This document shows, piece by piece, positions 1 through 64,000 of a DNA stretch of 64,000 nucleotides (position 1 is the first letter of the stretch; every line of letters starts with the position of its first letter). Under the pieces are notes generated by a model. The model saw only the letters and a program-made list of their open reading frames with translations, was not told the origin of the DNA and did not search any database. This stretch comes from Roseococcus sp. SDR (GTDB taxonomy: Bacteria; Pseudomonadota; Alphaproteobacteria; Acetobacterales; Acetobacteraceae). The position numbers and the translations under genes are program-made. The stretch lies in assembly GCF_019083995.1 (NCBI RefSeq), contig NZ_JAHRCU010000004.1, positions 62,001 to 126,000 on the forward strand. Direction: 5' to 3'.

Positions 1-116
1 TGGTGGGCGGCGTGATCGCGGCCGCGGTGGGCCGGACAGACCTCTTCGTCTCGGGCGGCGCTGAGCACCAGGGGCCCGATGGTGGCGGGCCGGTGGCGGT
101 GATTGCGCGGAGATAA
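1..116 (+). CDS. C-terminal fragment of an unrecognised protein
   Basis: An open frame runs in from the left edge (reading phase from base 3) to a TAA at 114-116. About 37 residues are visible: small, Gly/Ala-rich, with an SGGAEHQGP segment and ending in VAVIARR. There is too little sequence to assign a family, and the gene begins outside the window. It reads in the same direction as the Fe-S regulator downstream but is separated from it by 86 bases, so it is probably not part of that operon. Confidence 0.45.
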
Positions 117-202
117 TCCGGCTTATCCAACGGAATGTCGCGCGGGGGGCTGGAAACCGGACGCGGTTGGTCCTATTTGACCGTCACCGCAGGAGAACGC
201 CG

Positions 203-658
203 GTGCTGAAACTCTCCAGATTGACCGATTACGCCGTGGTGGTGCTGTCGCGCATGGGGCGGGACAGTGAGCCGCTGCAAAGCGCCCCGGGCATCGCCGC
301 CCGCACCGGCCTGGCCGAGCCCACCGTCGCCAAAGTTCTGAAAATTCTGGCACAATCCGAGATCGTTGAGGGCCTGCGCGGGGCGCGGGGCGGATACCGC
401 CTGACGCGCCCGCTCAGCAGCATCACCCTGGCCGAGGTCATCGTCGCCTTCGATGGCCCCATCGCGCTCACCGCCTGCGTGGATGGCGGGATGGGCGGCT
501 GCGAGAGCGAGCATCTCTGCCCCGTCCGGGGCCGCTGGGACCCCGTGAACCACGCCATCCGCGAGGCGCTGGCCGGCATTTCCGTCGCCGACCTGGCCGG
601 CGGGGGCTGCGGGGCCAGCCTTTCCTTCACCACCGACCAATTCGTCGCCGCCGAGTAG
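203..658 (+). CDS. Rrf2-family Fe-S responsive regulator of the suf operon
   Basis: A 151-residue Rrf2-type transcription factor, the family of IscR and SUF-linked regulators. The N-terminal winged helix starts [10 protein letters not shown], has a recognition-helix region around [10 protein letters not shown] (residues 39-48) and the typical GARGGYRL wing (60-67). Three cysteines, C92, C100 and C106, match the position of the IscR cluster ligands (92/98/104), so it probably binds an Fe-S cluster. I chose GTG 203 because AGGAGA lies six bases upstream and the Rrf2 fold starts there; an in-frame ATG at 167 has no such site. It sits nine bases before sufB and likely senses cluster status to control the operon. 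A short GGTC-N6-GACC dyad at 169-182 could be an operator but is too weak to assert. Confidence 0.9.
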
Positions 659-666
659 GAGCGCCT

Positions 667-2857
<2,191 letters not shown>

Positions 2858-2861
<4 letters not shown>

Positions 2862-4126
2862 ACGCCATGACCCCTGGTGGCTTTTCCGCCCGTTTCGCGG
2901 GCCTGCGCGACCACCTGCCCGGCGGCCGCACCCCCTGGGTGGCGGCGCTGCGCGGGGCCGCGGCCGAGCATTTCGCGGCCACGGGCCTGCCCCATCGCAA
3001 GCTGGAGGCCTGGCGCTACACCGACCTCTCGCCCATCGCCCAGGCGCAATTCACCGAGGCGCTGACGCTGGCGGCCGAGCATCCCGTGCTGCCGCCCATG
3101 CGCGCGCCGCATCGCGCCGTCTTCGTGGATGGGCGCTTCGCAGCCGGCCTCTCCACCCTCCCCGCCTGGTGCCGGACGCTGGCGGGCGACCTGAACGCGG
3201 CCGAGGGCTGGCTGGGTGCGCTCGCGCGCGATCTGCCGGTGGTCTCGCTGAACACCATGCTCTTCGAGGACGGGCTGATGCTCGACCTGCCGGCTGGCAC
3301 GGATGGCGGCGCGCTGGAGCTGCTGAGCCTGGCCAGCCATACGGGCCGCGCCATCGCCTTCCATCCGCGCCACCTGATCCGGCTCAGCGAAGGCGCTTCG
3401 CTGACGCTGATCGAGACGAGCCTCGGGCCAGATGGCGCGAGCTACCTGCACAACCCGGTCTTCGAGATCCAGGTGGCCTCTGGCGCCACGCTCTCCCATG
3501 TGCGCATCCAGCGCGAGGGGCGTGCGGGCTTCCAGCTCGCCACCGTGCTGGCCGCGGTCGAGGGCGGCGGCACCTATGACAATTTCACGCTGAATGCCGG
3601 CGCGCGTCTCGTCCGCAACGAGATCCACACGGCGCTTCTCGGCCCCAAGGCCGCCTGCCACATGAACGGCGCGCAGCTCGCGGGCGATGGCCAGCATGCG
3701 GACACCACCACTTACCTGGATCATGCGGCGCCGGACTGCGCGAGCCGCCAGACCTACAAGACCGTGCTGGCCGGCAAGTCGCGCGGCGTGTTCCAGGGGA
3801 AGATCCTGGTGCGGCAGGTGGCGCAGCGCACCGATGGCTACCAGATGAACCAGGCGCTGCTGCTCTCGGAGGATGCCGAGATCGACGCCAAGCCGCAGCT
3901 CGAGATCTACGCCGATGACGTGAAGTGCAGCCACGGCGCCACCGTGGGCGCGCTGGACGAGGCGCAGCTCTTCTACCTGCGCGCCCGCGGCATCCCGGCC
4001 GAGACGGCGCGGGCCATGCTGGTCCAGGCCTTCCTCACGGAAGCGATCGAGGGCGTGACCCACCCCCTGGCCCAGGCCGCGCTGGCCGAGGCGACCGAGG
4101 GTTGGTGGGAGCGCGAGGCAGCCTGA
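2858..4126 (+). CDS. sufD: Fe-S cluster assembly protein SufD
   Basis: A SufB-paralogous scaffold partner of 422 residues that heterodimerises with SufB. The N-terminal half diverges, as is usual, and the C-terminal beta-helix ends with KCSHGATVGALDEAQL. His359 there is at the place of the conserved SufD histidine (His360 in E. coli) implicated in cluster assembly at the SufB-SufD interface. The start overlaps the sufC stop by four bases. The gene ends two bases before the sufS ATG. Confidence 0.95.
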
Positions 4127-4128
4127 TC

Positions 4129-5376
4129 ATGGACACGAACGTCGCCCCGGCCTTCGACGTCACCCGCATCCGGCAGGATTTCCCGATCCTGGCGACGACC
4201 GTGCGCGGCAAGCCGCTCGTCTTCCTCGACAGCGGCGCCTCGGCGCAGAAGCCGCGGCAGGTGATCCAGGCGATGACGCGGGCGATGGAGACGGCCTATG
4301 CCAATGTCCATCGCGGCGCCTACCACCTGAGCGAGGTGGCGACCGAGGCGCATGAGGCGGCGCGCGGCGCCGTGCAGCGCTTCCTGAACGCGGCCGAGCC
4401 GGAGGAGATCATCTTCACCGGCAATGCCACCGGCTCCTTCAACCTCGTCGCCCACAGCTTCGGCCGCGGCATGCTCAAGCCCGGCCAATGCGTGCTGGTG
4501 AGCGAGATGGAGCACCACGCCAACCTCGTCCCCTGGCAGATGCTGCGCGATGCGGGCCTTGGCATCGGGCTGCGCTTCGTCCGCGTGACGGATAGCGGGG
4601 AGCTGGATCTGGAAGACCTCGCGGCCAAGCTCGCGGATGGCAAGGTGGGGCTGGTCTCCGTCACGCACATGTCCAATGTGCTGGGCTCGGTCACGCCGGC
4701 GGCCACCATCATCCGCATGGCGCATGAGGCCGGCGCCCGCGTCATGCTGGATGGCAGCCAGGCCGCGGTCCACCGCGCGGTGGATGTCCAGGCGCTGGAC
4801 GTGGATTTCTACGCCTTCACCGGCCACAAGCTCTATGGGCCCACCGGCATCGGCGTGCTCTACGGCAAGCGCGCGCTGCTCGACGCCATGCCGCCCTTCT
4901 TCGGCGGCGGCGACATGATCGAGACGGTGACGCTGGAGCGCAGCACCTTCGCCGCCGCGCCCGCGCGCTTCGAGGCGGGCACGCCCGCCATCATCGAGGC
5001 CGTCGGCCTGCATGCGGCGATCGACTATGTGAGCGCCATCGGCATGGAGGCGATCGAGGCGCATGAGCGTGGCCTGGTGGACCACGCCATGGCCACGCTG
5101 ACGCAGGTGGAGGGCCTTTCGCTGCTGGGCGCGGCGCAGGATCGGGGCGGCGTCTTCGCCTTCGCGCTGGACGGCGTGCACCCGCATGACCTCTCCACCT
5201 ACCTCGATCGCGCTGGCATCTGCGTGCGCGCCGGCCGCCATTGCGCCGAGCCGCTGCATGCGCGCTTCGGGCTGGAGGGCGGCAGCACGCGCGCGTCCTT
5301 CGGGCTCTACACGACGCGGGAGGAGATCGATTTCCTCGCGCAGAAGCTGAGCGACGCGCGGAGATTTTTTGCGTGA
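4129..5376 (+). CDS. sufS: Cysteine desulfurase SufS
   Basis: A group II PLP-dependent cysteine desulfurase (415 residues) that removes sulfur from cysteine as a protein-bound persulfide. The PLP-binding lysine is Lys234 in FTGHKLYGPTG, and the persulfide cysteine is Cys372 in the RAGRHCAEP loop. The open frame extends upstream into sufD, but the ATG at 4129 gives the normal N-terminus (DVTRIRQDFPIL) and fits the operon spacing. Its stop overlaps the GTG of sufU, its likely sulfur acceptor. Confidence 0.96.
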   Translation: MDTNVAPAFDVTRIRQDFPILATTVRGKPLVFLDSGASAQKPRQVIQAMTRAMETAYANVHRGAYHLSEVATEAHEAARGAVQRFLNAAEPEEIIFTGNATGSFNLVAHSFGRGMLKPGQCVLVSEMEHHANLVPWQMLRDAGLGIGLRFVRVTDSGELDLEDLAAKLADGKVGLVSVTHMSNVLGSVTPAATIIRMAHEAGARVMLDGSQAAVHRAVDVQALDVDFYAFTGHKLYGPTGIGVLYGKRALLDAMPPFFGGGDMIETVTLERSTFAAAPARFEAGTPAIIEAVGLHAAIDYVSAIGMEAIEAHERGLVDHAMATLTQVEGLSLLGAAQDRGGVFAFALDGVHPHDLSTYLDRAGICVRAGRHCAEPLHARFGLEGGSTRASFGLYTTREEIDFLAQKLSDARRFFA

Positions 5377-5837
5377 GCGCGCCCGCGGATTTCCAGGAGT
5401 TGCAGGACCTCTACTCGAAGGTGCTGCGCGACCTGGCCCGCAACCCGGCCCATCGCGGCCGGCTGGAGAATGCCACCGCCTCCGCCCGTGGCGACAACCC
5501 GATGTGCGGCGACCGCGTGGAACTCTCGCTCAACCTGGTGGGCGAGACGATCACCGACGCCATGTTCCAGGGCCGCGGCTGCGAGATCAGCCAGGCCAGC
5601 GCCGCGCTGCTGACCGAACTGGTGCGCGGCAAGTCGCCCAGCGAGGCGCGCGCGCTGGGCGAGACGGTGGCCCGCATGGCGCGCGGCGAGATGCCGGACG
5701 CCACAAGCCCCGAGCTGGAGCGCCTCGCCATCCTCTCGGTCGTGCAGAAATTTCCGAGCCGCGTGAAATGCGCCACCTTGGCCTGGCGCGCGCTCGATGC
5801 CGCCCTGGCGGGCGTGAAGGAGACCAGCAGTGAGTGA
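5373..5837 (+). CDS. sufU: Zinc-dependent sulfurtransferase SufU
   Basis: A SufU-type protein (154 residues), which takes persulfide from SufS and passes it to SufBCD. Cys45, Asp47, Cys70 and Cys133 (MCGDRV, RGCEIS, VKCATL) match the three Cys and one Asp zinc ligands of Bacillus SufU (C41/D43/C66/C128). The roughly 20-residue insertion between the second and third cysteine that separates SufU from IscU is present (around residues 87-112). GTG 5373 overlaps the sufS stop by four bases and yields the expected LYSKVLRDLARNP start. No sufE gene is seen nearby. Confidence 0.93.
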   Translation: MSAPADFQELQDLYSKVLRDLARNPAHRGRLENATASARGDNPMCGDRVELSLNLVGETITDAMFQGRGCEISQASAALLTELVRGKSPSEARALGETVARMARGEMPDATSPELERLAILSVVQKFPSRVKCATLAWRALDAALAGVKETSSE

Positions 5838-6186
5838 AAACGCGACCCATGGCAGCTGGACCCCCGCGGGTGAGTCGCTGCCCGCCGTGACCGAAGAGGG
5901 CGTGATCGCCGCCATCAAGACCGTCTTCGACCCCGAGATCCCGGTGGATATCTTCGAACTCGGCCTGATCTACGCGATCGAGACCGGCGATGACGGCAAG
6001 GTGAAGGTGGAGATGACGCTCACCACCCCCTCCTGCCCCTCCGCGCAGGAATTGCCGAGCATGACGGAGGAGGCCATCCGCCAGATCCCCGGCGTCACCG
6101 ATTGCGAGGTCGAAGTCGTCTGGGATCCACCATGGGATCAGTCGCGCATGAGCGAGGACGCCCGCCTTGCGCTCAACATGTTCTGA
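5830..6186 (+). CDS. sufT: MIP18/DUF59-family SUF assembly protein SufT
   Basis: A 118-residue MIP18-family protein, related to PaaD and SufT, that helps mature Fe-S proteins. The core VIAAIKTVFDPEIPVDI, GLIYAI and TTPSCPSAQELP segments are typical; the single Cys in TTPSCP is the conserved family cysteine. It starts with GTG and overlaps the end of sufU by eight bases. SufT homologues are commonly encoded at the end of suf operons, as here between sufU and sufA. Confidence 0.9.
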   Translation: MSENATHGSWTPAGESLPAVTEEGVIAAIKTVFDPEIPVDIFELGLIYAIETGDDGKVKVEMTLTTPSCPSAQELPSMTEEAIRQIPGVTDCEVEVVWDPPWDQSRMSEDARLALNMF

Positions 6187-6198
6187 GGGAGACACGCG

Positions 6199-6567
6199 AT
6201 GAGCACCACCGCCGCCCCCCCGCGCGTGAAGCGCGAATTGCCGCCCTTGATGACGCTCTCCGACAGCGCGGCCGAGCGCCTGCGCAAGCTCTATGAGAAG
6301 GCCGAGGCCGGGAAGCTGCTGCGCATCGGCGTGAAGACCAAGGGCTGCTCCGGCATGGCCTATGACCTCAGCTTCGTGGACGAAGCGGGCCCCGGCGATG
6401 AGCGCGTGACCGACAAGGGCCTCTCCATCCTGGTGGACCGCAAGGCCAGCCTCTACCTCATCGGCACCATGATGGACTACGAGGTGAAGCCGATGAGTGC
6501 GGGCTTCGTTTTCGTGAACCCGAATGAGAAGGGCCGCTGCGGCTGCGGTGAGAGCTTCCACGTCTGA
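6199..6567 (+). CDS. sufA: A-type Fe-S carrier SufA
   Basis: An A-type Fe-S carrier (HesB/IscA/SufA family), 122 residues. The three ligand cysteines are Cys50 in KGCSGMAY and Cys114/Cys116 in RCGCGESF. It would accept clusters from SufBCD and hand them to target enzymes. The ATG follows sufT by 12 bases, with GAGGGAGA as ribosome binding site. It is the last gene of the suf operon; the next gene converges on it 24 bases downstream. ErpA-type function cannot be excluded from sequence alone. Confidence 0.92.
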   Translation: MSTTAAPPRVKRELPPLMTLSDSAAERLRKLYEKAEAGKLLRIGVKTKGCSGMAYDLSFVDEAGPGDERVTDKGLSILVDRKASLYLIGTMMDYEVKPMSAGFVFVNPNEKGRCGCGESFHV

Positions 6568-6591
6568 AGGACGCGAAAGCCCGCCCTCGCC

Positions 6592-7413
6592 TCAGGTGAA
6601 GAGGCTGTAGAACATCCGGATGCTGGTCGCGGCCAGGAAGACCGCGAAGGCGCGCTTCAGCCAGATCGGCGGGATGGTGTGGGCCAGCTTCACGCCCCAG
6701 GGGGTTGCGATGATCGAGGTCGGCACGATCAGCGCGAAGCCGATGAGGCTCACATAGCCCAGCGAATAGGGCGGCACGTTCGGATCATTCCAGCCGCCCC
6801 AGATGAAGCCGATGGTCGCCGGCACCGAGATGATCAGGCCAAACACGCTTGACGTCGCGACCGCGGCGCGGATTGGGTAGCCGAACATGGAGAGGATGGG
6901 CACGCCGAGCGTCCCGCCGCCGATGCCCATCATGGCGCTCACAGAACCCATGCCCATGCCGAGTGCGGCGCGCGGCGGGCCCTCGGGCAGCTTCTCGGCC
7001 ACACGGAAATCCACGCCGGTGAAACCCATGTTCAGCGCCACCAGCAGCGCGACCATGCCAAAGACCGCCGTCAGCCCCTCGCCGCGGACGTGTACGGCCA
7101 GCGCCGTCCCCAACGCCACGCCCAGCATCATGGGCAGCGCCATGGAGCGCAGCAGCGCCTCGTCCATCGCGCCCGTCGCGCGGTGCTTCCGGGCCGAGAC
7201 GATGGAGGTCGGAATGATGGTGGCGAGCGAGGTGCCGACAGCGAGCTTCATCTGCATCGCCTCGGGAATGCCAAACAGCGGGAAGACGTTGAACAGCAGC
7301 GGCACGATCACGATGCCGCCCCCTACCCCCAGCAACCCCGCCAGCGTGCCGGAGACAAGGCCCGTCGCCGCCATCGCCGCCGCGAGCGCGGCCAGCCACA
7401 CAACCTCGTTCAT
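6592..7413 (-). CDS. TauE/SafE family sulfite/anion permease
   Basis: A 273-residue inner membrane protein of the TauE/SafE (DUF81) family with about eight hydrophobic segments. It has the two glycine-rich repeats that mark the family, LLGVGGGIVIVPLL near residue 30 and MMGIGGGTLGVPIL near residue 160. Members export sulfite, sulfoacetate or related small anions, but the substrate cannot be read from sequence. It is transcribed alone, convergent with sufA and divergent from the SDR gene. Confidence 0.88.
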   Translation of the reverse strand: MNEVVWLAALAAAMAATGLVSGTLAGLLGVGGGIVIVPLLFNVFPLFGIPEAMQMKLAVGTSLATIIPTSIVSARKHRATGAMDEALLRSMALPMMLGVALGTALAVHVRGEGLTAVFGMVALLVALNMGFTGVDFRVAEKLPEGPPRAALGMGMGSVSAMMGIGGGTLGVPILSMFGYPIRAAVATSSVFGLIISVPATIGFIWGGWNDPNVPPYSLGYVSLIGFALIVPTSIIATPWGVKLAHTIPPIWLKRAFAVFLAATSIRMFYSLFT

Positions 7414-7559
7414 CGGAAAACCCCGGCAGTCTCGTTCTTGCGGCGCTGTCTAACGCTTGCGTCATCCGCTGCGAAGCCTCCAGGCCGAGGCCCACCTTCC
7501 CGGCCGACGCATGGCGTTCTAGCCTTCGGCCCGACTCAACCAAAGGAAGGGAAAGCGCC

Positions 7560-8468
7560 ATGATGCTCAAGGACAAGGTTGCCATCGTCACCGGATCGGG
7601 CGGCGGAATCGGTCGCGAGATCGCCATCGCCATGGCCGAGGCCGGCGCCAAGGTCGTCATCAACGACATCGGCGCCTCGCTGGGCGGCGAGGGCTTCTCG
7701 ACCAGCCCGGCCGAGCAGACCAAGGCCATCATCGAGCAGAAGGGCGGCCAGGCCGTCATCAACACCGACAGCGTCTCCGAATGGGAGAATGCGAAGAAGA
7801 TCGTGCAGACCGCGATCGACGCCTTTGGCCGCGTGGACATCGTGGTGAACAATGCCGGCATCCTGCGTGACCAGATCTTCCACCGGATGACGCCGGAGGA
7901 ATGGCTCTCGGTCATCAATGTCCATCTGAACGGCAGCTTCTTCGTGAGCCGCGCGGCCGCCGAGCATTTCCGCAAGCAGGAGAGCGGCAGCTTCGTCCAC
8001 ATCACCTCGACCTCGGGCCTCATCGGCAATTTCGGCCAGGCGAACTACTCCGCCGCCAAGCTCGGCATCGTGGCGCTGTCGAAGTCCATCGCGCTCGACA
8101 TGAAGCGCTATAATGTGCGCTCCAACTGCCTGGCGCCCTTCGCTTGGAGCCGCATGACGAGTTCGATCCCGGCCGAGACGCCGGAGCAGAAGGCGCGCGT
8201 GGAGCGCATCATGAAGATGGGGCCGGAGAAGAACGCGCCGCTGGCCGTCTTCCTGGCCTCCGACGCCGCGAAGGAAGTGACCGGCCAGGTCTTCGCGCCG
8301 CGCATGCATGAGCTCTTCCTGTTCAGCCAGAACCGGCCGATCCGCTCGGTGCACAGCGAGAGCGGCTGGACCCCGGAGAAGATCGCCGAGATCGCCCTGC
8401 CCGCCTTCCGCGCGAGCTTCGTGCCGATGGAACGCTCGGGCGACGTCTTCAGCTGGGATCCCGTCTGA
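7560..8468 (+). CDS. SDR oxidoreductase, 3-hydroxyacyl-CoA dehydrogenase-like
   Basis: A classical short-chain dehydrogenase/reductase, 302 residues. The cofactor motif is TGSGGGIG (11-18), then NNAG, and the catalytic YxxxK is Tyr163/Lys167 (YSAAK) preceded by a serine in ITSTSG. The length and the extended C-terminus (about 50 residues beyond the core) resemble the dehydrogenase part of eukaryotic multifunctional protein type 2, so a hydroxyacyl-CoA substrate is likely. A strong AAGGAAGGG precedes tandem ATGs at 7560/7563. The acyl-CoA dehydrogenase gene starts one base after its stop, supporting a joint role in acyl-CoA breakdown. Confidence 0.85.
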   Translation: MMLKDKVAIVTGSGGGIGREIAIAMAEAGAKVVINDIGASLGGEGFSTSPAEQTKAIIEQKGGQAVINTDSVSEWENAKKIVQTAIDAFGRVDIVVNNAGILRDQIFHRMTPEEWLSVINVHLNGSFFVSRAAAEHFRKQESGSFVHITSTSGLIGNFGQANYSAAKLGIVALSKSIALDMKRYNVRSNCLAPFAWSRMTSSIPAETPEQKARVERIMKMGPEKNAPLAVFLASDAAKEVTGQVFAPRMHELFLFSQNRPIRSVHSESGWTPEKIAEIALPAFRASFVPMERSGDVFSWDPV

Positions 8469-8469
8469 C

Positions 8470-9624
8470 GTGAACTTCGAACTGAACGAGGAGCAATCGG
8501 CCTTCCAGCAGGTGGTGCGCGGCTTCGCCGAGCGCCACCTGGCCAAGGGTGCGGTGGAGCGCGCGCATACCGTGGGCTTCCCCTGGGATGTCGCGAAGCT
8601 GATGGCCGACCAGGGCCTCTTCGGCATCATGCTGCCGGAGGAAGATGGCGGCGCGGGCGGCACGGTGTTCGACGCCGTGCTCGCGATGGAGCAGATCGCC
8701 CAGGTCTGCCCGCGCAGCGCCGATGTGCTGCAGGCCGGCAATTTCGGCGCCTTCCGCACCTTCGGCGAATATGCCTCCCCGTATCAGAAGGAGCGTTTCT
8801 TCAAGCCGCTGCTGGCCGGTGAGGCCGTGGCGGCGGTGGGCATGACCGAGCCCGATGCGGGCTCGGCGCTGACCGACCTCAAGACCTTCTGCACGCCGGA
8901 TGGCCCGGGCTTTCGACTGAACGGGCAAAAGGTCTTCACCACGAACAGCGCGGAGGCGAACGTCTTCGTCATCTATTGCCGCTTCGGGCCCGGCGTGGGC
9001 GGGATCGGCTCGGTGCTGGTGGAGCGCGGGATGGAAGGCTTCCGCCTTGGCCAGCCCAGCCTCTACATGAATGACGAGGAGTGGTGCGCCCTCTACTTCG
9101 ACAATGTCTACATCCCGCCGGAGATGGTGCTGCTCGGCCCCGGCGGGTTCAAGAAGCAGATCGGCGGCTTCAATGTTGAGCGCGTGGGCAATACGACGCG
9201 GGCGCTGGCACTCGGCGAATACTGCTTCAACGCGGCGCGCGAACACGCGATGCAGCGCGTGCAGTTCGGCCGCAGGCTCATGGAGTTCCAGGGGCTGCAA
9301 TGGAAGTTCGCGGAGATGCGGGTGGCGCTCGATAGCGCGCGCCTGCTGCTCTACCGCGCCGCGGTGAATGCCGGGCGCAGCCTGCCGGATGGGCAGGAGG
9401 TGGCGATGGCCAAATATGCCTGCAACCAGGCGGGCTGGATGGCGGCCAATGAATCCATGCAGGTCATGGGCGGCACGGGCTATTCGAAGGATCTGCTGAT
9501 CGAATACTGCGTCCGCCGCACGCGCGGCTGGATGATCGCGGGCGGCAGCCTGGAGGTGATGAAGAACCGAATCGCCGAGGGCGTGTTCGGGCAGAGCTTT
9601 TCGCAGAGGCCGCCCAAGGCATGA
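8470..9624 (+). CDS. Acyl-CoA dehydrogenase
   Basis: An FAD-dependent acyl-CoA dehydrogenase of 384 residues, introducing a 2,3-double bond into an acyl-CoA. Domains follow the family order: N-terminal helices, middle beta domain (VGMTEPDAGS...FTTNSAEA), C-terminal helical domain with QVMGGTGYSKDLLIEY. GTG 8470 gives the standard FELNEEQSAFQ start; the longer frame reads back through the SDR gene. Near the C-terminus the sequence is MIAGGSLEVMKN, so the residue aligned with the MCAD catalytic Glu (YEGT) appears to be Ala. That is also seen in the large subgroup with an IAGGTSE motif, where the base is elsewhere. Confidence 0.9.
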   Translation: MNFELNEEQSAFQQVVRGFAERHLAKGAVERAHTVGFPWDVAKLMADQGLFGIMLPEEDGGAGGTVFDAVLAMEQIAQVCPRSADVLQAGNFGAFRTFGEYASPYQKERFFKPLLAGEAVAAVGMTEPDAGSALTDLKTFCTPDGPGFRLNGQKVFTTNSAEANVFVIYCRFGPGVGGIGSVLVERGMEGFRLGQPSLYMNDEEWCALYFDNVYIPPEMVLLGPGGFKKQIGGFNVERVGNTTRALALGEYCFNAAREHAMQRVQFGRRLMEFQGLQWKFAEMRVALDSARLLLYRAAVNAGRSLPDGQEVAMAKYACNQAGWMAANESMQVMGGTGYSKDLLIEYCVRRTRGWMIAGGSLEVMKNRIAEGVFGQSFSQRPPKA

Positions 9625-9628
9625 AGAA

Positions 9629-9672
9629 AAAGGGGCCTCCGGCGGCTGGGGCCACGGGCCCCAGACCCCTTT
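9629..9672 (+). terminator. Nested GC-rich hairpin between acyl-CoA genes
   Basis: CTGGGGCC (9646-9653) and GGCCCCAG (9657-9664) form a perfect 8-bp stem with a 3-base loop. It is enclosed by AAAGGGG (9629-9635) pairing with CCCCTTT (9666-9672). It lies wholly between the dehydrogenase stop and the ligase start. There is no long T-run on the plus strand, so it may slow or attenuate transcription rather than terminate it fully. Confidence 0.5.
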
Positions 9673-9694
9673 CCTTCAGGATGGGCCTGGTTCT

Positions 9695-11707
9695 GTGAAG
9701 GAACTCCTTGCCCCCCGCAGCATCGCCCTCATCGGCGCCTCGGGCGACCCCGCGCGCCTCACCGCCCGCGCGCAGATCTACCTCCGCAAGCATGGCTATG
9801 ACGGCACCTTGCACCCGGTGAACCCGCGCGCGCCCGAAGTGCTGGGCGAGCGCGCCTATGCGACGGTGGAGGAGATCCCGGGCGAGATCGACTTCGCCTA
9901 TATCCTTCTCAACACCGAACACGTCGAAGGCCAGATCGCCGCCGTCGCCGCCAAGGGCGCCAAGGTGGCCTGCATCCTGGCCGATGGCTTCGCCGAGGCG
10001 GGGCCCGAAGGGCTGGCACGGCAGGAACGCTGCGTCGCGGCTGCGAAGGCGGCGGGCCTGCGTCTGCTCGGTCCCAATTCCATGGGCCTGATCAACATTC
10101 CCGCGCGCATCGCGGTCAGCGTGAATGCGGCGCTGGAGGCCCCTTCCCTGCCCGCTGGCCGCATCGCCCTGGTCAGCCAGTCGGGCTCCATGCTGGGCGC
10201 CATCATGTCGCGCGGCGCCGCGCGCGGGATGGGCTTCAGCCACCTGATCGCGACCGGCAATGAGGCCGATCTGAGCGCCGGCGAAATCGCCGCCATGCTG
10301 GTGGACGACACCGGCGTAGATACGGTGATGCTCTTCCTCGAGGCCATCCGCCAGCCGCAGCACTACGCGCATGCGGCCTGGAAGGCGCATCGCGCGGGCA
10401 AGCCGATCATCGCCTACAAGCTCGGCCGCTCGCCTTATGGGGCGGAGCTTGCCACCAGCCACACCGGCACGCTGGCCGGTTCCGATGCGGCGGCGGAGGC
10501 CTTCTTCCGCGCCCATGGCATCCTGCGCGCGACGATGCTGGAGAGTTTTCTCGAACTGCCGGCCCTGGCTCTCGGCCGCCACCCGGCCGCACGCCCGCAT
10601 CGCGCCGTCTCGGTCCTGACCACGACGGGGGGCGGCGGCGCGATGGTGGTGGATGCGCTGGGCGTGGCCGGCATCGAGGCCCGTGTCCCCGATGCCGCGG
10701 CCTCGGCCGCGCTGGACGCGGTGAAGATGCACGGCCATGGCCGCCTGCTCGACATGACGCTGGCCGGCACCAAGCCCGAGCGCATCGAGGCCGCGATCCG
10801 CGCGCTCGACAAGGCCGCGGATACGGATGCGATCATCCCCGTCATCGGCTCCTCCGCGCAGTTCCGCCCGGCGGATGCGGTGGCCGGCATCCTGGCCGCC
10901 GCCCCGCATGTGCGCCCCGTGGCAGCCTTCCTGGTGCCCCAGGCCGATGCCTCGCTGAAGCTGCTGGCCGAGGCCGGCATCCCCGCCTTCCGCACGCCGG
11001 AGAGCCTGGCGGACGCCATGCGTGCCTTCCTTGACTGGCGCGCGCCGCTCGCCACCCCGCATGTGGCGCTGCCCGAGGTGAAGATTCCGGAAGCGCCGGA
11101 CGAAGCGGATGCGCGCGATCTTTTCGCGGCACTCGGCCTGCGCACGCTCTATTCACGCGAGGTCGAGGCCGAGCACCGTTTCCCCGTGGCGCTGAAGATC
11201 CTCTCGCCCGACATCGCGCATAAGACCGAGATCGGCGGCGTGGCGCTGAACATCCCCGATCCGGGGGCGCTGCGTGAGGCGGCGGCAGCGATGCAGGCGC
11301 GCGTGGCGAGGGCCGCACCTGATGCGCGGATCAACGGCTTTCTCATTCAGCCCATGGCCAAGGGCCTGGCCGAAGTCATCCTCGGCTTCCGGCGCGACCC
11401 GGAGGTAGGCCCTGTCGTGCTGCTCGGCGCCGGCGGCGTTCTGGCGGAACTGCACCGGGACGTCGCCCTCCGCCTCGCCCCCCTGCATGAGGCCGAGGCG
11501 CGGGAAATGATCGCCGAGGTGCGGAGCCTGCGCGTGATCGAGGGCTGGCGCGGGCTGCCGCGCGGCGATGTGGAGGGCCTCGTACATGCCATCGTCGCCG
11601 TCTCCCGCCTCGCGGCCCTGCCGGAAATCCTTGAGGCGGAGATCAATCCGCTGATGATCCATCAAGAAGGCCTGACCGTGGCCGATGCCTGGGTGGTGCG
11701 CGCATGA
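9695..11707 (+). CDS. NDP-forming acyl-CoA synthetase (fused alpha-beta)
   Basis: A 670-residue acetate/acyl-CoA ligase of the NDP-forming superfamily, which interconverts acyl-CoA plus (A/G)DP and phosphate with acid plus NTP. The CoA-binding domain starts at ARSIALIGAS-like sequence (PRSIALIGASGDP). A succinyl-CoA-synthetase-like flavodoxin domain with VSQSGSML follows, then a domain with the phosphohistidine region around TSHTGTLAGSD. From about residue 470 it is ATP-grasp (HRFPVALKILSPDIAHKTEIGG). The order is that of fused Acd/PatZ-like enzymes without the GNAT domain. It starts with GTG; its stop overlaps the nitroreductase start by four bases. Confidence 0.9.
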   Translation: MKELLAPRSIALIGASGDPARLTARAQIYLRKHGYDGTLHPVNPRAPEVLGERAYATVEEIPGEIDFAYILLNTEHVEGQIAAVAAKGAKVACILADGFAEAGPEGLARQERCVAAAKAAGLRLLGPNSMGLINIPARIAVSVNAALEAPSLPAGRIALVSQSGSMLGAIMSRGAARGMGFSHLIATGNEADLSAGEIAAMLVDDTGVDTVMLFLEAIRQPQHYAHAAWKAHRAGKPIIAYKLGRSPYGAELATSHTGTLAGSDAAAEAFFRAHGILRATMLESFLELPALALGRHPAARPHRAVSVLTTTGGGGAMVVDALGVAGIEARVPDAAASAALDAVKMHGHGRLLDMTLAGTKPERIEAAIRALDKAADTDAIIPVIGSSAQFRPADAVAGILAAAPHVRPVAAFLVPQADASLKLLAEAGIPAFRTPESLADAMRAFLDWRAPLATPHVALPEVKIPEAPDEADARDLFAALGLRTLYSREVEAEHRFPVALKILSPDIAHKTEIGGVALNIPDPGALREAAAAMQARVARAAPDARINGFLIQPMAKGLAEVILGFRRDPEVGPVVLLGAGGVLAELHRDVALRLAPLHEAEAREMIAEVRSLRVIEGWRGLPRGDVEGLVHAIVAVSRLAALPEILEAEINPLMIHQEGLTVADAWVVRA

Positions 11708-12519
11708 CCGATCTCCGTTCCCTCATCGAGGCCCGCTATGGGCATCTGCCCTTCGAGCCACCGGCCGAAGCGCCACCCGCACTGGCCGCCCTGCTCGACC
11801 GCCGCGTGACCCGGCGCTTCAAGCCGGACGCCATCCCGGAACCGCTGCTGAACATCGTGCTGGCGGCCGCGCAATCGGCGCCGTCGAAGAGCGATATGCA
11901 GCAATATTCCATCGTCGTGCTGGAGGATGCGAAGCGGATCGCCGCCATCGCGGATTGGATCGGCACCATGCCCTGGATCAAGGATGCGCCGAACCTCCTG
12001 ATCTTCTGCGCCGACATCCGCCGCAACCGCGACATCTGCGAGCGCGCGGGGCGCGAGCACGCCAATGACAACCTCGACACGCTGCTGAACGCGACGGTGG
12101 ATGCCTCTCTCGCCATGGGGATGTGCATCGCGGCTGCGGATGCAGCCGGCCTCGGCACCTGCCCCATCTCCTATGTGCGCAACCACATGGAGAAGGTGGC
12201 GCCGCTGCTCTCGCTGCCCAAGGGCGTCTTCCCCATCGCCGGCCTTTCGCTCGGCTGGCCGGCCGCGCGCAACGAGCCCAGCGCGCGCCTGCCGCCCTCC
12301 GTCGTCATCCATCGCGACCGCTATTCGAGCGCGGGCGAGACGGAGGCGCTGGCCGCCTATGATGCGCGGCGCGAGCGCGCCAAGCCGCGCTATCCCGAGA
12401 TCCACGGCCCCGCGCCCGAAGGCTGCACCTGGACGGAGAATGTGGCGCGCCAGCTCTCCGTGCCGGAGCGCGCCGGTTTCCGCGCGTGGCTGCGCTCGCG
12501 CGGCTTCGCGCTTGACTAG
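11704..12519 (+). CDS. Nitroreductase-family FMN oxidoreductase
   Basis: A 271-residue member of the NAD(P)H-dependent FMN nitroreductase superfamily, longest similarity in RRVTRRFKPDAIPE and AAAQSAPSKSDMQQY, the usual FMN-binding opening, and ADAAGLGTCPISYVRN later. The length, with a C-terminal extension containing several Arg/Glu residues, resembles the NfsA/Frp-like subgroup. Physiological substrate is unknown. ATG overlaps the ligase stop (ATGA), so it is translationally coupled to the acyl-CoA genes. Confidence 0.87.
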   Translation: MTDLRSLIEARYGHLPFEPPAEAPPALAALLDRRVTRRFKPDAIPEPLLNIVLAAAQSAPSKSDMQQYSIVVLEDAKRIAAIADWIGTMPWIKDAPNLLIFCADIRRNRDICERAGREHANDNLDTLLNATVDASLAMGMCIAAADAAGLGTCPISYVRNHMEKVAPLLSLPKGVFPIAGLSLGWPAARNEPSARLPPSVVIHRDRYSSAGETEALAAYDARRERAKPRYPEIHGPAPEGCTWTENVARQLSVPERAGFRAWLRSRGFALD

Positions 12520-13186
12520 GGGCGATGACAATCCTGGCGGCGCCGATGCGGGCGGCCGCAAGCCACGGCGCGCGGTGCGGCCCAAGGATGCCGCGAGCCT
12601 GATCCTCTGGCGCGACGGCCCCCACGGCACGGAGGTGCTGATGGGTCGCCGCCACCGGGACATGCGCTTCATGCCGGGCGTGCTGGTGTTTCCCGGCGGA
12701 CGCGTGGACATCGCGGATTATCATGCGCGCCCGGTCAGCGACCTGCCGAGCACCACGCGCCGCATGCTGGAGGTCAGCTCACGCCCGACTCAGGCCGAGG
12801 CGCTTTGCGCCTGCGCGCTGCGCGAACTGGAAGAAGAAGCGGGCCTCGTCATGGGCGAAATGGTGCAAGGCCGGCTGCACCCCGACTTCGCCCCCCTGCA
12901 CTACCTGACCCGCGCCATCACCCCGGCCGATCGCCCCATGCGTTTCCACGCGCGTTTCCTGGTGGCGGAGGCAAAGCACGCCAAAGGCGAGATCCGCGGC
13001 TCGGGCGAGCTGGAGGAGATCCGCTTCTTTGCCCTCAGCGAACTGCACGCGCAGCCGCTGGCGAAGATCACCGGCATGATCCTGGACGAGTTTTCCGCCT
13101 GGCTCGCGCTCTCGCCGCAGAGCCGTGCGCGGCGGCAGCTCATCAGCATCCAGGGGCGCGACAACCGCCTGGCCGAGAAGCGTTAG
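12512..13186 (+). CDS. Nudix hydrolase
   Basis: A Nudix-family hydrolase of about 224 residues, cleaving a nucleoside diphosphate linked to another moiety. The split Nudix box has FPGGRVD followed, after an insertion, by ALRELEEEAGLV, which carries the metal-binding REXXEE core. The long insertion between the two parts resembles NUDT7/8/19-type or CoA-pyrophosphatase-like members, and the acyl-CoA neighbours fit that idea, but the substrate is not proven. The start is uncertain. TTG 12512 overlaps the nitroreductase stop and keeps a basic N-terminal RRAVRPKDAAS segment; GTG 12575 is an alternative. Confidence 0.8.
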   Translation: MTRGDDNPGGADAGGRKPRRAVRPKDAASLILWRDGPHGTEVLMGRRHRDMRFMPGVLVFPGGRVDIADYHARPVSDLPSTTRRMLEVSSRPTQAEALCACALRELEEEAGLVMGEMVQGRLHPDFAPLHYLTRAITPADRPMRFHARFLVAEAKHAKGEIRGSGELEEIRFFALSELHAQPLAKITGMILDEFSAWLALSPQSRARRQLISIQGRDNRLAEKR

Positions 13187-14067
13187 ACGAGGCGCCAGCC
13201 CTCGCCCTCGCGCATCAACTCCCTCCGCGCCACGCCATCCTCCTCCAGCATGATCAGCTGGGCGAGCAGGCTGCGCCCCGCGGCCGTCACAAGCTTCGGG
13301 TCCAACGGCCCATAGACCTGGCCGACCAGGGCCGGGATTAGCATCGTCCCGCCCTCGCGCAGGGCCGCGATGATCCGTGCCTCGCGCCGGCGGCGATGCT
13401 CGGCCAGGCCATCGAGGAAGGGCATGGGGTCCGGCAGCTTCGGGCCGTGGCCGGGGAGGTAGAGCCTGTCCTGCCCCTCGCGCGCGCGCAGCCGGGCCAG
13501 GCTCGTCATGAAGTCCCGCATGTTGCCGTCGGGCGGGCTGACCACGCTGGTGGACCAGCTCATCACATGGTCGGCGCTGAACAGGATGCCGGTGCCCTCC
13601 AGCGCGAAGCAGAGGTGGTTGCCGCAATGGCCCGGCGTGAAGATCGGCGTGACGCGCCAGTCGCCGCCCTCCAGCGGCACGCCATCGGGCAGTCTGACAT
13701 CGGGCTGGAAGGCGTGGTCGCCGCTTTCCACGCCGGGCGTCGCGTGGGGGCCATGCGCATAGGTGGGCGCGTCCGTCGCGGCCTGGAGGGCTGCTGCGCC
13801 CGGCGAATGATCCCGATGTGTGTGCGAGACCAGGATATGCGTGATGCGCTCAGCCGCCGTCGCGGCCAGAATCGCGCCCAGGTGATCCGCATCCACCGGC
13901 CCCGGATCGAGCACGGCGACCGAGGAGCCGCCGCCGATCAGGTAGGTATTGGTGCCGCGATAGGTGAAGGGCCCCGGGTTGTTGCACAGCACGCGGCGCA
14001 CGCCGGGCGCGATCACCTCCACCTGGCCATGCACCAGCGGATCGTCGCGCAGGAAGGGGATGTTCAC
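13183..14067 (-). CDS. Metallo-beta-lactamase-fold hydrolase (LACTB2-like)
   Basis: A 294-residue MBL-fold metal hydrolase. The zinc motif is complete, with His82, His84, Asp86 and His87 in SHTHRDHSPG, later HCGNH and a C-terminal winged-helix-like part (MLIPALVGQVYG), as in LACTB2 proteins. It could be a thioesterase, nuclease or lactonase; the sequence does not decide. GTG 14067 is preceded by GAGG and overlaps the upstream EamA gene stop by four bases. Its 3' end overlaps the Nudix gene's 3' end by four bases, so the two converge. Confidence 0.85.
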   Translation of the reverse strand: MNIPFLRDDPLVHGQVEVIAPGVRRVLCNNPGPFTYRGTNTYLIGGGSSVAVLDPGPVDADHLGAILAATAAERITHILVSHTHRDHSPGAAALQAATDAPTYAHGPHATPGVESGDHAFQPDVRLPDGVPLEGGDWRVTPIFTPGHCGNHLCFALEGTGILFSADHVMSWSTSVVSPPDGNMRDFMTSLARLRAREGQDRLYLPGHGPKLPDPMPFLDGLAEHRRRREARIIAALREGGTMLIPALVGQVYGPLDPKLVTAAGRSLLAQLIMLEEDGVARRELMREGEGWRLV

Positions 14068-14972
14068 GCGGAGTTTCCTCGTTTTTGCGCAGCGCGGATG
14101 GCCTCGCGCCGCATGATGTAAAGCGCGGCCAGCACGATCAAGCCCGAGCCCACGAAGGTGGCGACACCCGGCGTCTCGCCGAAGAAGATCCAGCCCAGCA
14201 GCACCGCCCAAAGAATGCTCGTGTAGGAATATGCGCCGAGCGAGGAGACCTGCGCACTCGCGAAGGCCTCGGTCAGCATCACCTGCGCGACACCGCCGAC
14301 GAGGCCGATCACCAGCAGCAGCAACCATTCATGTCCCGAAGGCGTGACCCAGACGAAGGGCAGCGTGAGCGCCGTGAAGCTCGTCATCAGCAGCGATTGC
14401 CAGAGGACGATGGTCGTCGAGCGCTCGGTGGCGGAGAGGCTGCGGACCAGCAGCGTGGTGGCGGCCGAGAAGACGCCATGCATGACGGCGATGACCATGC
14501 CGAAGATGATCCAGGGATCCATCGGTCCCATGAAGGCGCCCTTGCCCAGCGCGATGACGAGGATGCCGACGAAGCCAAGGCCGACCGCGCTGAAGCGGTG
14601 GATGCCCACCTTCTCGCCCAGCAGCGGGATGGCAAGCAGCGTTACGAAGATCGGCGTGGTGAAGGTCAGTGCCGTCTGCTCGGCCAGTGGCAGCACGGTC
14701 AGCGCGAAGAAGGAGCAGGACATGGCCGCCGTGCCGGTCATGGCGCGCATGACGTGCTGCGGGAAGCGCTGGGTTGCCAGGCTGGGCGCGCCCCCCATGC
14801 GCCAGACGATCGCGAAGACGACCGGCAGCGCGAGGATGCTGCGGAAGAACATGATTTCGAAGAAAGGGATGCGCTCACCCACCAGCTTCACCACAGCGCT
14901 CATCATGGTGAAGAGCGCTGTGGAAGCCAGCATCAGGAGCGCGCCGCGCTTCGCGTCATGCCGAAGCGCCAC
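14064..14972 (-). CDS. EamA/DMT-family transporter (second of a tandem pair)
   Basis: A 302-residue inner membrane protein with ten predicted hydrophobic segments in two EamA repeats of five, the drug/metabolite transporter architecture. Substrates range from amino acids and nucleotides to unknown metabolites. It begins with GTG and overlaps the upstream paralogue by 17 bases and the downstream hydrolase by four, so it is part of a tightly coupled minus-strand operon. Confidence 0.88.
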   Translation of the reverse strand: MALRHDAKRGALLMLASTALFTMMSAVVKLVGERIPFFEIMFFRSILALPVVFAIVWRMGGAPSLATQRFPQHVMRAMTGTAAMSCSFFALTVLPLAEQTALTFTTPIFVTLLAIPLLGEKVGIHRFSAVGLGFVGILVIALGKGAFMGPMDPWIIFGMVIAVMHGVFSAATTLLVRSLSATERSTTIVLWQSLLMTSFTALTLPFVWVTPSGHEWLLLLVIGLVGGVAQVMLTEAFASAQVSSLGAYSYTSILWAVLLGWIFFGETPGVATFVGSGLIVLAALYIMRREAIRAAQKRGNSA

Positions 14973-15849
14973 GTTCCGCCCTTTCCTGCGAGCGCCGCAC
15001 CCGCTCGCGATGCAGGTTGTAGAGCCCGGCGCAGATGACGATGCAGGCGCCGATCAGCGTGGTCCAGGCTGGGACCTCGTTCCAGATGAGGAAGCCCAGC
15101 ACCAGGCCCCAGAGCAGCGGCGAGTATTCGAGCGGCGCCAGCGAGGCGATGTTGGCGAGAGCGAAGCCCCGCGCGAACAGCAGATGCGCCGCCGCATTGG
15201 CGATGCCGAAGAAAAGCAGCAAGGGCAGCAGCCAGCTCAGCGGGAAAAGGTCGGGAAAGCCTGTCGGCGGCCAGAGGGCGGCGATGGGCAGCACCATCAG
15301 GCCGAGCGGGATATGCGTCAGCATCAGCCAGAAGGAAATGCAGGCAGGCGTATCGGTGGCCGCCAGGGTGCGGGTCCAGATCCGGCTGAGAGCCATGCCG
15401 CAGACGGCGACCAGAAGCACCGCCGCCTCCCAGCGCCAGAGCTCGCCACCCGGCTGGAGCATGAAGAGCACACCAAGGAAGCCGACGCCGCAGGAGGTCC
15501 AGCGACGCCAACCCACGCGCTCACCCAGCATGGGGATGGCAAGCAGCGTCATCAGCAGCGGTGCGGCCGCCGCCACGGCATAGCTGTCCGCGAGGCCGAA
15601 GCCCGACATCCAGACGAAATACCAGAGGATGGAGACCGAGCAGTGCATGACCGAGCGGCCGAAGACGAGCCGCTTGTTGCGCGGCCAGAGCCCGCGCCCG
15701 CGCGTCAGCAGCGCGATGGAAAGGGCGCCGGCGCCGCCGCGCCAGAGCATGGCTCCGGCCACGCCCACAACCGGCAGCGCGAACTTGATGGCGGCATCAG
15801 CGAAGGAGATGATGCCATAGCCGAGCGCGGCCAGCATGAGGCCGCGCAC
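14956..15849 (-). CDS. EamA/DMT-family transporter (first of a tandem pair)
   Basis: A 297-residue DMT exporter-like protein with ten hydrophobic segments and two EamA domains. I chose GTG 15849 because GGGGAGG sits five bases upstream. The frame continues upstream without a Shine-Dalgarno, giving a proline- and arginine-rich stretch that is not typical of the family. It is a diverged paralogue of the following gene; the two could act separately or as a pair. Confidence 0.86.
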   Translation of the reverse strand: MRGLMLAALGYGIISFADAAIKFALPVVGVAGAMLWRGGAGALSIALLTRGRGLWPRNKRLVFGRSVMHCSVSILWYFVWMSGFGLADSYAVAAAAPLLMTLLAIPMLGERVGWRRWTSCGVGFLGVLFMLQPGGELWRWEAAVLLVAVCGMALSRIWTRTLAATDTPACISFWLMLTHIPLGLMVLPIAALWPPTGFPDLFPLSWLLPLLLFFGIANAAAHLLFARGFALANIASLAPLEYSPLLWGLVLGFLIWNEVPAWTTLIGACIVICAGLYNLHRERVRRSQERAERGASA

Positions 15850-15886
15850 CGCGGCCTCCCCGCTGGTCGAGCGGCCGGGCGGGTCC

Positions 15887-16711
15887 TTATCCAAGCAAGG
15901 CTTCGGCCTGCATGCAGGTCGCGCCCCCGTGGTCGCGCGTCTCGGCGGTGGCGGCATCGGCCTCGATGCGCGCGAGGACGGCCAGCGCATTTCCCGCGAA
16001 ACAGGGCCGCTTGCCACGAAAGGCGAAGCGCTTGAGGCGGCGACCGGGTGCGGCGTCCAGGATGGTCTGTGCCATCAGCGTCGCCTGCAGCGGGCCATGG
16101 ACGATGAGGCCGGGATAGCCCTCCTCACCGGTCACATAGGGGATGTCGTAATGAATGCGGTGGCCATTGCCCGTCAGCGCCGAGTAGCGGAAGAGCATCA
16201 GCGCATCCGGCACGAGATCGCGCCGTGCGTCGCTCGCGAATTCGGGCGCGGGCTCAGCCGGGCGCACCGCCGCACCCTCGATGCCGCGATAGACGATGTC
16301 ATGCTCCTCTGTCAGCACGGGGCCGCGCGGGCCGCTGATCTCATGGCGCACGGTCACGAAGACGAGCTTGCCCGAGCCGCCCGACTTCTCCGAGATGGCG
16401 GCGATCGTTGAGACGCGAGTGACCCGATCCTCGGCGCGCAGCGCATTCGCATGGAAATCGAGCCGCCCGCCCGCCCACATCCGGCGCGGCAACTCGTGCA
16501 CGGGCGGCAGGAAGCCGCCGCGCTTCGGGTGCCCGTCAGGCCCCACGCCCGAGGGGCGGCGCCAATCCTGGAAGAGCATCCAATGCCAGAGCGGTGGCAC
16601 GTCCCCCTCCGGCGTGGGGCGGTCCAGCGTGGCGGCGAGACCCTCGATCAGGCGCGGGTCGAGGCGGTCCTCACGGGTCTCCGTACGGCCGAGGAAGTCT
16701 TGGTAGCTCAT
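15887..16711 (-). CDS. MaoC/HTD2-like hydratase (mesaconyl-CoA hydratase type)
   Basis: A 274-residue double hot-dog protein related to fungal HTD2 and to bacterial mesaconyl-C4-CoA hydratases and FAS1-like dehydratases. The N-terminal half carries LWHWMLFQDW and RMWAGGRLDF; the C-terminal half has FRYSALTGNGHRIHYD and YPGLIVHGPLQ, where the hydratase Asp/His pair normally lies. It probably adds water to an unsaturated acyl-CoA. The ATG at 16711 matches the family's start; the longer frame reads through the divergent methyltransferase. It is first in a minus-strand run with two transporters and a hydrolase. Confidence 0.85.
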   Translation of the reverse strand: MSYQDFLGRTETREDRLDPRLIEGLAATLDRPTPEGDVPPLWHWMLFQDWRRPSGVGPDGHPKRGGFLPPVHELPRRMWAGGRLDFHANALRAEDRVTRVSTIAAISEKSGGSGKLVFVTVRHEISGPRGPVLTEEHDIVYRGIEGAAVRPAEPAPEFASDARRDLVPDALMLFRYSALTGNGHRIHYDIPYVTGEEGYPGLIVHGPLQATLMAQTILDAAPGRRLKRFAFRGKRPCFAGNALAVLARIEADAATAETRDHGGATCMQAEALLG

Positions 16712-16802
16712 CCGGACATCCTTCTCCCCTTGGCCCGCGCGCCGCAACCGGGTTTTGCGCGCATCTGCCATCCCTTGGCCATGTTCCGGGCTTGCAACCG
16801 CC

Positions 16803-17576
16803 ATGTCCCCCGGCCAGAAGCGCAGCATGGACGCCGTCGAATACGAGCTGATGGACGCGGTCGAGGACCGGATGTGGTGGTACCGCGCCATGCATGGCCA
16901 TGCGCTGCGCGCGCTCGAGGGCCTGCCGACTGCCGCACGCATCCTGGATGCCGGCTGCGGTACGGGCGGCTTTCTGGCCAAGCTGCGCTCCGCCCATCCG
17001 GGCGCCGAGCTGTTCGGGCTGGAATATGCCGAGGCCGCTGCCTTACGGGCCGCCAGCAAGGCAGGCGCCCATGTGGCCGCCGGGACCATCAACGCCCTGC
17101 CCTTCCCGGATGCGCATTTCGACGCCGTCGTCAGTCTCGACGTGCTGTGCCACGCTGCGGTGGATGAGCCTTCGGCGCTGGCCGAGTTCCGCCGGGTGCT
17201 GCGGCCGGGCGGCCGGCTTGTGCTGAACCTGCCCGCGCATGAGTGGCTGCGCTCCGCCCATGACCTGCGCGTCCACACGGCCCGCCGCTATGACCGCGCC
17301 CGCGCCGCGGCCGTGCTGGGCGCGGCGGGCTTCGAGCAGGCGGAGCCACGCCATTGGAACAGCCTGCTGCTGCCGCTCATGGTGCTGCAGCGAAAGGTGC
17401 TGAAGCGCGACGAGGGCGATTCCTCGGACGTGGCACCCTTCCCGCCCTGGCTGGATGCCAGCCTCTTTACCGTCTGCCGGCTGGAGGCGGCGCTGCTTGG
17501 CGCCGGCCTGCGTTTCCCGGCCGGCGGCTCCGTCCTTGCCACCGCAACCCGTCCCCTGGACCCCGCACATCCATGA
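16803..17576 (+). CDS. Class I SAM-dependent methyltransferase
   Basis: A roughly 257-residue methyltransferase with a Rossmann-like SAM domain: motif I ILDAGCGTGGFLA, later FPDAHFDAVVSLDVLCH and LRPGGRLVLNLPA. Start could be ATG 16803 or ATG 16827 (MDAVEYELMD); neither has a clear Shine-Dalgarno. It overlaps the next glycosyltransferase start by four bases, and the flippase-like gene follows, so a lipid- or glycan-linked acceptor is more likely than a small metabolite. Confidence 0.85.
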   Translation: MSPGQKRSMDAVEYELMDAVEDRMWWYRAMHGHALRALEGLPTAARILDAGCGTGGFLAKLRSAHPGAELFGLEYAEAAALRAASKAGAHVAAGTINALPFPDAHFDAVVSLDVLCHAAVDEPSALAEFRRVLRPGGRLVLNLPAHEWLRSAHDLRVHTARRYDRARAAAVLGAAGFEQAEPRHWNSLLLPLMVLQRKVLKRDEGDSSDVAPFPPWLDASLFTVCRLEAALLGAGLRFPAGGSVLATATRPLDPAHP

Positions 17577-18526
17577 ACGACCATCCCGTCGGCCTTTCCA
17601 TCGTCGTCCCCGTCTATCGCGGGGCGGCCACCATCGGCCGCCTCGTCGAGGCTGTCTCGCAGCTGAAGCCCGCGGGCGGCATCGAGATCATCCTGGTCAA
17701 CGACGGCAGCCCGGACGACAGCGGGGATGTGTGCCGGCGCCTCGCCGCGACTGCGACCGTGCCACTCACCTACATCGAGCATGCGCGCAACTTCGGCGAG
17801 CACAATGCGGTGATGACCGGGCTGCGCGCCGCCCGCGGCGCCTATGTCATCAACATGGATGACGACCTGCAGAACCCGCCGGAGGAGCTCATCCGCCTCT
17901 ACGACCATGCGCGGCTCGGCGGCTGGGACGTGGTCTATACGCGCTACGCCAAGAAGGAGCATGAGGGCTGGCGCAACCTCGGCAGCCGCTTCGCCAACAA
18001 GGTGGCGGACAGCCTGCTGGACAAGCCCCGCGGCCTCTACCTCTCATCCTTCCGCTGCATGAGCGCGATGGTGGTGCGCGAGGTCACGAAGTATTCCGGC
18101 CCCTACCCCTATATCGACGGGCTGATCATGCAGGTGACGCAGCGCATCTCCTCGATCGAGGTGGCGCATTACGCGCGCGTCGACGGCGTCTCCAACTACA
18201 ACATGCGACGGCTGGTGCGGCTCTGGCTGAACCTCGCCACCAATTTCTCGGTGCTGCCGCTGCGGCTCGCAATCTTCGCCGGTGTGGCCATGGGCATGCT
18301 GGGCTTCCTGGTCGCCATCGTTGTCATCATCGAGGCGCTGTTCTTCGAGACGCCGTCCGGCTGGGCCTCCTCCATGATGCTCATGCTGCTGATCGCCGGC
18401 GTCCAGTTCACCATCCTTGGCGTGATCGGCGAATATGTAGGCCGCGCCTTCCTCTCGGCCAATGGGAAGCCGCAGGGCGTGGTGCGGGAGGTGATCCACC
18501 CGCGCGAGAAGGTGCACGGGGAATGA
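17573..18526 (+). CDS. Family 2 glycosyltransferase (polyprenyl-phosphate type)
   Basis: A 317-residue GT2 enzyme with the GtrB/ArnC/DPM1-like layout. The GT-A domain starts LSIVVPVYRG, has VNDGSPDDSG and the metal-binding NMDDDLQNP. Two C-terminal membrane spans follow, one near residue 230 (FAGVAMGMLGFLVAIVV) and one near 265-290 (MLMLLIAGVQF). Such enzymes transfer a sugar from a nucleotide donor to undecaprenyl or dolichyl phosphate at the inner membrane face. ATGA overlaps at both ends couple it with the methyltransferase and the small EamA protein, which would flip the product. Confidence 0.9.
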   Translation: MNDHPVGLSIVVPVYRGAATIGRLVEAVSQLKPAGGIEIILVNDGSPDDSGDVCRRLAATATVPLTYIEHARNFGEHNAVMTGLRAARGAYVINMDDDLQNPPEELIRLYDHARLGGWDVVYTRYAKKEHEGWRNLGSRFANKVADSLLDKPRGLYLSSFRCMSAMVVREVTKYSGPYPYIDGLIMQVTQRISSIEVAHYARVDGVSNYNMRRLVRLWLNLATNFSVLPLRLAIFAGVAMGMLGFLVAIVVIIEALFFETPSGWASSMMLMLLIAGVQFTILGVIGEYVGRAFLSANGKPQGVVREVIHPREKVHGE

Positions 18527-18864
18527 CGCTCTACTGGGGGGCGCTGGCCGCCGCCATCAGTTCCTCCCTGGTCGGCCAGGTCCTGCTGAAGGCGGGCGCC
18601 GAGGCGGTGCAGGGTGTCAGCTTCGTGAGCCAGATGCTGCGCTGGCAGACCATGCTCGGCCTCTGCTTCTACGGCAGCGGCGCGCTGCTCTACATCGCCG
18701 CCCTGCGCCGCATCCCGATGAGCGTGGCGCTGCCCTGCACGGCGGCGAGCTATGTGCTCATCGCCGCCATCGGCTGGTATTTTTTCGGTGAGACGCTGGG
18801 CGCGCAGAAGATCGCGGCCATCACGCTGATCGCCGCCGGCGTGGTCCTGCTCGCCACCGCCTGA
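18523..18864 (+). CDS. Small four-TM EamA/SMR-like flippase subunit
   Basis: A 113-residue, four-span membrane protein resembling a half-size EamA unit, like ArnE/ArnF which flip aminoarabinose-undecaprenyl phosphate, or the SMR exporters. Segments near residues 5-25, 45-60, 65-85 and 92-112 are hydrophobic. It begins four bases inside the end of the glycosyltransferase gene. The context points to moving the lipid-linked sugar to the periplasm, probably as a homodimer since no second subunit is adjacent. Confidence 0.8.
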   Translation: MTLYWGALAAAISSSLVGQVLLKAGAEAVQGVSFVSQMLRWQTMLGLCFYGSGALLYIAALRRIPMSVALPCTAASYVLIAAIGWYFFGETLGAQKIAAITLIAAGVVLLATA

Positions 18865-18927
18865 TCCGGACAAGCGGGCGATTGGTCCCGCTTCCCGACG
18901 GGCGCGGCCCGGCCTATTCGGCGGCAC

Positions 18928-19446
18928 ATGCTGATCCGTGACGCCCGCGAAGCCGACCTGCCCGCCATCACCGCCATCTATGCCCATTGGGTGGCGCATG
19001 GCCGCGCGAGCTTCGAGCTCGACCCGCCCGACCTCGCCGAGATGACGCGCCGCCACGCGACGGTGCTGGCGGGCGGCTATCCTTATCTCGTGGCCGAGCA
19101 CGGGGGCGAGGTGCTGGGCTATGCCTATGCAAGCCTCTACCGCGCCCGCCCGGCCTATCGCTTCACGGTGGAGAACAGCGTCTATGTCCGCCCCGGCGGC
19201 AGCCGCCAGGGGGCGGGGCGCGCCCTGCTGCAGGAACTCATCGCGCGCTGCGCGGCGAGCGGCTTCCGGCTCATGATCGCCGTCATCGGGGACAGCGCGA
19301 ACGCGCCCTCCATCGGTCTGCACGGCGCCTGCGGTTTTCAGCCCGTGGGCGTGCTGCCGGGCACCGGCTGGAAGCACGGCCAATGGGTGGACACCGTGCT
19401 GATGACGCGAGAGTTGGGCGCGGGCCGCAGCGCCCCGCCCGCCTGA
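18928..19446 (+). CDS. GNAT acetyltransferase, phosphinothricin-type
   Basis: A 172-residue GNAT enzyme of the Pat/Bar/MddA group. It has RDAREADLPAITAIYAHWV at the start and the acetyl-CoA loop RQGAGRALLQELI, followed by GDSANAPSIGLHGACGF, typical of phosphinothricin acetyltransferase homologues. Most chromosomal relatives act on methionine sulfone/sulfoximine or other amino acid analogues, so herbicide resistance need not be its role. The stop codon abuts the stop of the convergent molybdenum hydroxylase gene with no base between. Confidence 0.86.
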   Translation: MLIRDAREADLPAITAIYAHWVAHGRASFELDPPDLAEMTRRHATVLAGGYPYLVAEHGGEVLGYAYASLYRARPAYRFTVENSVYVRPGGSRQGAGRALLQELIARCAASGFRLMIAVIGDSANAPSIGLHGACGFQPVGVLPGTGWKHGQWVDTVLMTRELGAGRSAPPA

Positions 19447-21690
19447 TCAGCCGCACAGGGCCCGCCAGATCGCCTCCGGCGTGGCTGGCATCTGCACATC
19501 GGCGCCCACAGCATCGCGGATCGCGGCCATGATGGCCTGGGGTGCCGCGATGCAGCCCGCCTGGCCGGTGCCTTTCACGCCGAGGCCGTTCGCCTCGGTC
19601 GGCTGATCCTCGCGCAGCTCCACGCGCAGCTCCGGCAGATCGGCCGCGCGGGGCATGGCGTAGTCCATGAAGCCGCCGGAGAGGAGCTGCGCGCTCTCCG
19701 CGTCATAGGCGATGCGCTCCATCAGCGCCTGGCCGATGCCCTGCGCGACGCCACCCTGCACCTGGCCGCGCGCCAGCATGGGGTTCAGCAAGCGGCCATA
19801 GTCATCCACGGCGGTGTAGCGCAGCAACGTGACCTCGCCGGTCTCGGGGTCCAGCTCGATCTCGGCCGCATGCGCGCCGTTGGGGAAGGTGACGAGGTCC
19901 ACGGCATGCGCCACCTCGCCTTCCAGCACGCCCTCTTCGGCGGCGATCTCGGCGAGCGTCAGGCCGCGCCCATCCGGCAGGGCGAAGCGCCCGGCTTCGT
20001 AATGCAGCGCATCGGGCATGGATTGCAGCAGCCGCGCCGCAACCGAGCGCGCATGCGCCAGAAGCGCGCCGGCGGCCTGGCGCATCGCCTCACCGCCCAT
20101 GTGCAGGCTGCGCGCGCCGCCATGGCCGCTGCCGCGCACCACGCGGGCCGTATCGGCCTGGACGTAGCGGATGCTGGCGATGGGGATATCCAGCAGATGG
20201 GCGATGTATTGCGGGAAGCTCGTCTCGTGCCCCTGCCCGTTGGATTGCGTGCCAATGGCGAGCTCCACCACGCCATCCGGGGTCGCGCGCAGCCGCGCCC
20301 ATTCGCCGGGCGCGCCGCGCGCGGTCTCGAGGAAGCCGGTCAGCCCGAAGCCGCGCAACTTGCCGCGGCTGGCACTCTCCGCCCGGCGGGCGGCAAAGCC
20401 AGCGCGGTCGGCCAGCCTCGCGCACTCCATCAGGCGTGCCGCGAAATCACCGTCCCGGATCTCCTGCCCCAGCGCCGAGCGATGCGGCAGGGCGCGAATG
20501 GCGTTGAGTTCGCGCAGCGCCTGCGCGTCGCGCCCCGTATCGGCTGCCGCGGCCTCGATCATCATCTCGATGATGTAGTTCGCCTCGGGCTTCCCTGCGC
20601 CGCGATAGGCCTCCATCGGCGCGGTGTTGCTGAAGGCGCCCCGGGCGGTGAAATGCACCGCAGGGATCTCGTAGATGCCCGAAAGGGCCGTGGCCGGCGT
20701 GTGGCTCGCGCAATAGGGCCCGTTGGAGGAGAGATAGGCGCCCATCTCGGAGAGCGAATCCACCTCCAGCGCGAGGAAACGCCCCTCGGCATCGAGGGCG
20801 AGGCGGGCCGTGGCTTCCATCCCGCGCCCATGGGCGGAGGCGGCGAAGTCCTCGCCCATCCGCGCGACCCAGCGGATGGGCCGGCTCAGCAGGCGCGCTG
20901 CGTGCAGCAGCACCACATGCTCGCCGAAGGCCACGTTCTTCACGCCGAAGCCGCCGCCCACATCGGGCGCCAGCACGTGCAGGCCTTCGGGCGCCACGCC
21001 GAGCGCCGTCGCCACCTGCGCGCGTATCGCGTGCATGTTCTGCCCGTTCAGCTCCAGCGCCAGCACGCCATCCTTCACATGGGCCAGAGCGGCGCGGGGC
21101 TCGATCGGCGCGCAGGCCACGCGCTGGTTCACGAGATGCCGCGTCGAGACATGCGCGGCGCGCGCCATGGCGGCGGCGACCGCCGCCGCATCGCCGCGCT
21201 GCCAGCGGAAGGCGAGGTTGGCGGGTGCCGCCTCATGCAACTGCACGGCGCCGGGCGCGATGGCGGCCGCGGGCGTGCTCACGGCGTCCAGCGGCGTGTA
21301 GCCCACCTCGATCAGTTCCGCCGCATCCTCGGCCGCCGCCTCGTTCTCCGCGATGATGCAGGCCACCGCCTCCCCCACATGGCGCACCCGGCCCTGCGCG
21401 AGCGCCGGGCGCGGGGGGACCGCCAGCGGCTGGTCGGCGTCCAGGATCGGCAGGCAGGGCAGGCTGCCGATGCCGGCCGCCCGCAGATCATCCCCTGTGA
21501 GGATCAGGCGAACCCCCGGCACCGCGCGGGCCGCGTCGAGCCCGATCGCAACGAGTTCGGCATGGGCATGCGGGCTGCGCAGGAAGACCGCGTGCAGCGT
21601 GCCCTCCGGCGCGGCCGCATCACTGAGGTAACGCCCCTGCCCGCGCAGGAAGCGATCATCCTCCAGGCGCCGAATGGATTGACCGAACAT
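19447..21690 (-). CDS. Orphan molybdenum hydroxylase large subunit
   Basis: A 747-residue xanthine dehydrogenase/CO dehydrogenase family catalytic subunit that binds molybdopterin cytosine dinucleotide. It opens GQSIRRLEDDRFLRGQGRY, has DVGGGFGVKN, then AYRGAGKPEAN, the form II active-site variant, and ends with LGVKGTGQAGC, near the glutamate/glycine loop of the Mo site. It is not a true aerobic CO dehydrogenase (form I has AYxCSFR). No FAD or 2Fe-2S subunit gene lies beside it, so it must borrow partners, perhaps those at 40-44 kb, or work with partners elsewhere. Confidence 0.9.
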   Translation of the reverse strand: MFGQSIRRLEDDRFLRGQGRYLSDAAAPEGTLHAVFLRSPHAHAELVAIGLDAARAVPGVRLILTGDDLRAAGIGSLPCLPILDADQPLAVPPRPALAQGRVRHVGEAVACIIAENEAAAEDAAELIEVGYTPLDAVSTPAAAIAPGAVQLHEAAPANLAFRWQRGDAAAVAAAMARAAHVSTRHLVNQRVACAPIEPRAALAHVKDGVLALELNGQNMHAIRAQVATALGVAPEGLHVLAPDVGGGFGVKNVAFGEHVVLLHAARLLSRPIRWVARMGEDFAASAHGRGMEATARLALDAEGRFLALEVDSLSEMGAYLSSNGPYCASHTPATALSGIYEIPAVHFTARGAFSNTAPMEAYRGAGKPEANYIIEMMIEAAAADTGRDAQALRELNAIRALPHRSALGQEIRDGDFAARLMECARLADRAGFAARRAESASRGKLRGFGLTGFLETARGAPGEWARLRATPDGVVELAIGTQSNGQGHETSFPQYIAHLLDIPIASIRYVQADTARVVRGSGHGGARSLHMGGEAMRQAAGALLAHARSVAARLLQSMPDALHYEAGRFALPDGRGLTLAEIAAEEGVLEGEVAHAVDLVTFPNGAHAAEIELDPETGEVTLLRYTAVDDYGRLLNPMLARGQVQGGVAQGIGQALMERIAYDAESAQLLSGGFMDYAMPRAADLPELRVELREDQPTEANGLGVKGTGQAGCIAAPQAIMAAIRDAVGADVQMPATPEAIWRALCG

Positions 21691-21761
21691 GCCGCTCTCC
21701 CGAATCCCGAAGCGAGCTTACCGGCGATGCGGCGTGGCGTCAGGCCATCCGCGCGCCGGAG

Positions 21762-24700
21762 CTAACGCCCCGGCCGGGCCGTCTCAGCAAGGCCGAACAT
21801 CCCCCGCAGGAAGCCCGGCGTGACCATGGCGAGCGGGTTTACGGTCACCTCCGCGTCCTCGGGCGGGCCTTGAGCGCGGAAGGTGGCGGCGAAAACCCCG
21901 CCCCCCGCCTCCGGGCTGAAGAGGCGGCCCACCAGCGGCAGGTTGCCCAATAGCGTGTTGAAGAAATAGGCCGGCACGATGGTCCCATCGAGGTCGAGGA
22001 TCACGCGTTCGCGCAGCACGCGGCCGCGTGCGGTGAGGCCAAGCGATGCCGAGAAGGCGCGCGCGTCGTTCAGCCTCAACTCGCTGGGTGAGAGGCTGAA
22101 GGGCACCACCGCCCGGCTGAAGACGAGGCCAGATCCGCCCTGCACCGCCTCGACCAGGCCGAACAGCGTCATCGCCTGGAGCAGCTTCCCCAGAGCCGGC
22201 GCGTTCCGCACGGTGAAGCCCTCCAACTCCGCGGTGCCGCTGAGCGGCGTACCGGGCCGGGAATCGGCGTATTCGGCATTGAGCTGCATGCGGCCACCCT
22301 CGATGGTGCCGATCAGCCCGAAGGCGCGCAGCAACGCCCCGCCATCCTCGGCCGAACCGCGGAGTTGGCGGGCCTCGCCGCGCGGAGTCATGGTCAGGTC
22401 GAAATTACCAGCGGTGCGTGAGGTACGGGCGCGCAGATTGGCCTCGCGCAGCACGCCAGACGCATCCAGCCGGCCCCGCGCCTGCGCAGCGAAGACGTCG
22501 CGACCGGGTGCGAGCATCACCTGGTCGAAGCGCAGGTCGAGCGCGAGAGGGGGCTGCGGGCCCTCCACCACCTCGGACTCGCGCGCGCCACCCGCGACGT
22601 GCCCCGAGGGGCCGAAGACCGAGCGCAGGTCGAGCACCGGCCCGCGCAACGAGATGGCCCAGGGCCCGCCCGGTGCAGCAGGCGCACGCGCATCGCCGAC
22701 GAGCCGGCTTGCGCCGAAGCCCGTTTCCTGGAGTTCCACGCGCTCGATGCGGCCGGCGCGGGCCACGGCGCGGGCCCGCAGCGCGAGCTCCAGCGCCTCG
22801 ATCCGGATGCCCTCGATGCTGGTGAGCTGGTCGCCCTGCAGCCGCAGCGAGGCATCTGCCCGGCCCGGACTCCCCGCGGGCTTGCTCCAGCCGAGTGGCG
22901 AGAAGGCGAGCACGCTGTCACGCAGGTCACCGCGCAGGTTCACGGTGTATTGCCCGTTGCGCCGCCGCTCGGTCCGCACTTCCAGGGCGATGGGGCCTGT
23001 CACCAGCGCCCCCATGTCAAAGCCGAGATCCGCGATGCGCCGCGCGTCGGGGCGGCCGGTGATGATCTCGCGCATCACGACCTGGTTCGCGGGGCCCGAG
23101 CGGAAATCCATCTCGACATTGAGGCGCAGCGGCACGGCCAGCAGCGAGGCCGTGCCGTTCAGACGCAGCTGGTCCATGTCGACCGTCAGGTCGAAATTCG
23201 CATCCTCCAGATCACGCTCGAGCAGAAGCCGGGTGAAGCGGGCATTGCTGACCTTTGCCTCGGCGTTGAGGCGCACCATGTCCATCGTCAGGTTCGAGAC
23301 CATCGGGAAGGCGATGCTGAGGCGCCCTTCCTGCGTGCCGGCCACCGGCTGCACCGGGAGCGGCCGCCGCTCGAAGAGACGCAGCCTGGGGTGGCGCAGG
23401 ATGGTCACCGTCTCGGTCACCGGCCCCGCGAGCTGGATGGCCATCTCGGCGCTGGCCGGGGCACCGGGCGGCAGCAGGAAGCGCAGCGTCGAGGGCTTGA
23501 GCTCAATCCCGCCCGGCTGGCCCGCGGCATTGTCCAGCCGCCCGCCGGTCGTCTGCACCGTGATTTCCGTGAGGCCGAACTGTGCCCTTCCCTGCACGCC
23601 GCGCACCGGCGGCATGGGACGCAGCCAATACACCGTCGCCTGGCGCAGGTCGGCGGTACCGGTCAGGCCGGTCAGTGCCGCATCGGCGAAGTCCGCCCCG
23701 CTCTCACCCTCGATGCGCCAACGGCCGTCCCGCGCCTCGCCGGCCGTGATGTTGCTCGTGATCCAGTCGCGCGCCCCCTCGGCGATGCTCTCCGGCCAGA
23801 GCAGCTTGAGATCACCCAGCGCGACACGGTCGAGGGCGAGGTCGAGCCCGCCCCGCCAGCGCCCCGCCTCCTTCCGGGCCTGCCCGCTGACCTCCAGGGT
23901 GGTGCTGCCGCCGGGCGCGGGCAGGCGCAGCGTCAGTGTCTCGACAGCGATCTCCTCGGCCGAGGCGCGCGCATGGAAGCTGGCCGCCTCGATCGCGAGC
24001 GCGCCGCCCGCGGGCAGCACCAGCCGCGTCTCGGCGAGGCCGCCTGCGACGCGCCCGCCCGTCGCGCGCCAGCCGCTCAGCTCCGTTTCGGCGGCGATGC
24101 CGATGCGCAGGCTCGCCTCACGCAACATGCCGTGCGGGATGGCAAGCCTGACCGCCTCGCGCGTTTCGGGTGCCAGATCATCCGGCCAGAGCAGGGGCAG
24201 GTCGGCCAGGTCCACCCGGTCGAGCGTCGCGCGCAGTTCGCCCGCCCAGCCCTCTGTCGTCCGACGCAGATCGCCGTCGGCCTCGAGCGTCGCGCCATGC
24301 GTACCCGGCAGTTCGAGCCGTGCTTCCTCCAGCGCCAGGCGCGATTCCGAGCCCGCCATGCGCGCGACGAGCCGCTGGAAAGGCAATCGCGTGCGTGGCG
24401 TGAGCTGCAGGGCGCCCCCTTCCTCCGCCTCGAGGGCCAGGCCGAAGCCGGTGTTGCGGCCCGCCGCGTCGAAATCGGCCGAGGCGCGGATGGCGACCGG
24501 CGCATTCAGGATGGCGAGCGGCCCAAGCGGCGGCAGCAGCGAGGAGACCTCCGAAGGGCGCAGAACGGGCAGGTCGAAGCCGACAGAGAAGCGCAGCGGC
24601 GCTCCGAGCACGCTGCCCGTGACATGCACGGGAATGTCCACGCCGTTGACCTGGAGCGTCGCCTCGCCATCCGCCTCCAGCCCACCCGCGGCAAGGCGGC

Positions 24701-25358
24701 GCATATCGAGGATCGGGTCCTTCAGCGCCCAGTCGAAGCCCAGCAACGCATCCCGCACGGTGACAGAACCACCGGTGACGCGGATGCGCCGGAAGGAGGT
24801 GTGGCGCAGCCGGTCCTCTGGCGGGCGCATCAGGTCGGCAAGGACATCGGCAAAGCCCGTCTCCGAGGCGTGCGGCTCCGTCTCCGCCGCCATGGACGGT
24901 TCGGCCGGGCCGCTGTCGAGCGCGATACCGCCCTCCGCATCCCGGCGGATGGTCAGGCTCGGCCCGTGCATCTCGATGCTGGCCGGCGCCAATATGCCAC
25001 GCAGCAGCGGGCCGAGGGCCAGGGTCACGCTGGCTTCCGGCAGATGCCCGCGCTCGCGCCCACCGACGTCGCGCAGGATCACGTCGGAGAGGCGCACATC
25101 GATGGGCGCGCCCTCGCCATGCCAGCCCTGCCAGGCGATTGTGGCGCGGCCGATCTCCACCCGCAGCCTGTTCCCGGGGATGTTCACCCCGGCCTCGATC
25201 CGCCGGGCGAGGAAGCTGCTGGTGACGGGATCGGTCGAGAGCCGCCAGGCCAGAACACCGAGGGCGAGGCCCGCCAGCAGCGGCAGCGCGGCCAGCAGCC
25301 CGAGGCAGAGGCGGAGTGCCAGCGGGCCATGCCGGCGCGGGGCTTGACCCGCGCTCAT
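21762..25358 (-). CDS. AsmA-like / YhdP-type envelope protein
   Basis: A 1198-residue protein with one N-terminal membrane anchor (LRLCLGLLAALPLLAGLALGV is split here around residues 15-35) and a long periplasmic beta-rich region, as in the AsmA-like DUF3971/YhdP family. The C-terminal signature GTIVPAYFFNTLLGNLPLVG followed by VNPLAMVTPGFLRGMFG is characteristic. In E. coli such proteins (YhdP, TamB, YdbH) act as bridges that move phospholipids to the outer membrane. ATG 25358 gives a basic N-terminus before the anchor; the frame extends upstream only through glnE. The start is 20 bases from that of divergent glnE. Confidence 0.85.
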   Translation of the reverse strand: MSAGQAPRRHGPLALRLCLGLLAALPLLAGLALGVLAWRLSTDPVTSSFLARRIEAGVNIPGNRLRVEIGRATIAWQGWHGEGAPIDVRLSDVILRDVGGRERGHLPEASVTLALGPLLRGILAPASIEMHGPSLTIRRDAEGGIALDSGPAEPSMAAETEPHASETGFADVLADLMRPPEDRLRHTSFRRIRVTGGSVTVRDALLGFDWALKDPILDMRRLAAGGLEADGEATLQVNGVDIPVHVTGSVLGAPLRFSVGFDLPVLRPSEVSSLLPPLGPLAILNAPVAIRASADFDAAGRNTGFGLALEAEEGGALQLTPRTRLPFQRLVARMAGSESRLALEEARLELPGTHGATLEADGDLRRTTEGWAGELRATLDRVDLADLPLLWPDDLAPETREAVRLAIPHGMLREASLRIGIAAETELSGWRATGGRVAGGLAETRLVLPAGGALAIEAASFHARASAEEIAVETLTLRLPAPGGSTTLEVSGQARKEAGRWRGGLDLALDRVALGDLKLLWPESIAEGARDWITSNITAGEARDGRWRIEGESGADFADAALTGLTGTADLRQATVYWLRPMPPVRGVQGRAQFGLTEITVQTTGGRLDNAAGQPGGIELKPSTLRFLLPPGAPASAEMAIQLAGPVTETVTILRHPRLRLFERRPLPVQPVAGTQEGRLSIAFPMVSNLTMDMVRLNAEAKVSNARFTRLLLERDLEDANFDLTVDMDQLRLNGTASLLAVPLRLNVEMDFRSGPANQVVMREIITGRPDARRIADLGFDMGALVTGPIALEVRTERRRNGQYTVNLRGDLRDSVLAFSPLGWSKPAGSPGRADASLRLQGDQLTSIEGIRIEALELALRARAVARAGRIERVELQETGFGASRLVGDARAPAAPGGPWAISLRGPVLDLRSVFGPSGHVAGGARESEVVEGPQPPLALDLRFDQVMLAPGRDVFAAQARGRLDASGVLREANLRARTSRTAGNFDLTMTPRGEARQLRGSAEDGGALLRAFGLIGTIEGGRMQLNAEYADSRPGTPLSGTAELEGFTVRNAPALGKLLQAMTLFGLVEAVQGGSGLVFSRAVVPFSLSPSELRLNDARAFSASLGLTARGRVLRERVILDLDGTIVPAYFFNTLLGNLPLVGRLFSPEAGGGVFAATFRAQGPPEDAEVTVNPLAMVTPGFLRGMFGLAETARPGR

Positions 25359-25378
25359 CGCAGCGTCTCCCCTGTCGC

Positions 25379-28309
25379 ATGAGCGAAACGAGGCCCCTCT
25401 ACGACCCCCAGGCGATTCTCCTGCTGCGCGGCCGCCTGGCCGAGGGTGACGCCGCCCAGCAGGCGCTGGCCGCACGTGAGGATGCCGCCCCGCTGCTGGA
25501 CGTGCTGGCCGCGCATAGCCCCTATCTGAGCGATCTCTGCTGGGCCGAGGCGCCAAGCCTGCTTCGGCTGCTGGACCGCGGCGCGGACGATGCCATGCAA
25601 TGCGCCCTGGAACCGCTGACCAAGGCGGACCCGGCCGCGCCGCGCGAGGCGGTGATGAGCCTGCTGCGCCGCGCCAAACGCCAGGGCGCGCTGGTGGCGG
25701 CGGCGGCGGACCTGGCCGGGCTCTGGCCGCTCGATCGCGTCACCAACGCGTTGAGCGACCTGGCCGACCAGACCATCGACTTCGCCTGCGCGCATCTGCT
25801 GCTGGACGCCGCGCGGCGCGGGCAGATCCGCCTTGCCCGCACCAAGGGCGAGCCCCGGCAGATCACGAAGGGCTCCGGCCTCATCGTGCTCGGCATGGGA
25901 AAGCTCGGCGGGCGCGAGCTGAACTACTCCTCGGATATTGACCTCTTGCTGCTGCATGACCCTGACGGGCCTTCCTATCACGAAGAATACGGCGCGGCGC
26001 CCTATATCCGGATCGCGCGCGACCTCGTGCGCCTCATGGAGGAGCGCACGAGCGAGGGATACGTCTTCCGCACCGACCTCCGCTTGCGCCCCGACCCGGC
26101 GGCCACACCGCTCTGCGTGAGCGTGCCCATGGCGCTCTCCTACTATGAGAGCCTTGGCCAGAACTGGGAGCGGGCGGCGATGATCAAGGCCCGGCCCGTG
26201 GCCGGGGACCGTACGGCGGGAGAGGCCTTCCTGCGCGAGCTGCGCCCCTTCGTCTGGCGCCGTCACCTCGATTTCGCGGCGGTCGCCGACATCCATTCCA
26301 TCAAACGGCAAATCCATCTGCACAAGGCCGAACGCGGCGCTGGCGGCGAGATTGCCGTGGCGGGGCACGACGTCAAGCTCGGGCGCGGCGGCATCCGCGA
26401 GATCGAGTTCACCGTGCAGGTGCTCCAGCTCATCTGGGGCGGGCGGGACCCCGCCCTGCGGGACCCGACGACGCTGGGCGCGCTCTCGCTGCTGGCCGCC
26501 GCCGGCAAGATGGACCGCCGCGCCGCGGCCGATCTGGCGGATGCCTATGTCTTCCTGCGCAACACCGAGCACCGGTTGCAGATGGTGCATGACCGGCAGA
26601 CCCACCGCCTGCCGGAGGAGCCAGAGGAGCTGGCCCGCATCGCGAGCTTCATGGGCTATCCGGACACGGCGAGCTTCGCGGAGGCGCTGACCGCGCATCA
26701 ACGCCGCGTGCAGGGGCATTACAGCCACCTCTTCGAGGCCGCCCCGCGGCTCACGGCGCCCGAGGCGGCGGGCAACCTCGTCTTCACCGGCGTGGAGGAT
26801 GACCCGGAGACGCTGCAGAGCCTGCGCGGCCTCGGCTTCCGCGAGGCTTCCTCCATCGCCGCCATGGTGCGCGGCTGGCACCATGGCCGCCCGCGGGCGA
26901 CGCGCAGCGAGCGCGCCCGCGAATTGCTGACCGAACTGATGCCCGCCCTGCTCGCCGCCTTCGGCCGCCAGCGTGAGCCCGAGGCGGCGATCGCGCGCTT
27001 CGACCGGCTGCTGGGCCAGCTCTCGGCCGGCGTGCAGTTCCTCTCGCTGCTGCACCGCAACCCGCGCCTGATGGACCGTCTCGCCGCGCTGCTGGGTGCG
27101 GCGCCGCAGCTGGCCGACCACCTGGCGCGGCGCCCGGCGGCGCTGGAGGGCCTGCTCGCCGGAAGCTACGCGGCGCCGGGCGAGAAGCCGCTTGCCGCCC
27201 TGCCCGCCCTGCTGCGCGAGGCGCGGGACGTGGAAGAGGCGCTGGAGGCGACGCGCCGCCTCGTGACCGAGCGCATCTTCGAGGTGGACGCGGCCGAGCT
27301 GGAAGGCCGGATGGATGCGGATTCCAGCGGAGAGGCGCGCAGCGCCGTCGGCGAAGCGGCGATCACGGCGCTGCTGCCCGCCGTCGAGCGCGATTTCGCC
27401 CGTCGCTTCGGCCGCGTGCCGGGCGGCCACCTCGCCGTGCTGGCGCTGGGCAAGTTGGGCGGGCGCGAGATGCTGCCCAATTCCGACCTCGACCTCATCT
27501 TCATCTACGAGCACGAGCCGGAAAGCGAGGGCAGCGAGGGCGGGCCGCGCTCGCTCGCGCCGTCCGAGTATTTCATCCGCCTCTCGCACCAGATGGTGGC
27601 GGCACTGACCACGCCCGGGCGCGACGGCCGCGCCTTCGAGGTGGACATGCGGCTGCGCCCCTCGGGCAACAAGGGGCCTGTGGCGGTGCGGCTCTCCGCC
27701 TTCGCCCGCTATCATGCGGAGGAGGCCTGGACCTGGGAGCGCATGGCCCTGACGCGGGCGCGTGTCATCGCCGGCCCGGGCGTGCTGCTGAAGCGCATCG
27801 AGGCGGCGCTCGACGCGGCGCTGACCGAACCGCGCGACGCCGCCGCCGTCCTGAAGGATGCGGCCCAGATGCGCAGCCGCATGCTGCGCGAATTGCCGGG
27901 CGACGGCCCCTGGGACCTCAAGGCCATGCCGGGCGGCCTGGTCGAGGTGGAGTTCATCGCCCAGGCGCTCACCGTGGCCCATGCCGCGCGGCATCCGCGC
28001 CTGCTGCGCCGCACCACGCGGCACGTCCTGGGCGAACTCGGCCGTGCTGGCCTGATCGACGAGCGCGAGGCGGCGACGCTGATCCAGGCCGAGCGGCTCT
28101 GGCGCGCGCTGCTCGGCCTGCTGCGCCTCACCGTCGGCAAGTGGAAGGAGCCCGGCCTGCCGGTGACGGTGGAGGAGGCGCTGCGCCACGGCGCCGGCAC
28201 GCTGGTGCATGAGGAGATCCAGAGCCTCTCCCACCTGCGCGACGTCATGCAGGGCCATGCCGAGGCGGTGCGCGCGAGCTTCCTGCGCCATGTGGGGCCC
28301 CTGGGCTGA
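25379..28309 (+). CDS. glnE: Glutamine synthetase adenylyltransferase/deadenylylase
   Basis: Bifunctional GlnE, 976 residues. It modifies glutamine synthetase with AMP or removes it, in response to PII. Two nucleotidyltransferase domains are clear. The N-terminal one has GMGKLGGRELNYSSDIDLLL near residue 170-190 (deadenylylation); the C-terminal one has LGKLGGREMLPNSDLDLIF near 690-705 (adenylylation). Each is followed by a helical GlnD/GlnE-type domain. Length agrees with the family (about 950). ATG 25379 was chosen because the protein then begins like other GlnEs (SETRPLYDPQA). The M81 peptidase gene follows after 14 bases. Confidence 0.95.
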   Translation: MSETRPLYDPQAILLLRGRLAEGDAAQQALAAREDAAPLLDVLAAHSPYLSDLCWAEAPSLLRLLDRGADDAMQCALEPLTKADPAAPREAVMSLLRRAKRQGALVAAAADLAGLWPLDRVTNALSDLADQTIDFACAHLLLDAARRGQIRLARTKGEPRQITKGSGLIVLGMGKLGGRELNYSSDIDLLLLHDPDGPSYHEEYGAAPYIRIARDLVRLMEERTSEGYVFRTDLRLRPDPAATPLCVSVPMALSYYESLGQNWERAAMIKARPVAGDRTAGEAFLRELRPFVWRRHLDFAAVADIHSIKRQIHLHKAERGAGGEIAVAGHDVKLGRGGIREIEFTVQVLQLIWGGRDPALRDPTTLGALSLLAAAGKMDRRAAADLADAYVFLRNTEHRLQMVHDRQTHRLPEEPEELARIASFMGYPDTASFAEALTAHQRRVQGHYSHLFEAAPRLTAPEAAGNLVFTGVEDDPETLQSLRGLGFREASSIAAMVRGWHHGRPRATRSERARELLTELMPALLAAFGRQREPEAAIARFDRLLGQLSAGVQFLSLLHRNPRLMDRLAALLGAAPQLADHLARRPAALEGLLAGSYAAPGEKPLAALPALLREARDVEEALEATRRLVTERIFEVDAAELEGRMDADSSGEARSAVGEAAITALLPAVERDFARRFGRVPGGHLAVLALGKLGGREMLPNSDLDLIFIYEHEPESEGSEGGPRSLAPSEYFIRLSHQMVAALTTPGRDGRAFEVDMRLRPSGNKGPVAVRLSAFARYHAEEAWTWERMALTRARVIAGPGVLLKRIEAALDAALTEPRDAAAVLKDAAQMRSRMLRELPGDGPWDLKAMPGGLVEVEFIAQALTVAHAARHPRLLRRTTRHVLGELGRAGLIDEREAATLIQAERLWRALLGLLRLTVGKWKEPGLPVTVEEALRHGAGTLVHEEIQSLSHLRDVMQGHAEAVRASFLRHVGPLG

Positions 28310-28323
28310 GGGGAGAGGGTGCG

Positions 28324-29787
28324 ATGAAGCTCTTCATGGCGGCGCTGCTGACCGAGACCAACACGTTCTCACCCCTGCCCACGGGGCGGGAGGCCTTCCT
28401 CGGGAACGGTTTCAGCCGGAACGCGGGGAGCGCCGCGCCGCCCTTCTGGGGGAATATTCCGCTGATCACCTGGCGCCGGCTGGCGGCGGAAGCGGGCATG
28501 GAGGTGATCGAAAGCCTGACCGCCAATGCCCAACCCGGCGGCACCACGGTCCGCGCCGCCTATGAGGAGCTGCGTGAGCTGATCCTGGCCGACCTGCGCG
28601 CAGCTCAGCCGACGGACATCGTGCTGCTCAACCTGCACGGCGCCATGGTGGCCGAGGGCTATGACGACTGCGAAAGCGACCTCGTGCGCCGTGTGCGGGA
28701 AATCGTGGGGCCGAATGCCGTCATCGGCGTCGAGCTCGACCTGCATTGCCATCTGGACGAGGTGCTGCGCGAGAATGCCGACCTCATCGTGATCTACAAG
28801 GAATACCCGCATGTGGACATGGCGGAGCGGGCCGAGGACCTGTTCCGTCTCGCCCTGCGCACGGCGCAGCGGGAGATCCGTCCCGTCATCGCCTATCACC
28901 CGCTGCCCATGATCAACATGTGGCACACGCCGGTGGAGCCGATGAGGAGTTTCGTCGCCGACATGCTGGGGGCCGAGGCGCGCGGCGAGATTCTCTCCCT
29001 CTCCTTCGCGCATGGCTTCCCCTGGGGGGACGTGCCGCATCTGGGGGCCAGGGTGGTCGCCATCGCCGATGGCGACGCGGATCACGCCGCACGCACCGCC
29101 GAGGCCTGGGGCGCGCGCCTCTGGGCGATGCGCGAGGTGACGCAGAAGCGCTTCGACACGCCGGACCAGTCCATTGATGCCGCGCTGGCCGTGCCCTCCG
29201 GCACGACCGTCGTCGCCGAGACCTCGGACAATGCGGGCGGCGGCGCGCCGTCCGATTGCACGGCCATGCTGGCCCGCATGCTGGCCCGCGGGGTGCGTGA
29301 CGCGGCGATCGGCATGTTCTGGGACCCGATCGCCGTCTCCTTCCTGCGCGAGGCGGGTGCGGGCGCGACGCTGCCGCTGCGCCTCGGCGGCAAATGCGGC
29401 CCCATGTCGGGCGATCCGCTGGACCTGCTGGTGCGCGTGCATGCGGTGACGGACCGCCATGTCCAGTCGGGCCTGTCCGGCGGACGGAGCGAGATGGGCC
29501 CCTCGGCCTGGATCGAGGCCCAGAGCGGAGACGGGGGCATCCACATCATCGTGGCCAGTGAACGCCAGCAGGTGTTCCACCCGGATGCCTTCACCGGCCT
29601 CGGCTGCACGCTGCACGACAAGCGGCTGGTCGTCGTGAAGTCCTCGCAGCACTTCTATGCGGGCTTTGCGCCGCTGGCGCGGGAGGTGCGCTATTGCGCG
29701 GCCGAGGCCGGAATCCTGCGGGACTTCGCGGCCATCCCGTACCGGCGCTTCACCGGGCGCTACTGGCCGAAGGTGGAAAACCCTTAG
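28324..29787 (+). CDS. M81-family metallopeptidase (MlrC-like)
   Basis: A 487-residue protein of peptidase family M81, named after microcystinase MlrC. It has the N-terminal DUF1485 domain (FMAALLTETNTFSP, NLHGAMVAEGYDDCE, ELDLHCHLD) and the C-terminal MlrC domain (SDNAGGGAPSDCTAML). The ELDLHCHLD and HPLPMINMWHTP segments supply likely metal ligands. Real substrates of most members are unknown and probably small peptides. GGGGAGAGGG precedes the ATG. A peptide-type ABC importer operon converges on it from the other side. Confidence 0.9.
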   Translation: MKLFMAALLTETNTFSPLPTGREAFLGNGFSRNAGSAAPPFWGNIPLITWRRLAAEAGMEVIESLTANAQPGGTTVRAAYEELRELILADLRAAQPTDIVLLNLHGAMVAEGYDDCESDLVRRVREIVGPNAVIGVELDLHCHLDEVLRENADLIVIYKEYPHVDMAERAEDLFRLALRTAQREIRPVIAYHPLPMINMWHTPVEPMRSFVADMLGAEARGEILSLSFAHGFPWGDVPHLGARVVAIADGDADHAARTAEAWGARLWAMREVTQKRFDTPDQSIDAALAVPSGTTVVAETSDNAGGGAPSDCTAMLARMLARGVRDAAIGMFWDPIAVSFLREAGAGATLPLRLGGKCGPMSGDPLDLLVRVHAVTDRHVQSGLSGGRSEMGPSAWIEAQSGDGGIHIIVASERQQVFHPDAFTGLGCTLHDKRLVVVKSSQHFYAGFAPLAREVRYCAAEAGILRDFAAIPYRRFTGRYWPKVENP

Positions 29788-29889
29788 AGCATGATGCGTT
29801 GAGGCGGAATCGCCGAAACGTTGAATCATCCTCTCAGCAAAAGGCTAGACCGCGCGAAGTGAACGCATGTGAACGCAGCACGGTCTAGC
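29786..29889. repeat. Intergenic dyad element, likely dispersed repeat and bidirectional terminator
   Basis: Between the convergent M81 and ABC permease genes lies a block with two dyads. The first is imperfect, around GGCG-GAAT-CGCC (about 29803-29814), flanked by GATG/CATC-like arms. The second is perfect: GCTAGACCG (29844-29852) and CGGTCTAGC (29881-29889), overlapping the permease stop. Between those arms GTGAACGCA occurs twice. The first part resembles short dispersed intergenic elements I associate with Acetobacteraceae genomes, but I see only one copy here. Confidence 0.45.
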
Positions 29890-30700
29890 GCCGCTTCGCC
29901 ACGCCGTCGGCGACGAGGTTGCAGCCCAGCACGGTGAGCAGGATGGCGAGGCCGGGCCAGAGGGCGGCGAGCGGCGCCTGAAAGACCAGCTCCTGCGCAT
30001 TCGCCAGCATGTTCCCCCAGGAGGGAGCCGGCGGCGCGATGCCGAGGCCGAGGAAGCTGAGGGTGCTTTCCGCCAGCACGGCGCCGCCGACGGCCAGCGC
30101 CGTCGCGATGGCGATGGGGGCCGCGAGTTCCGGCAGGACATGGCGCCAGAGCACGCGCCCCTCGGAGACGCCAAGCGCGCGCGCCGCGCGGACGAAATCC
30201 CGCGCCAGGACCGAGAGCGCCGTGGCACGCACGAGCCGTGCGACGCCGACCCAGCCGAAGGCGGCGAGCAGGACGGCGATGCGCAGGATATCCGCCGCTG
30301 CTTCGCCCCGCGGCAGGCCGACCACGGCGGGGTCGAGGGCGGCCAGGATCACCAGCAGCGGCAGCGCGGGCAGCGCCAGCAGGCCATCGGCCAGGCGCAT
30401 CAGCACCGCATCCCACACGCCGCCGCGCCATGCGGCCATGAGGCCGACGATGGTGCCGATGATCGTGGCCGCCAGCGCCGCCAGCAGGCCAACCGTGAGC
30501 GAGACGCGCGCCCCTTGCAGCAGGCGCAGCAGGAGGTCTCGGCCCAACTCATCCGTGCCCAGCGGGTGTGCCGCGCTCGGCTGCGCGAAGCGGTTGAAGA
30601 GGTCGGGCAGGAAGGGATCATGGCCCAGCATCGCTGCCGCGAGCGGCGCCGCCAGCGCAGCGAGCGCGAGCGCCGCCAGCAAGGCCAGCCCGCCCTTCAT
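29885..30700 (-). CDS. ABC transporter permease, DppC type
   Basis: A 271-residue inner membrane permease of the peptide/nickel importer class (BPD_transp_1). It has the short N-terminal TM region, the HPLGTDELGRDLLLRLLQGAR motif typical of DppC/OppC (split as HPLGTDELGRD and LLLRLLQGAR) and the cytoplasmic EAA-like loop VRAARALGVSEGR. It overlaps the partner permease gene by four bases. It completes the membrane part of the importer, but no ATPase gene is present in this operon. Confidence 0.9.
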   Translation of the reverse strand: MKGGLALLAALALAALAAPLAAAMLGHDPFLPDLFNRFAQPSAAHPLGTDELGRDLLLRLLQGARVSLTVGLLAALAATIIGTIVGLMAAWRGGVWDAVLMRLADGLLALPALPLLVILAALDPAVVGLPRGEAAADILRIAVLLAAFGWVGVARLVRATALSVLARDFVRAARALGVSEGRVLWRHVLPELAAPIAIATALAVGGAVLAESTLSFLGLGIAPPAPSWGNMLANAQELVFQAPLAALWPGLAILLTVLGCNLVADGVAKRR

Positions 30701-31611
30701 GCCAGCCTCGGGTCCAGCCAGCGCTGCGCGAGATCGGCCGCGAGCGTCGCCAGCATGGTGACGATGGCGACGACCAGAAGCGCGAGCAGGGCGAGGTTGA
30801 AGTCGTTGCCCATCACCGCGTCATAGATCAGCTTGCCCATGCCTGGCCGCGCGAAGATCGTCTCCGTGATGAGCGCGCCCGAAACGAGCGCGCCGGCATC
30901 CAGCGCGGCGATGGTCAGCAGCGGCACGCCCGCATTGGGCAGGGCGTGGGCGAGCAGGATGCGCCGCTCGCCCGCCCCCTTGGCGCGCGCGGTGCGGATG
31001 TGCGGCTCGTTCAGTGCCTGGGTCAGCGCAGCAGCGGCGTGGCGAGCATAGGCAGCGAGATTGGCGAAGCAGAGCGTCGCCACGGGCAGGATCAGGTACC
31101 GCCAGCCGCCCTCGCCGCCCGCCGGCAGCCAGCCGAGCTGCACCGCGAAGAGGATGATCAGCAGGATGCCCAGCCAGAAGGAGGGCACCGCCTGCGCCAC
31201 CAGCGCCAGCGTCTGCACGAAGGGCGCCGCGCGAGGCCGCAGCGCCGCCAGCGCACCAAGCGCGATGCCGAAGCCGGCCGCCAGCAGCAATGCGAGGCCG
31301 AGCAATTCGAGCGAACTCAGCAGGGCGGGCCAGAGCAGCGCCGCCACCGGCTGCGCGAAGAGCCGCGAATGGCCGAAGCGCCCCTCCAGCACCGCGCCCG
31401 CCCAGGCGAGGTAACGGGCCATGAGCGGCTGATCGAGCCCGTGCAGCGCGCGCAACCGCGCCGCATCCTCGGCCGAAAGCCGCGGATCGCCGGCGATGGC
31501 GAGATCAATGGGGTCGCCCGGCATCAGCGCGATCAGCAGGAAGGCGCAGAAGGAGAGGATGGCCGCCGTCACCGCGATCTGCGCCAGGCGCGAGGCGATC
31601 AGCCGCATCAT
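30697..31611 (-). CDS. ABC transporter permease, DppB type
   Basis: A 304-residue permease with the DppB/OppB features: first TM segment near residues 9-30, LMPGDPIDLAIAGDP after it, and the EAA-type loop HIRTARAKGAGERRILLAHALPN. Six membrane spans are expected. It overlaps the VOC gene upstream by four bases and DppC downstream by four bases, in a single minus-strand operon with the receptor gene and pyrE. Confidence 0.9.
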   Translation of the reverse strand: MMRLIASRLAQIAVTAAILSFCAFLLIALMPGDPIDLAIAGDPRLSAEDAARLRALHGLDQPLMARYLAWAGAVLEGRFGHSRLFAQPVAALLWPALLSSLELLGLALLLAAGFGIALGALAALRPRAAPFVQTLALVAQAVPSFWLGILLIILFAVQLGWLPAGGEGGWRYLILPVATLCFANLAAYARHAAAALTQALNEPHIRTARAKGAGERRILLAHALPNAGVPLLTIAALDAGALVSGALITETIFARPGMGKLIYDAVMGNDFNLALLALLVVAIVTMLATLAADLAQRWLDPRLA

Positions 31612-31979
31612 GGCGCGTGGCAGACCGCTTCCACCCGGTTGCCATCCGGATCGCGCAGGAAGGCCGCGTAGTAATGCGCGTGGTAATGCGGCCTGAGGCC
31701 GGGCGCGCCGTCATCGGCACCGCCCCCAGCGAGGCCCGCCGCGTGGAAGGCCACCACCGCCGGACGGTTGGGCGCGCGGAAGGCCCAATGCCGGCGATCC
31801 GCGACCACGCCCGGGCCTTGCCGGATGGTGAGATAGCCCGCCCCGCTGTCGCGCGCGCCGTAGCCGATGGCCTCCGCCTCGCGCCAGACGCAGGGCACGC
31901 CGAGGGCCGCCATCACCGCGTCATAGAAGGGCGCGCTGCGCGCCAGATCCGAGACGGTGATGGAGACATGGTCCAGCAT
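31608..31979 (-). CDS. VOC-family (glyoxalase-like) protein
   Basis: A 123-residue single-domain vicinal-oxygen-chelate protein. It has DHVSITVSDLARSAPFYDAV at its start and AAFLRDPDGNRVEAVCH at its end, the standard beta-alpha-beta-beta-beta halves. His3 and Glu117 fit the usual metal ligand places. Members include lyases, dioxygenases and binding proteins; function here is unknown. It is placed between the ABC receptor and permease genes with 1- and 4-base overlaps, which is unusual for an unrelated enzyme and suggests it acts on the imported compound. Confidence 0.85.
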   Translation of the reverse strand: MLDHVSITVSDLARSAPFYDAVMAALGVPCVWREAEAIGYGARDSGAGYLTIRQGPGVVADRRHWAFRAPNRPAVVAFHAAGLAGGGADDGAPGLRPHYHAHYYAAFLRDPDGNRVEAVCHAP

Positions 31980-33628
31980 CAGCGCACCCGCCACGCCTCG
32001 ACCCAGAGGCTCGACGGATTGAGATGCCCCGTCGGCCGGACGCCCTCCAGCCAGGCGGGCCAGAGATGCGCATCCTGCCGGAACCAGAGCGGCAGGGCCG
32101 GCAACTCGTCCGCATAGATCGCCTGCAGCCGGTGCCACAGCACGCGCCGCTTCTCCCGGTCCAGCTCCTGCGGCAGCGCTTCCAGCAGCGCGTCCATCTC
32201 GGCATTGCGGAAACCCGCATAATTCTGGCCGGACCAGTTGCGCTCGGCACGCGGGATCTCATCCGAATGCAGACTGGAGCGCGGGACGCTCTCCGGCGCC
32301 GAGACCCAGGCGAAGAGCGCCGCCCCCTGGAAGCGGCGGCGCGACAACGTCTCCCCGAACAGCACGCGCGGCGGCTCGTTGCGGATGCGCGCCTCGACGC
32401 CCACCTGCCGCCACTGCGCCTGGATCACCTGCTGCACCGCCTCGCGCGAGCGGTTTCCGGCCGTCGTCATCAGCTCGAAGGAGAGGCGCTGCCCCTCGGC
32501 ATTGCGGCGGATGCCGTCGGGCCCCGGCGTCCAGCCCGCCTCGGTCAGCAAGGTGGCGGCGCGGGCAGGGTCGTGGGGGTAGCTCCGGACATTGGCGTCA
32601 TGCGGCCAATCGAGCGGGTTCACGCTGGTCTGCGCCACGGTCTGCCGCCCTTCGAAGAGCCGCGCCACGATCTGCCCGCGGTCCAGCGCCAACAGCAGCG
32701 CCTGGCGCACGCGGCGATCAGCGAGTGCGGGCACATCGAGGTTGAGGTCCAGATGCTCGTAGATCAGGCCCGGGCGGTACTCGGCGCGGAAGCGCTGGCC
32801 TGTGCGGCGGATCAGGGCAGTGGCCTGCTCGACCGGCAGGCCGAGCTCGCCCGCGATCATGTCCACCTGACCGGCGAGCAGCTGCGCCTCCAGCGCCGGC
32901 GTGCTCTCGACGGTGCGGAGCACGATGCGGCGGAAGGCAGGGGCCGCGCCGGACCAGTGCGGGTTGCGCTCGAGCGTGATGGCGGAACCCGCCTGGACCT
33001 GGGTGATGCGATAGGGCCCGTTCCAAAGGCCGGGATTGGTCGGCTCGGTGTCGTAAAGGGTGCGCGTTCGGTAGGTCCGCGGGTCGCTCTCCCAGCGCGC
33101 GCGCTCCAGATGCGCGGGCAGCGGCGCGAAATCGCCGAGGCTCGCGAATTGGAAAGTCACACGGTCGAAGCGGAGCGTGAAACTCCGCGCATCCTCGGCG
33201 ATGAACTCATAGGCCGAGCGGAAGAACTCGGCGGGGCCGATGCCGGTCGTTCCCTCGCGCCCCGCGTCGTAGGTCAGGCGCAGATCCGCGGTGGTGATGG
33301 GCGTTCCGTCGCCCCAGCGCAGCCCCTCGCGCAGGCGCCAGGTGACGCGCAGCCCGTCCTTGCCGTCGGGCGTCGTCTCCCGCACGGCGAGGCCGTTCTC
33401 GAGCGTGGGGATGGTTTCGCAGAGCAGGCAGATGAGCTGCCAATCGGCGTCATAGGCCGTGATGGGGCGGCGGACGAAGCCCAGCGTGTAGGACTTCGCC
33501 ACCATGTTCTCGATGTTGGGGTGCAGCGTCGAAGGATACTGCGTGATGCCGATGGTCAGCGTGTCGCGCTGCGGCTGCGCAAGCGCGGGCAGCGCCAGCA
33601 GCAGCAGCGCGACGAGAAGGCGGATCAA
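31979..33628 (-). CDS. ABC importer substrate-binding protein (family 5)
   Basis: A 549-residue solute receptor of the peptide/opine/nickel type (SBP_bac_5). A short signal peptide (LIRLLVALLLLALPALAQ) precedes the mature DTLTIGITQYPSTLHPN. RWGDGTPITTADLRLTYD and RRVRQALLLALDRGQIV are family landmarks. I start it at TTG 33628, which overlaps the pyrE stop as TTGA and gives an intact signal peptide; the open frame otherwise runs back through pyrE. Its ligand is not readable. It is distinct from the four receptors at 48-55 kb. Confidence 0.85.
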   Translation of the reverse strand: MIRLLVALLLLALPALAQPQRDTLTIGITQYPSTLHPNIENMVAKSYTLGFVRRPITAYDADWQLICLLCETIPTLENGLAVRETTPDGKDGLRVTWRLREGLRWGDGTPITTADLRLTYDAGREGTTGIGPAEFFRSAYEFIAEDARSFTLRFDRVTFQFASLGDFAPLPAHLERARWESDPRTYRTRTLYDTEPTNPGLWNGPYRITQVQAGSAITLERNPHWSGAAPAFRRIVLRTVESTPALEAQLLAGQVDMIAGELGLPVEQATALIRRTGQRFRAEYRPGLIYEHLDLNLDVPALADRRVRQALLLALDRGQIVARLFEGRQTVAQTSVNPLDWPHDANVRSYPHDPARAATLLTEAGWTPGPDGIRRNAEGQRLSFELMTTAGNRSREAVQQVIQAQWRQVGVEARIRNEPPRVLFGETLSRRRFQGAALFAWVSAPESVPRSSLHSDEIPRAERNWSGQNYAGFRNAEMDALLEALPQELDREKRRVLWHRLQAIYADELPALPLWFRQDAHLWPAWLEGVRPTGHLNPSSLWVEAWRVR

Positions 33629-34350
33629 CCCGCCTTGCCCTTGTGGGCCAGCGCCTCCTCCAGGCTGCCGACGCCACCATGCGCGCGGGACCAGGCCACC
33701 GGATCCTCCAGGAACTTGCGCACGCCCGAGAGCGAGGATTCGGGGAAATAGGCGCGCTCGCGGCAGACCTCCAGCACATCCCACCAGGTGGCGAGGTGAT
33801 GCAGCGAAAGGCCCATCGCCTTCATCTGCTCGAAGCTTCCGGGGAAGACGCCGTAGTAGAAGACGACGAAGGTGTGCGCGCATTTGGCACCCGCCTCGCG
33901 CAGCGCCTCGGCGAAGCGGATCTTGCTGGCGCCGTCGGTGGTGAGGTCTTCCACCAGCAGCGTCTCGCGCTCCACCGGCACATCGCCCTCGATCAGTGCG
34001 TTGCGGCCGAAGCCCTTGGGCTTCTTGCGCACATAGGCCATGGGCAGGTTCATGCGGTCGGCGATCCAGGCGGCGAAGGGGATGCCCGCCGTCTCGCCGC
34101 CCGCGATGCTCTCGATCGTCTCGAAGCCGACATTGCGGTTGATCTTCTCGACACCCAGGTCGCAGATGCGGGTGCGGGCGCGCGGGTAGGAGATGATCTT
34201 GCGGCAATCGATGTAGACGGGCGACTTCCAGCCGGAGGTGAGGGTATAGGGTTCCTCAGGGCGGAAATTCACCGCCTTGATCTCCAGCAGGATGCGCGCC
34301 GTGGTCAGTGCCGCGTCCCTGTCCCAATCCGAGGCGTGATGGCCGCTCAT
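33625..34350 (-). CDS. pyrE: Orotate phosphoribosyltransferase
   Basis: PyrE, 241 residues, making orotidine 5'-phosphate from orotate and PRPP in pyrimidine synthesis. The PRPP loop is LLVEDLTTDGASK; TSGWKSPVYIDCRK and AYVRKKPKGFGRN are the other conserved segments. It is slightly longer than E. coli PyrE (213), as is common in alphaproteobacteria. ATG 34350 is preceded by GGAGTGAGAG. It is the first gene of a minus-strand run that continues into a peptide-type importer, a partnership with no obvious metabolic logic. Confidence 0.93.
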   Translation of the reverse strand: MSGHHASDWDRDAALTTARILLEIKAVNFRPEEPYTLTSGWKSPVYIDCRKIISYPRARTRICDLGVEKINRNVGFETIESIAGGETAGIPFAAWIADRMNLPMAYVRKKPKGFGRNALIEGDVPVERETLLVEDLTTDGASKIRFAEALREAGAKCAHTFVVFYYGVFPGSFEQMKAMGLSLHHLATWWDVLEVCRERAYFPESSLSGVRKFLEDPVAWSRAHGGVGSLEEALAHKGKAG

Positions 34351-34403
34351 TCTCTCACTCCAATCCTGATGGCGTCTCGTAACGCCGCGCGCCTTCGCCG
34401 TCC

Positions 34404-35315
34404 ATGATCTGGGTGCTGGAAGATCCGCGCGCGGGGACGGCGGCGCAGGCGCTGGGCATCGCCGAGCGGCTGGGGCTGCCATTCCGGCGGGTGGCCCTGC
34501 GCTTCGGGCCGTTGGCAAAGCTGCCCTGGCCCTGGCCGACGCTGGCGGGCCTCGCCGACCGCAGCGCCTTCGTGCCGCCCTGGCCGAGCCTCGTCATCTC
34601 CGCCGGGCGGCGTTCGGCGCCGGTTTCGCGTTGGCTGCGGCGGCGTGGGGCGCGGACGGTGCATGCCATGCGCCCGGGCCTGGGTGCGGCCGATTTCGAC
34701 CTGCTGGTGCTGGGCGCGCATGACCACCCGGCGCCGGCCAGCAACGTCCTGATCATCCAGGGCGCCGCGCATCGGCTGACGCCCGAGGCCCTGGCCGCCG
34801 CCCCGGCCGGCTTTCCGGACCTCGCCACCCTGCCCCGCCCGATCGTGACCCTGCTGCTGGGCGGGCCGGTGCGCGGCGAGGGGATGGACCCGGCCCGCGC
34901 CACGCAGATCGCGCGGGAGGCCATGGGGCGCGGCGCCAGCCTCCTCGTCACCGCCTCGCGGCGCACCGGCTCGCCTGCGACCGAGGCGGTGGCCGCGGCG
35001 CTGAAGGATTTCCCGCACGCCCTGTATCCCTGGGGCGGGTCTGCAGCGAACCCCTATGGGGCCATGCTCGCCATGGCCGATCTCCTCATCGTGACAGGTG
35101 ATTCGATTTCCATGCTCTCCGAGGCGCTGATGACCGAGGCGCCCATCCTCGTGGCCGATCCCGGCGGACTCGGCCCCCGTCATCAAGCCATGGCGGAGAG
35201 CCTGATTTCGGCGGGGCTCGCGGCGCGGCTGGGGAATCCCCCGCCCCCGGCCCGCGCAGCGCGGGACGAGACGGCGCGCGTCGTGGCCGAGATCCGGGCA
35301 CGGGGCTGGGTATGA
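34404..35315 (+). CDS. ELM1-family (DUF1022) protein
   Basis: A 303-residue protein of the mitochondrial fission ELM1 family. It has the VLEDPRAGTAAQALGIAE start, LVISAGRRSAPVSRWLRR, a middle PIVTLLLGGP strand and VTGDSISMLSEALMTEAPI, the last resembling glycosyltransferase B-fold sites. Plant ELM1 acts in mitochondrial fission, but bacterial members have no established role. It overlaps the MsrQ-like gene by four bases and diverges from pyrE with a 53-base spacer. Confidence 0.85.
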   Translation: MIWVLEDPRAGTAAQALGIAERLGLPFRRVALRFGPLAKLPWPWPTLAGLADRSAFVPPWPSLVISAGRRSAPVSRWLRRRGARTVHAMRPGLGAADFDLLVLGAHDHPAPASNVLIIQGAAHRLTPEALAAAPAGFPDLATLPRPIVTLLLGGPVRGEGMDPARATQIAREAMGRGASLLVTASRRTGSPATEAVAAALKDFPHALYPWGGSAANPYGAMLAMADLLIVTGDSISMLSEALMTEAPILVADPGGLGPRHQAMAESLISAGLAARLGNPPPPARAARDETARVVAEIRARGWV

Positions 35316-36145
35316 GCCTCACTCCCTGGCGCGACCGGGCGGGGCGGCTTTCCGCTTTGCGCATCGCCACCCTGCTGGTCATGACATTGCCCGCGCTGCG
35401 GCTGCTCTACCTCTGGCTTTCGGACAATCTCGGCCCCGAGCCCCTGGAGGCCGCGACCCATGAAACCGGGCGGTGGGCCATCCGCCTGCTGGTTGCGACG
35501 CTGGCCGTCACACCGCTCGGCCGCGTGCTCGGCTGGCCGAGGTTGTTCCAACTGCGGCGCATGCTGGGCCTGGGCGCACTTGCCTGGGTGCTGCTGCATT
35601 TCCTGCTCTACATCGGCGACCAGAACTGGCGGCTTCTGCGCGTCGGCCTTGAGATCGTGAGCCGCGTCTATCTCACCATCGGCTTCGCCGCGCTGCTGGG
35701 GCTCGTGGTGCTGGGCTGGACCTCGACCGATGGCTGGATGAAGCACCTGGGGCGTGGCTGGAAGCGGCTGCACCGGCTGGTCTTTCCGGTGATGCTGCTG
35801 GGGCTGCTGCACGCCTTCATCCAGTCGAAATCGGACATTTCCCGCGCCGTCGTGCTGGCTGGGCTGCTGGTCTGGCTGCTCGGCTGGCGCGCCTTGCCCG
35901 GCCGGTGGCAGACGAACCTGCTGGCGCTGACGGGGCTGACCGTGGCCGCGCTGCTGGGCGGAGTGCTGATCGAGTATCTTTGGTACTCAGCCTTCTCCAA
36001 CCTGCCGGCGGGGCGCATCGCGATGGCCAATCTCGATCTCGCCTTCGGGCCACGCCCGGCGGTGCTCGCGGGGATGATCTGCGCTGGTGTCACGCTGCTG
36101 GCCGCGGCGCTGACACTCTGGCGGCGCATGCGACCGGCGCGCTGA
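35312..36145 (+). CDS. msrQ: MsrQ-like heme-binding membrane subunit
   Basis: A 277-residue ferric-reductase-like membrane protein of the MsrQ/YedZ type, which passes quinone or flavin electrons to periplasmic MsrP for repair of methionine sulfoxide in proteins. Six or seven hydrophobic segments are seen. Histidines in THETGRWAI, LLHFLLYIG, RLHRLVFP and LLHAFIQ are placed to bind heme b. A C-terminal extension of about 70 residues adds two more spans compared with E. coli MsrQ. The usual partner msrP is not adjacent; instead it is coupled to the ELM1-family gene. Confidence 0.82.
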   Translation: MSLTPWRDRAGRLSALRIATLLVMTLPALRLLYLWLSDNLGPEPLEAATHETGRWAIRLLVATLAVTPLGRVLGWPRLFQLRRMLGLGALAWVLLHFLLYIGDQNWRLLRVGLEIVSRVYLTIGFAALLGLVVLGWTSTDGWMKHLGRGWKRLHRLVFPVMLLGLLHAFIQSKSDISRAVVLAGLLVWLLGWRALPGRWQTNLLALTGLTVAALLGGVLIEYLWYSAFSNLPAGRIAMANLDLAFGPRPAVLAGMICAGVTLLAAALTLWRRMRPAR

Positions 36146-36148
36146 GCC

Positions 36149-36442
36149 TCAGCGCGGCTTGGGCGGCTCGATCCAGAGCTGCGGCGGCGGGATGTATTGC
36201 GGCCAGGGCGGCGCATCGGGCTGCGGCAGCGTGGCCGGCGCCGGCCGGCAATCCGGCCGCAGGCCCCCGCAATCCCAGCGGAAGCCATCCGGCCGACCCG
36301 TGAGCTGCCCACCCGCCTCATAGCGGCAGCGGCAAAGGCGGCCGTCAAAGCAGGCCGTCATCCCCTCGCGCTGCGCCTGGCAGACCGGCACCTGGGCGGC
36401 GGCGGGCCAACTCATCAGCACGGCAAGAAGCAGAAAGCGCAT
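36149..36442 (-). CDS. Small secreted Cys-rich protein, unknown
   Basis: A 97-residue predicted exported protein with a 16-residue signal peptide (MRFLLLAVLMSWPAAA) ending in AAA/Q. The mature part has six cysteines (VCQAQ, ACFDG, LCRCRY, DCGG, DCRP), suggesting three disulfides, and a proline-rich tail (PPWPQYIPPP). I do not recognise a family. It lies beyond a terminator from the cold-shock gene and three bases from the convergent msrQ-like gene. Confidence 0.65.
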   Translation of the reverse strand: MRFLLLAVLMSWPAAAQVPVCQAQREGMTACFDGRLCRCRYEAGGQLTGRPDGFRWDCGGLRPDCRPAPATLPQPDAPPWPQYIPPPQLWIEPPKPR

Positions 36443-36477
36443 GCGGTAAGGCTGCGCCCGCCTTGCTTAAGAAACGC

Positions 36478-36507
36478 AAAAGGCCCCGCGCTTGCGCACG
36501 GGGCCTT
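36478..36507 (-). terminator. Rho-independent terminator of the cold-shock gene
   Basis: AAGGCCCCG (36480-36488) pairs perfectly with CGGGGCCTT (36499-36507). Read on the minus strand the hairpin is followed by TTTT (36481-36478). It lies 28 bases past the stop of the cold-shock gene and upstream of the small Cys-rich gene, so the two are separate transcripts. Confidence 0.8.
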
Positions 36508-36534
36508 CGCCAAGCCAGCGCCGGAGCGCCGGGC

Positions 36535-37296
36535 TTACTTCATGCCGATCGCCTGGCGGCCGCGCTGGCCGTCACGCACATCGAGCGAGACCTTCTCGCC
36601 CTGGGCGAGGTCGGTGCGGCCGGCGCGCGTGAGCACGGAGGAGTGCAGGAACACGTCCTGGCCCCCATCTTCCGGCGTCACGAAGCCGAAGCCACGCACC
36701 TGGTCGAACCACTTCACGGTGCCGTTCAGCGGATAGACCGGGCCGGTGCCCTCATCGAAGTTGCGGCGCGGCGGACGATCGCCACCGCCGAAACCGCCGG
36801 AGCGCGGGCCGCCGAAGCCGCCACCACCGCCGCCGAAATCACGGCGCGGCGGACGGTCACCGAAGCCACCACCGGGGCCACCGAAGTCACGACGCGGCGG
36901 ACGATCGCCGAAGCCACCACCAGGGCCACCGAAGTCACGGCGCGGCGGACGATCGCCGAAGCCGCCACCGGGGCCGCCGAAGTCACGACGCGGCGGACGA
37001 TCGCCGAAGCCGCCGCGCGACGCGCCGCCACCGGGGCCACGCTTCAACTCGGTAATGCGGGTGACGAGGCGGCGACCCTGACGGTCGGAGCCGATCTCAC
37101 ACACCAGAATATCGTCGGTATCGGGCTGTTCGATGCCCGCATCCGTCAGCGCGGATGCGTGGAAGAACACATCCTGCCCATCCGGGCCGAGCACGAAGCC
37201 GAAGCCCTTGCGCCCGTTATACCACTTCACCTTGGCCTCGATCAGGCCAGTGTCACCGCCCGCAGGCGAATAATCGTCAGACACGTCGCTCTTCAA
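36535..37296 (-). CDS. Two-domain cold-shock protein with RGG-like repeat linker
   Basis: A 253-residue nucleic-acid-binding protein. The first cold-shock domain (about 18-85) has KWYNGRKGFGFV and DVFFHAS as RNP1/RNP2. The second (about 190-253) has KWFDQVRGFGFV and DVFLHSS. Between them is a low-complexity linker of roughly 100 residues with four near-identical 16-residue units (GGFGDRPPRRDFGGPG) and further GGFGG sequence, rich in Gly, Arg, Asp and Phe. Double cold-shock proteins are known in alphaproteobacteria (e.g. Caulobacter), but such an RGG-like linker is unusual and could drive RNA binding or condensation. A clear terminator follows. Confidence 0.9.
   Translation of the reverse strand: MKSDVSDDYSPAGGDTGLIEAKVKWYNGRKGFGFVLGPDGQDVFFHASALTDAGIEQPDTDDILVCEIGSDRQGRRLVTRITELKRGPGGGASRGGFGDRPPRRDFGGPGGGFGDRPPRRDFGGPGGGFGDRPPRRDFGGPGGGFGDRPPRRDFGGGGGGFGGPRSGGFGGGDRPPRRNFDEGTGPVYPLNGTVKWFDQVRGFGFVTPEDGGQDVFLHSSVLTRAGRTDLAQGEKVSLDVRDGQRGRQAIGMK
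36829..37020 (-). repeat. 48-bp tandem repeats in the cold-shock gene
   Basis: Four near-identical 48-bp units, each encoding GGFGDRPPRRDFGGPG. Differences between units are mostly synonymous (A/G changes), so the peptide is conserved more tightly than the DNA, which suggests selection on the protein. Confidence 0.85.
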
Positions 37297-37383
37297 TCCA
37301 CGCTAGTGTTCGCAGCCAAACGGGATGCTGGGCCGGCGGATGGAAACAATGCCACCGCTGATTCGGAAATGCACGCAAAAAAC

Positions 37384-38694
37384 TCACCCAAATCGCGCTG
37401 GGGAATAGGGTGCCGCCGGAATGGGCGCTGCCTTCCCAGCCAGCATCGCCACCAGCACCTCCGCCGATCGGGGCGCCGCGACCAGTCCCACATGACCATG
37501 CCCGAAACCATGCAGGATGTCTGCGCTGGCCGAGGCCGGGCCCAGGCAAGGCAAACCATCGGGCATGGAAGGGCGATGGCCCATCCAGAACTTCACGCGC
37601 TCGGACGGCAGGTCGCGCGGCAGGCCGGGAAAGCTGCGCAGCAGATGATCGCGCAGGATCTCCGCGCGCTTCCAGTTGGGCGCGGCCTCCAGCCCCGCGA
37701 TCTCCACCTGGCCGGCCACGCGCAGGCCGGTCGACGTCCAGGTCAGGCTCATCTTGCCGTCGGATGGCATCATGGGTGTGCGCGGCCCGGCCTCGGCATC
37801 GGCGATCACGGCGTGGTAGCCACGCTCCGTCTCGAGCGGCAGGTCATCGCCCGCCGCGCGGGCCAAGACGCGCGAATAGGCACCGGCGGAGATCACCGCC
37901 TTGTCGGCCAGGACCTCGCCCTGGTCGGTGCGGATGGCCTTGAGGCGACCGCCCTCGATGACGAAGCCGGTGGCCCGGGCGTTCACCCGCTTCATGCCCT
38001 GAGCCTCGGCCTGGGCGATGAGAGCCGCGACATAGGCGCCCGGATTCAGGCAATGCCCCCCCTCCTCCACCACGACGCCGAAGGTGTAGCGCCGGTCGAG
38101 ATCCGGCTCACGCTGGCGGAGCTCGTCCTCGCTGAGCTCGAGCCATTTCACGCCCGTCTCGCGCCGGACGCGCCAGGCCAGCGCCTCGGCTTCGAAATCC
38201 GCGCGGCTCGGATAGATGTAGAGCAGGCCGCGCCGCTCGATCAGATGGCCGACCCCGGCTTCCTCGGCGAGGGCGGCGTGCAGTTCCGGAGCGCCGGCGA
38301 CGAGCGCCCGCAGCGCGCGGCCGGTCTTCATGACGCGGGCCTCGGTCCAGCCCGCGAGCAGATAGCGGAGGAGCCAGGGTGCGACCTTGGGCAGATAGCT
38401 CCAGCGGATGGCCAACGGGCCAAGCGGATCGCTCAGGAATTTGGGCAGCTTCTTCCAAAGGCCGGGCACGGCCGGCGGCACCACGCTGGAGGGGCTGAGC
38501 CAGCAGCCATTGCCATAGCTCGCCGCCTGCTCGCCGCCTGGGGTCTCGGGCTCGATCAGCGTGACGCTGAAGCCGGCGCGCTGGGCCGCGAGCGCGGTGC
38601 AGGCGCCGACGATGCCGCCGCCAATGATGGCGACATGCCCTCGATCGCCGGAGGGCGAAGCCGGGAGGCGTGAATCGACGGCTCCAAAAGTCAT
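37384..38694 (-). CDS. FAD-dependent D-amino acid dehydrogenase-like
   Basis: A 436-residue FAD oxidoreductase of the DAO/DadA type. It has the dinucleotide fold VAIIGGGIVGACTALAAQRAGF near residues 20-42 (two halves of the motif: GGGIVG and the acidic end LIEPE), GNGCWLSPSS, and the C-terminal GHRPSMPDGLPCLGPA and GFGHGHVGL, very typical of DadA. It would oxidise D-amino acids to keto acids with electrons going to the membrane chain. ATG 38694 (or GTG 38697) overlaps the stop of the HpxZ/AtzH-like gene. Confidence 0.87.
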   Translation of the reverse strand: MTFGAVDSRLPASPSGDRGHVAIIGGGIVGACTALAAQRAGFSVTLIEPETPGGEQAASYGNGCWLSPSSVVPPAVPGLWKKLPKFLSDPLGPLAIRWSYLPKVAPWLLRYLLAGWTEARVMKTGRALRALVAGAPELHAALAEEAGVGHLIERRGLLYIYPSRADFEAEALAWRVRRETGVKWLELSEDELRQREPDLDRRYTFGVVVEEGGHCLNPGAYVAALIAQAEAQGMKRVNARATGFVIEGGRLKAIRTDQGEVLADKAVISAGAYSRVLARAAGDDLPLETERGYHAVIADAEAGPRTPMMPSDGKMSLTWTSTGLRVAGQVEIAGLEAAPNWKRAEILRDHLLRSFPGLPRDLPSERVKFWMGHRPSMPDGLPCLGPASASADILHGFGHGHVGLVAAPRSAEVLVAMLAGKAAPIPAAPYSPARFG

Positions 38695-39089
38695 CACGTC
38701 CGCCCCGGATCGTTGCTGGTCAGCAGCGAGACATGCGCCGAGACCACCCGCCAGCCGATCTCCGGAAGGCGCACCATGATCTTCGTCTCCCGCCCGATCA
38801 GCCCGGTGCCGACGCGCTCATACTCGAGATGGGTGCAGGCGAAGTCCTGGCCGAAGCTGGTGATCTGGACGCGCTTCTGCACGCGCTGGGCATAGGCCTT
38901 CACGCTGGAGCGGAAGGCGCGGATCGCCTCGATCCCGTAGAGGATCTCGGTGATGCCGAATCGCACGGTGCGCGGATCGGCCCAGAAGATGCTGTCCAGC
39001 ACCTCGGTGCGGTTGTTCATCAGGGCGTCCTCGTATCGGTCGAAGACGGCACGGGCTTCGGCGATGACGCCGGGATCGTCGGTTTGCAT
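38694..39089 (-). CDS. HpxZ/AtzH-like protein (DUF3225, NTF2 fold)
   Basis: A 131-residue protein of the DUF3225 family, cone-shaped NTF2-like fold. Characteristic segments are RYEDALMNNRTEVLDSIFW, VRFGITEILYGIEAIRAF and GRETKIMVRLP. HpxZ accompanies oxalurate breakdown in Klebsiella and AtzH is a 1,3-dicarboxyurea amidohydrolase in cyanuric acid degradation. Here no amidase (AtzE/HpxY type) gene is beside it, and it is coupled to an amino acid dehydrogenase instead, so its substrate is open. Confidence 0.82.
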   Translation of the reverse strand: MQTDDPGVIAEARAVFDRYEDALMNNRTEVLDSIFWADPRTVRFGITEILYGIEAIRAFRSSVKAYAQRVQKRVQITSFGQDFACTHLEYERVGTGLIGRETKIMVRLPEIGWRVVSAHVSLLTSNDPGRT

Positions 39090-39134
39090 GGGGAATATGC
39101 TTGCTCCGGATGCGCGCGACCGCAAGCATGGCCC

Positions 39135-39533
39135 ATGCGGATATTCGCCCTCGCGGCCCTCACCCTGCTTGCGCTGCCCGCCACCGCGCAGAACCTCAAC
39201 GAAGCAGAGGCGCGGCGCCTGCTGCAGACGCCCTTGAGCGCCACGGTCGGCGCCAGGGAGGCTGAGCGCATCCAGCAGATCGCGGTGCTGAACGGGCTGC
39301 TCCGCTTCTGTCGCTGGCGCTGGGAGCCCAATTTCGAGCGGCTGCTGGAGCAGCACCGCCAGGGGTTGCATCGGCCCGAAGCGGAGATGCAGCGTATCGT
39401 GGTCTGGCACGGCTATTGGCAGGGTGCAGCGCAGCAATTCGCGCGGAACGATCGCCCCGCCTGCGATGACGCGATGCAGGCGAGCCTGCGGGACCAGGCA
39501 GCCGCCGCACTGCGGGCTGGGCCGCAGCGCTGA
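39135..39533 (+). CDS. Small secreted protein, unknown
   Basis: A 132-residue predicted periplasmic protein. Signal peptide MRIFALAALTLLALPATAQ with an ATA-Q cleavage site. The mature part is helical and charged, with cysteines in RFCRWRW and PACDDA and the segment EMQRIVVWHGYWQG. No family recognised. The start is ATG 39135; the longer upstream frame reads through the divergent HpxZ-like gene. It diverges from that gene with 45 bases between starts. Confidence 0.7.
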   Translation: MRIFALAALTLLALPATAQNLNEAEARRLLQTPLSATVGAREAERIQQIAVLNGLLRFCRWRWEPNFERLLEQHRQGLHRPEAEMQRIVVWHGYWQGAAQQFARNDRPACDDAMQASLRDQAAAALRAGPQR

Positions 39534-39539
39534 GGGGAC

Positions 39540-40175
39540 CTACCCCGCCGGCCGTCGCAGCAGCAGCACGCCGAGGCCGAGCGACATGATCAGCGCCGCG
39601 CTGCCCTGGCGCAGCCGGCGCAGCAGGCCCGGCCGCTGGCCGAGTTCGCCCCGCACGCGCCCCGCGGCAAGCGCCACGCCCGCATCCACCAGCGTGTTGA
39701 GTGCGACGCAGATCCCGCCCAGCAGCAGGAACTGGCCGATGACGTCGCCGCGCTCCGGCGCCACGAATTGCGGCAGGAAGGCCAGGAAGAAGAGCGCCGT
39801 CTTGGGGTTCAGCGCCTCGACCACCGCGCCCTCGCGGAAGGCGCGCCACAGGCCGAGCGCAGGGAGCGGCGTGCCCAGCGGCATGGGCGCCCCGGCCTCG
39901 CGCCAGGAACGCCAGCCCAGCCAGACGAGGTAGCACCCGCCCAGCAGCTTCATCACCGTGAAGACCTCGGCGCTCGCCAGGATCAGCGCAGAAAGGCCGA
40001 AGGCCGCCGCCAGGACATGCACGAGGCCGCCGAGCCCCGTGCCGATGGTGGAAGCAATCCCCTCGCCCAGGCCGCCTGAAAGCGTCCGGGCGCCCACATA
40101 GAACATGCCCGGCCCGGGGGTCAGGGGCAGGAGGGAGGCGGCCGCCAGGAAGAGCCAGAACTGCTCGGCCGCCAT
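39540..40175 (-). CDS. LysE/RhtB-family amino acid exporter
   Basis: A 211-residue membrane protein with about six spans. The family marks LLPLTPGPGMFYVGART and, in the middle, EALNPKTALFFLAFLPQFV are present. It likely exports an amino acid or derivative. It begins five bases after the stop of the FAD subunit of the molybdenum hydroxylase, so it is the last gene of that operon and might expel its product or substrate analogue. Confidence 0.88.
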   Translation of the reverse strand: MAAEQFWLFLAAASLLPLTPGPGMFYVGARTLSGGLGEGIASTIGTGLGGLVHVLAAAFGLSALILASAEVFTVMKLLGGCYLVWLGWRSWREAGAPMPLGTPLPALGLWRAFREGAVVEALNPKTALFFLAFLPQFVAPERGDVIGQFLLLGGICVALNTLVDAGVALAAGRVRGELGQRPGLLRRLRQGSAALIMSLGLGVLLLRRPAG

Positions 40176-40179
40176 CGCC

Positions 40180-40974
40180 TCAGCCGGCTGCGGCCACCGC
40201 GCGCTTGGCCATCACCGTCACCAGATGCGCGCGATACTCAGCGCTGCCATGGATGTCGCTGTTCAGCCCATCGGCCGACTGCTTCACGCCCGCCACCGCA
40301 TCGGCCGACCAGTTGCGGCCCAGGGCCGCTTCCATGTCGCTCTGGCGGAACACGCAGGGGCCCGCGCCGTTGATCGCGACGCGCAGGCCCGCCGGGCCCT
40401 TGGAGATGAAGGCGCCGGCCATGACGTAGCGGCTGGCCGGGTTCTTCAGCTTGGCATAGCCCGCCTTCTCCGGGATCGGGAATTCGATGGCGACGAGGAT
40501 CTCGCCCTCTTCCAGCGCCGTCGTGAACATGCCCTGGAAGAAGTCATCCGCCGCGATCTTGCGCTTGCTGGTGTGGATGGTGGCGCCCAGGCCCAGCACG
40601 GCCGCCGGATAATCCGCCGCCGGGTCATTGTTGGAGACCGAGCCGCCGATGGTGCCGCGGTTGCGGACCTGGTTGTCGCCGATATGGCTCGCCATATAGG
40701 CGAGTGCGGGGATCGCGGCCTTCACCACGTCGCTCTTCGCCACTTCGACATGCTTGGTCAGCGCGCCGATGATCAGCGAATTGCCCTCGCGCCTGATGCC
40801 CTTCATCTCGGCGATGCCGGAGAGGTCCACCAGGGCGGAGGGCTTGTTCAGCCGGTGCTTCAGCGCGGGCAGCAGCGTGTGGCCGCCCGAGATGGGCTTG
40901 GCGTCCGGGTCGGCCGCCAGGAGCTTCACGGCATCCGCGACCGAGGCGGGCTTGTGATAGGCGAAATCATACAT
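40180..40974 (-). CDS. Molybdenum hydroxylase FAD subunit (CoxM type)
   Basis: A 264-residue medium subunit carrying FAD, passing electrons from the Mo/Fe-S subunits to an acceptor. It has the FAD motifs AKPISGGHTLLPALK near residue 35 and TIGGSVSNNDPAADYPA near 108. A strong AAGGAG overlaps the stop of the large subunit gene and lies nine bases before ATG 40974. With genes upstream it completes the S-L-M heterotrimer. Confidence 0.92.
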   Translation of the reverse strand: MYDFAYHKPASVADAVKLLAADPDAKPISGGHTLLPALKHRLNKPSALVDLSGIAEMKGIRREGNSLIIGALTKHVEVAKSDVVKAAIPALAYMASHIGDNQVRNRGTIGGSVSNNDPAADYPAAVLGLGATIHTSKRKIAADDFFQGMFTTALEEGEILVAIEFPIPEKAGYAKLKNPASRYVMAGAFISKGPAGLRVAINGAGPCVFRQSDMEAALGRNWSADAVAGVKQSADGLNSDIHGSAEYRAHLVTVMAKRAVAAAG

Positions 40975-40986
40975 GCGGGTCGCTCC

Positions 40987-43359
<2,373 letters not shown>

Positions 43360-43384
43360 GCGCAATTCCTCCCTGGTTGTTGGC

Positions 43385-43423
43385 GGAGCGATTCATCTGC
43401 CATGGAGGCAGCGGCATCGCTCC
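43385..43423 (-). other. Nested hairpin between small and large subunit genes
   Basis: GGAGCGAT (43385-43392) pairs with ATCGCTCC (43416-43423). Inside it CTGCC (43397-43401) pairs with GGCAG (43407-43411) around a 5-base loop. It sits in the 111-base spacer between the 2Fe-2S and large subunit genes. Such a structure could protect the 3' end of the first cistron or attenuate read-through; no T-run follows. Confidence 0.45.
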
Positions 43424-43470
43424 AGACGGGCCGCGGCTTTGGCGCCGCTTATGCCCCCTTGGACGTCAAA

Positions 43471-43974
43471 TTACTCCGCCGCGGCGGCGATGCTCGTGCG
43501 CTTGCCGTGCATCACATCCTGCGCGGCCGCGATGGCCTTCACGATGTTGTGATAGCCCGTGCAGCGGCAGAGATTGCCCTCGAGACCCTCGCGGATCTCC
43601 TGCTCGGAGAGGCCCTGCGGGTTCTTGGCGACGAGGTCCACGGCGGACATCACCATGCCCGGCGTGCAGAAGCCGCACTGCAGCGCGTGATATTCGCGGA
43701 AGGCCTCCTGCATCGGGTGCAGCGTGCCATCGGCCGCGGCCAGGCCTTCGATGGTGGTGACCGAGGCGCCGTCGGCCATCACGGCGAGCGTGGTGCACGA
43801 CTTCACGCTGTTGCCGTCGATATGCACGACGCAGGCGCCGCACTGGCTCGTGTCGCAGCCGACATGGGTGCCGGTGAGGCGCAGCTTCTCGCGCAGCAGC
43901 TCGACCAGGAGGGTGCGGCCCTCGACCTCGACCGTATGCGTCTTGCCGTTCACCGTAAGCGTGACCTGCGGCAT
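43471..43974 (-). CDS. Molybdenum hydroxylase 2Fe-2S subunit (CoxS type)
   Basis: A 167-residue small subunit with two 2Fe-2S clusters. The plant-ferredoxin cluster uses Cys40, Cys45, Cys48 and Cys60 ([10 protein letters not shown]...SC). The second uses Cys100, Cys103, Cys136 and Cys138 (QCGFC...CRC). It links the Mo centre to FAD. ATG 43974 gives the standard short N-terminus ([10 protein letters not shown]). It is first in the operon. Confidence 0.94.
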
Positions 43975-44035
43975 CAACCGTCTCCCCGTCCATGCACTGT
44001 GTTGAGTTGGAGCCTCGCCAAAGTCGCGCAAGGCG

Positions 44036-44332
44036 TCAAGCGTCGGGTTGCTTCGTCCCCGTGGCGGGCTGCTCGATGACGAGGCGTCTGCCGCGCGTCA
44101 GCAGCAGCAGAAGGCCCATCACGGGCACCGCCACCAGCCAGAAAGCCCAGAGCAGGCCCAAGGCCCCTGCCCCGAACATCATCGCCCCCGCCGCCACCTC
44201 TTCATCCTCGGAGAAGACGAAGCGCTGCAGCCCGGCGCAGGTGCCGAGCATGAGCAGCGGCGGCACGAGCGTGACCAGCCAGAAACCCCATTTCACGAGG
44301 CGTCCGAAGAGGCTTCGTGGCGCGCGGGCCAC
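44036..44332 (-). CDS. Small two-TM membrane protein, unknown
   Basis: A 98-residue hydrophobic protein with two or three membrane stretches ([16 protein letters not shown] and a second around [18 protein letters not shown]) and a basic start. I do not recognise a family. GTG 44332 has no good Shine-Dalgarno and lies inside a hairpin (44313-44336); GTG 44296 is an alternative. It is in the direction of the ABC cassette upstream and the hydroxylase downstream. Confidence 0.5.
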
Positions 44333-44336
44333 GAAG
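44313..44336 (-). terminator. Perfect 9-bp hairpin after the ABC cassette
   Basis: CTTCGTGGC (44313-44321) and GCCACGAAG (44328-44336) form a perfect stem with a 6-base loop, beginning 16 bases after the last ABC gene. No T-run follows, so it may be a weak terminator or mRNA 3'-end stabiliser. It overlaps the proposed start of the small membrane protein gene. Confidence 0.45.
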
Positions 44337-44352
44337 CGGAGGGGTTGATCGC

Positions 44353-45404
44353 TCAGGCGTCGGCCGTCCGGAAGGCGGTGGGCGGCGCCTTGTTCAGCAG
44401 CGGATTCTCCGCGGCCGGGCGGTCGTGCAGGTGGCAGGCCGCGAGGTGCCCGGTGCCGTCATCCCGCAGCGCCGGCTCCTCCGTCCGGCAGCGGTCGAAG
44501 GCGTAGGGGCAGCGGGTGTGGAAGCGGCAGCCCTTGGGCGGGCGGATCGGGCTCGGCACATCGCCCTGCAGCACGATGCGCTCGCGCATGGCGCCGGGCA
44601 CGGGCACCGGCACGGCCGAGAGCAGCGCTTCCGTATAGGGGTGCCGCGGCGCGCCGAAGAGCGACTTGCGGTCCGCCACCTCGACGATCTTGCCGAGATA
44701 CATGACCGCCACGCGGTGCGTCATGTGCTCGACGATGGCCAGGTCATGGCTGATGAAGAGCATGGCGAGGCCGAGTTCCGACTGCAGGTCCTGCAGCAGG
44801 TTCACGATCTGCGCCTTCACCGAGACGTCGAGTGCCGAGACCGCCTCGTCGCAGACGATGACATCCGGCTCGGCAGCGAGCGCGCGGGCGATGCAGATGC
44901 GCTGGCGCTGCCCGCCAGAGAACTCGTGCGGCCAGCGGTTCACCGCATCGCGCGGCAGGCGGACCTTGTCCATGAGCTGGCCGACGCGCTCATCCACCTC
45001 GGCCTCGTTCTTCGCGAGCCCGAAATTGCGGATGGGCTCCGCCAGGATCTCGCGCACGCGCATGCGCGGGTTGAGCGAGGAAAACGGGTCCTGGAAGACC
45101 ACCTGGATCTGCCGGCGCAGCGGGCGGAGGGTGCCGGTGGAGAGGTCATCGATGCGCTTGTTGTTCAGCACCACCTGGCCCGAGGTGAGCGGGAAGAGCC
45201 GCAGCACCGCCTTGCCTACGGTGGACTTGCCGCAGCCCGATTCGCCCACCAGCGAGAGCGTCTCGCCCTTGTTGATGTGGAAGGAGACGCCGTCCACCGC
45301 ATAGACATAGCCCACGGTGGAGCCGAGCAGCCCGCCCCGGATGGGGAAGTGCTTCTTGAGGTCCGTGACCTCGAGGATGCGCTCGCCGGTTTTGACGGAG
45401 GTGC

Positions 45405-45408
<4 letters not shown>
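44353..45408 (-). CDS. ABC importer ATPase, OppF/DppF type
   Basis: A 351-residue ATPase of the peptide/nickel class. Walker [13 protein letters not shown], signature [15 protein letters not shown] and Walker [14 protein letters not shown] are complete. The C-terminal oligopeptide-type Cys region ([16 protein letters not shown]) is present, which in some homologues holds an Fe-S cluster. Overlaps the OppD-type gene by four bases. Together they power the permeases next to them and could also serve the ATPase-less importer at 30-34 kb. Confidence 0.93.
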
Positions 45409-46423
<1,015 letters not shown>

Positions 46424-46427
<4 letters not shown>

Positions 46428-47350
46428 AGCTTGGTCGCCAGGCGCGGGTCGATCGCGTCGCGCAGGCCATCGCCCAGCAGGTTCACCGCAAGCACGGTGA
46501 TCGAGAGGAAGATGGCGGGGAAGAAGACGATATAGGGCTTCACCTGCCAGAGGGCGCGGCCCTCGGCCATGATGTTGCCCCAGGAAGGGATGATCGGCGG
46601 CGTGCCCGCGCCGATGAAGGAGAGGATGGCCTCCGTGATCATCGCGGCCGCGCAGATGAAGGTCGCCTGCACCGTCAGCGGCGCCAGCGTGTTGGGCAGG
46701 ATGTGCTTGAAGATGATGACCGGCGTCTTGGTGCCGGAGGCCACCGCCGCCTCGACATAGGGCTGCTCGCGCAGCGAGAGCACCACGCCGCGCACCAGGC
46801 GCGAGACGCGCGGCACTTCCGCGATGGTGATGGCGAGGATGACGTTCTGCACCGAGCCGCGCGTCAGCGCCATCAGCGCGATGGCGAGCAGGATGGGCGG
46901 GATGCTCATCATGCCGTCCATGACGCGCATGATGATGCTGTCCGCCAGCCGGCTGAAGCCCGAGATCAGGCCGATGGTCAGGCCGATGACGGAGGCGAAG
47001 AAGGCGACGGAGAAGCCCACCAGCAGCGAGACGCGCGCGCCGTAGAGCACGCGGGAATAGACATCGCGCCCCAGCATGTCCGAGCCGAACCAGAATTGCG
47101 CGCCCGGTTCGCGCGTGCGCAGCGCCGGCGCCAGCGCCGTGGGGTCCTTGGTCCAGAGGAAGGGCGCGAAGACCGCGATGAAGAGCATCATCAGCAGCAG
47201 CCCGCCGCCGATCGCGATCGTCGGGTAGCGGCGGAGGAAGCCGAAGAAGCCGCGACGGGGCTTCACATTGGAGAGGATGTCCTGCGTCGGCTGCGCAATG
47301 ACGAGGCCGGGCGGGATGGTAACCCCGGGCGGAAGCGTGGTGGTGCTCAT
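46424..47350 (-). CDS. ABC importer permease, DppC type
   Basis: A 308-residue permease with a cytoplasmic N-terminal extension (about 45 residues), first span near 48-66, the [20 protein letters not shown] motif of the C-type permeases (written here as [12 protein letters not shown]), and the EAA-like loop [19 protein letters not shown]. It starts 46 bases after the DppB-type gene. Confidence 0.92.
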
Positions 47351-47396
47351 CGGGCCTCCGATGACGAAAGGACGGGATACGCGAGGAGGGCGGCCA

Positions 47397-48338
47397 TCAG
47401 TAGCGGATCCTCGGATCGAAGAGGGTGTAGAGCAGGTCGATCAGCAGATTGACCAGCACGTAGACGAAGCTGAAGAGCAGCACGACGCCCTGGATCACCG
47501 GGTAGTCGCGCCGGAGGATGGCATCCACCGTGAGGCGGCCGAGGCCCGGGATGGCGAAGACGCTCTCCGTCACCACGGCGCCGCCGATCAGCAGCGCGAT
47601 GCCGATGCCGATGATGGTGACGATGGGCACGGCCGCGTTCTTCAGCGCGTGCAGGAAGAGGATGCTGCGCTGGCCCGCACCTTTGGCGCGCGCGGTGCGG
47701 ATGTAGTCCTGGCTCAGCACCTCCAGCATGGTGGCGCGGGTGATGCGGGCGATCAGCGCGATATACACGCCGCCCAGCGCCACGGCCGGCAGGATCAGGT
47801 TCTCCATCCAGGGGATGAAGCCCTCGCGGAAGGGCGTGTAGCCCTGCACCGGCAGCCAATCGAGTTCGAGCGCGAAGACGAAGGCGAGCAGATAGCCCAC
47901 CACGAAGACCGGCACCGAGAAGCCCAGAACCGCGAAGGCCATCACCGCGCGGTCGATGCTGGTGCCCTGCTTCCAGGCGGCGACCACGCCCATCGGCACG
48001 GCGATGGAGACGGCGAGGATCAGCGTGACCACCATCAGCGAGAGCGTCGGCTCGATGCGCTGGGCGATCATGTGGCTGACCGGCAGATTGGTGAAGATCG
48101 AGGTGCCGAGGTCGCCATGCAGGATGTCCCAGACCCAGGCGCCGAAGCGCACCAGATAGGGCCGGTCGAGCCCGAGCGAGGCGCGGATGCGCTCCACATC
48201 GTCGGGCGTCGCCTGGTCACCGGCGATGACCGCGGCCGGATCACCCGGCGCGAGATAGAGCAGCGAGAAGACGAAGAGTGCGACGACCGCCATGACCGGG
48301 ATGGTCGCCAGCACACGCCGGACGATATAGGCCCACAT
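47397..48338 (-). CDS. ABC importer permease, DppB type
   Basis: A 313-residue permease with six spans and the DppB marks LYLAPGDPAAVIAGD and YIRTARAKGAGQRSILFLHAL. ATG 48338 is preceded by GGGGGA eight bases upstream. A very strong hairpin lies between it and the preceding receptor gene, which would let the receptor be made in excess over the membrane parts. Confidence 0.92.
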   Translation of the reverse strand: MWAYIVRRVLATIPVMAVVALFVFSLLYLAPGDPAAVIAGDQATPDDVERIRASLGLDRPYLVRFGAWVWDILHGDLGTSIFTNLPVSHMIAQRIEPTLSLMVVTLILAVSIAVPMGVVAAWKQGTSIDRAVMAFAVLGFSVPVFVVGYLLAFVFALELDWLPVQGYTPFREGFIPWMENLILPAVALGGVYIALIARITRATMLEVLSQDYIRTARAKGAGQRSILFLHALKNAAVPIVTIIGIGIALLIGGAVVTESVFAIPGLGRLTVDAILRRDYPVIQGVVLLFSFVYVLVNLLIDLLYTLFDPRIRY

Positions 48339-48363
48339 TCAAAAATTCCCCCGAGGGCATGCT

Positions 48364-48393
48364 CCGCCGGGACGCTTTGTGGCGTCCCGGCGG
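48364..48393 (-). other. Perfect 12-bp hairpin between receptor and permease genes
   Basis: CCGCCGGGACGC (48364-48375) pairs perfectly with GCGTCCCGGCGG (48382-48393), loop of six. A weaker AAGCC/GGCTT hairpin lies next to it (around 48403-48417). It is in the 86-base spacer between the fourth receptor and the permease gene, the same place as REP stabilisers in maltose-type operons. There is no immediate T-run on the minus strand, so attenuation or mRNA protection is likelier than full termination. Confidence 0.7.
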
Positions 48394-48424
48394 GAAGTCC
48401 GCAAGCCGTGATGGCTTCGCAGGA

Positions 48425-50020
48425 TCACGACTTGGAGACGCCCCAGAACCAGGGCAGCGGACCGGCGACGATACCCGTCACGTTGCTCCGCCAGGCCTGA
48501 TAGGCGCGGTAGAAGCCCGTCGGCACGAAGGGCAGGCTCTGGCAGGCGGCGCGGTTGATCTCGTCGCAGGCGGCCTTCTCCTCGGCGGCCGAGGTCGCGG
48601 CGAACCACTTGTCGCGGCCCGCCTCGATCGCGGGGTCGGTCGGCCAGCCGAACCAGGCCTGATCGCCGCTCGCGCGCAGGCCGAGATAGGAGGCCGGGTT
48701 GGTGCAGTCCGCACCGGCGAACCAGGTGAAGAACACGTTCCAGCCACCACGGTCGCGCGGCTCGCGGCTCGCGCGGCGGGCGCCGACGGTGCCCCAGTCG
48801 GTCGCGACATAGTCCACATTCATGCCGATCGCGCGCAGCGCGGCATTCGCCACCTGCCCCATGGCCGAGAGCGCGGCGATGTCCTGCCCCACGATCATCG
48901 TGATCGGCTCGTTGTTGTAGCCGGCCTCCTGCAGCAGGCGACGCGCCATGGCCGGATCGCGCGGACGCGAGAGGATCTCGGCGCCGGCCTCGGTGTAGTT
49001 CGGCGTGTCGGGCGTGAAGAAGCCGTTCATCTGCTTCCACAGCGCATCGTCATTGCCCACCACCGCGCGCATGAAGTCGGGCTGGTTGATGATCCAGGCC
49101 ACCGCCTGGCGGATGCGCGGATTGTTGAACGGCGCGTGCAGGTGATTGAAGCGGAAGCAGCCGACATTGCCCAGCGGGTCCGCCACATCCACACGGATGT
49201 TGCGGTTGCGGCGCAGCACCGGGATAAGGTCGTTCAGCGGGGTCTCCCACCAATCCACCTCGCCCGACTGCAGCGCGGCGCCGGCGGTCGCGGCGTCGGG
49301 CTGGATGATCCACTCGACGCGGTCCACCATCATGCGCTTGCCGCCCGAGAGCCAGTTCGGCGCCTCGCTGCGGGGCTGGTACTGCTCGAAGCGGCTCCAG
49401 GTCGCGCGGGCGCCCGGCACCCATTCGCTGCGGTTGAAGCGCATCGGGCCGGAGCCGACATATTCCGTGATCTGCTGGAACGGATCGGTGCGCGCGATGC
49501 GCTCGGGCATCATGAAGGCGATCGGCGTGTTGTTCTTGCCGAGTGCGAGCAGCATCTTCGGATAGGGCGCCGAGAGGCGCAGGCGGAAGGTGCGGTCATT
49601 CACCGCCACCAGCTCCTGCCGCAGGGCGCGGATCATCTGGCCCATGCCGTCGCGCACCATCCAGCGCTCGAGGCTCGCGATGCAGTCCTGCGCCCGCACC
49701 GGCTCATTGTCATGCCAGCGCAGGCCCTCGCGCAGGCGGAAGGTCCAGGTCAGGCCATCGGCGCTGACTTCCTCGCTCTCCACCATCTGGCGGCGCGGCG
49801 TGAAGGTGTTGTCGATGCCGTAGAGCGTATCCCACACCAGCATCGAGGCGTTGCGCACCACGAACTGTGTGCCCCAGATCGGGTCGTAATTGGCGAGGTT
49901 GGCCTGCGGCACGAAGCGCAGCGTGCGCGCGGCCGCGCCCTGGCTCAGCGCGGGCGCCGAAAGGCCCGTGGTGGCCGCGGTGGCGGCGACGCCCGCCTGG
50001 AGGAAGCTTCTACGATCCAT
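48425..50020 (-). CDS. ABC substrate-binding protein, tandem copy 1 (permease-proximal)
   Basis: A 531-residue family 5 receptor. Tat-like signal MDRRSFLQAG followed by APALSQG. The mature protein opens TLRFVPQANLANYDPIWG and shares DRVEWIIQPDAATAGAALQSGEVDWWE and a C-terminal FWGVSK with three neighbours. It starts at ATG 50020 after AGGGAGA. Family members bind peptides, opines, nickel chelates or sugars; the ligand is unknown. Closest to the permease genes and followed by a strong hairpin. Confidence 0.9.
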   Translation of the reverse strand: MDRRSFLQAGVAATAATTGLSAPALSQGAAARTLRFVPQANLANYDPIWGTQFVVRNASMLVWDTLYGIDNTFTPRRQMVESEEVSADGLTWTFRLREGLRWHDNEPVRAQDCIASLERWMVRDGMGQMIRALRQELVAVNDRTFRLRLSAPYPKMLLALGKNNTPIAFMMPERIARTDPFQQITEYVGSGPMRFNRSEWVPGARATWSRFEQYQPRSEAPNWLSGGKRMMVDRVEWIIQPDAATAGAALQSGEVDWWETPLNDLIPVLRRNRNIRVDVADPLGNVGCFRFNHLHAPFNNPRIRQAVAWIINQPDFMRAVVGNDDALWKQMNGFFTPDTPNYTEAGAEILSRPRDPAMARRLLQEAGYNNEPITMIVGQDIAALSAMGQVANAALRAIGMNVDYVATDWGTVGARRASREPRDRGGWNVFFTWFAGADCTNPASYLGLRASGDQAWFGWPTDPAIEAGRDKWFAATSAAEEKAACDEINRAACQSLPFVPTGFYRAYQAWRSNVTGIVAGPLPWFWGVSKS

Positions 50021-50162
50021 CAACCCGTTCTCCCTGATCACCCGGCGTGGTGCCGGCCTTCTGCTATCACTTTGACCGATATCTGCACCAGCCTTGGGCA
50101 TCGCGCCAGCGTCCCCCGCCGGCGCGCGCCCATGCCGCCGTGCCTAGCACGCGCCGTGCCAC

Positions 50163-51752
50163 TCAGGCGCGGCGCACACCCCAGAACAGCGCCGAGCCAC
50201 CGCGCACCACATCGGTGATGCTGCGCCGCCAAGCCTGGGGTGGGCGGACTAGGCCGAGCGGAATGAAAGGCACCTCCTGCAAGGCCACGCGCTGGATTTC
50301 CTCCGCGATGCGGCGCGCGGCGGCGGCGTCGGGCGCGGTGAACCATTCCTCGCGAAGTTCCTCGAGGCGCGGCATGGTGGGCCAGCCGGCCCAGGCGGCC
50401 GAGCCATGGCCGCGCAGGGGCTGGTGGCTGCCGGGCACCGAGACATCCAGCCCCTCCCAGGTGGTGCAGAAGGCGCTCCACCCCCCCTGCTCCACCCCGT
50501 TGCGGTTGGTGCGGCGCTGGATATGGGTGCCCCAGTCCATGCCAGGGAAATCGACGTTGAAGCCCACGCGTCGCAGCAGATCCGCCGCCACCTCGGAGAG
50601 GTTCTGCAGCACCGGCAGATCGGTGGCCGAGAGCAGCGTCACGCGCTGGTTGGTGTAGCCGGTGGCGCGCAGCGCGGCGCGGGCCGCCTCCAGGTTGCGC
50701 GGGCCGGAGAGCACCTCGAGCCCCGCATCATTGGCGAGCGGGGTGCCGGGCGTGAAGACGCCAGCGGGCACGACGGAAAGGGCCGGGTCGGTGCCGATCG
50801 CGGCATTCATGAAGTCGCGCTGGTTGATCGCGGGCAGCAGCGCGCGGCGCACCGCCGGGTCGTTGAAGGGCGGGTGCAGGAAGTTGAAGCGCAGCACGCC
50901 GAGATTGCCGGCCGGGTTCACCACGCCGATCTCGATCTCGCGGTTGCGGCGCAGCAGCGGCAGCAGGTCGGGCAGCGGGGTTTCCCACCAATCGGCCTCG
51001 TTGTTCTGCAAGGCCGCCCCCGCCGTCGCGGGGTCCGGCATGATCTTCCACTCGACGCGGTCGAAGTTCACCCGCTTGCCGCCGGCCAGGAAATCCACGC
51101 GCTCCTCACGCGGCCGGTAATCGGCGAAGCGCTCATAGACCGCGACATCGCCCGGGCGGAACAGGTCCTGCCGGAAGCGGAAGGGCCCGCTGCCGGTCGC
51201 ATCGGTGATCTGCGTGAAGGGATCGGTCTGCGCGACCCGCTCAGGCATGATCGCGCAGATATTGGCGGACGGCTTGCCCAGCGCCCAGGCGAGGCCGGGC
51301 CAGGGCCGCTTCAGCCGGATGCGGATGGTGCGGTCATCGGGTGCCACGATCTCATCGGCCAGGGCATCGAGGCGCTGGCCCAGCACGTCACGCTTCGACC
51401 AGCGGCGGATGCTGGCGACGCAGTCGCGCCCGCGCACCGGTTCGCCGTCATGGAAGCGCAGGCCCGGGCGCAGCGTGATGGTCCAGGTCAGCCCGTCATC
51501 GGTGATGACATGCCCCTCGGCCATCTGCGGCCGCACCTGATAATCGGCGCCCAGGCCATAGAGCAGGTCATAGACCATGAGCCCATGGTTGCGGACGATG
51601 ACAGCCGTGCTCCAGACCGGATCGATCGAGGCGAGGTTGGATTGCGGAATGAACCGCAGGAGACGCGCGTTGGCCTGCGCGGAAGCAAACCGCGGTGCCG
51701 CCATGATGGCGGCCGCGCCGGACATCGCGGCGCGGCGGGAAATCTCGGTCAT
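50163..51752 (-). CDS. ABC substrate-binding protein, tandem copy 2
   Basis: A 529-residue paralogue of its neighbours. Twin-arginine-like MTEISRRAAMSG start and ASAQA cleavage region; mature part starts LLRFIPQSNLASIDPVWS. It ends LFWGVRRA. ATG 51752 overlaps copy 3 stop by four bases. The spacer to copy 1 is 142 bases, long enough for a processing site or an extra promoter; I see no clear one. Confidence 0.9.
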   Translation of the reverse strand: MTEISRRAAMSGAAAIMAAPRFASAQANARLLRFIPQSNLASIDPVWSTAVIVRNHGLMVYDLLYGLGADYQVRPQMAEGHVITDDGLTWTITLRPGLRFHDGEPVRGRDCVASIRRWSKRDVLGQRLDALADEIVAPDDRTIRIRLKRPWPGLAWALGKPSANICAIMPERVAQTDPFTQITDATGSGPFRFRQDLFRPGDVAVYERFADYRPREERVDFLAGGKRVNFDRVEWKIMPDPATAGAALQNNEADWWETPLPDLLPLLRRNREIEIGVVNPAGNLGVLRFNFLHPPFNDPAVRRALLPAINQRDFMNAAIGTDPALSVVPAGVFTPGTPLANDAGLEVLSGPRNLEAARAALRATGYTNQRVTLLSATDLPVLQNLSEVAADLLRRVGFNVDFPGMDWGTHIQRRTNRNGVEQGGWSAFCTTWEGLDVSVPGSHQPLRGHGSAAWAGWPTMPRLEELREEWFTAPDAAAARRIAEEIQRVALQEVPFIPLGLVRPPQAWRRSITDVVRGGSALFWGVRRA

Positions 51753-53335
51753 GTCTTGCTGATGTTCCAGAACACAGTGGCGGGCGCGCGGAACACGCCC
51801 TGGATGTTGCGGCGCCAGGCGCTGGGCTGCCAGTAATAGCCCAGCGGCATGTAGTACATCTCGCGCATCGCGGCCGCGTTCAGCGCCTGCGCGATGCGGC
51901 GGCCCTCGGCGGCATCCGCCCCCTTCTCCACCCATTCGCCGCGCAGCTGCTCCACCTCCGGCACATTGGGCCAGCCGAACCAGGCATTGGGCCCATTGGC
52001 GCGGAGAAACAGGTGGAAGACCGGCAGCGCGAGCGACTGGCCGGAGGCGGTGGTGTGGATGATGCTCCAGCCGCCGCGCTCGACCGGTTCGCGGCTGGCG
52101 CGGCGTTGCACCAGCGTGCCCCAGTCGGTGGAGATGACTTCGACATTCATGCCCATGCGGGTCATGATGTCCGCGGTGACCAGGCTGAGCGCGTTGATCT
52201 GCGGGTAGTCGCCCGGCGTGATCAGCACGACCTTCTCATTGTTGTAGCCCGCCTCGCGCAGGGCGGCGCGGGCGCGCTCGATGCTGCGGGTCTGCAGGAT
52301 CTCGCTGCCCGCGGTGTTGGCGAGCGGCGTGTCGCAGGTGAAGACGCCCTCGCAGACGCCCCAGCCTGCCTGGTCATTGCCGGCGACGGCGCGGAGGTAG
52401 TCGCGCTGGTCCACCGCCATGGCGACGGCGCGGCGGATGGCGGGGTTGTTGAAGGGCGGCTGCAGCGTGTTGAAGCGCGCGATGCCGTAGGTGCCGTCCT
52501 GCAGGCGCTGCTCCACCACCACCTGGCGGTTGCGGCGCAGCAGCGGCAGCAGGTCATGCAGCGGATATTCCCAGTAATCCTGCTCGCCCTGGTTGATCGC
52601 ATTGGCGCTGGTGGCGCTGTCCACGATGATGGTCCACTCGATCCGATCGAGGCGCGGGACGCGGCCGCCGGCGAGGCCGTCCACCGGCTCCTGTCGCGGC
52701 ACATAGCGCTCGTTGCGGGCCCAGACGGCCTTCTGGCCCGGATTCCACTCGCCAGGGATGAAGCGGAAGGGCCCGCTGCCCACCGTCTCGCGGATCTGCT
52801 GGAAGGCGTCCGTCTGCGCGATGCGCTCGGGCATGATGAAGCAGGGAAACTGCGTCTGGCCGAGGGCCAGCGTCAGCAGCGGCGTCGGCCGGTGCAGACG
52901 GAAGCGGAAGCGCCGGTCATCGAGTGCGATGATTTCAGCCACATTGGGCCAAAGCACCTGCATGAAAGGGTCACGCCGCGCCCAGCGGTTGATCGAGGCC
53001 ACGCAGTCGCGCGCGCGCACCGGTTCGCCATCATGGAAGGCGAGGCCTTCGCGCAGCGTGAAGGTCCAGGCGAGCTGGTCGTCGGAAACGGCCCAGCCCT
53101 CCGCCATCTGCGGGCGGATGGCGCCGGAAGCGTCCTGCGCGCAGAGCTGGTCGTAGATCAGGAAGGCGTGGTTGCGGGTGACGACCGCCGTCGTCCAGAC
53201 CGGATCCACGCTGGTGAGGTTGGCCTGCGGGATGACCCGCAGGGTGCGCGAGGCCGCCGATTGCGCGCCCACCACGCGCGGGGCCGCGACACTGGCCGCC
53301 GCCCCTGCCAAAACGCCGCGCCTGCCGAGTGTCAT
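51749..53335 (-). CDS. ABC substrate-binding protein, tandem copy 3
   Basis: A 528-residue receptor paralogue. Signal MTLGRRGVLAGAAASVAAP (twin-arginine-like GRRGVL) then VVGAQS; mature TLRVIPQANLTSVDPVWT. It shares the DRIEWTIIVDSATSANAINQGE and FWNISKT endings' positions with the other copies, but the residues facing the ligand appear to vary between copies. Starts 24 bases after copy 4. Confidence 0.9.
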   Translation of the reverse strand: MTLGRRGVLAGAAASVAAPRVVGAQSAASRTLRVIPQANLTSVDPVWTTAVVTRNHAFLIYDQLCAQDASGAIRPQMAEGWAVSDDQLAWTFTLREGLAFHDGEPVRARDCVASINRWARRDPFMQVLWPNVAEIIALDDRRFRFRLHRPTPLLTLALGQTQFPCFIMPERIAQTDAFQQIRETVGSGPFRFIPGEWNPGQKAVWARNERYVPRQEPVDGLAGGRVPRLDRIEWTIIVDSATSANAINQGEQDYWEYPLHDLLPLLRRNRQVVVEQRLQDGTYGIARFNTLQPPFNNPAIRRAVAMAVDQRDYLRAVAGNDQAGWGVCEGVFTCDTPLANTAGSEILQTRSIERARAALREAGYNNEKVVLITPGDYPQINALSLVTADIMTRMGMNVEVISTDWGTLVQRRASREPVERGGWSIIHTTASGQSLALPVFHLFLRANGPNAWFGWPNVPEVEQLRGEWVEKGADAAEGRRIAQALNAAAMREMYYMPLGYYWQPSAWRRNIQGVFRAPATVFWNISKT

Positions 53336-53359
53336 CGCCCTGTCCTCCGTTCGAGAATG

Positions 53360-54940
53360 TCAGCTTCGCTGGATGCCCCAGAACAACGCAAGCCCGCCGA
53401 CGCGGCCATTGAGATTGCTGCGCAGCGCGGTGGTGGACATGTAGGCGCCCACGGGGATGTAGGGCAGCTCATCCATGGCGACGACCTGCATCTCGCGCGC
53501 GAGGCGCTGCTCGGTGGCCAGGTCCGGCGCGTCGAACCAGGCGTCGCGCAGTTCCTCCAGGCGCGGGATGGTGGGCCAGCCGAACCAGGCGTTGGTGCCG
53601 TTGCCGCGCAGCGGGAAATGCGCCGCCGGATTGGCGAAGTCGAAGGAGGAGAAGGCGGTGAAGAGCATGCTCCAGCCGCCCCGCTCCACCGGCTCGCGCG
53701 AGGTGCGGCGCTGCACGGTGGTGCCCCAGTCGGTCAGCAGGATGTCGGCATTGAAGCCGAGGCGGCGGACGAGGTCGGCGCCCACCTGCGTCATGGCCGA
53801 GGGTGCGAGGATGTCGGTGGGTCCGATCAGGCGCATGGGCTGGTTGGTGTAGCCCGCCTCCCGCATCAGGGCGCGGGCGCGGTCCACGCTGCGCGGTCCG
53901 GTCAGGGGCGCCATGGCGGCGTCACTCGCGAGCGGCGTGCCGGGCGTGAAGAAGCCGACGCCGGTGCGGTAATCGGCCGCATTGGTGCCGACCACGGCAC
54001 TCATGAAATCCGCCTGGTTGATGGCGGGCAGCATGGCCTGGCGCAGGCGCTTGTTGTCGAAGGGCGGATGCAGGTGGTTGAAGCGCAGGATGCCGGTCAG
54101 CGGCAGCGGGTCGATCGCCTCGAGCTTCACGTTGCGGTTGCGGCGCAGCAGCATCTGGATCTCGGGCGGCGGCTGCTCATACCAGTCGATCTCGCCGGTC
54201 TGCAGCGCCGCGGCCGAGGTCGCGGCATCCACGATGATGTGCCACTCGACGCGATCGAAATGCGCGACCTTGGGGCCGGCGGTCAGGCTCGGCGTGCCGG
54301 TGGCGACAGGCACGTAGTCGGGGTTGCGCGTGTACACGACGCGGCTGCCCGAATTGTATTCATCGGCCTTGAAGCGGAAGGGACCGCTGCCGATGGCTTC
54401 GCGCACCTGCTGGAAGGGGTCGGTGCGTGCCAGCCGCTCCGGCATGATGAAGGCCGGGCTGTTCGAGACCTGGGCGAGGGCCGCGAAGAGCAGCGGAAAG
54501 GGCTTCTTCAGTCGAAAGACCAGACGCTTGTCATCCACCACCTCGACGGCATCGGTCGCGGCGGCGAGTTGCTGGCCGAAGGGGTTGCGGCGCATCCAGC
54601 GCTGGATGCTGGGGACCACGTCCTGCGCGCGCACCGGCTCGCCATCATGGAACTTCAGCCCATCGCGCAGCGTGATCGTCACGCGCTTGCCGTCCTGGTC
54701 CACCACATGGCCGGCGGCCATCTGCGGCTGGGCGCGGAACTCCGCATCCATGCCGTAGAGGCTGTCATAGATCATGTGCCCGTGGTTGCGGGTGATGTTC
54801 GCCGTGGTCCAGATCGGATCGAGGCTGGTGAGGTTCGCCTGCGGCACGAATTTCAGCACGCGGTGCTGCGCGGGCTGGGCCAGGGCGGGGCCGGCCAGCG
54901 CGGCAGTCGCGGCGGTGGCGATCAGGTCACGGCGCTTCAT
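53360..54940 (-). CDS. ABC substrate-binding protein, tandem copy 4 (first transcribed)
   Basis: A 526-residue receptor paralogue; signal MKRRDLIATAATAALAGPALAQ, mature LKFVPQANLTSLDPIWTT, end LFWGIQRS. It is the first gene of the cassette: four receptors, two permeases, two ATPases over about 10.6 kb. A 69-base spacer divides it from the TRAP genes upstream, which run in the same direction. Confidence 0.9.
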   Translation of the reverse strand: MKRRDLIATAATAALAGPALAQPAQHRVLKFVPQANLTSLDPIWTTANITRNHGHMIYDSLYGMDAEFRAQPQMAAGHVVDQDGKRVTITLRDGLKFHDGEPVRAQDVVPSIQRWMRRNPFGQQLAAATDAVEVVDDKRLVFRLKKPFPLLFAALAQVSNSPAFIMPERLARTDPFQQVREAIGSGPFRFKADEYNSGSRVVYTRNPDYVPVATGTPSLTAGPKVAHFDRVEWHIIVDAATSAAALQTGEIDWYEQPPPEIQMLLRRNRNVKLEAIDPLPLTGILRFNHLHPPFDNKRLRQAMLPAINQADFMSAVVGTNAADYRTGVGFFTPGTPLASDAAMAPLTGPRSVDRARALMREAGYTNQPMRLIGPTDILAPSAMTQVGADLVRRLGFNADILLTDWGTTVQRRTSREPVERGGWSMLFTAFSSFDFANPAAHFPLRGNGTNAWFGWPTIPRLEELRDAWFDAPDLATEQRLAREMQVVAMDELPYIPVGAYMSTTALRSNLNGRVGGLALFWGIQRS

Positions 54941-55009
54941 GGGCTCTTCCTTTTGACAGAGCAGGCGTGATGCGCGCGCCCGGCTGAAAGCACGCTGAAC
55001 GGTGGCGCA

Positions 55010-56581
55010 TCAGAACAGGACATCCGGCAGCCAGGTGGCCAAGGCCGGGAACATGACGACGAGAATGATGCCGATCACCTGCAGGATCACGAAGGGCGTG
55101 ACCCCGCGATAGACGTCCCGCGAGTCCACATCGGGCGGGAGGACGCCCTGCAGGTAGAAGAGCGTGGGGCCGAGCGGTGGCGTCAGGAAGCTCGTCTGCA
55201 GGTTCATCGCGATCAGCACGCCGAACCAGATGGGATCAATGCCCATCTGCAGCAGCACAGGCCCCACGATGGGGACCACGATGATGACGATCTCCACGAA
55301 ATCGAGCGGGAAGCCGAGGATGAAGATCACCAGCATCACGGCGGCCAGCGCGCCATACTTGCCACCCGGGATCATCTCCAGCAGCGCGCGGATCATCTCG
55401 TCGCCGCCAAGACCCCGGAAGACCAGCGAGAAGAGGGTGGCGCCGATCAGCGTCGCGAAGATCATCGCGGTGACCGACATGGTGGCGTGCGAGACCTGCC
55501 CCAGCATGCCGCCCCGGAAGGCGCGGCGCAGCGAGACGAGGATGCCATAGGCCAGGCCGACACCGAGCCCCGCCGCGGTCCAGACCGCGATGCGGTCCAC
55601 CAGCGGCGCTTCCTGCCGGCCAATGCGCAGGTCGAACATCACGCCGAGCATCACCATGGCGACGGCGCAGATGGCGGCGAGGTAGATCGGCCCGGTGCTG
55701 TCCTCGCTGTTGCGCAGGCCGGCGAGGAGCGTGGCGCCCACGGCGCCCACCGCCGCCGCCTCTGTCGGTGTCGCGATGCCGCCCAGGATGGAGCCGAGCA
55801 CGGCGATGATCAGCGCAACGGGGGGGATCAGCGCGCGCGCGATCTGCCCGCCGCTCACCGCATCGCGCTCGGCCTGCGGGATGGCGGGGCCGACCTCCGG
55901 CTTCAGGTAGCAGAGCGTCACCTGATACAGGATGTAGATGCCGGCCAGCATCAGGCCCGGGATCATGGAGCCTGCGAAGAGCTGGCCCACCGAGATGGTC
56001 TGGATCGAAAACAGACCCTGTGCGAGCTGCGCCTGCTGATAGGCCGAGGCCAGCACCTCGCCCAGGATCACCATGACGGTGGAGGGCGGGATGATCTGCC
56101 CGAGCGTGCCGGCGGCGCAGATGCTGCCGCAGGAGAAGGCCGGGTCGTAGTTCCGCTTCATCATGGCCGGCAGCGCGATGAGGCCCATCGTGACCACGGT
56201 CGCGCCGACGATGCCGGTGGAGGCGGCGAGCAGCGCGCCCACCAGCGTGACTGAGATGGCAAGGCCGCCGCGCACCGAGCCGAAGAGCCGCGCCATCGCC
56301 TCCAGCAATTCGGGGGCGATCTTCGACTTCTCCAGCATCATGCCCATGAAGACGAAGAGCGGGATGGCGATCAGCACCTCGCTCGTCATCGTGCCGAAGA
56401 CGCGCTGCGCCAGCGCGCCCAGCAGGAAAGGATCGAAAGCGCCGAAGAGGATGCCAAGCCCCGCGAAGATGATGGCGCAGCCGGTCAGGATGAAGACGAC
56501 GGGAATGCCGATCATGATGAGGGTGCAGAGCGCCACCATCATCATGACATCCAGGATGGAGCCGATCTCGGAGGGGCTCAT
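55010..56581 (-). CDS. TRAP transporter large permease (DctM type)
   Basis: A 523-residue, 12- to 14-span ion-coupled permease of the TRAP family, bringing an organic acid in with Na+. Landmarks are FVFMGMMLEKSKIAPELL, AASTGIVGATVVTMGLIALPAM and FILGFPLDFVEIVIIVVPI. The ATG overlaps the DctQ stop by four bases. An inverted repeat TGATGCGC (54968-54975)/GCGCATCA (55005-55012) overlaps its stop and might mark the transcript end. Confidence 0.93.
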   Translation of the reverse strand: MSPSEIGSILDVMMMVALCTLIMIGIPVVFILTGCAIIFAGLGILFGAFDPFLLGALAQRVFGTMTSEVLIAIPLFVFMGMMLEKSKIAPELLEAMARLFGSVRGGLAISVTLVGALLAASTGIVGATVVTMGLIALPAMMKRNYDPAFSCGSICAAGTLGQIIPPSTVMVILGEVLASAYQQAQLAQGLFSIQTISVGQLFAGSMIPGLMLAGIYILYQVTLCYLKPEVGPAIPQAERDAVSGGQIARALIPPVALIIAVLGSILGGIATPTEAAAVGAVGATLLAGLRNSEDSTGPIYLAAICAVAMVMLGVMFDLRIGRQEAPLVDRIAVWTAAGLGVGLAYGILVSLRRAFRGGMLGQVSHATMSVTAMIFATLIGATLFSLVFRGLGGDEMIRALLEMIPGGKYGALAAVMLVIFILGFPLDFVEIVIIVVPIVGPVLLQMGIDPIWFGVLIAMNLQTSFLTPPLGPTLFYLQGVLPPDVDSRDVYRGVTPFVILQVIGIILVVMFPALATWLPDVLF

Positions 56582-57126
56582 CCTTCACTCACCGCCTGTC
56601 GGAAGGGAAAGAGCTTGTCCGCGGCACCCGTGATGACGGCAAGCGCCCTGATCATCACCGAGAGCGACTGCAGCGCCAGAAGCCCCGCCATCACCAGGAT
56701 CAGTCCTTTGAGATAAGGCGTGAAGGGCAGCCCGCCCACGGCCATCGGCCCCTCGCCCATCATGAAGGAGCGGGAGACATAGCCCCAGCTCGCCCAGACC
56801 AGCAGCCAGCAGAAGGGAAGCACCGTGACCAGCACGCCGATCAGGTCGGTCCATGCCTTCTTCTTCTCCGACCAGCCGGCGTAGAAGAAGTCCACCCGGA
56901 CATGCGCATCCAGCATGTAGACATAGCCGATGGCGAGCATGAAGAGCGCGGCGTGGATGTAGACCACGCCCTCCTGCATCATGATGAAGCTCGACCCGAA
57001 GGCGTAGCGGATGACGACGACAGTGAACTGGACGAGCACGAGAAGCACGGCCAGCCACTTCACTGCGCCGCCCAGAAGGCGGGCGGCCGCGTCGATGCCG
57101 TCCGCCAGCGCCAGCAGGGGGCGCAT
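56578..57126 (-). CDS. TRAP transporter small permease (DctQ type)
   Basis: A 182-residue four-span protein that partners the large permease. Segments near 20-40, 55-75, 95-115 and 140-165 are hydrophobic; YVYMLDAHVRVDFFYAGWSEKKK is the usual conserved loop between spans two and three (given here as DAHVRVDFFY). It overlaps both neighbours (1 and 4 bases). Confidence 0.9.
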   Translation of the reverse strand: MRPLLALADGIDAAARLLGGAVKWLAVLLVLVQFTVVVIRYAFGSSFIMMQEGVVYIHAALFMLAIGYVYMLDAHVRVDFFYAGWSEKKKAWTDLIGVLVTVLPFCWLLVWASWGYVSRSFMMGEGPMAVGGLPFTPYLKGLILVMAGLLALQSLSVMIRALAVITGAADKLFPFRQAVSEG

Positions 57127-58223
57127 CAGCCCCAGCGGATCGGCAGCGCGCGGGAGTTGAAGTTGGCGCCGTAGCTCTGGTTCATGTAGCCGGCGCTGCG
57201 GTTGCGGAAGGTCGCGTAGCTGTCGGCGATGCGCTTCACCATCGGGTCCTGATGGTTGCGGAACTCGGCCAGCATCTCGCCCGCCGTATTGCCGAAGGCG
57301 ATCAGCAGGTCCCGCGGCGCTTCGCGCACGATGACGCCCTGCCGGGCCACAAGGTCGGCCAGTGCGATGGGGTGGCGGACGTCGTACTCCGTCGTCGTCT
57401 CCTCATGCAGCGACATGGCGGCGATGCGGACGACGGTCTTCAGGTCGTCCGGCAGCGCGTTCCAGCGCGCCATGTTGATGCCGATCTCCTCGGCGGAAGA
57501 CGGCTCCTGCACGCCGGGATAGTAGTAGTTCTTGGCGACCTGGTGCAGGCCGAGGGGCGCATCGCTGAAGGGGCCGAGGAATTCGGCGGCGTCGATCGTG
57601 CCGGACTGCAGGGCCGAGAAGATCTCGCCCGCGGGCAGGTTCACGACGGAGGCGCCCGCCCTGCGGAACATCTCCGCACCCAGGCCCGTGGTGCGGAAGC
57701 GCAGGCCGCGGAAATCATCCACCGAGCGGATCTCGCGGCGGAACCAGCCGAGCCATTGCGGGCCGGAATTGCCGACGATGAAGGGCTTGATGCCGAAGCG
57801 GCCATAGATCTCATCATACATGGCCTGGCCGCCGCCATGCATCATCCAGCCCTGCTGCTCATAGGCGGTGAGGCCGAAGGGGAAGCTGCCGAAGAAGCCG
57901 ATGCCAGGGGACTTGGAGACCCAGAAGGCCGGTACGCCGTGGTAGAGATCGGCCGTGCCGGCCGCCACCGCGTCGAAGGCGCCAGGTGCCGGCACGACCT
58001 CGCCCGCCGAGAAGAGGCGCACCGTGAGGCGCCCGCCGGAGAGCGCGCCGATGCGGTCCGCGCAGCGCTGCGCGGCCACACCCGGGCCCGGCAGGTTGCG
58101 CGGCCAGATGGTGACCATGCGCCACTCGATGCGGCCCTGGCTCAGCGCGGGCGTCGAGAGGGCGGCGGTGCTGATCGCGGCAGCCCCGATGGCGGCGGTC
58201 TGGGCAAGGTTGCGACGCTTCAT
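57126..58223 (-). CDS. TRAP receptor, TakP-like (2-oxo acid type)
   Basis: A 365-residue periplasmic DctP-type receptor. Signal peptide MKRRNLAQTAAIGAAAIS... ending ALSQG. Strong resemblance, from memory, to Rhodobacter TakP, which binds 2-oxo monocarboxylates with Na+: RREIRSVDDFRGLRFRTTG, GEIFSALQSGTIDAAEFLGP and VAKNYYYPGVQEP. A pyruvate- or alpha-keto-acid-like ligand is therefore likely. ATG 58223 is preceded by GGAG; the frame otherwise extends 31 residues without function. Confidence 0.9.
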   Translation of the reverse strand: MKRRNLAQTAAIGAAAISTAALSTPALSQGRIEWRMVTIWPRNLPGPGVAAQRCADRIGALSGGRLTVRLFSAGEVVPAPGAFDAVAAGTADLYHGVPAFWVSKSPGIGFFGSFPFGLTAYEQQGWMMHGGGQAMYDEIYGRFGIKPFIVGNSGPQWLGWFRREIRSVDDFRGLRFRTTGLGAEMFRRAGASVVNLPAGEIFSALQSGTIDAAEFLGPFSDAPLGLHQVAKNYYYPGVQEPSSAEEIGINMARWNALPDDLKTVVRIAAMSLHEETTTEYDVRHPIALADLVARQGVIVREAPRDLLIAFGNTAGEMLAEFRNHQDPMVKRIADSYATFRNRSAGYMNQSYGANFNSRALPIRWG

Positions 58224-58355
58224 GGGGAGATCTCCAGCGAAAAGGGTCAGAAATTGTGACAGCAGAGACAGGTTCTTGCCAAGCCTCTCGGCGCCGCTCG
58301 GAGCGTCAGCGGCCAAGGATGGATGAATCGGCAGGCAATCCGCGCTCCGCCTGCC

Positions 58356-59150
58356 TCAGGCGCGCGCAACCACCGGGAAATCGGGTCCATCCAGCGGCGC
58401 ACCATCGGGCAGCGTCAGGTGGCGCATGGGAGGCGAGCCGCGGCCCTTGCGGTCGATGAAGACCGCATCCTGCCCGACCCAACGGGCGGAGAAGACACGG
58501 CGGCGGTTCTGCCGGCTGGTATTGGCAGGCGCGCCATGGACGGTGCGGAAGTTGAAGGCGACGGCATCGCCCGGCTCCATCGCCCAGCCGAGGATGCGGT
58601 AATCGGCGCGATGGGCGTCGATATCCGGCATCTCGATGGCGGTGTCGCCCTCATAGAGGTCCGTGCCGTCGAAGCGCTTGGGCTTGTGGTTCACACCCCA
58701 GAGATGGGAGCCCGCCACCGATTCCAGCGTGGTCTCGCGGCCCACCGGGTCGAGCGGGATCCAGAAGCTGACGCTCTGCTGCCCGCCCACGCAGTAGTAG
58801 GGGCTGTCCTGATGCCAGGGGGTGACGATGGAGGTCCCCGGTTCCTTCACCAGAACATGATCATGGAAGAAGCGCGCGACGGGCGAGGCCATGAGCTGCG
58901 CCGCGATGCCGGCCGCCGGGCTCTCGAAGACGAAGGCGCGGAATTCGGGGATGCGCTGCCAGTTGCAGAGATCCTGGAAGAACTTGGCTGAGCCATCCTT
59001 GGGCGTGTAGCTACGCTCGAGGGGGCTTGGGTCGGCCATCAGGGCGGCGATGCCGTCCGAAAGCGGCTTCACCCAATCGCGGAAGGCCCCGCGCAGGAGA
59101 ATGGCGCCGTCCTCGGCGTAGGATTGGATGTCGGCATCGCTGAGCTGCAT
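58356..59150 (-). CDS. Phytanoyl-CoA dioxygenase family protein
   Basis: A 264-residue Fe(II)/2-oxoglutarate oxygenase of the PhyH family. The iron triad is His113, Asp115 (TPWHQDSPYY) and His205 (TVHGAP), with Arg216 or Arg217 for 2-oxoglutarate. Family members hydroxylate phytanoyl-CoA, ectoine, phosphonates and other compounds; substrate unknown. It follows two tiny genes and lies upstream of the TakP-like TRAP genes, which could supply 2-oxo acids. Confidence 0.88.
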   Translation of the reverse strand: MQLSDADIQSYAEDGAILLRGAFRDWVKPLSDGIAALMADPSPLERSYTPKDGSAKFFQDLCNWQRIPEFRAFVFESPAAGIAAQLMASPVARFFHDHVLVKEPGTSIVTPWHQDSPYYCVGGQQSVSFWIPLDPVGRETTLESVAGSHLWGVNHKPKRFDGTDLYEGDTAIEMPDIDAHRADYRILGWAMEPGDAVAFNFRTVHGAPANTSRQNRRRVFSARWVGQDAVFIDRKGRGSPPMRHLTLPDGAPLDGPDFPVVARA

Positions 59151-59163
59151 GGCCCGCACGCTA

Positions 59164-59292
59164 TCAAGCGGCGCGCGGGCCCGGCAAGGGGCGCATCGCG
59201 GCACAGGAGCAGACCAGCGTGCCGTCCGGCAGGCGGTTCGGCATGGTGGGCTCGCCGCAATGGGGGCATTCGCGGATCGCTTCGCGGCTCAC
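59164..59292 (-). CDS. 42-residue zinc-ribbon-like microprotein
   Basis: A very small gene below usual ORF cut-offs. GTG 59292 to TGA 59164 encodes 42 residues with Cys9-x2-Cys12 and Cys28-x-Cys30 (ECPHCGEP, LVCSCA), a compact zinc-binding arrangement. The GTG overlaps the stop of the 60-residue gene upstream by four bases (GTGA), which supports translation. It ends 13 bases before the PhyH gene start. Function unknown; small zinc ribbons often bind nucleic acid or protein partners. Confidence 0.6.
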   Translation of the reverse strand: MSREAIRECPHCGEPTMPNRLPDGTLVCSCAAMRPLPGPRAA

Positions 59293-59471
59293 TGGCGCGC
59301 ACTCCGGTCGGGCAGCGGCCGCATGGCGCGGAGCTGCGCGGCGAGCGTCCCCTGCCCCGCATGCTCGGCCAGCAGCGCGGCTTCCTCCCGCGCGGCCTCG
59401 AAGCCGAGGCGGTAGCCCTCATAGGTGGCGCGGTCGAGGCTGCGGGCGATGGCCCTTGGGAGGCTTTCCAT
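59289..59471 (-). CDS. 60-residue helical microprotein
   Basis: ATG 59471 to TGA 59289, 60 residues, highly charged and helix-prone (SLDRATYEGYRLGFEAAREE then LLAEHAGQGTLAAQL). No family recognised. It is coupled to the zinc-ribbon microprotein by a GTGA overlap and lies first in a possible three-gene run with the PhyH gene. Its frame continues upstream to 59537 as an Arg-rich stretch that is less likely coding. Confidence 0.5.
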   Translation of the reverse strand: MESLPRAIARSLDRATYEGYRLGFEAAREEAALLAEHAGQGTLAAQLRAMRPLPDRSARQ

Positions 59472-59557
59472 GCACCTGATGTGCCGCCGCGGCTTTCGCT
59501 TGCAAGGGCGCGCGCGGCGGTTTCTGCTGCGCCGCAAAGACTTCGGGAGAGACGTTG

Positions 59558-60502
59558 ATGCTGCGCCGCACCTTGCTGGCCCTGCCGCTGGCCACCCCTG
59601 CCCTCGCGCAATCCCTGGGCGACCGCCCGGTCCGCCTCATCGTGCCCTACTCGGCAGGAGGGGTCGCGGACACGGTAGCGCGGATTCTCCAGCAGCGGGT
59701 TTCCGAGAATCTCGGGCTGCCCTTCATCGTCGAGAACCGGACCGGCGCCTCTGGCGCCATCGGCGCGGGCTTCGTGGCCCAAGCGCAGCCCGATGGCCAC
59801 ACGCTGCTGCTGGAGGGTGCCACCTCCATCACCGGGCCGCTCGCCAATCGCGGCCTGCCCTTCGATTATGCGGCCATGCCGCGCGTGGCGCAGATCACGG
59901 CCGCCCCCTATGTGCTGGGCATCCGCTCGGGCTTCCCGGGTGAGGATCTGCGCGCCTTCCTGGCCGAGGCAAAGCGGCGGCCGGGCGAGGTCACCTTCGG
60001 TACGCCGGGTATCGCGCATGTCGGGCATCTGATGGGGGAGCTGCTGCAGTCGCTCGCCGATGTGCGGCTGGAACACGTGCCCTTTCGTGGTGGCGCCGAT
60101 GCGGCGCGCGAGGTGGCGGGCGGGAGGATCGACGCCTGCATCATCAGCGAGAGCAGCTTCTCGCCCGTGCTGCGCGGGGAGCGCGGCCGCGTGATCGGCG
60201 TGACGGGGGCTGGACGGCGCCCCAACCTGCCCGGCGTGCCCGCGATCGGCGAGGTGGTGCCGGGCTATGAGCTTTCCACCTGGATGATGATCTTCGCGCC
60301 GCCTGGCACGCCCATGGCGCTGCGCCAGCGCCTGGCCCAGGCCTTCGCGGTGGCGCTCGCTGAAGCGCAGATCCGCGAGCGGATCGAGGCCAGCGGCAAT
60401 GACCCCGTGAGCGGCGGGCCTGAGGCGACGGAGGCGCTGTGGCAGGCCGAGCGTACGAAGCTGACGGCACTGATGCGGCGCGCCGGATTGGTGCAGGGAT
60501 AA
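59558..60502 (+). CDS. Bug/TctC-family tripartite tricarboxylate receptor
   Basis: A 314-residue periplasmic receptor of the Bug family. Signal peptide MLRRTLLALPLATPALAQ; mature PVRLIVPYSAGGVADTVARI is the family opening, with RTGASGAIGAGFVAQAQPDGHT and FGTPGIAHVGHLMGELL later. Ligands are usually small carboxylates or amides. ATG 59558 has GGGAGA seven bases upstream; TTG 59555 is an alternative. No TctA/TctB membrane genes are near, typical of the many solitary Bug genes in such genomes. Confidence 0.92.
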   Translation: MLRRTLLALPLATPALAQSLGDRPVRLIVPYSAGGVADTVARILQQRVSENLGLPFIVENRTGASGAIGAGFVAQAQPDGHTLLLEGATSITGPLANRGLPFDYAAMPRVAQITAAPYVLGIRSGFPGEDLRAFLAEAKRRPGEVTFGTPGIAHVGHLMGELLQSLADVRLEHVPFRGGADAAREVAGGRIDACIISESSFSPVLRGERGRVIGVTGAGRRPNLPGVPAIGEVVPGYELSTWMMIFAPPGTPMALRQRLAQAFAVALAEAQIRERIEASGNDPVSGGPEATEALWQAERTKLTALMRRAGLVQG

Positions 60503-60518
60503 AGCGCCTGGGGGTGGC

Positions 60519-60547
60519 TTGTGGCGCGGCGCGGGTTTCGCTAGAGA
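60519..60547 (+). promoter_or_regulatory. Possible tRNA-Val promoter
   Basis: TTGTGG (60519-60524), 17 bases, then TAGAGA (60542-60547), 41 bases before the tRNA. Both boxes are imperfect sigma-70-type matches with correct spacing. Confidence 0.35.
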
Positions 60548-60587
60548 CTGCGCCCACCGACGCCACGAGGATTTTGCCTCGGCAGGC

Positions 60588-60662
<75 letters not shown>

Positions 60663-60687
60663 TCCCCCTGAAGACACTCGTTTTTTC

Positions 60688-61500
60688 TTACGATCTCCGA
60701 GGCGAGCGGTTGAGGATGATGGCACCGGCCGCCCGCGCGGCCGCCTCGTTGCATCGCTCGGGGCCGACATGCGCGGCCAGCCGCGGCGCCTCACGCGCTA
60801 CATCCATGACCGAACCATGCTCGGGCACGCGGGTATGCGCCACGCAGACCGCGCCCTCGGCCGTCCAGCCGGCTTCGAAGAGGTAGGACGGGTCGTCGGC
60901 CGGTTCGTGCAGCCCGGCATCATCCCAGAAATCGATCGCCATGCCGTTGCGGGTCCAGCCGCGCTCCGGCGCGCCATAGGCGGCGCGGACCATGTTCACG
61001 CAAGCCGGGAAATAGGGGGCGAGCGAACGGCCATCGGGCGCCTGCGCCCAAGGGCGGTAGCCGAAGCGCAGGCACTTGCCGATGGCGCCGGCCGAGCAGG
61101 TGATGGCGAAGCCCTGCGGCTCATCCGGCTTGGGATAGGGGATGGCGCGGCTGCGGCCCTCGGGATCGGGCTGGCAATAGTCATGGCGGGCGCCATCGGC
61201 GCCGGCGAAGGTCAGGTGGAAGAGCCAGACATCCCCCGCATGCGGGCGGGTGTCGGCCTCGGCGGATTCGACGCGCAGGCTCAGCACCCGTCCGTTCTGC
61301 AGGATGCGCAGCTCAGCGCCCACGAGGTCGGCGCCGCGGAGGATGCGCCCATCGGCGAGCTCGGCGCGGAAATCGCCGCGCTCGACGCCGAGGCGGAGCA
61401 GCGCGTTGGGCGGCACCTGCTGCGCGCTCGCCTGAGTGGCCAGGCCGAGACACCCGGCAAGGGCGAACTGGACGAGGCGGCGGCGAAGGGAGTGGGCCAT
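60688..61500 (-). CDS. Secreted ADYC-like domain protein
   Basis: A 270-residue exported protein. Signal peptide with basic MAHSLRRR and cleavage near QASA/QQ (an LAGC lipobox at residues 14-17 is a less likely alternative). The region GKCLRFGYRPW, then FPACVNMVRAAYGAPERGW, resembles the ADYC domain known mainly from myxobacteria, with AAYG where others have ADYC. Further cysteines (HDYCQP, AITCSAG, AVCVAHT, ERCNEA) suggest disulfides. It follows the pentad-repeat gene with a strong hairpin between. Function of the domain is not known. Confidence 0.7.
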   Translation of the reverse strand: MAHSLRRRLVQFALAGCLGLATQASAQQVPPNALLRLGVERGDFRAELADGRILRGADLVGAELRILQNGRVLSLRVESAEADTRPHAGDVWLFHLTFAGADGARHDYCQPDPEGRSRAIPYPKPDEPQGFAITCSAGAIGKCLRFGYRPWAQAPDGRSLAPYFPACVNMVRAAYGAPERGWTRNGMAIDFWDDAGLHEPADDPSYLFEAGWTAEGAVCVAHTRVPEHGSVMDVAREAPRLAAHVGPERCNEAAARAAGAIILNRSPRRS

Positions 61501-61531
61501 GGCGCGGCTCCGGCAGGGCGGTGAGGGAGAA

Positions 61532-61556
61532 CCGCCCCCTCGGAAACGAGGGGCGG
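61532..61556 (-). other. Strong hairpin between repeat protein and ADYC-like genes
   Basis: CCCCTCG (61536-61542) and CGAGGGG (61547-61553) form a 7-bp stem with a 4-base loop, extended by CCG/CGG (61532-61534, 61554-61556) past a one-base bulge. It fills the middle of the 75-base spacer. Without a T-run it likely attenuates or protects the upstream message, favouring the small repeat protein over the ADYC-like one. Confidence 0.6.
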
Positions 61557-61575
61557 GCTCGGCGGTGGTGGGCGC

Positions 61576-61863
61576 TCAGTGGGCGATCGGCAGGGTGATG
61601 CCGAGCACCACCACACCCGGGTTGGTCGTCGCCTGGGCGCCGTTCAGCGTCAGCGCGTTGTCGGTGAGCGCGTTCTGCGTCAGCGCATTCGTGTCCAGCG
61701 CATTCGTGTCCAGCGCGTTCGTGTCCAGTGCGTTGCTGTCCAGCGCGTTCCAGGCGATCCCGTTCTCCATCAGCGCGTTGGCGGTCATCGCCGCCTGGGC
61801 GTTAGGGCTCTGGCCCGCGATCAAGGCGGCGATGGCGGCGGCGGCGAAAGCGATGCGGATCAT
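61576..61863 (-). CDS. Tiny secreted NALxx pentad-repeat protein
   Basis: A 95-residue predicted exported protein. Signal peptide MIRIAFAAAAIAALIAG... ending near NAQA/A. From Asn29 an uninterrupted period-5 array runs to Asn74 (N29, 34, 39, 44, 49, 54, 59, 64, 69, 74): NALME, NGIAW, NALDS, three NALDT, NALTQ, NALTD, NALTL, NG. The tail is VVVLGITLPIAH. The pattern differs from classic pentapeptide repeats (A(D/N)LxX) and recalls the NG-L repeats of myxobacterial secreted proteins. ATG 61863 has GAGAGGA eight bases upstream; that site is inside a perfect stem. An ADYC-like gene follows. Confidence 0.8.
   Translation of the reverse strand: MIRIAFAAAAIAALIAGQSPNAQAAMTANALMENGIAWNALDSNALDTNALDTNALDTNALTQNALTDNALTLNGAQATTNPGVVVLGITLPIAH
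61642..61779 (-). repeat. 15-bp tandem repeats encoding the NALxx array
   Basis: Units of 15 bp, best conserved from 61681 to about 61754 where GTCCAGCGCATTCGT-like copies follow each other. They encode the pentads of the secreted repeat protein; outer units have diverged at DNA level but keep Asn every fifth residue. Confidence 0.85.
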
Positions 61864-61869
61864 GTGGAC

Positions 61870-61917
61870 GTTCCTCTCAGGTTGGGTCACCAGGATCATC
61901 CCTGGCGTGAGAGGAAC
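61870..61917 (-). promoter_or_regulatory. Leader hairpin masking the Shine-Dalgarno of the repeat gene
   Basis: GTTCCTCTCA (61870-61879) is the exact reverse complement of TGAGAGGAAC (61908-61917 on the plus strand). In the minus-strand message the copy next to the ATG is the ribosome binding site (GAGAGGA, eight bases before 61863) and is fully paired with the upstream copy. Inside, CCAGG (61890-61894) and CCTGG (61901-61905) form a second stem. This looks like a cis-acting translational switch (thermosensor, attenuator or ligand/protein-controlled). Confidence 0.65.
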
Positions 61918-61983
61918 ATGCGCCACGCCTGTCGCCGCTTGATCGCGGCCAATGTCACGTCTGTCGCAACCGGCAGCGCGCGG

Positions 61984-63663
61984 TCAGCGCCGCGCGCGTT
62001 CGGCATGCTTGCCCATGGTGTTGTAGGGCGCATAGGGCGGGAATGCGCCGATCGCGGTCATGTCCACCTCGACCAGCGTGGGGCCATCCACCGCGAGCGC
62101 GCGCGCCACGACGGCGCCGAATTCCTCGGCTGCGCCGACGCGGAAATAGGGCAGGCCGGCCAGGGCCGCGAGCGGTTCCAGCGCCGGGCCCTGCAATTCG
62201 TCGCCGAAGCGCCTTCCATCCACCACCGCATCCTGGATGTGGCGGATCACGCCATAGCCGCGGTCATTCATCACGATGGTGCAAAGCCGCGCGCGCTCCT
62301 GCACGGCGGTCCAGAGCTCGGTGAGGTTCATCGCGAAGCCGCCATCGCCCACCATCGCGACCGTCTTGCGATCGCCCGCGCCCATTGCCGCGCCGATGCC
62401 GAGCGGCAGGCCAGGGCCGATGGCCGCACCCACCGGATGTACCGCATCGCGCGGGCCATAGACCTCGAAGATGCGGTTGCCCCAGGTGGAGTTGCTGATG
62501 GTGATGTCCCGCACCCAGAGTGCGTCGCGCGGCATCACGGCGCGGAGCTGCTTCGCGAAGCCGGCATAGGGGCCGAGCGTCGCCTCATATTCCTCGATGG
62601 CGAGCGCCTTGGTGCGCGCGACATCGGCGGCATAGCCGGGCTCCACCGCGATGCGGCCCTTGAGGCGCCGCGCCAGGCCCTGCGCCACCAGCTCCGCATC
62701 GCCCTGCAGGAAGTAGCGGTTGGGATAGGTGCGCCCATTCGCCGCCGCATCCACATCCACCTGGATGAGGTTGGCCGGCAGCTTCATGGAGAATTCCATC
62801 ATCTCATGCCCGCGCAGGCGCGAGCCGAGCACGAGCATGGCGTCCACGCTTTCGTAGAAGCCCAGGATGCGTGGTGCGCCATTGCCGTGCAGCGCGCCGA
62901 AGCTCATCGGGTGGTCCTCGGGGATGATGCCGCGCCCGTTCCAGGAGGAGACGGCGGCGAAGCCGAGGTCGAGCAGCGCCCGCGCCCCCTCGCCCGCCTC
63001 TCGCGCGCCATTGCCCAGCCAGATCATGGGCCGCTTCGCGCGGGCCAGGATCTCCGCCACCTCATCCAGCGCGGCCTCGCTTGGCGGCAGTGGCGGGGGC
63101 GGCGTCAGCGTCAGCGAGTCCAGCTCGCCCGGGCGCGGGATGACGGCGCGTTGCAGATCGATCGGGATCTCGACCGAGACCGGGCCGCGTGGCGGCGTCA
63201 TCGCCTCCTGCGCCGCGCGCAGCAGCACGCCCAGCGCCTCGCTCGCCGCCCGCACGCGATAGGCCGCCTTGCCGGAGGCGGCCAGGATCGCCGTCTGGCC
63301 CGGCACGTCATGCACCGTGCCCATGTCGCGATCCACGAATTTCGTCGCCGTCTGGCCGGTGATGTGCAGCACGGGCGAGCCCGCGAAACGCGCCTCCACC
63401 AGCCCGCCGATGCTGTTGGCCATGCCTGGCCCCGTGCTGGTGAAGAGCACGCCAAGGCCGCCTGTGACCCGCGCATAGGCGTCCGCCATATGGGCGCCGC
63501 CCATCTCGCCGCGGCACATGACGTAGCGGATGGCATTCCGCCGGCCGATCGCGTCCAGCATCGGGATGTTGTGGACGGAGACGATGCCGAAGACCGTGCT
63601 CACGCCGATGCGCGAGAGGAATTCGGCGACCAGGTCGCCCACGGTGTAAGGGGTTTGGGTCAT
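61984..63663 (-). CDS. ThDP-dependent acetolactate synthase-like enzyme
   Basis: A 559-residue thiamine diphosphate enzyme of the acetolactate synthase/benzoylformate decarboxylase superfamily. Order: Pyr domain with the cofactor-activating Glu53 (CRGEMGGAHMADAYAR), central domain (AKRPMIWLGNGA), PP domain with GDGGFAMNLTELWTAVQ and NDRGYGV, the Mg/ThDP motif. No small regulatory subunit gene follows, so a catabolic role (decarboxylase or lyase on a 2-oxo acid) is more likely than branched-chain amino acid synthesis. Same strand as the SMP-30-type gene upstream. Confidence 0.87.
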   Translation of the reverse strand: MTQTPYTVGDLVAEFLSRIGVSTVFGIVSVHNIPMLDAIGRRNAIRYVMCRGEMGGAHMADAYARVTGGLGVLFTSTGPGMANSIGGLVEARFAGSPVLHITGQTATKFVDRDMGTVHDVPGQTAILAASGKAAYRVRAASEALGVLLRAAQEAMTPPRGPVSVEIPIDLQRAVIPRPGELDSLTLTPPPPLPPSEAALDEVAEILARAKRPMIWLGNGAREAGEGARALLDLGFAAVSSWNGRGIIPEDHPMSFGALHGNGAPRILGFYESVDAMLVLGSRLRGHEMMEFSMKLPANLIQVDVDAAANGRTYPNRYFLQGDAELVAQGLARRLKGRIAVEPGYAADVARTKALAIEEYEATLGPYAGFAKQLRAVMPRDALWVRDITISNSTWGNRIFEVYGPRDAVHPVGAAIGPGLPLGIGAAMGAGDRKTVAMVGDGGFAMNLTELWTAVQERARLCTIVMNDRGYGVIRHIQDAVVDGRRFGDELQGPALEPLAALAGLPYFRVGAAEEFGAVVARALAVDGPTLVEVDMTAIGAFPPYAPYNTMGKHAERARR

Positions 63664-63728
63664 GGCGCTTCCTCAGGGTTCTTGGCGCGCATCGTGTCAC
63701 GATGCGCGCCAAGCGCCAGCCCCTCGGT

Positions 63729-64000
63729 TCAGACCGCGCCCTGGGTGTTCACATAGATCGAATAGAGCGACTTGCTCGCCGCCATGAAGAGACGGTTGCG
63801 GTGCCGCCCGCCGAAGGCGAGGTTGGCGCAGCGCTCCGGCAGGTCGATGAAGCCGATGGGCGCGCCGGCCGGATTGAACACCTTCACGCCATCCAGCCCC
63901 GGCGCCCCCATGCCCCAGCCGCACCAAAGGTTGCCCGCCACATCCACGCGGAAGCCATCGGGCGTCTCGCCTGCCTCGCAGCGCACCAGCACGCGCCGGT
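63729..64000 (-). CDS. SMP-30/gluconolactonase-family protein, C-terminal part
   Basis: An open frame entering from the right edge and ending at 63729, with about 90 residues visible. GFRVDVAGNLWCGWG, GVKVFNPAGAPIGFIDLP and CANLAFGGRHRNRLFMAAS are typical of the last blades of the six-bladed propeller in SMP-30/gluconolactonase/LRE proteins, which open sugar lactones. The start lies outside the window. It is 66 bases upstream of the ThDP enzyme gene on the same strand and may form an operon for sugar acid breakdown. Confidence 0.85.
   Translation of the reverse strand, partial: RRVLVRCEAGETPDGFRVDVAGNLWCGWGMGAPGLDGVKVFNPAGAPIGFIDLPERCANLAFGGRHRNRLFMAASKSLYSIYVNTQGAV

Follow-up and report, generated by a model that had tools for sequence, protein, structure and literature searches.

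The stretch of Roseococcus sp. SDR DNA that we call the window, 64,000 nucleotides in all, carries on its minus strand a pair of small genes, one for a protein built around a five-residue repeat (a pentad) that keeps returning to asparagine and the other, after a short spacer, for a protein with an ADYC domain. The features on which our argument draws are these, in the order in which that strand is read:

61576..61863, minus strand: pentad-repeat gene, first of the pair, 95 residues, ATG at 61863, drawn from the open reading frame and its relatives
61792..61863, minus strand: probable signal peptide, residues 1-24, cut after AQA (judged by eye)
61630..61779, minus strand: period-5 array, with Asn at residues 29, 34 and so on to 74, most units reading N-[AG]-[LI]-x-x
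61588..61614, minus strand: hydrophobic C-terminal tail VVVLGITLP, of a kind common to pentad proteins
about 61532..61556, minus strand: GC-rich hairpin in the 75-nt spacer between the genes, from folding
60688..61500, minus strand: ADYC gene, second of the pair, 270 residues, PF20032 match at E 2e-37
60826..61335, minus strand: ADYC domain, residues 56-225, six core Cys kept, tetrapeptide AAYG

The pair's neighbours are a tRNA (60588-60659), which was the sole Rfam match above cut-off in 59500-63000, a TctC-type receptor gene and the gene of a thiamine-pyrophosphate enzyme. Within 60400-62100 no sigma-70-type promoter and no T-tailed terminator was called, NCBIfam at E 1 matched neither protein of the pair, and no Pfam family matched the repeat protein at E up to 10.

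How regular, then, is the repeat? Ten asparagines stand in a single period-5 register, from N29 to N74; in 20,000 shuffles of the protein's own residues the longest such run was eight, and among 983 six-frame stretches of at least 30 residues in the 64-kb window only the repeat protein holds a run of three or more. The same array appears at the DNA level as a 15-bp tandem repeat (61641-61750), and the longer open frame that contains the gene has a GC3 of 0.89 against a GC2 of 0.47. Each protein of the pair begins, as judged by eye, with a signal peptide and an AxA-type cleavage site, an AxA-like site ahead of the array recurs among the pentad relatives (alignment A3), and both proteins are apparently exported. 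A sequence-only reading of this DNA had described an exported 95-residue period-5 protein with a 270-residue protein behind it on the same strand, and that description holds: both minus-strand frames are there, and the array goes beyond what shuffling yields. Relatives that lack ADYC have pentad proteins of another sort (L095, L098, L099), rich in Asn, Met, His and Asp, which resemble the window's repeat protein in being small, apparently exported and of period 5 and in matching the same profile, if only at weak E-values, and differ from it in their M-rich units (MAPNA, MSHDA), in a tail that looks different by eye and in coming from genomes without an ADYC match; they may be akin to the 'MXKDX' family.

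The suspicion that the second protein is ADYC-like was borne out when PF20032 matched it with 129.5 bits (cut-off 27) over profile positions 1-175 of 176. We assign it to the family on the strength of that match and not of the tetrapeptide, presumably the origin of the domain's name, which is AAYG in the window and ADYC in L003 and many others. Six cysteine columns are invariant in a nine-row alignment that includes the window; across 54 rows, four Cys and a Tyr, Asp, Trp and Gly are invariant, and two further Cys are kept in at least 90% of rows, a pattern that suggests a disulfide-bonded exported domain. Foldseek with the ADYC model gave a best E of 0.18 in the PDB and 0.37 in BFVD, with nothing at 0.001 or below, and a literature search for the ADYC domain or PF20032 found no relevant paper. 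Two long and otherwise different proteins of the Myxococcota sample, L045 (G227) and L049 (G209), contain just a short RMVRADYCGDG-like or RMKRADFC-like motif, their PF20032 matches covering 25 and 34 positions only, and the motif may travel without the domain. A weak-ADYC frame in another genome (L055, G190) opens with a period-6 array of NGIPLG units.

Where else do such pairs occur? Elsewhere in the Roseococcus genome another ADYC gene is likewise accompanied, 28 nt upstream, by a pentad gene of its own with NGVxx units, and a scan of named genomes returned 15 ADYC loci, found in Acetobacteraceae (including Roseomonas, Falsiroseomonas, Roseococcus and Rubritepida), in two Devosia, in an Ancalomicrobiaceae MAG, a MAG labelled Odyssella, an unassigned alphaproteobacterium and a Polyangiaceae MAG. 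The distribution is patchy: in genome sets that overlap one another, ADYC was present in 7 of 100 relatives, 6 of 21 genus genomes, 3 of 385 genomes of a class sample, 11 of 140 genomes sampled from the phylum of the Polyangiaceae MAG (which we take to be Myxococcota) and 25 of 183 from its order. By our working definition of the module (a pentad gene next to an ADYC gene, the two sharing a strand and each coding for an exported protein, export being judged by eye) the window holds one, and the adjacency in relatives that the sequence-only reading had asked for was seen in Acetobacteraceae, Devosia, the Ancalomicrobiaceae MAG, Rhizobium/Neorhizobium plasmids and the Polyangiaceae MAG.

On a tree of 57 ADYC domains, rooted at its midpoint, a clade of 25 rows (SH-aLRT 93) collects the forms in which array and domain are split between genes, and 22 of its rows have a pentad gene nearby. 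A regular array gene lies directly upstream in 14 of them (the window, L002, L003, L006, L007, L013, L014, L015, L016, L020, L022, L023, L037, L060) and a decayed one in two (L033 and L064, labelled 'none' on the tree before their decayed genes came to light), and three have the pentad gene directly downstream (L138-L140). In L059 a contig break separates the two genes, the contigs sharing 99 identical bp, L004 has two displaced same-strand copies 1.4 and 2.9 kb away, and in L005 it lies about 4 kb off on the same strand, with an opposite-strand ORF of 1288 codons in between. No pentad gene was found for the remaining three, the sisters L008 and L009 together with L019, where the verdict is drawn from the ADYC surroundings alone; a genome-wide search with the pentad profile found none in G001, the genome of L008, and in G008, that of L009, found one only beside the other ADYC gene. 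The two sister rows are also without the AAYG..TRDG loop, and this joint loss, which counts as one event, hints that the loop faces the array. As to scope, alignment A2 and the tree leave out duplicate loci, fragments (L021, L034, L035, L048, L082, L083), frames with E above 1e-18 and the loci missed by the nine-row model (L044, L045, L049, L052-L054, L056-L058); L021 ends at a contig end and was left out of judgement, the classification is without most of the ten G190 matches, two in G733 and one in G730, and three rhizobial rows joined the tree afterwards, L141 being left out.

A plasmid protein search with the window's ADYC returned four rhizobial records (Rhizobium, Neorhizobium), three of them close relatives, and in all four the pentad gene, with NAITA-type or NALSN-type units and the tail VIGVELP or VISVELP, comes directly after ADYC and shares its strand: the order is reversed, the linkage kept. 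In G326, the genome of L059, the ADYC gene opens its contig and the pentad gene, matched by the profile, sits near the end of another, where the stretch just past it and the opening 99 bp of the ADYC contig are identical; this is consistent with direct adjacency, and the pentad contig diverges afterwards, which leaves room for strain mixture or an assembly error. The profile also recovered the displaced pentad gene of G007. These two genomes and the four plasmids served as blind cases, lying outside the pentad profile. One locus (L110, G020) has two pentad genes upstream of ADYC on the same strand, each after a helix-turn-helix-like regulator gene (by eye), as if regulator and pentad had been duplicated together, and in two others (L002; L109, G007) the ADYC gene lies just upstream of what by eye is an rnpA-yidD-like pair.

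In most other classified ADYC proteins of Myxococcota the array is in the same chain, directly before the domain, and the leader of this fused form often ends in a lipobox-like Cys (by eye). Beyond the split clade the tree has 32 rows: 22 are labelled fused (L075 counted among them though its array sits in another frame), nine are fused to a short array of two to three degenerate units and one (L086) has no label. The association of myxobacterial ADYC proteins with NG-L-type arrays, to which the sequence-only reading had pointed, holds, the two being fused in other genomes of the myxobacterial phylum. The window's protein shares with the family its full-length profile match, the six conserved cysteines and apparent export; unlike the members often fused to N-G pentads in Myxococcota, it is a separate ADYC chain without an array, reads AAYG at the tetrapeptide and has its array made by a partner gene. 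Split versus fused amounts to one change on the ADYC tree, which may be read in either direction (splitting or fusion) because the root is only a midpoint. The myxobacterial split rows (L016, L033, L037, L064) group with alphaproteobacterial rows, which suggests transfer between Myxococcota and Alphaproteobacteria.

Do the two families also keep company across whole genomes? Among the 100 relatives, pentad-profile matches at E 2.6e-9 or below fell in six genomes, all among the seven with ADYC, and the next genome followed at 7.5e-8 with a repeat that opens an oxygenase-like frame (by eye); five of those six had contributed profile rows, which makes the count partly circular, and the informative part is that no match of this strength fell in the 93 genomes that lack ADYC. 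The 385 class genomes gave matches at E 1e-10 or below in exactly the three ADYC genomes among the candidates scored (at most 14 per genome), a count that is again partly circular, two of the three having supplied profile rows. Co-occurrence is looser in Myxococcota than in these alphaproteobacterial samples: pentad match and ADYC occur together in G100 (where one pentad gene lies away from ADYC), G190, G209 and G212, the other five of the nine genomes matched at E 1e-5 are without ADYC (G109, G210 at 6.1e-9, G216, G221, G228), with arrays that, where seen, are mostly in longer Asp/Gly-rich or other frames, and seven of the 11 ADYC genomes have no pentad-profile match at that threshold.

The spacer between the genes deserves a word of its own. 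The sequence-only reading had seen a strong hairpin there; a hairpin is indeed present, but its strength is not out of the ordinary, since the window's spacer folds no better than its composition would have it (z -0.76, with 41 of 200 shuffles folding equally well). It is notable because the other folded spacers hold GC-rich hairpins too: each of the seven that we folded (61-131 nt) has one, with shuffle z values of -0.76, -1.77, -1.37, -1.24, -2.78, -2.55 and -2.76. Stems of 10 bp or more occur in four of the seven and in 31 of 2557 window tiles of 75 nt; the control is a weak one, since most tiles are coding sequence and one folded stretch measures 131 nt. The folding set leaves out short or overlapping spacers, L037 and L064. 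A plausible, if putative, role of the hairpin would be to give more repeat protein than ADYC per message.

What changes in the repeat protein, and what stays? Unit letters differ among relatives (NALDT, NGVKE, NGIDP, NAITA, NGLSI), split pentad genes beside ADYC have from 4 to 15 regular units, and arrays of related rhizobial plasmids whose ADYC genes are 98.3% identical are one unit apart. The tail is, to go by its letters, steadier than the units: the pattern hydrophobic-x-[GASVK]-[IVL]-x-[LMI], composed after the tails had been inspected, occurs in 21 of 25 of them, against a shuffled mean of 1.85 and a maximum of 6. We also considered the tail as a copy of the first strand of ADYC and dropped this, since the best match fell there in 3 of 15 cases and 10 of 100 shuffle rounds equalled that. 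AlphaFold built the natural fusion L061 with a mean pLDDT of 82; ten-residue blocks average mostly 83-96 over its ADYC part (to residue 320) and 93-95 over residues 71-90, the final two to three units of the array, and the array falls to 76 at residues 61-70 and below 50 before residue 60.

Is the window's array, then, the short right-handed beta-helix that had been guessed at? Our results do not support that guess. The AlphaFold model of the window array, built from 16 rows, has a pLDDT of 57 and a pTM of 0.19, the array has no match to the Pfam pentapeptide-repeat profile PF00805, and none of its registers agrees well with the pentapeptide consensus: the best agrees at 2.78 of 5 positions (just over the shuffled 95% point of 2.63) without a central L or F, the register that has a central L in eight of nine units agrees at 2.0, and the hydrophobic fifth residue is mostly lost. 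A review asks for at least eight contiguous consensus repeats in a pentapeptide-repeat protein (PMC8145042), and the window array, despite its ten period-5 asparagines, falls short of this. A profile of the pentads alone matched no pentapeptide-repeat structure, its best hits being DARPins at a chance-like E of 0.09. On all four counts (model, Pfam, consensus, profile) a beta-helix is unsupported for the window array.

We think it very likely, to the point of being nearly sure, that the pentad and ADYC proteins work as partners in one shared job, because the two are linked in both gene orders, fused in some lineages and found together across genomes. From the linkage, the fusion and the signal peptides we infer a surface or secreted device, and we would set the mechanism as a whole (a two-part exported module whose array is a tether that docks on ADYC outside the cytoplasm) at even odds, a probability of about 0.5. 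The two chains would be exported separately and, once outside the cytoplasm, would bind, with the C-terminal tail and the array end of the repeat protein docking on ADYC; we put the docking site of the split pairs there because the fused model runs the last array units into the ADYC fold. The array would serve as a spacer or tether of adjustable length, longer or shorter as 15-bp units are gained or lost, and would present or anchor the disulfide-bonded ADYC domain at the cell surface. That this domain binds is more likely than that it catalyses, given that no histidine and no obvious catalytic set stands among its invariant or nearly invariant residues, and this is the weakest step of the proposal. 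A fuller reading seems to us tentative at best: ADYC, with a fold so far undescribed, would be the nucleating cap for a length-adjustable extracellular stalk assembled from a degenerate pentapeptide solenoid, which alphaproteobacteria would supply in trans, from its own gene, and many myxobacteria in cis; one gene split or fusion, and movement between Myxococcota and Alphaproteobacteria, would lie behind it.

Against the tethered two-part module several other accounts have to be weighed, and the strongest of them, though doubtful, borrows its parts from a studied system. The array might be a secreted short pentapeptide-repeat protein (a quadrilateral beta-helix) that regulates something at the outer-membrane surface as a YjbI-like protein would, with ADYC for its cap or chaperone. 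YjbI of Caulobacter, also an alphaproteobacterium, is a pentapeptide-repeat protein that is secreted and sits on the surface of the outer membrane (PMC12864828), and it is the closest studied system by behaviour that we found. With such PF00805 proteins the pair shares a period-5 array and export, and the aliphatic-x-[L/F/M]-N-G form of several fused arrays (L062, L065, L077) and of the split L016 agrees with the published consensus, N-G falling in the turn. The ADYC-fusion profile, moreover, matches solved pentapeptide-repeat proteins (the designed beta1 series at 1.1e-7 for the best, NP275-NP276 at 3.4e-4, 2bm4 at 0.0038), and PF00805 itself is matched in 7 of 54 ADYC rows when E up to 1 is allowed, the best at 5.5e-7, and in 2 of 16 pentad rows when E up to 10 is allowed, the best at 1e-6. 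The difficulty lies with the window's own array, which differs from PF00805 proteins in lacking a profile match, in units that begin with N, in its poor fit to the consensus and in having a partner protein; the model of it is not a confident one, the profile of pentads alone finds no such structure, and some arrays have only four units, a single coil (L003). Less likely again is that the ADYC protein binds or processes the repeat protein, which would then be a precursor or ligand (a peptide signal or bait). That idea would suit a small exported protein whose unit number varies and which stands beside a separate binding-type domain, and also the one-unit difference between closely related plasmids; it sits badly with the Myxococcota chains in which array and ADYC are often one, with units that show by eye no obvious processing sites and with an ADYC domain that has no evident catalytic residues.

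Could the genes instead be together merely by descent, with separate jobs? Tandem genes can stay adjacent in close relatives, and the window and L006 do share, by eye, the thiamine-pyrophosphate enzyme neighbour; against this stand the reversed order in the rhizobial plasmids, flanking genes that are unlike between more distant loci, the fused forms and, in the two alphaproteobacterial samples, the confinement of strong pentad matches to ADYC genomes, and we consider such hitch-hiking improbable. A shade more improbable still is a toxin-immunity or defence cassette, which two small genes with a patchy distribution and several copies in some genomes (ten matches in G190) might bring to mind: PADLOC gave no match, both parts are apparently exported, and fusion into one chain is unlike a toxin and its antidote. 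No relative was found in viral contigs or phage records, which tells against that cassette and led us to reject a viral or phage origin as well; PHROGs gave three weak matches, the best at 3.7e-4, on the L061 array.

What would the partnership of pentad and ADYC proteins mean? The ADYC family, whose name appears in the product names of annotated records, gains a partner gene family that those records call 'hypothetical protein', and the existence of both fused and split versions allows the partnership to be tested directly. If the two proteins do bind each other, they would make up a new exported two-part system common to alphaproteobacteria and myxobacteria, with an ADYC domain for which the search of solved structures gave no match at E 0.001 or below.
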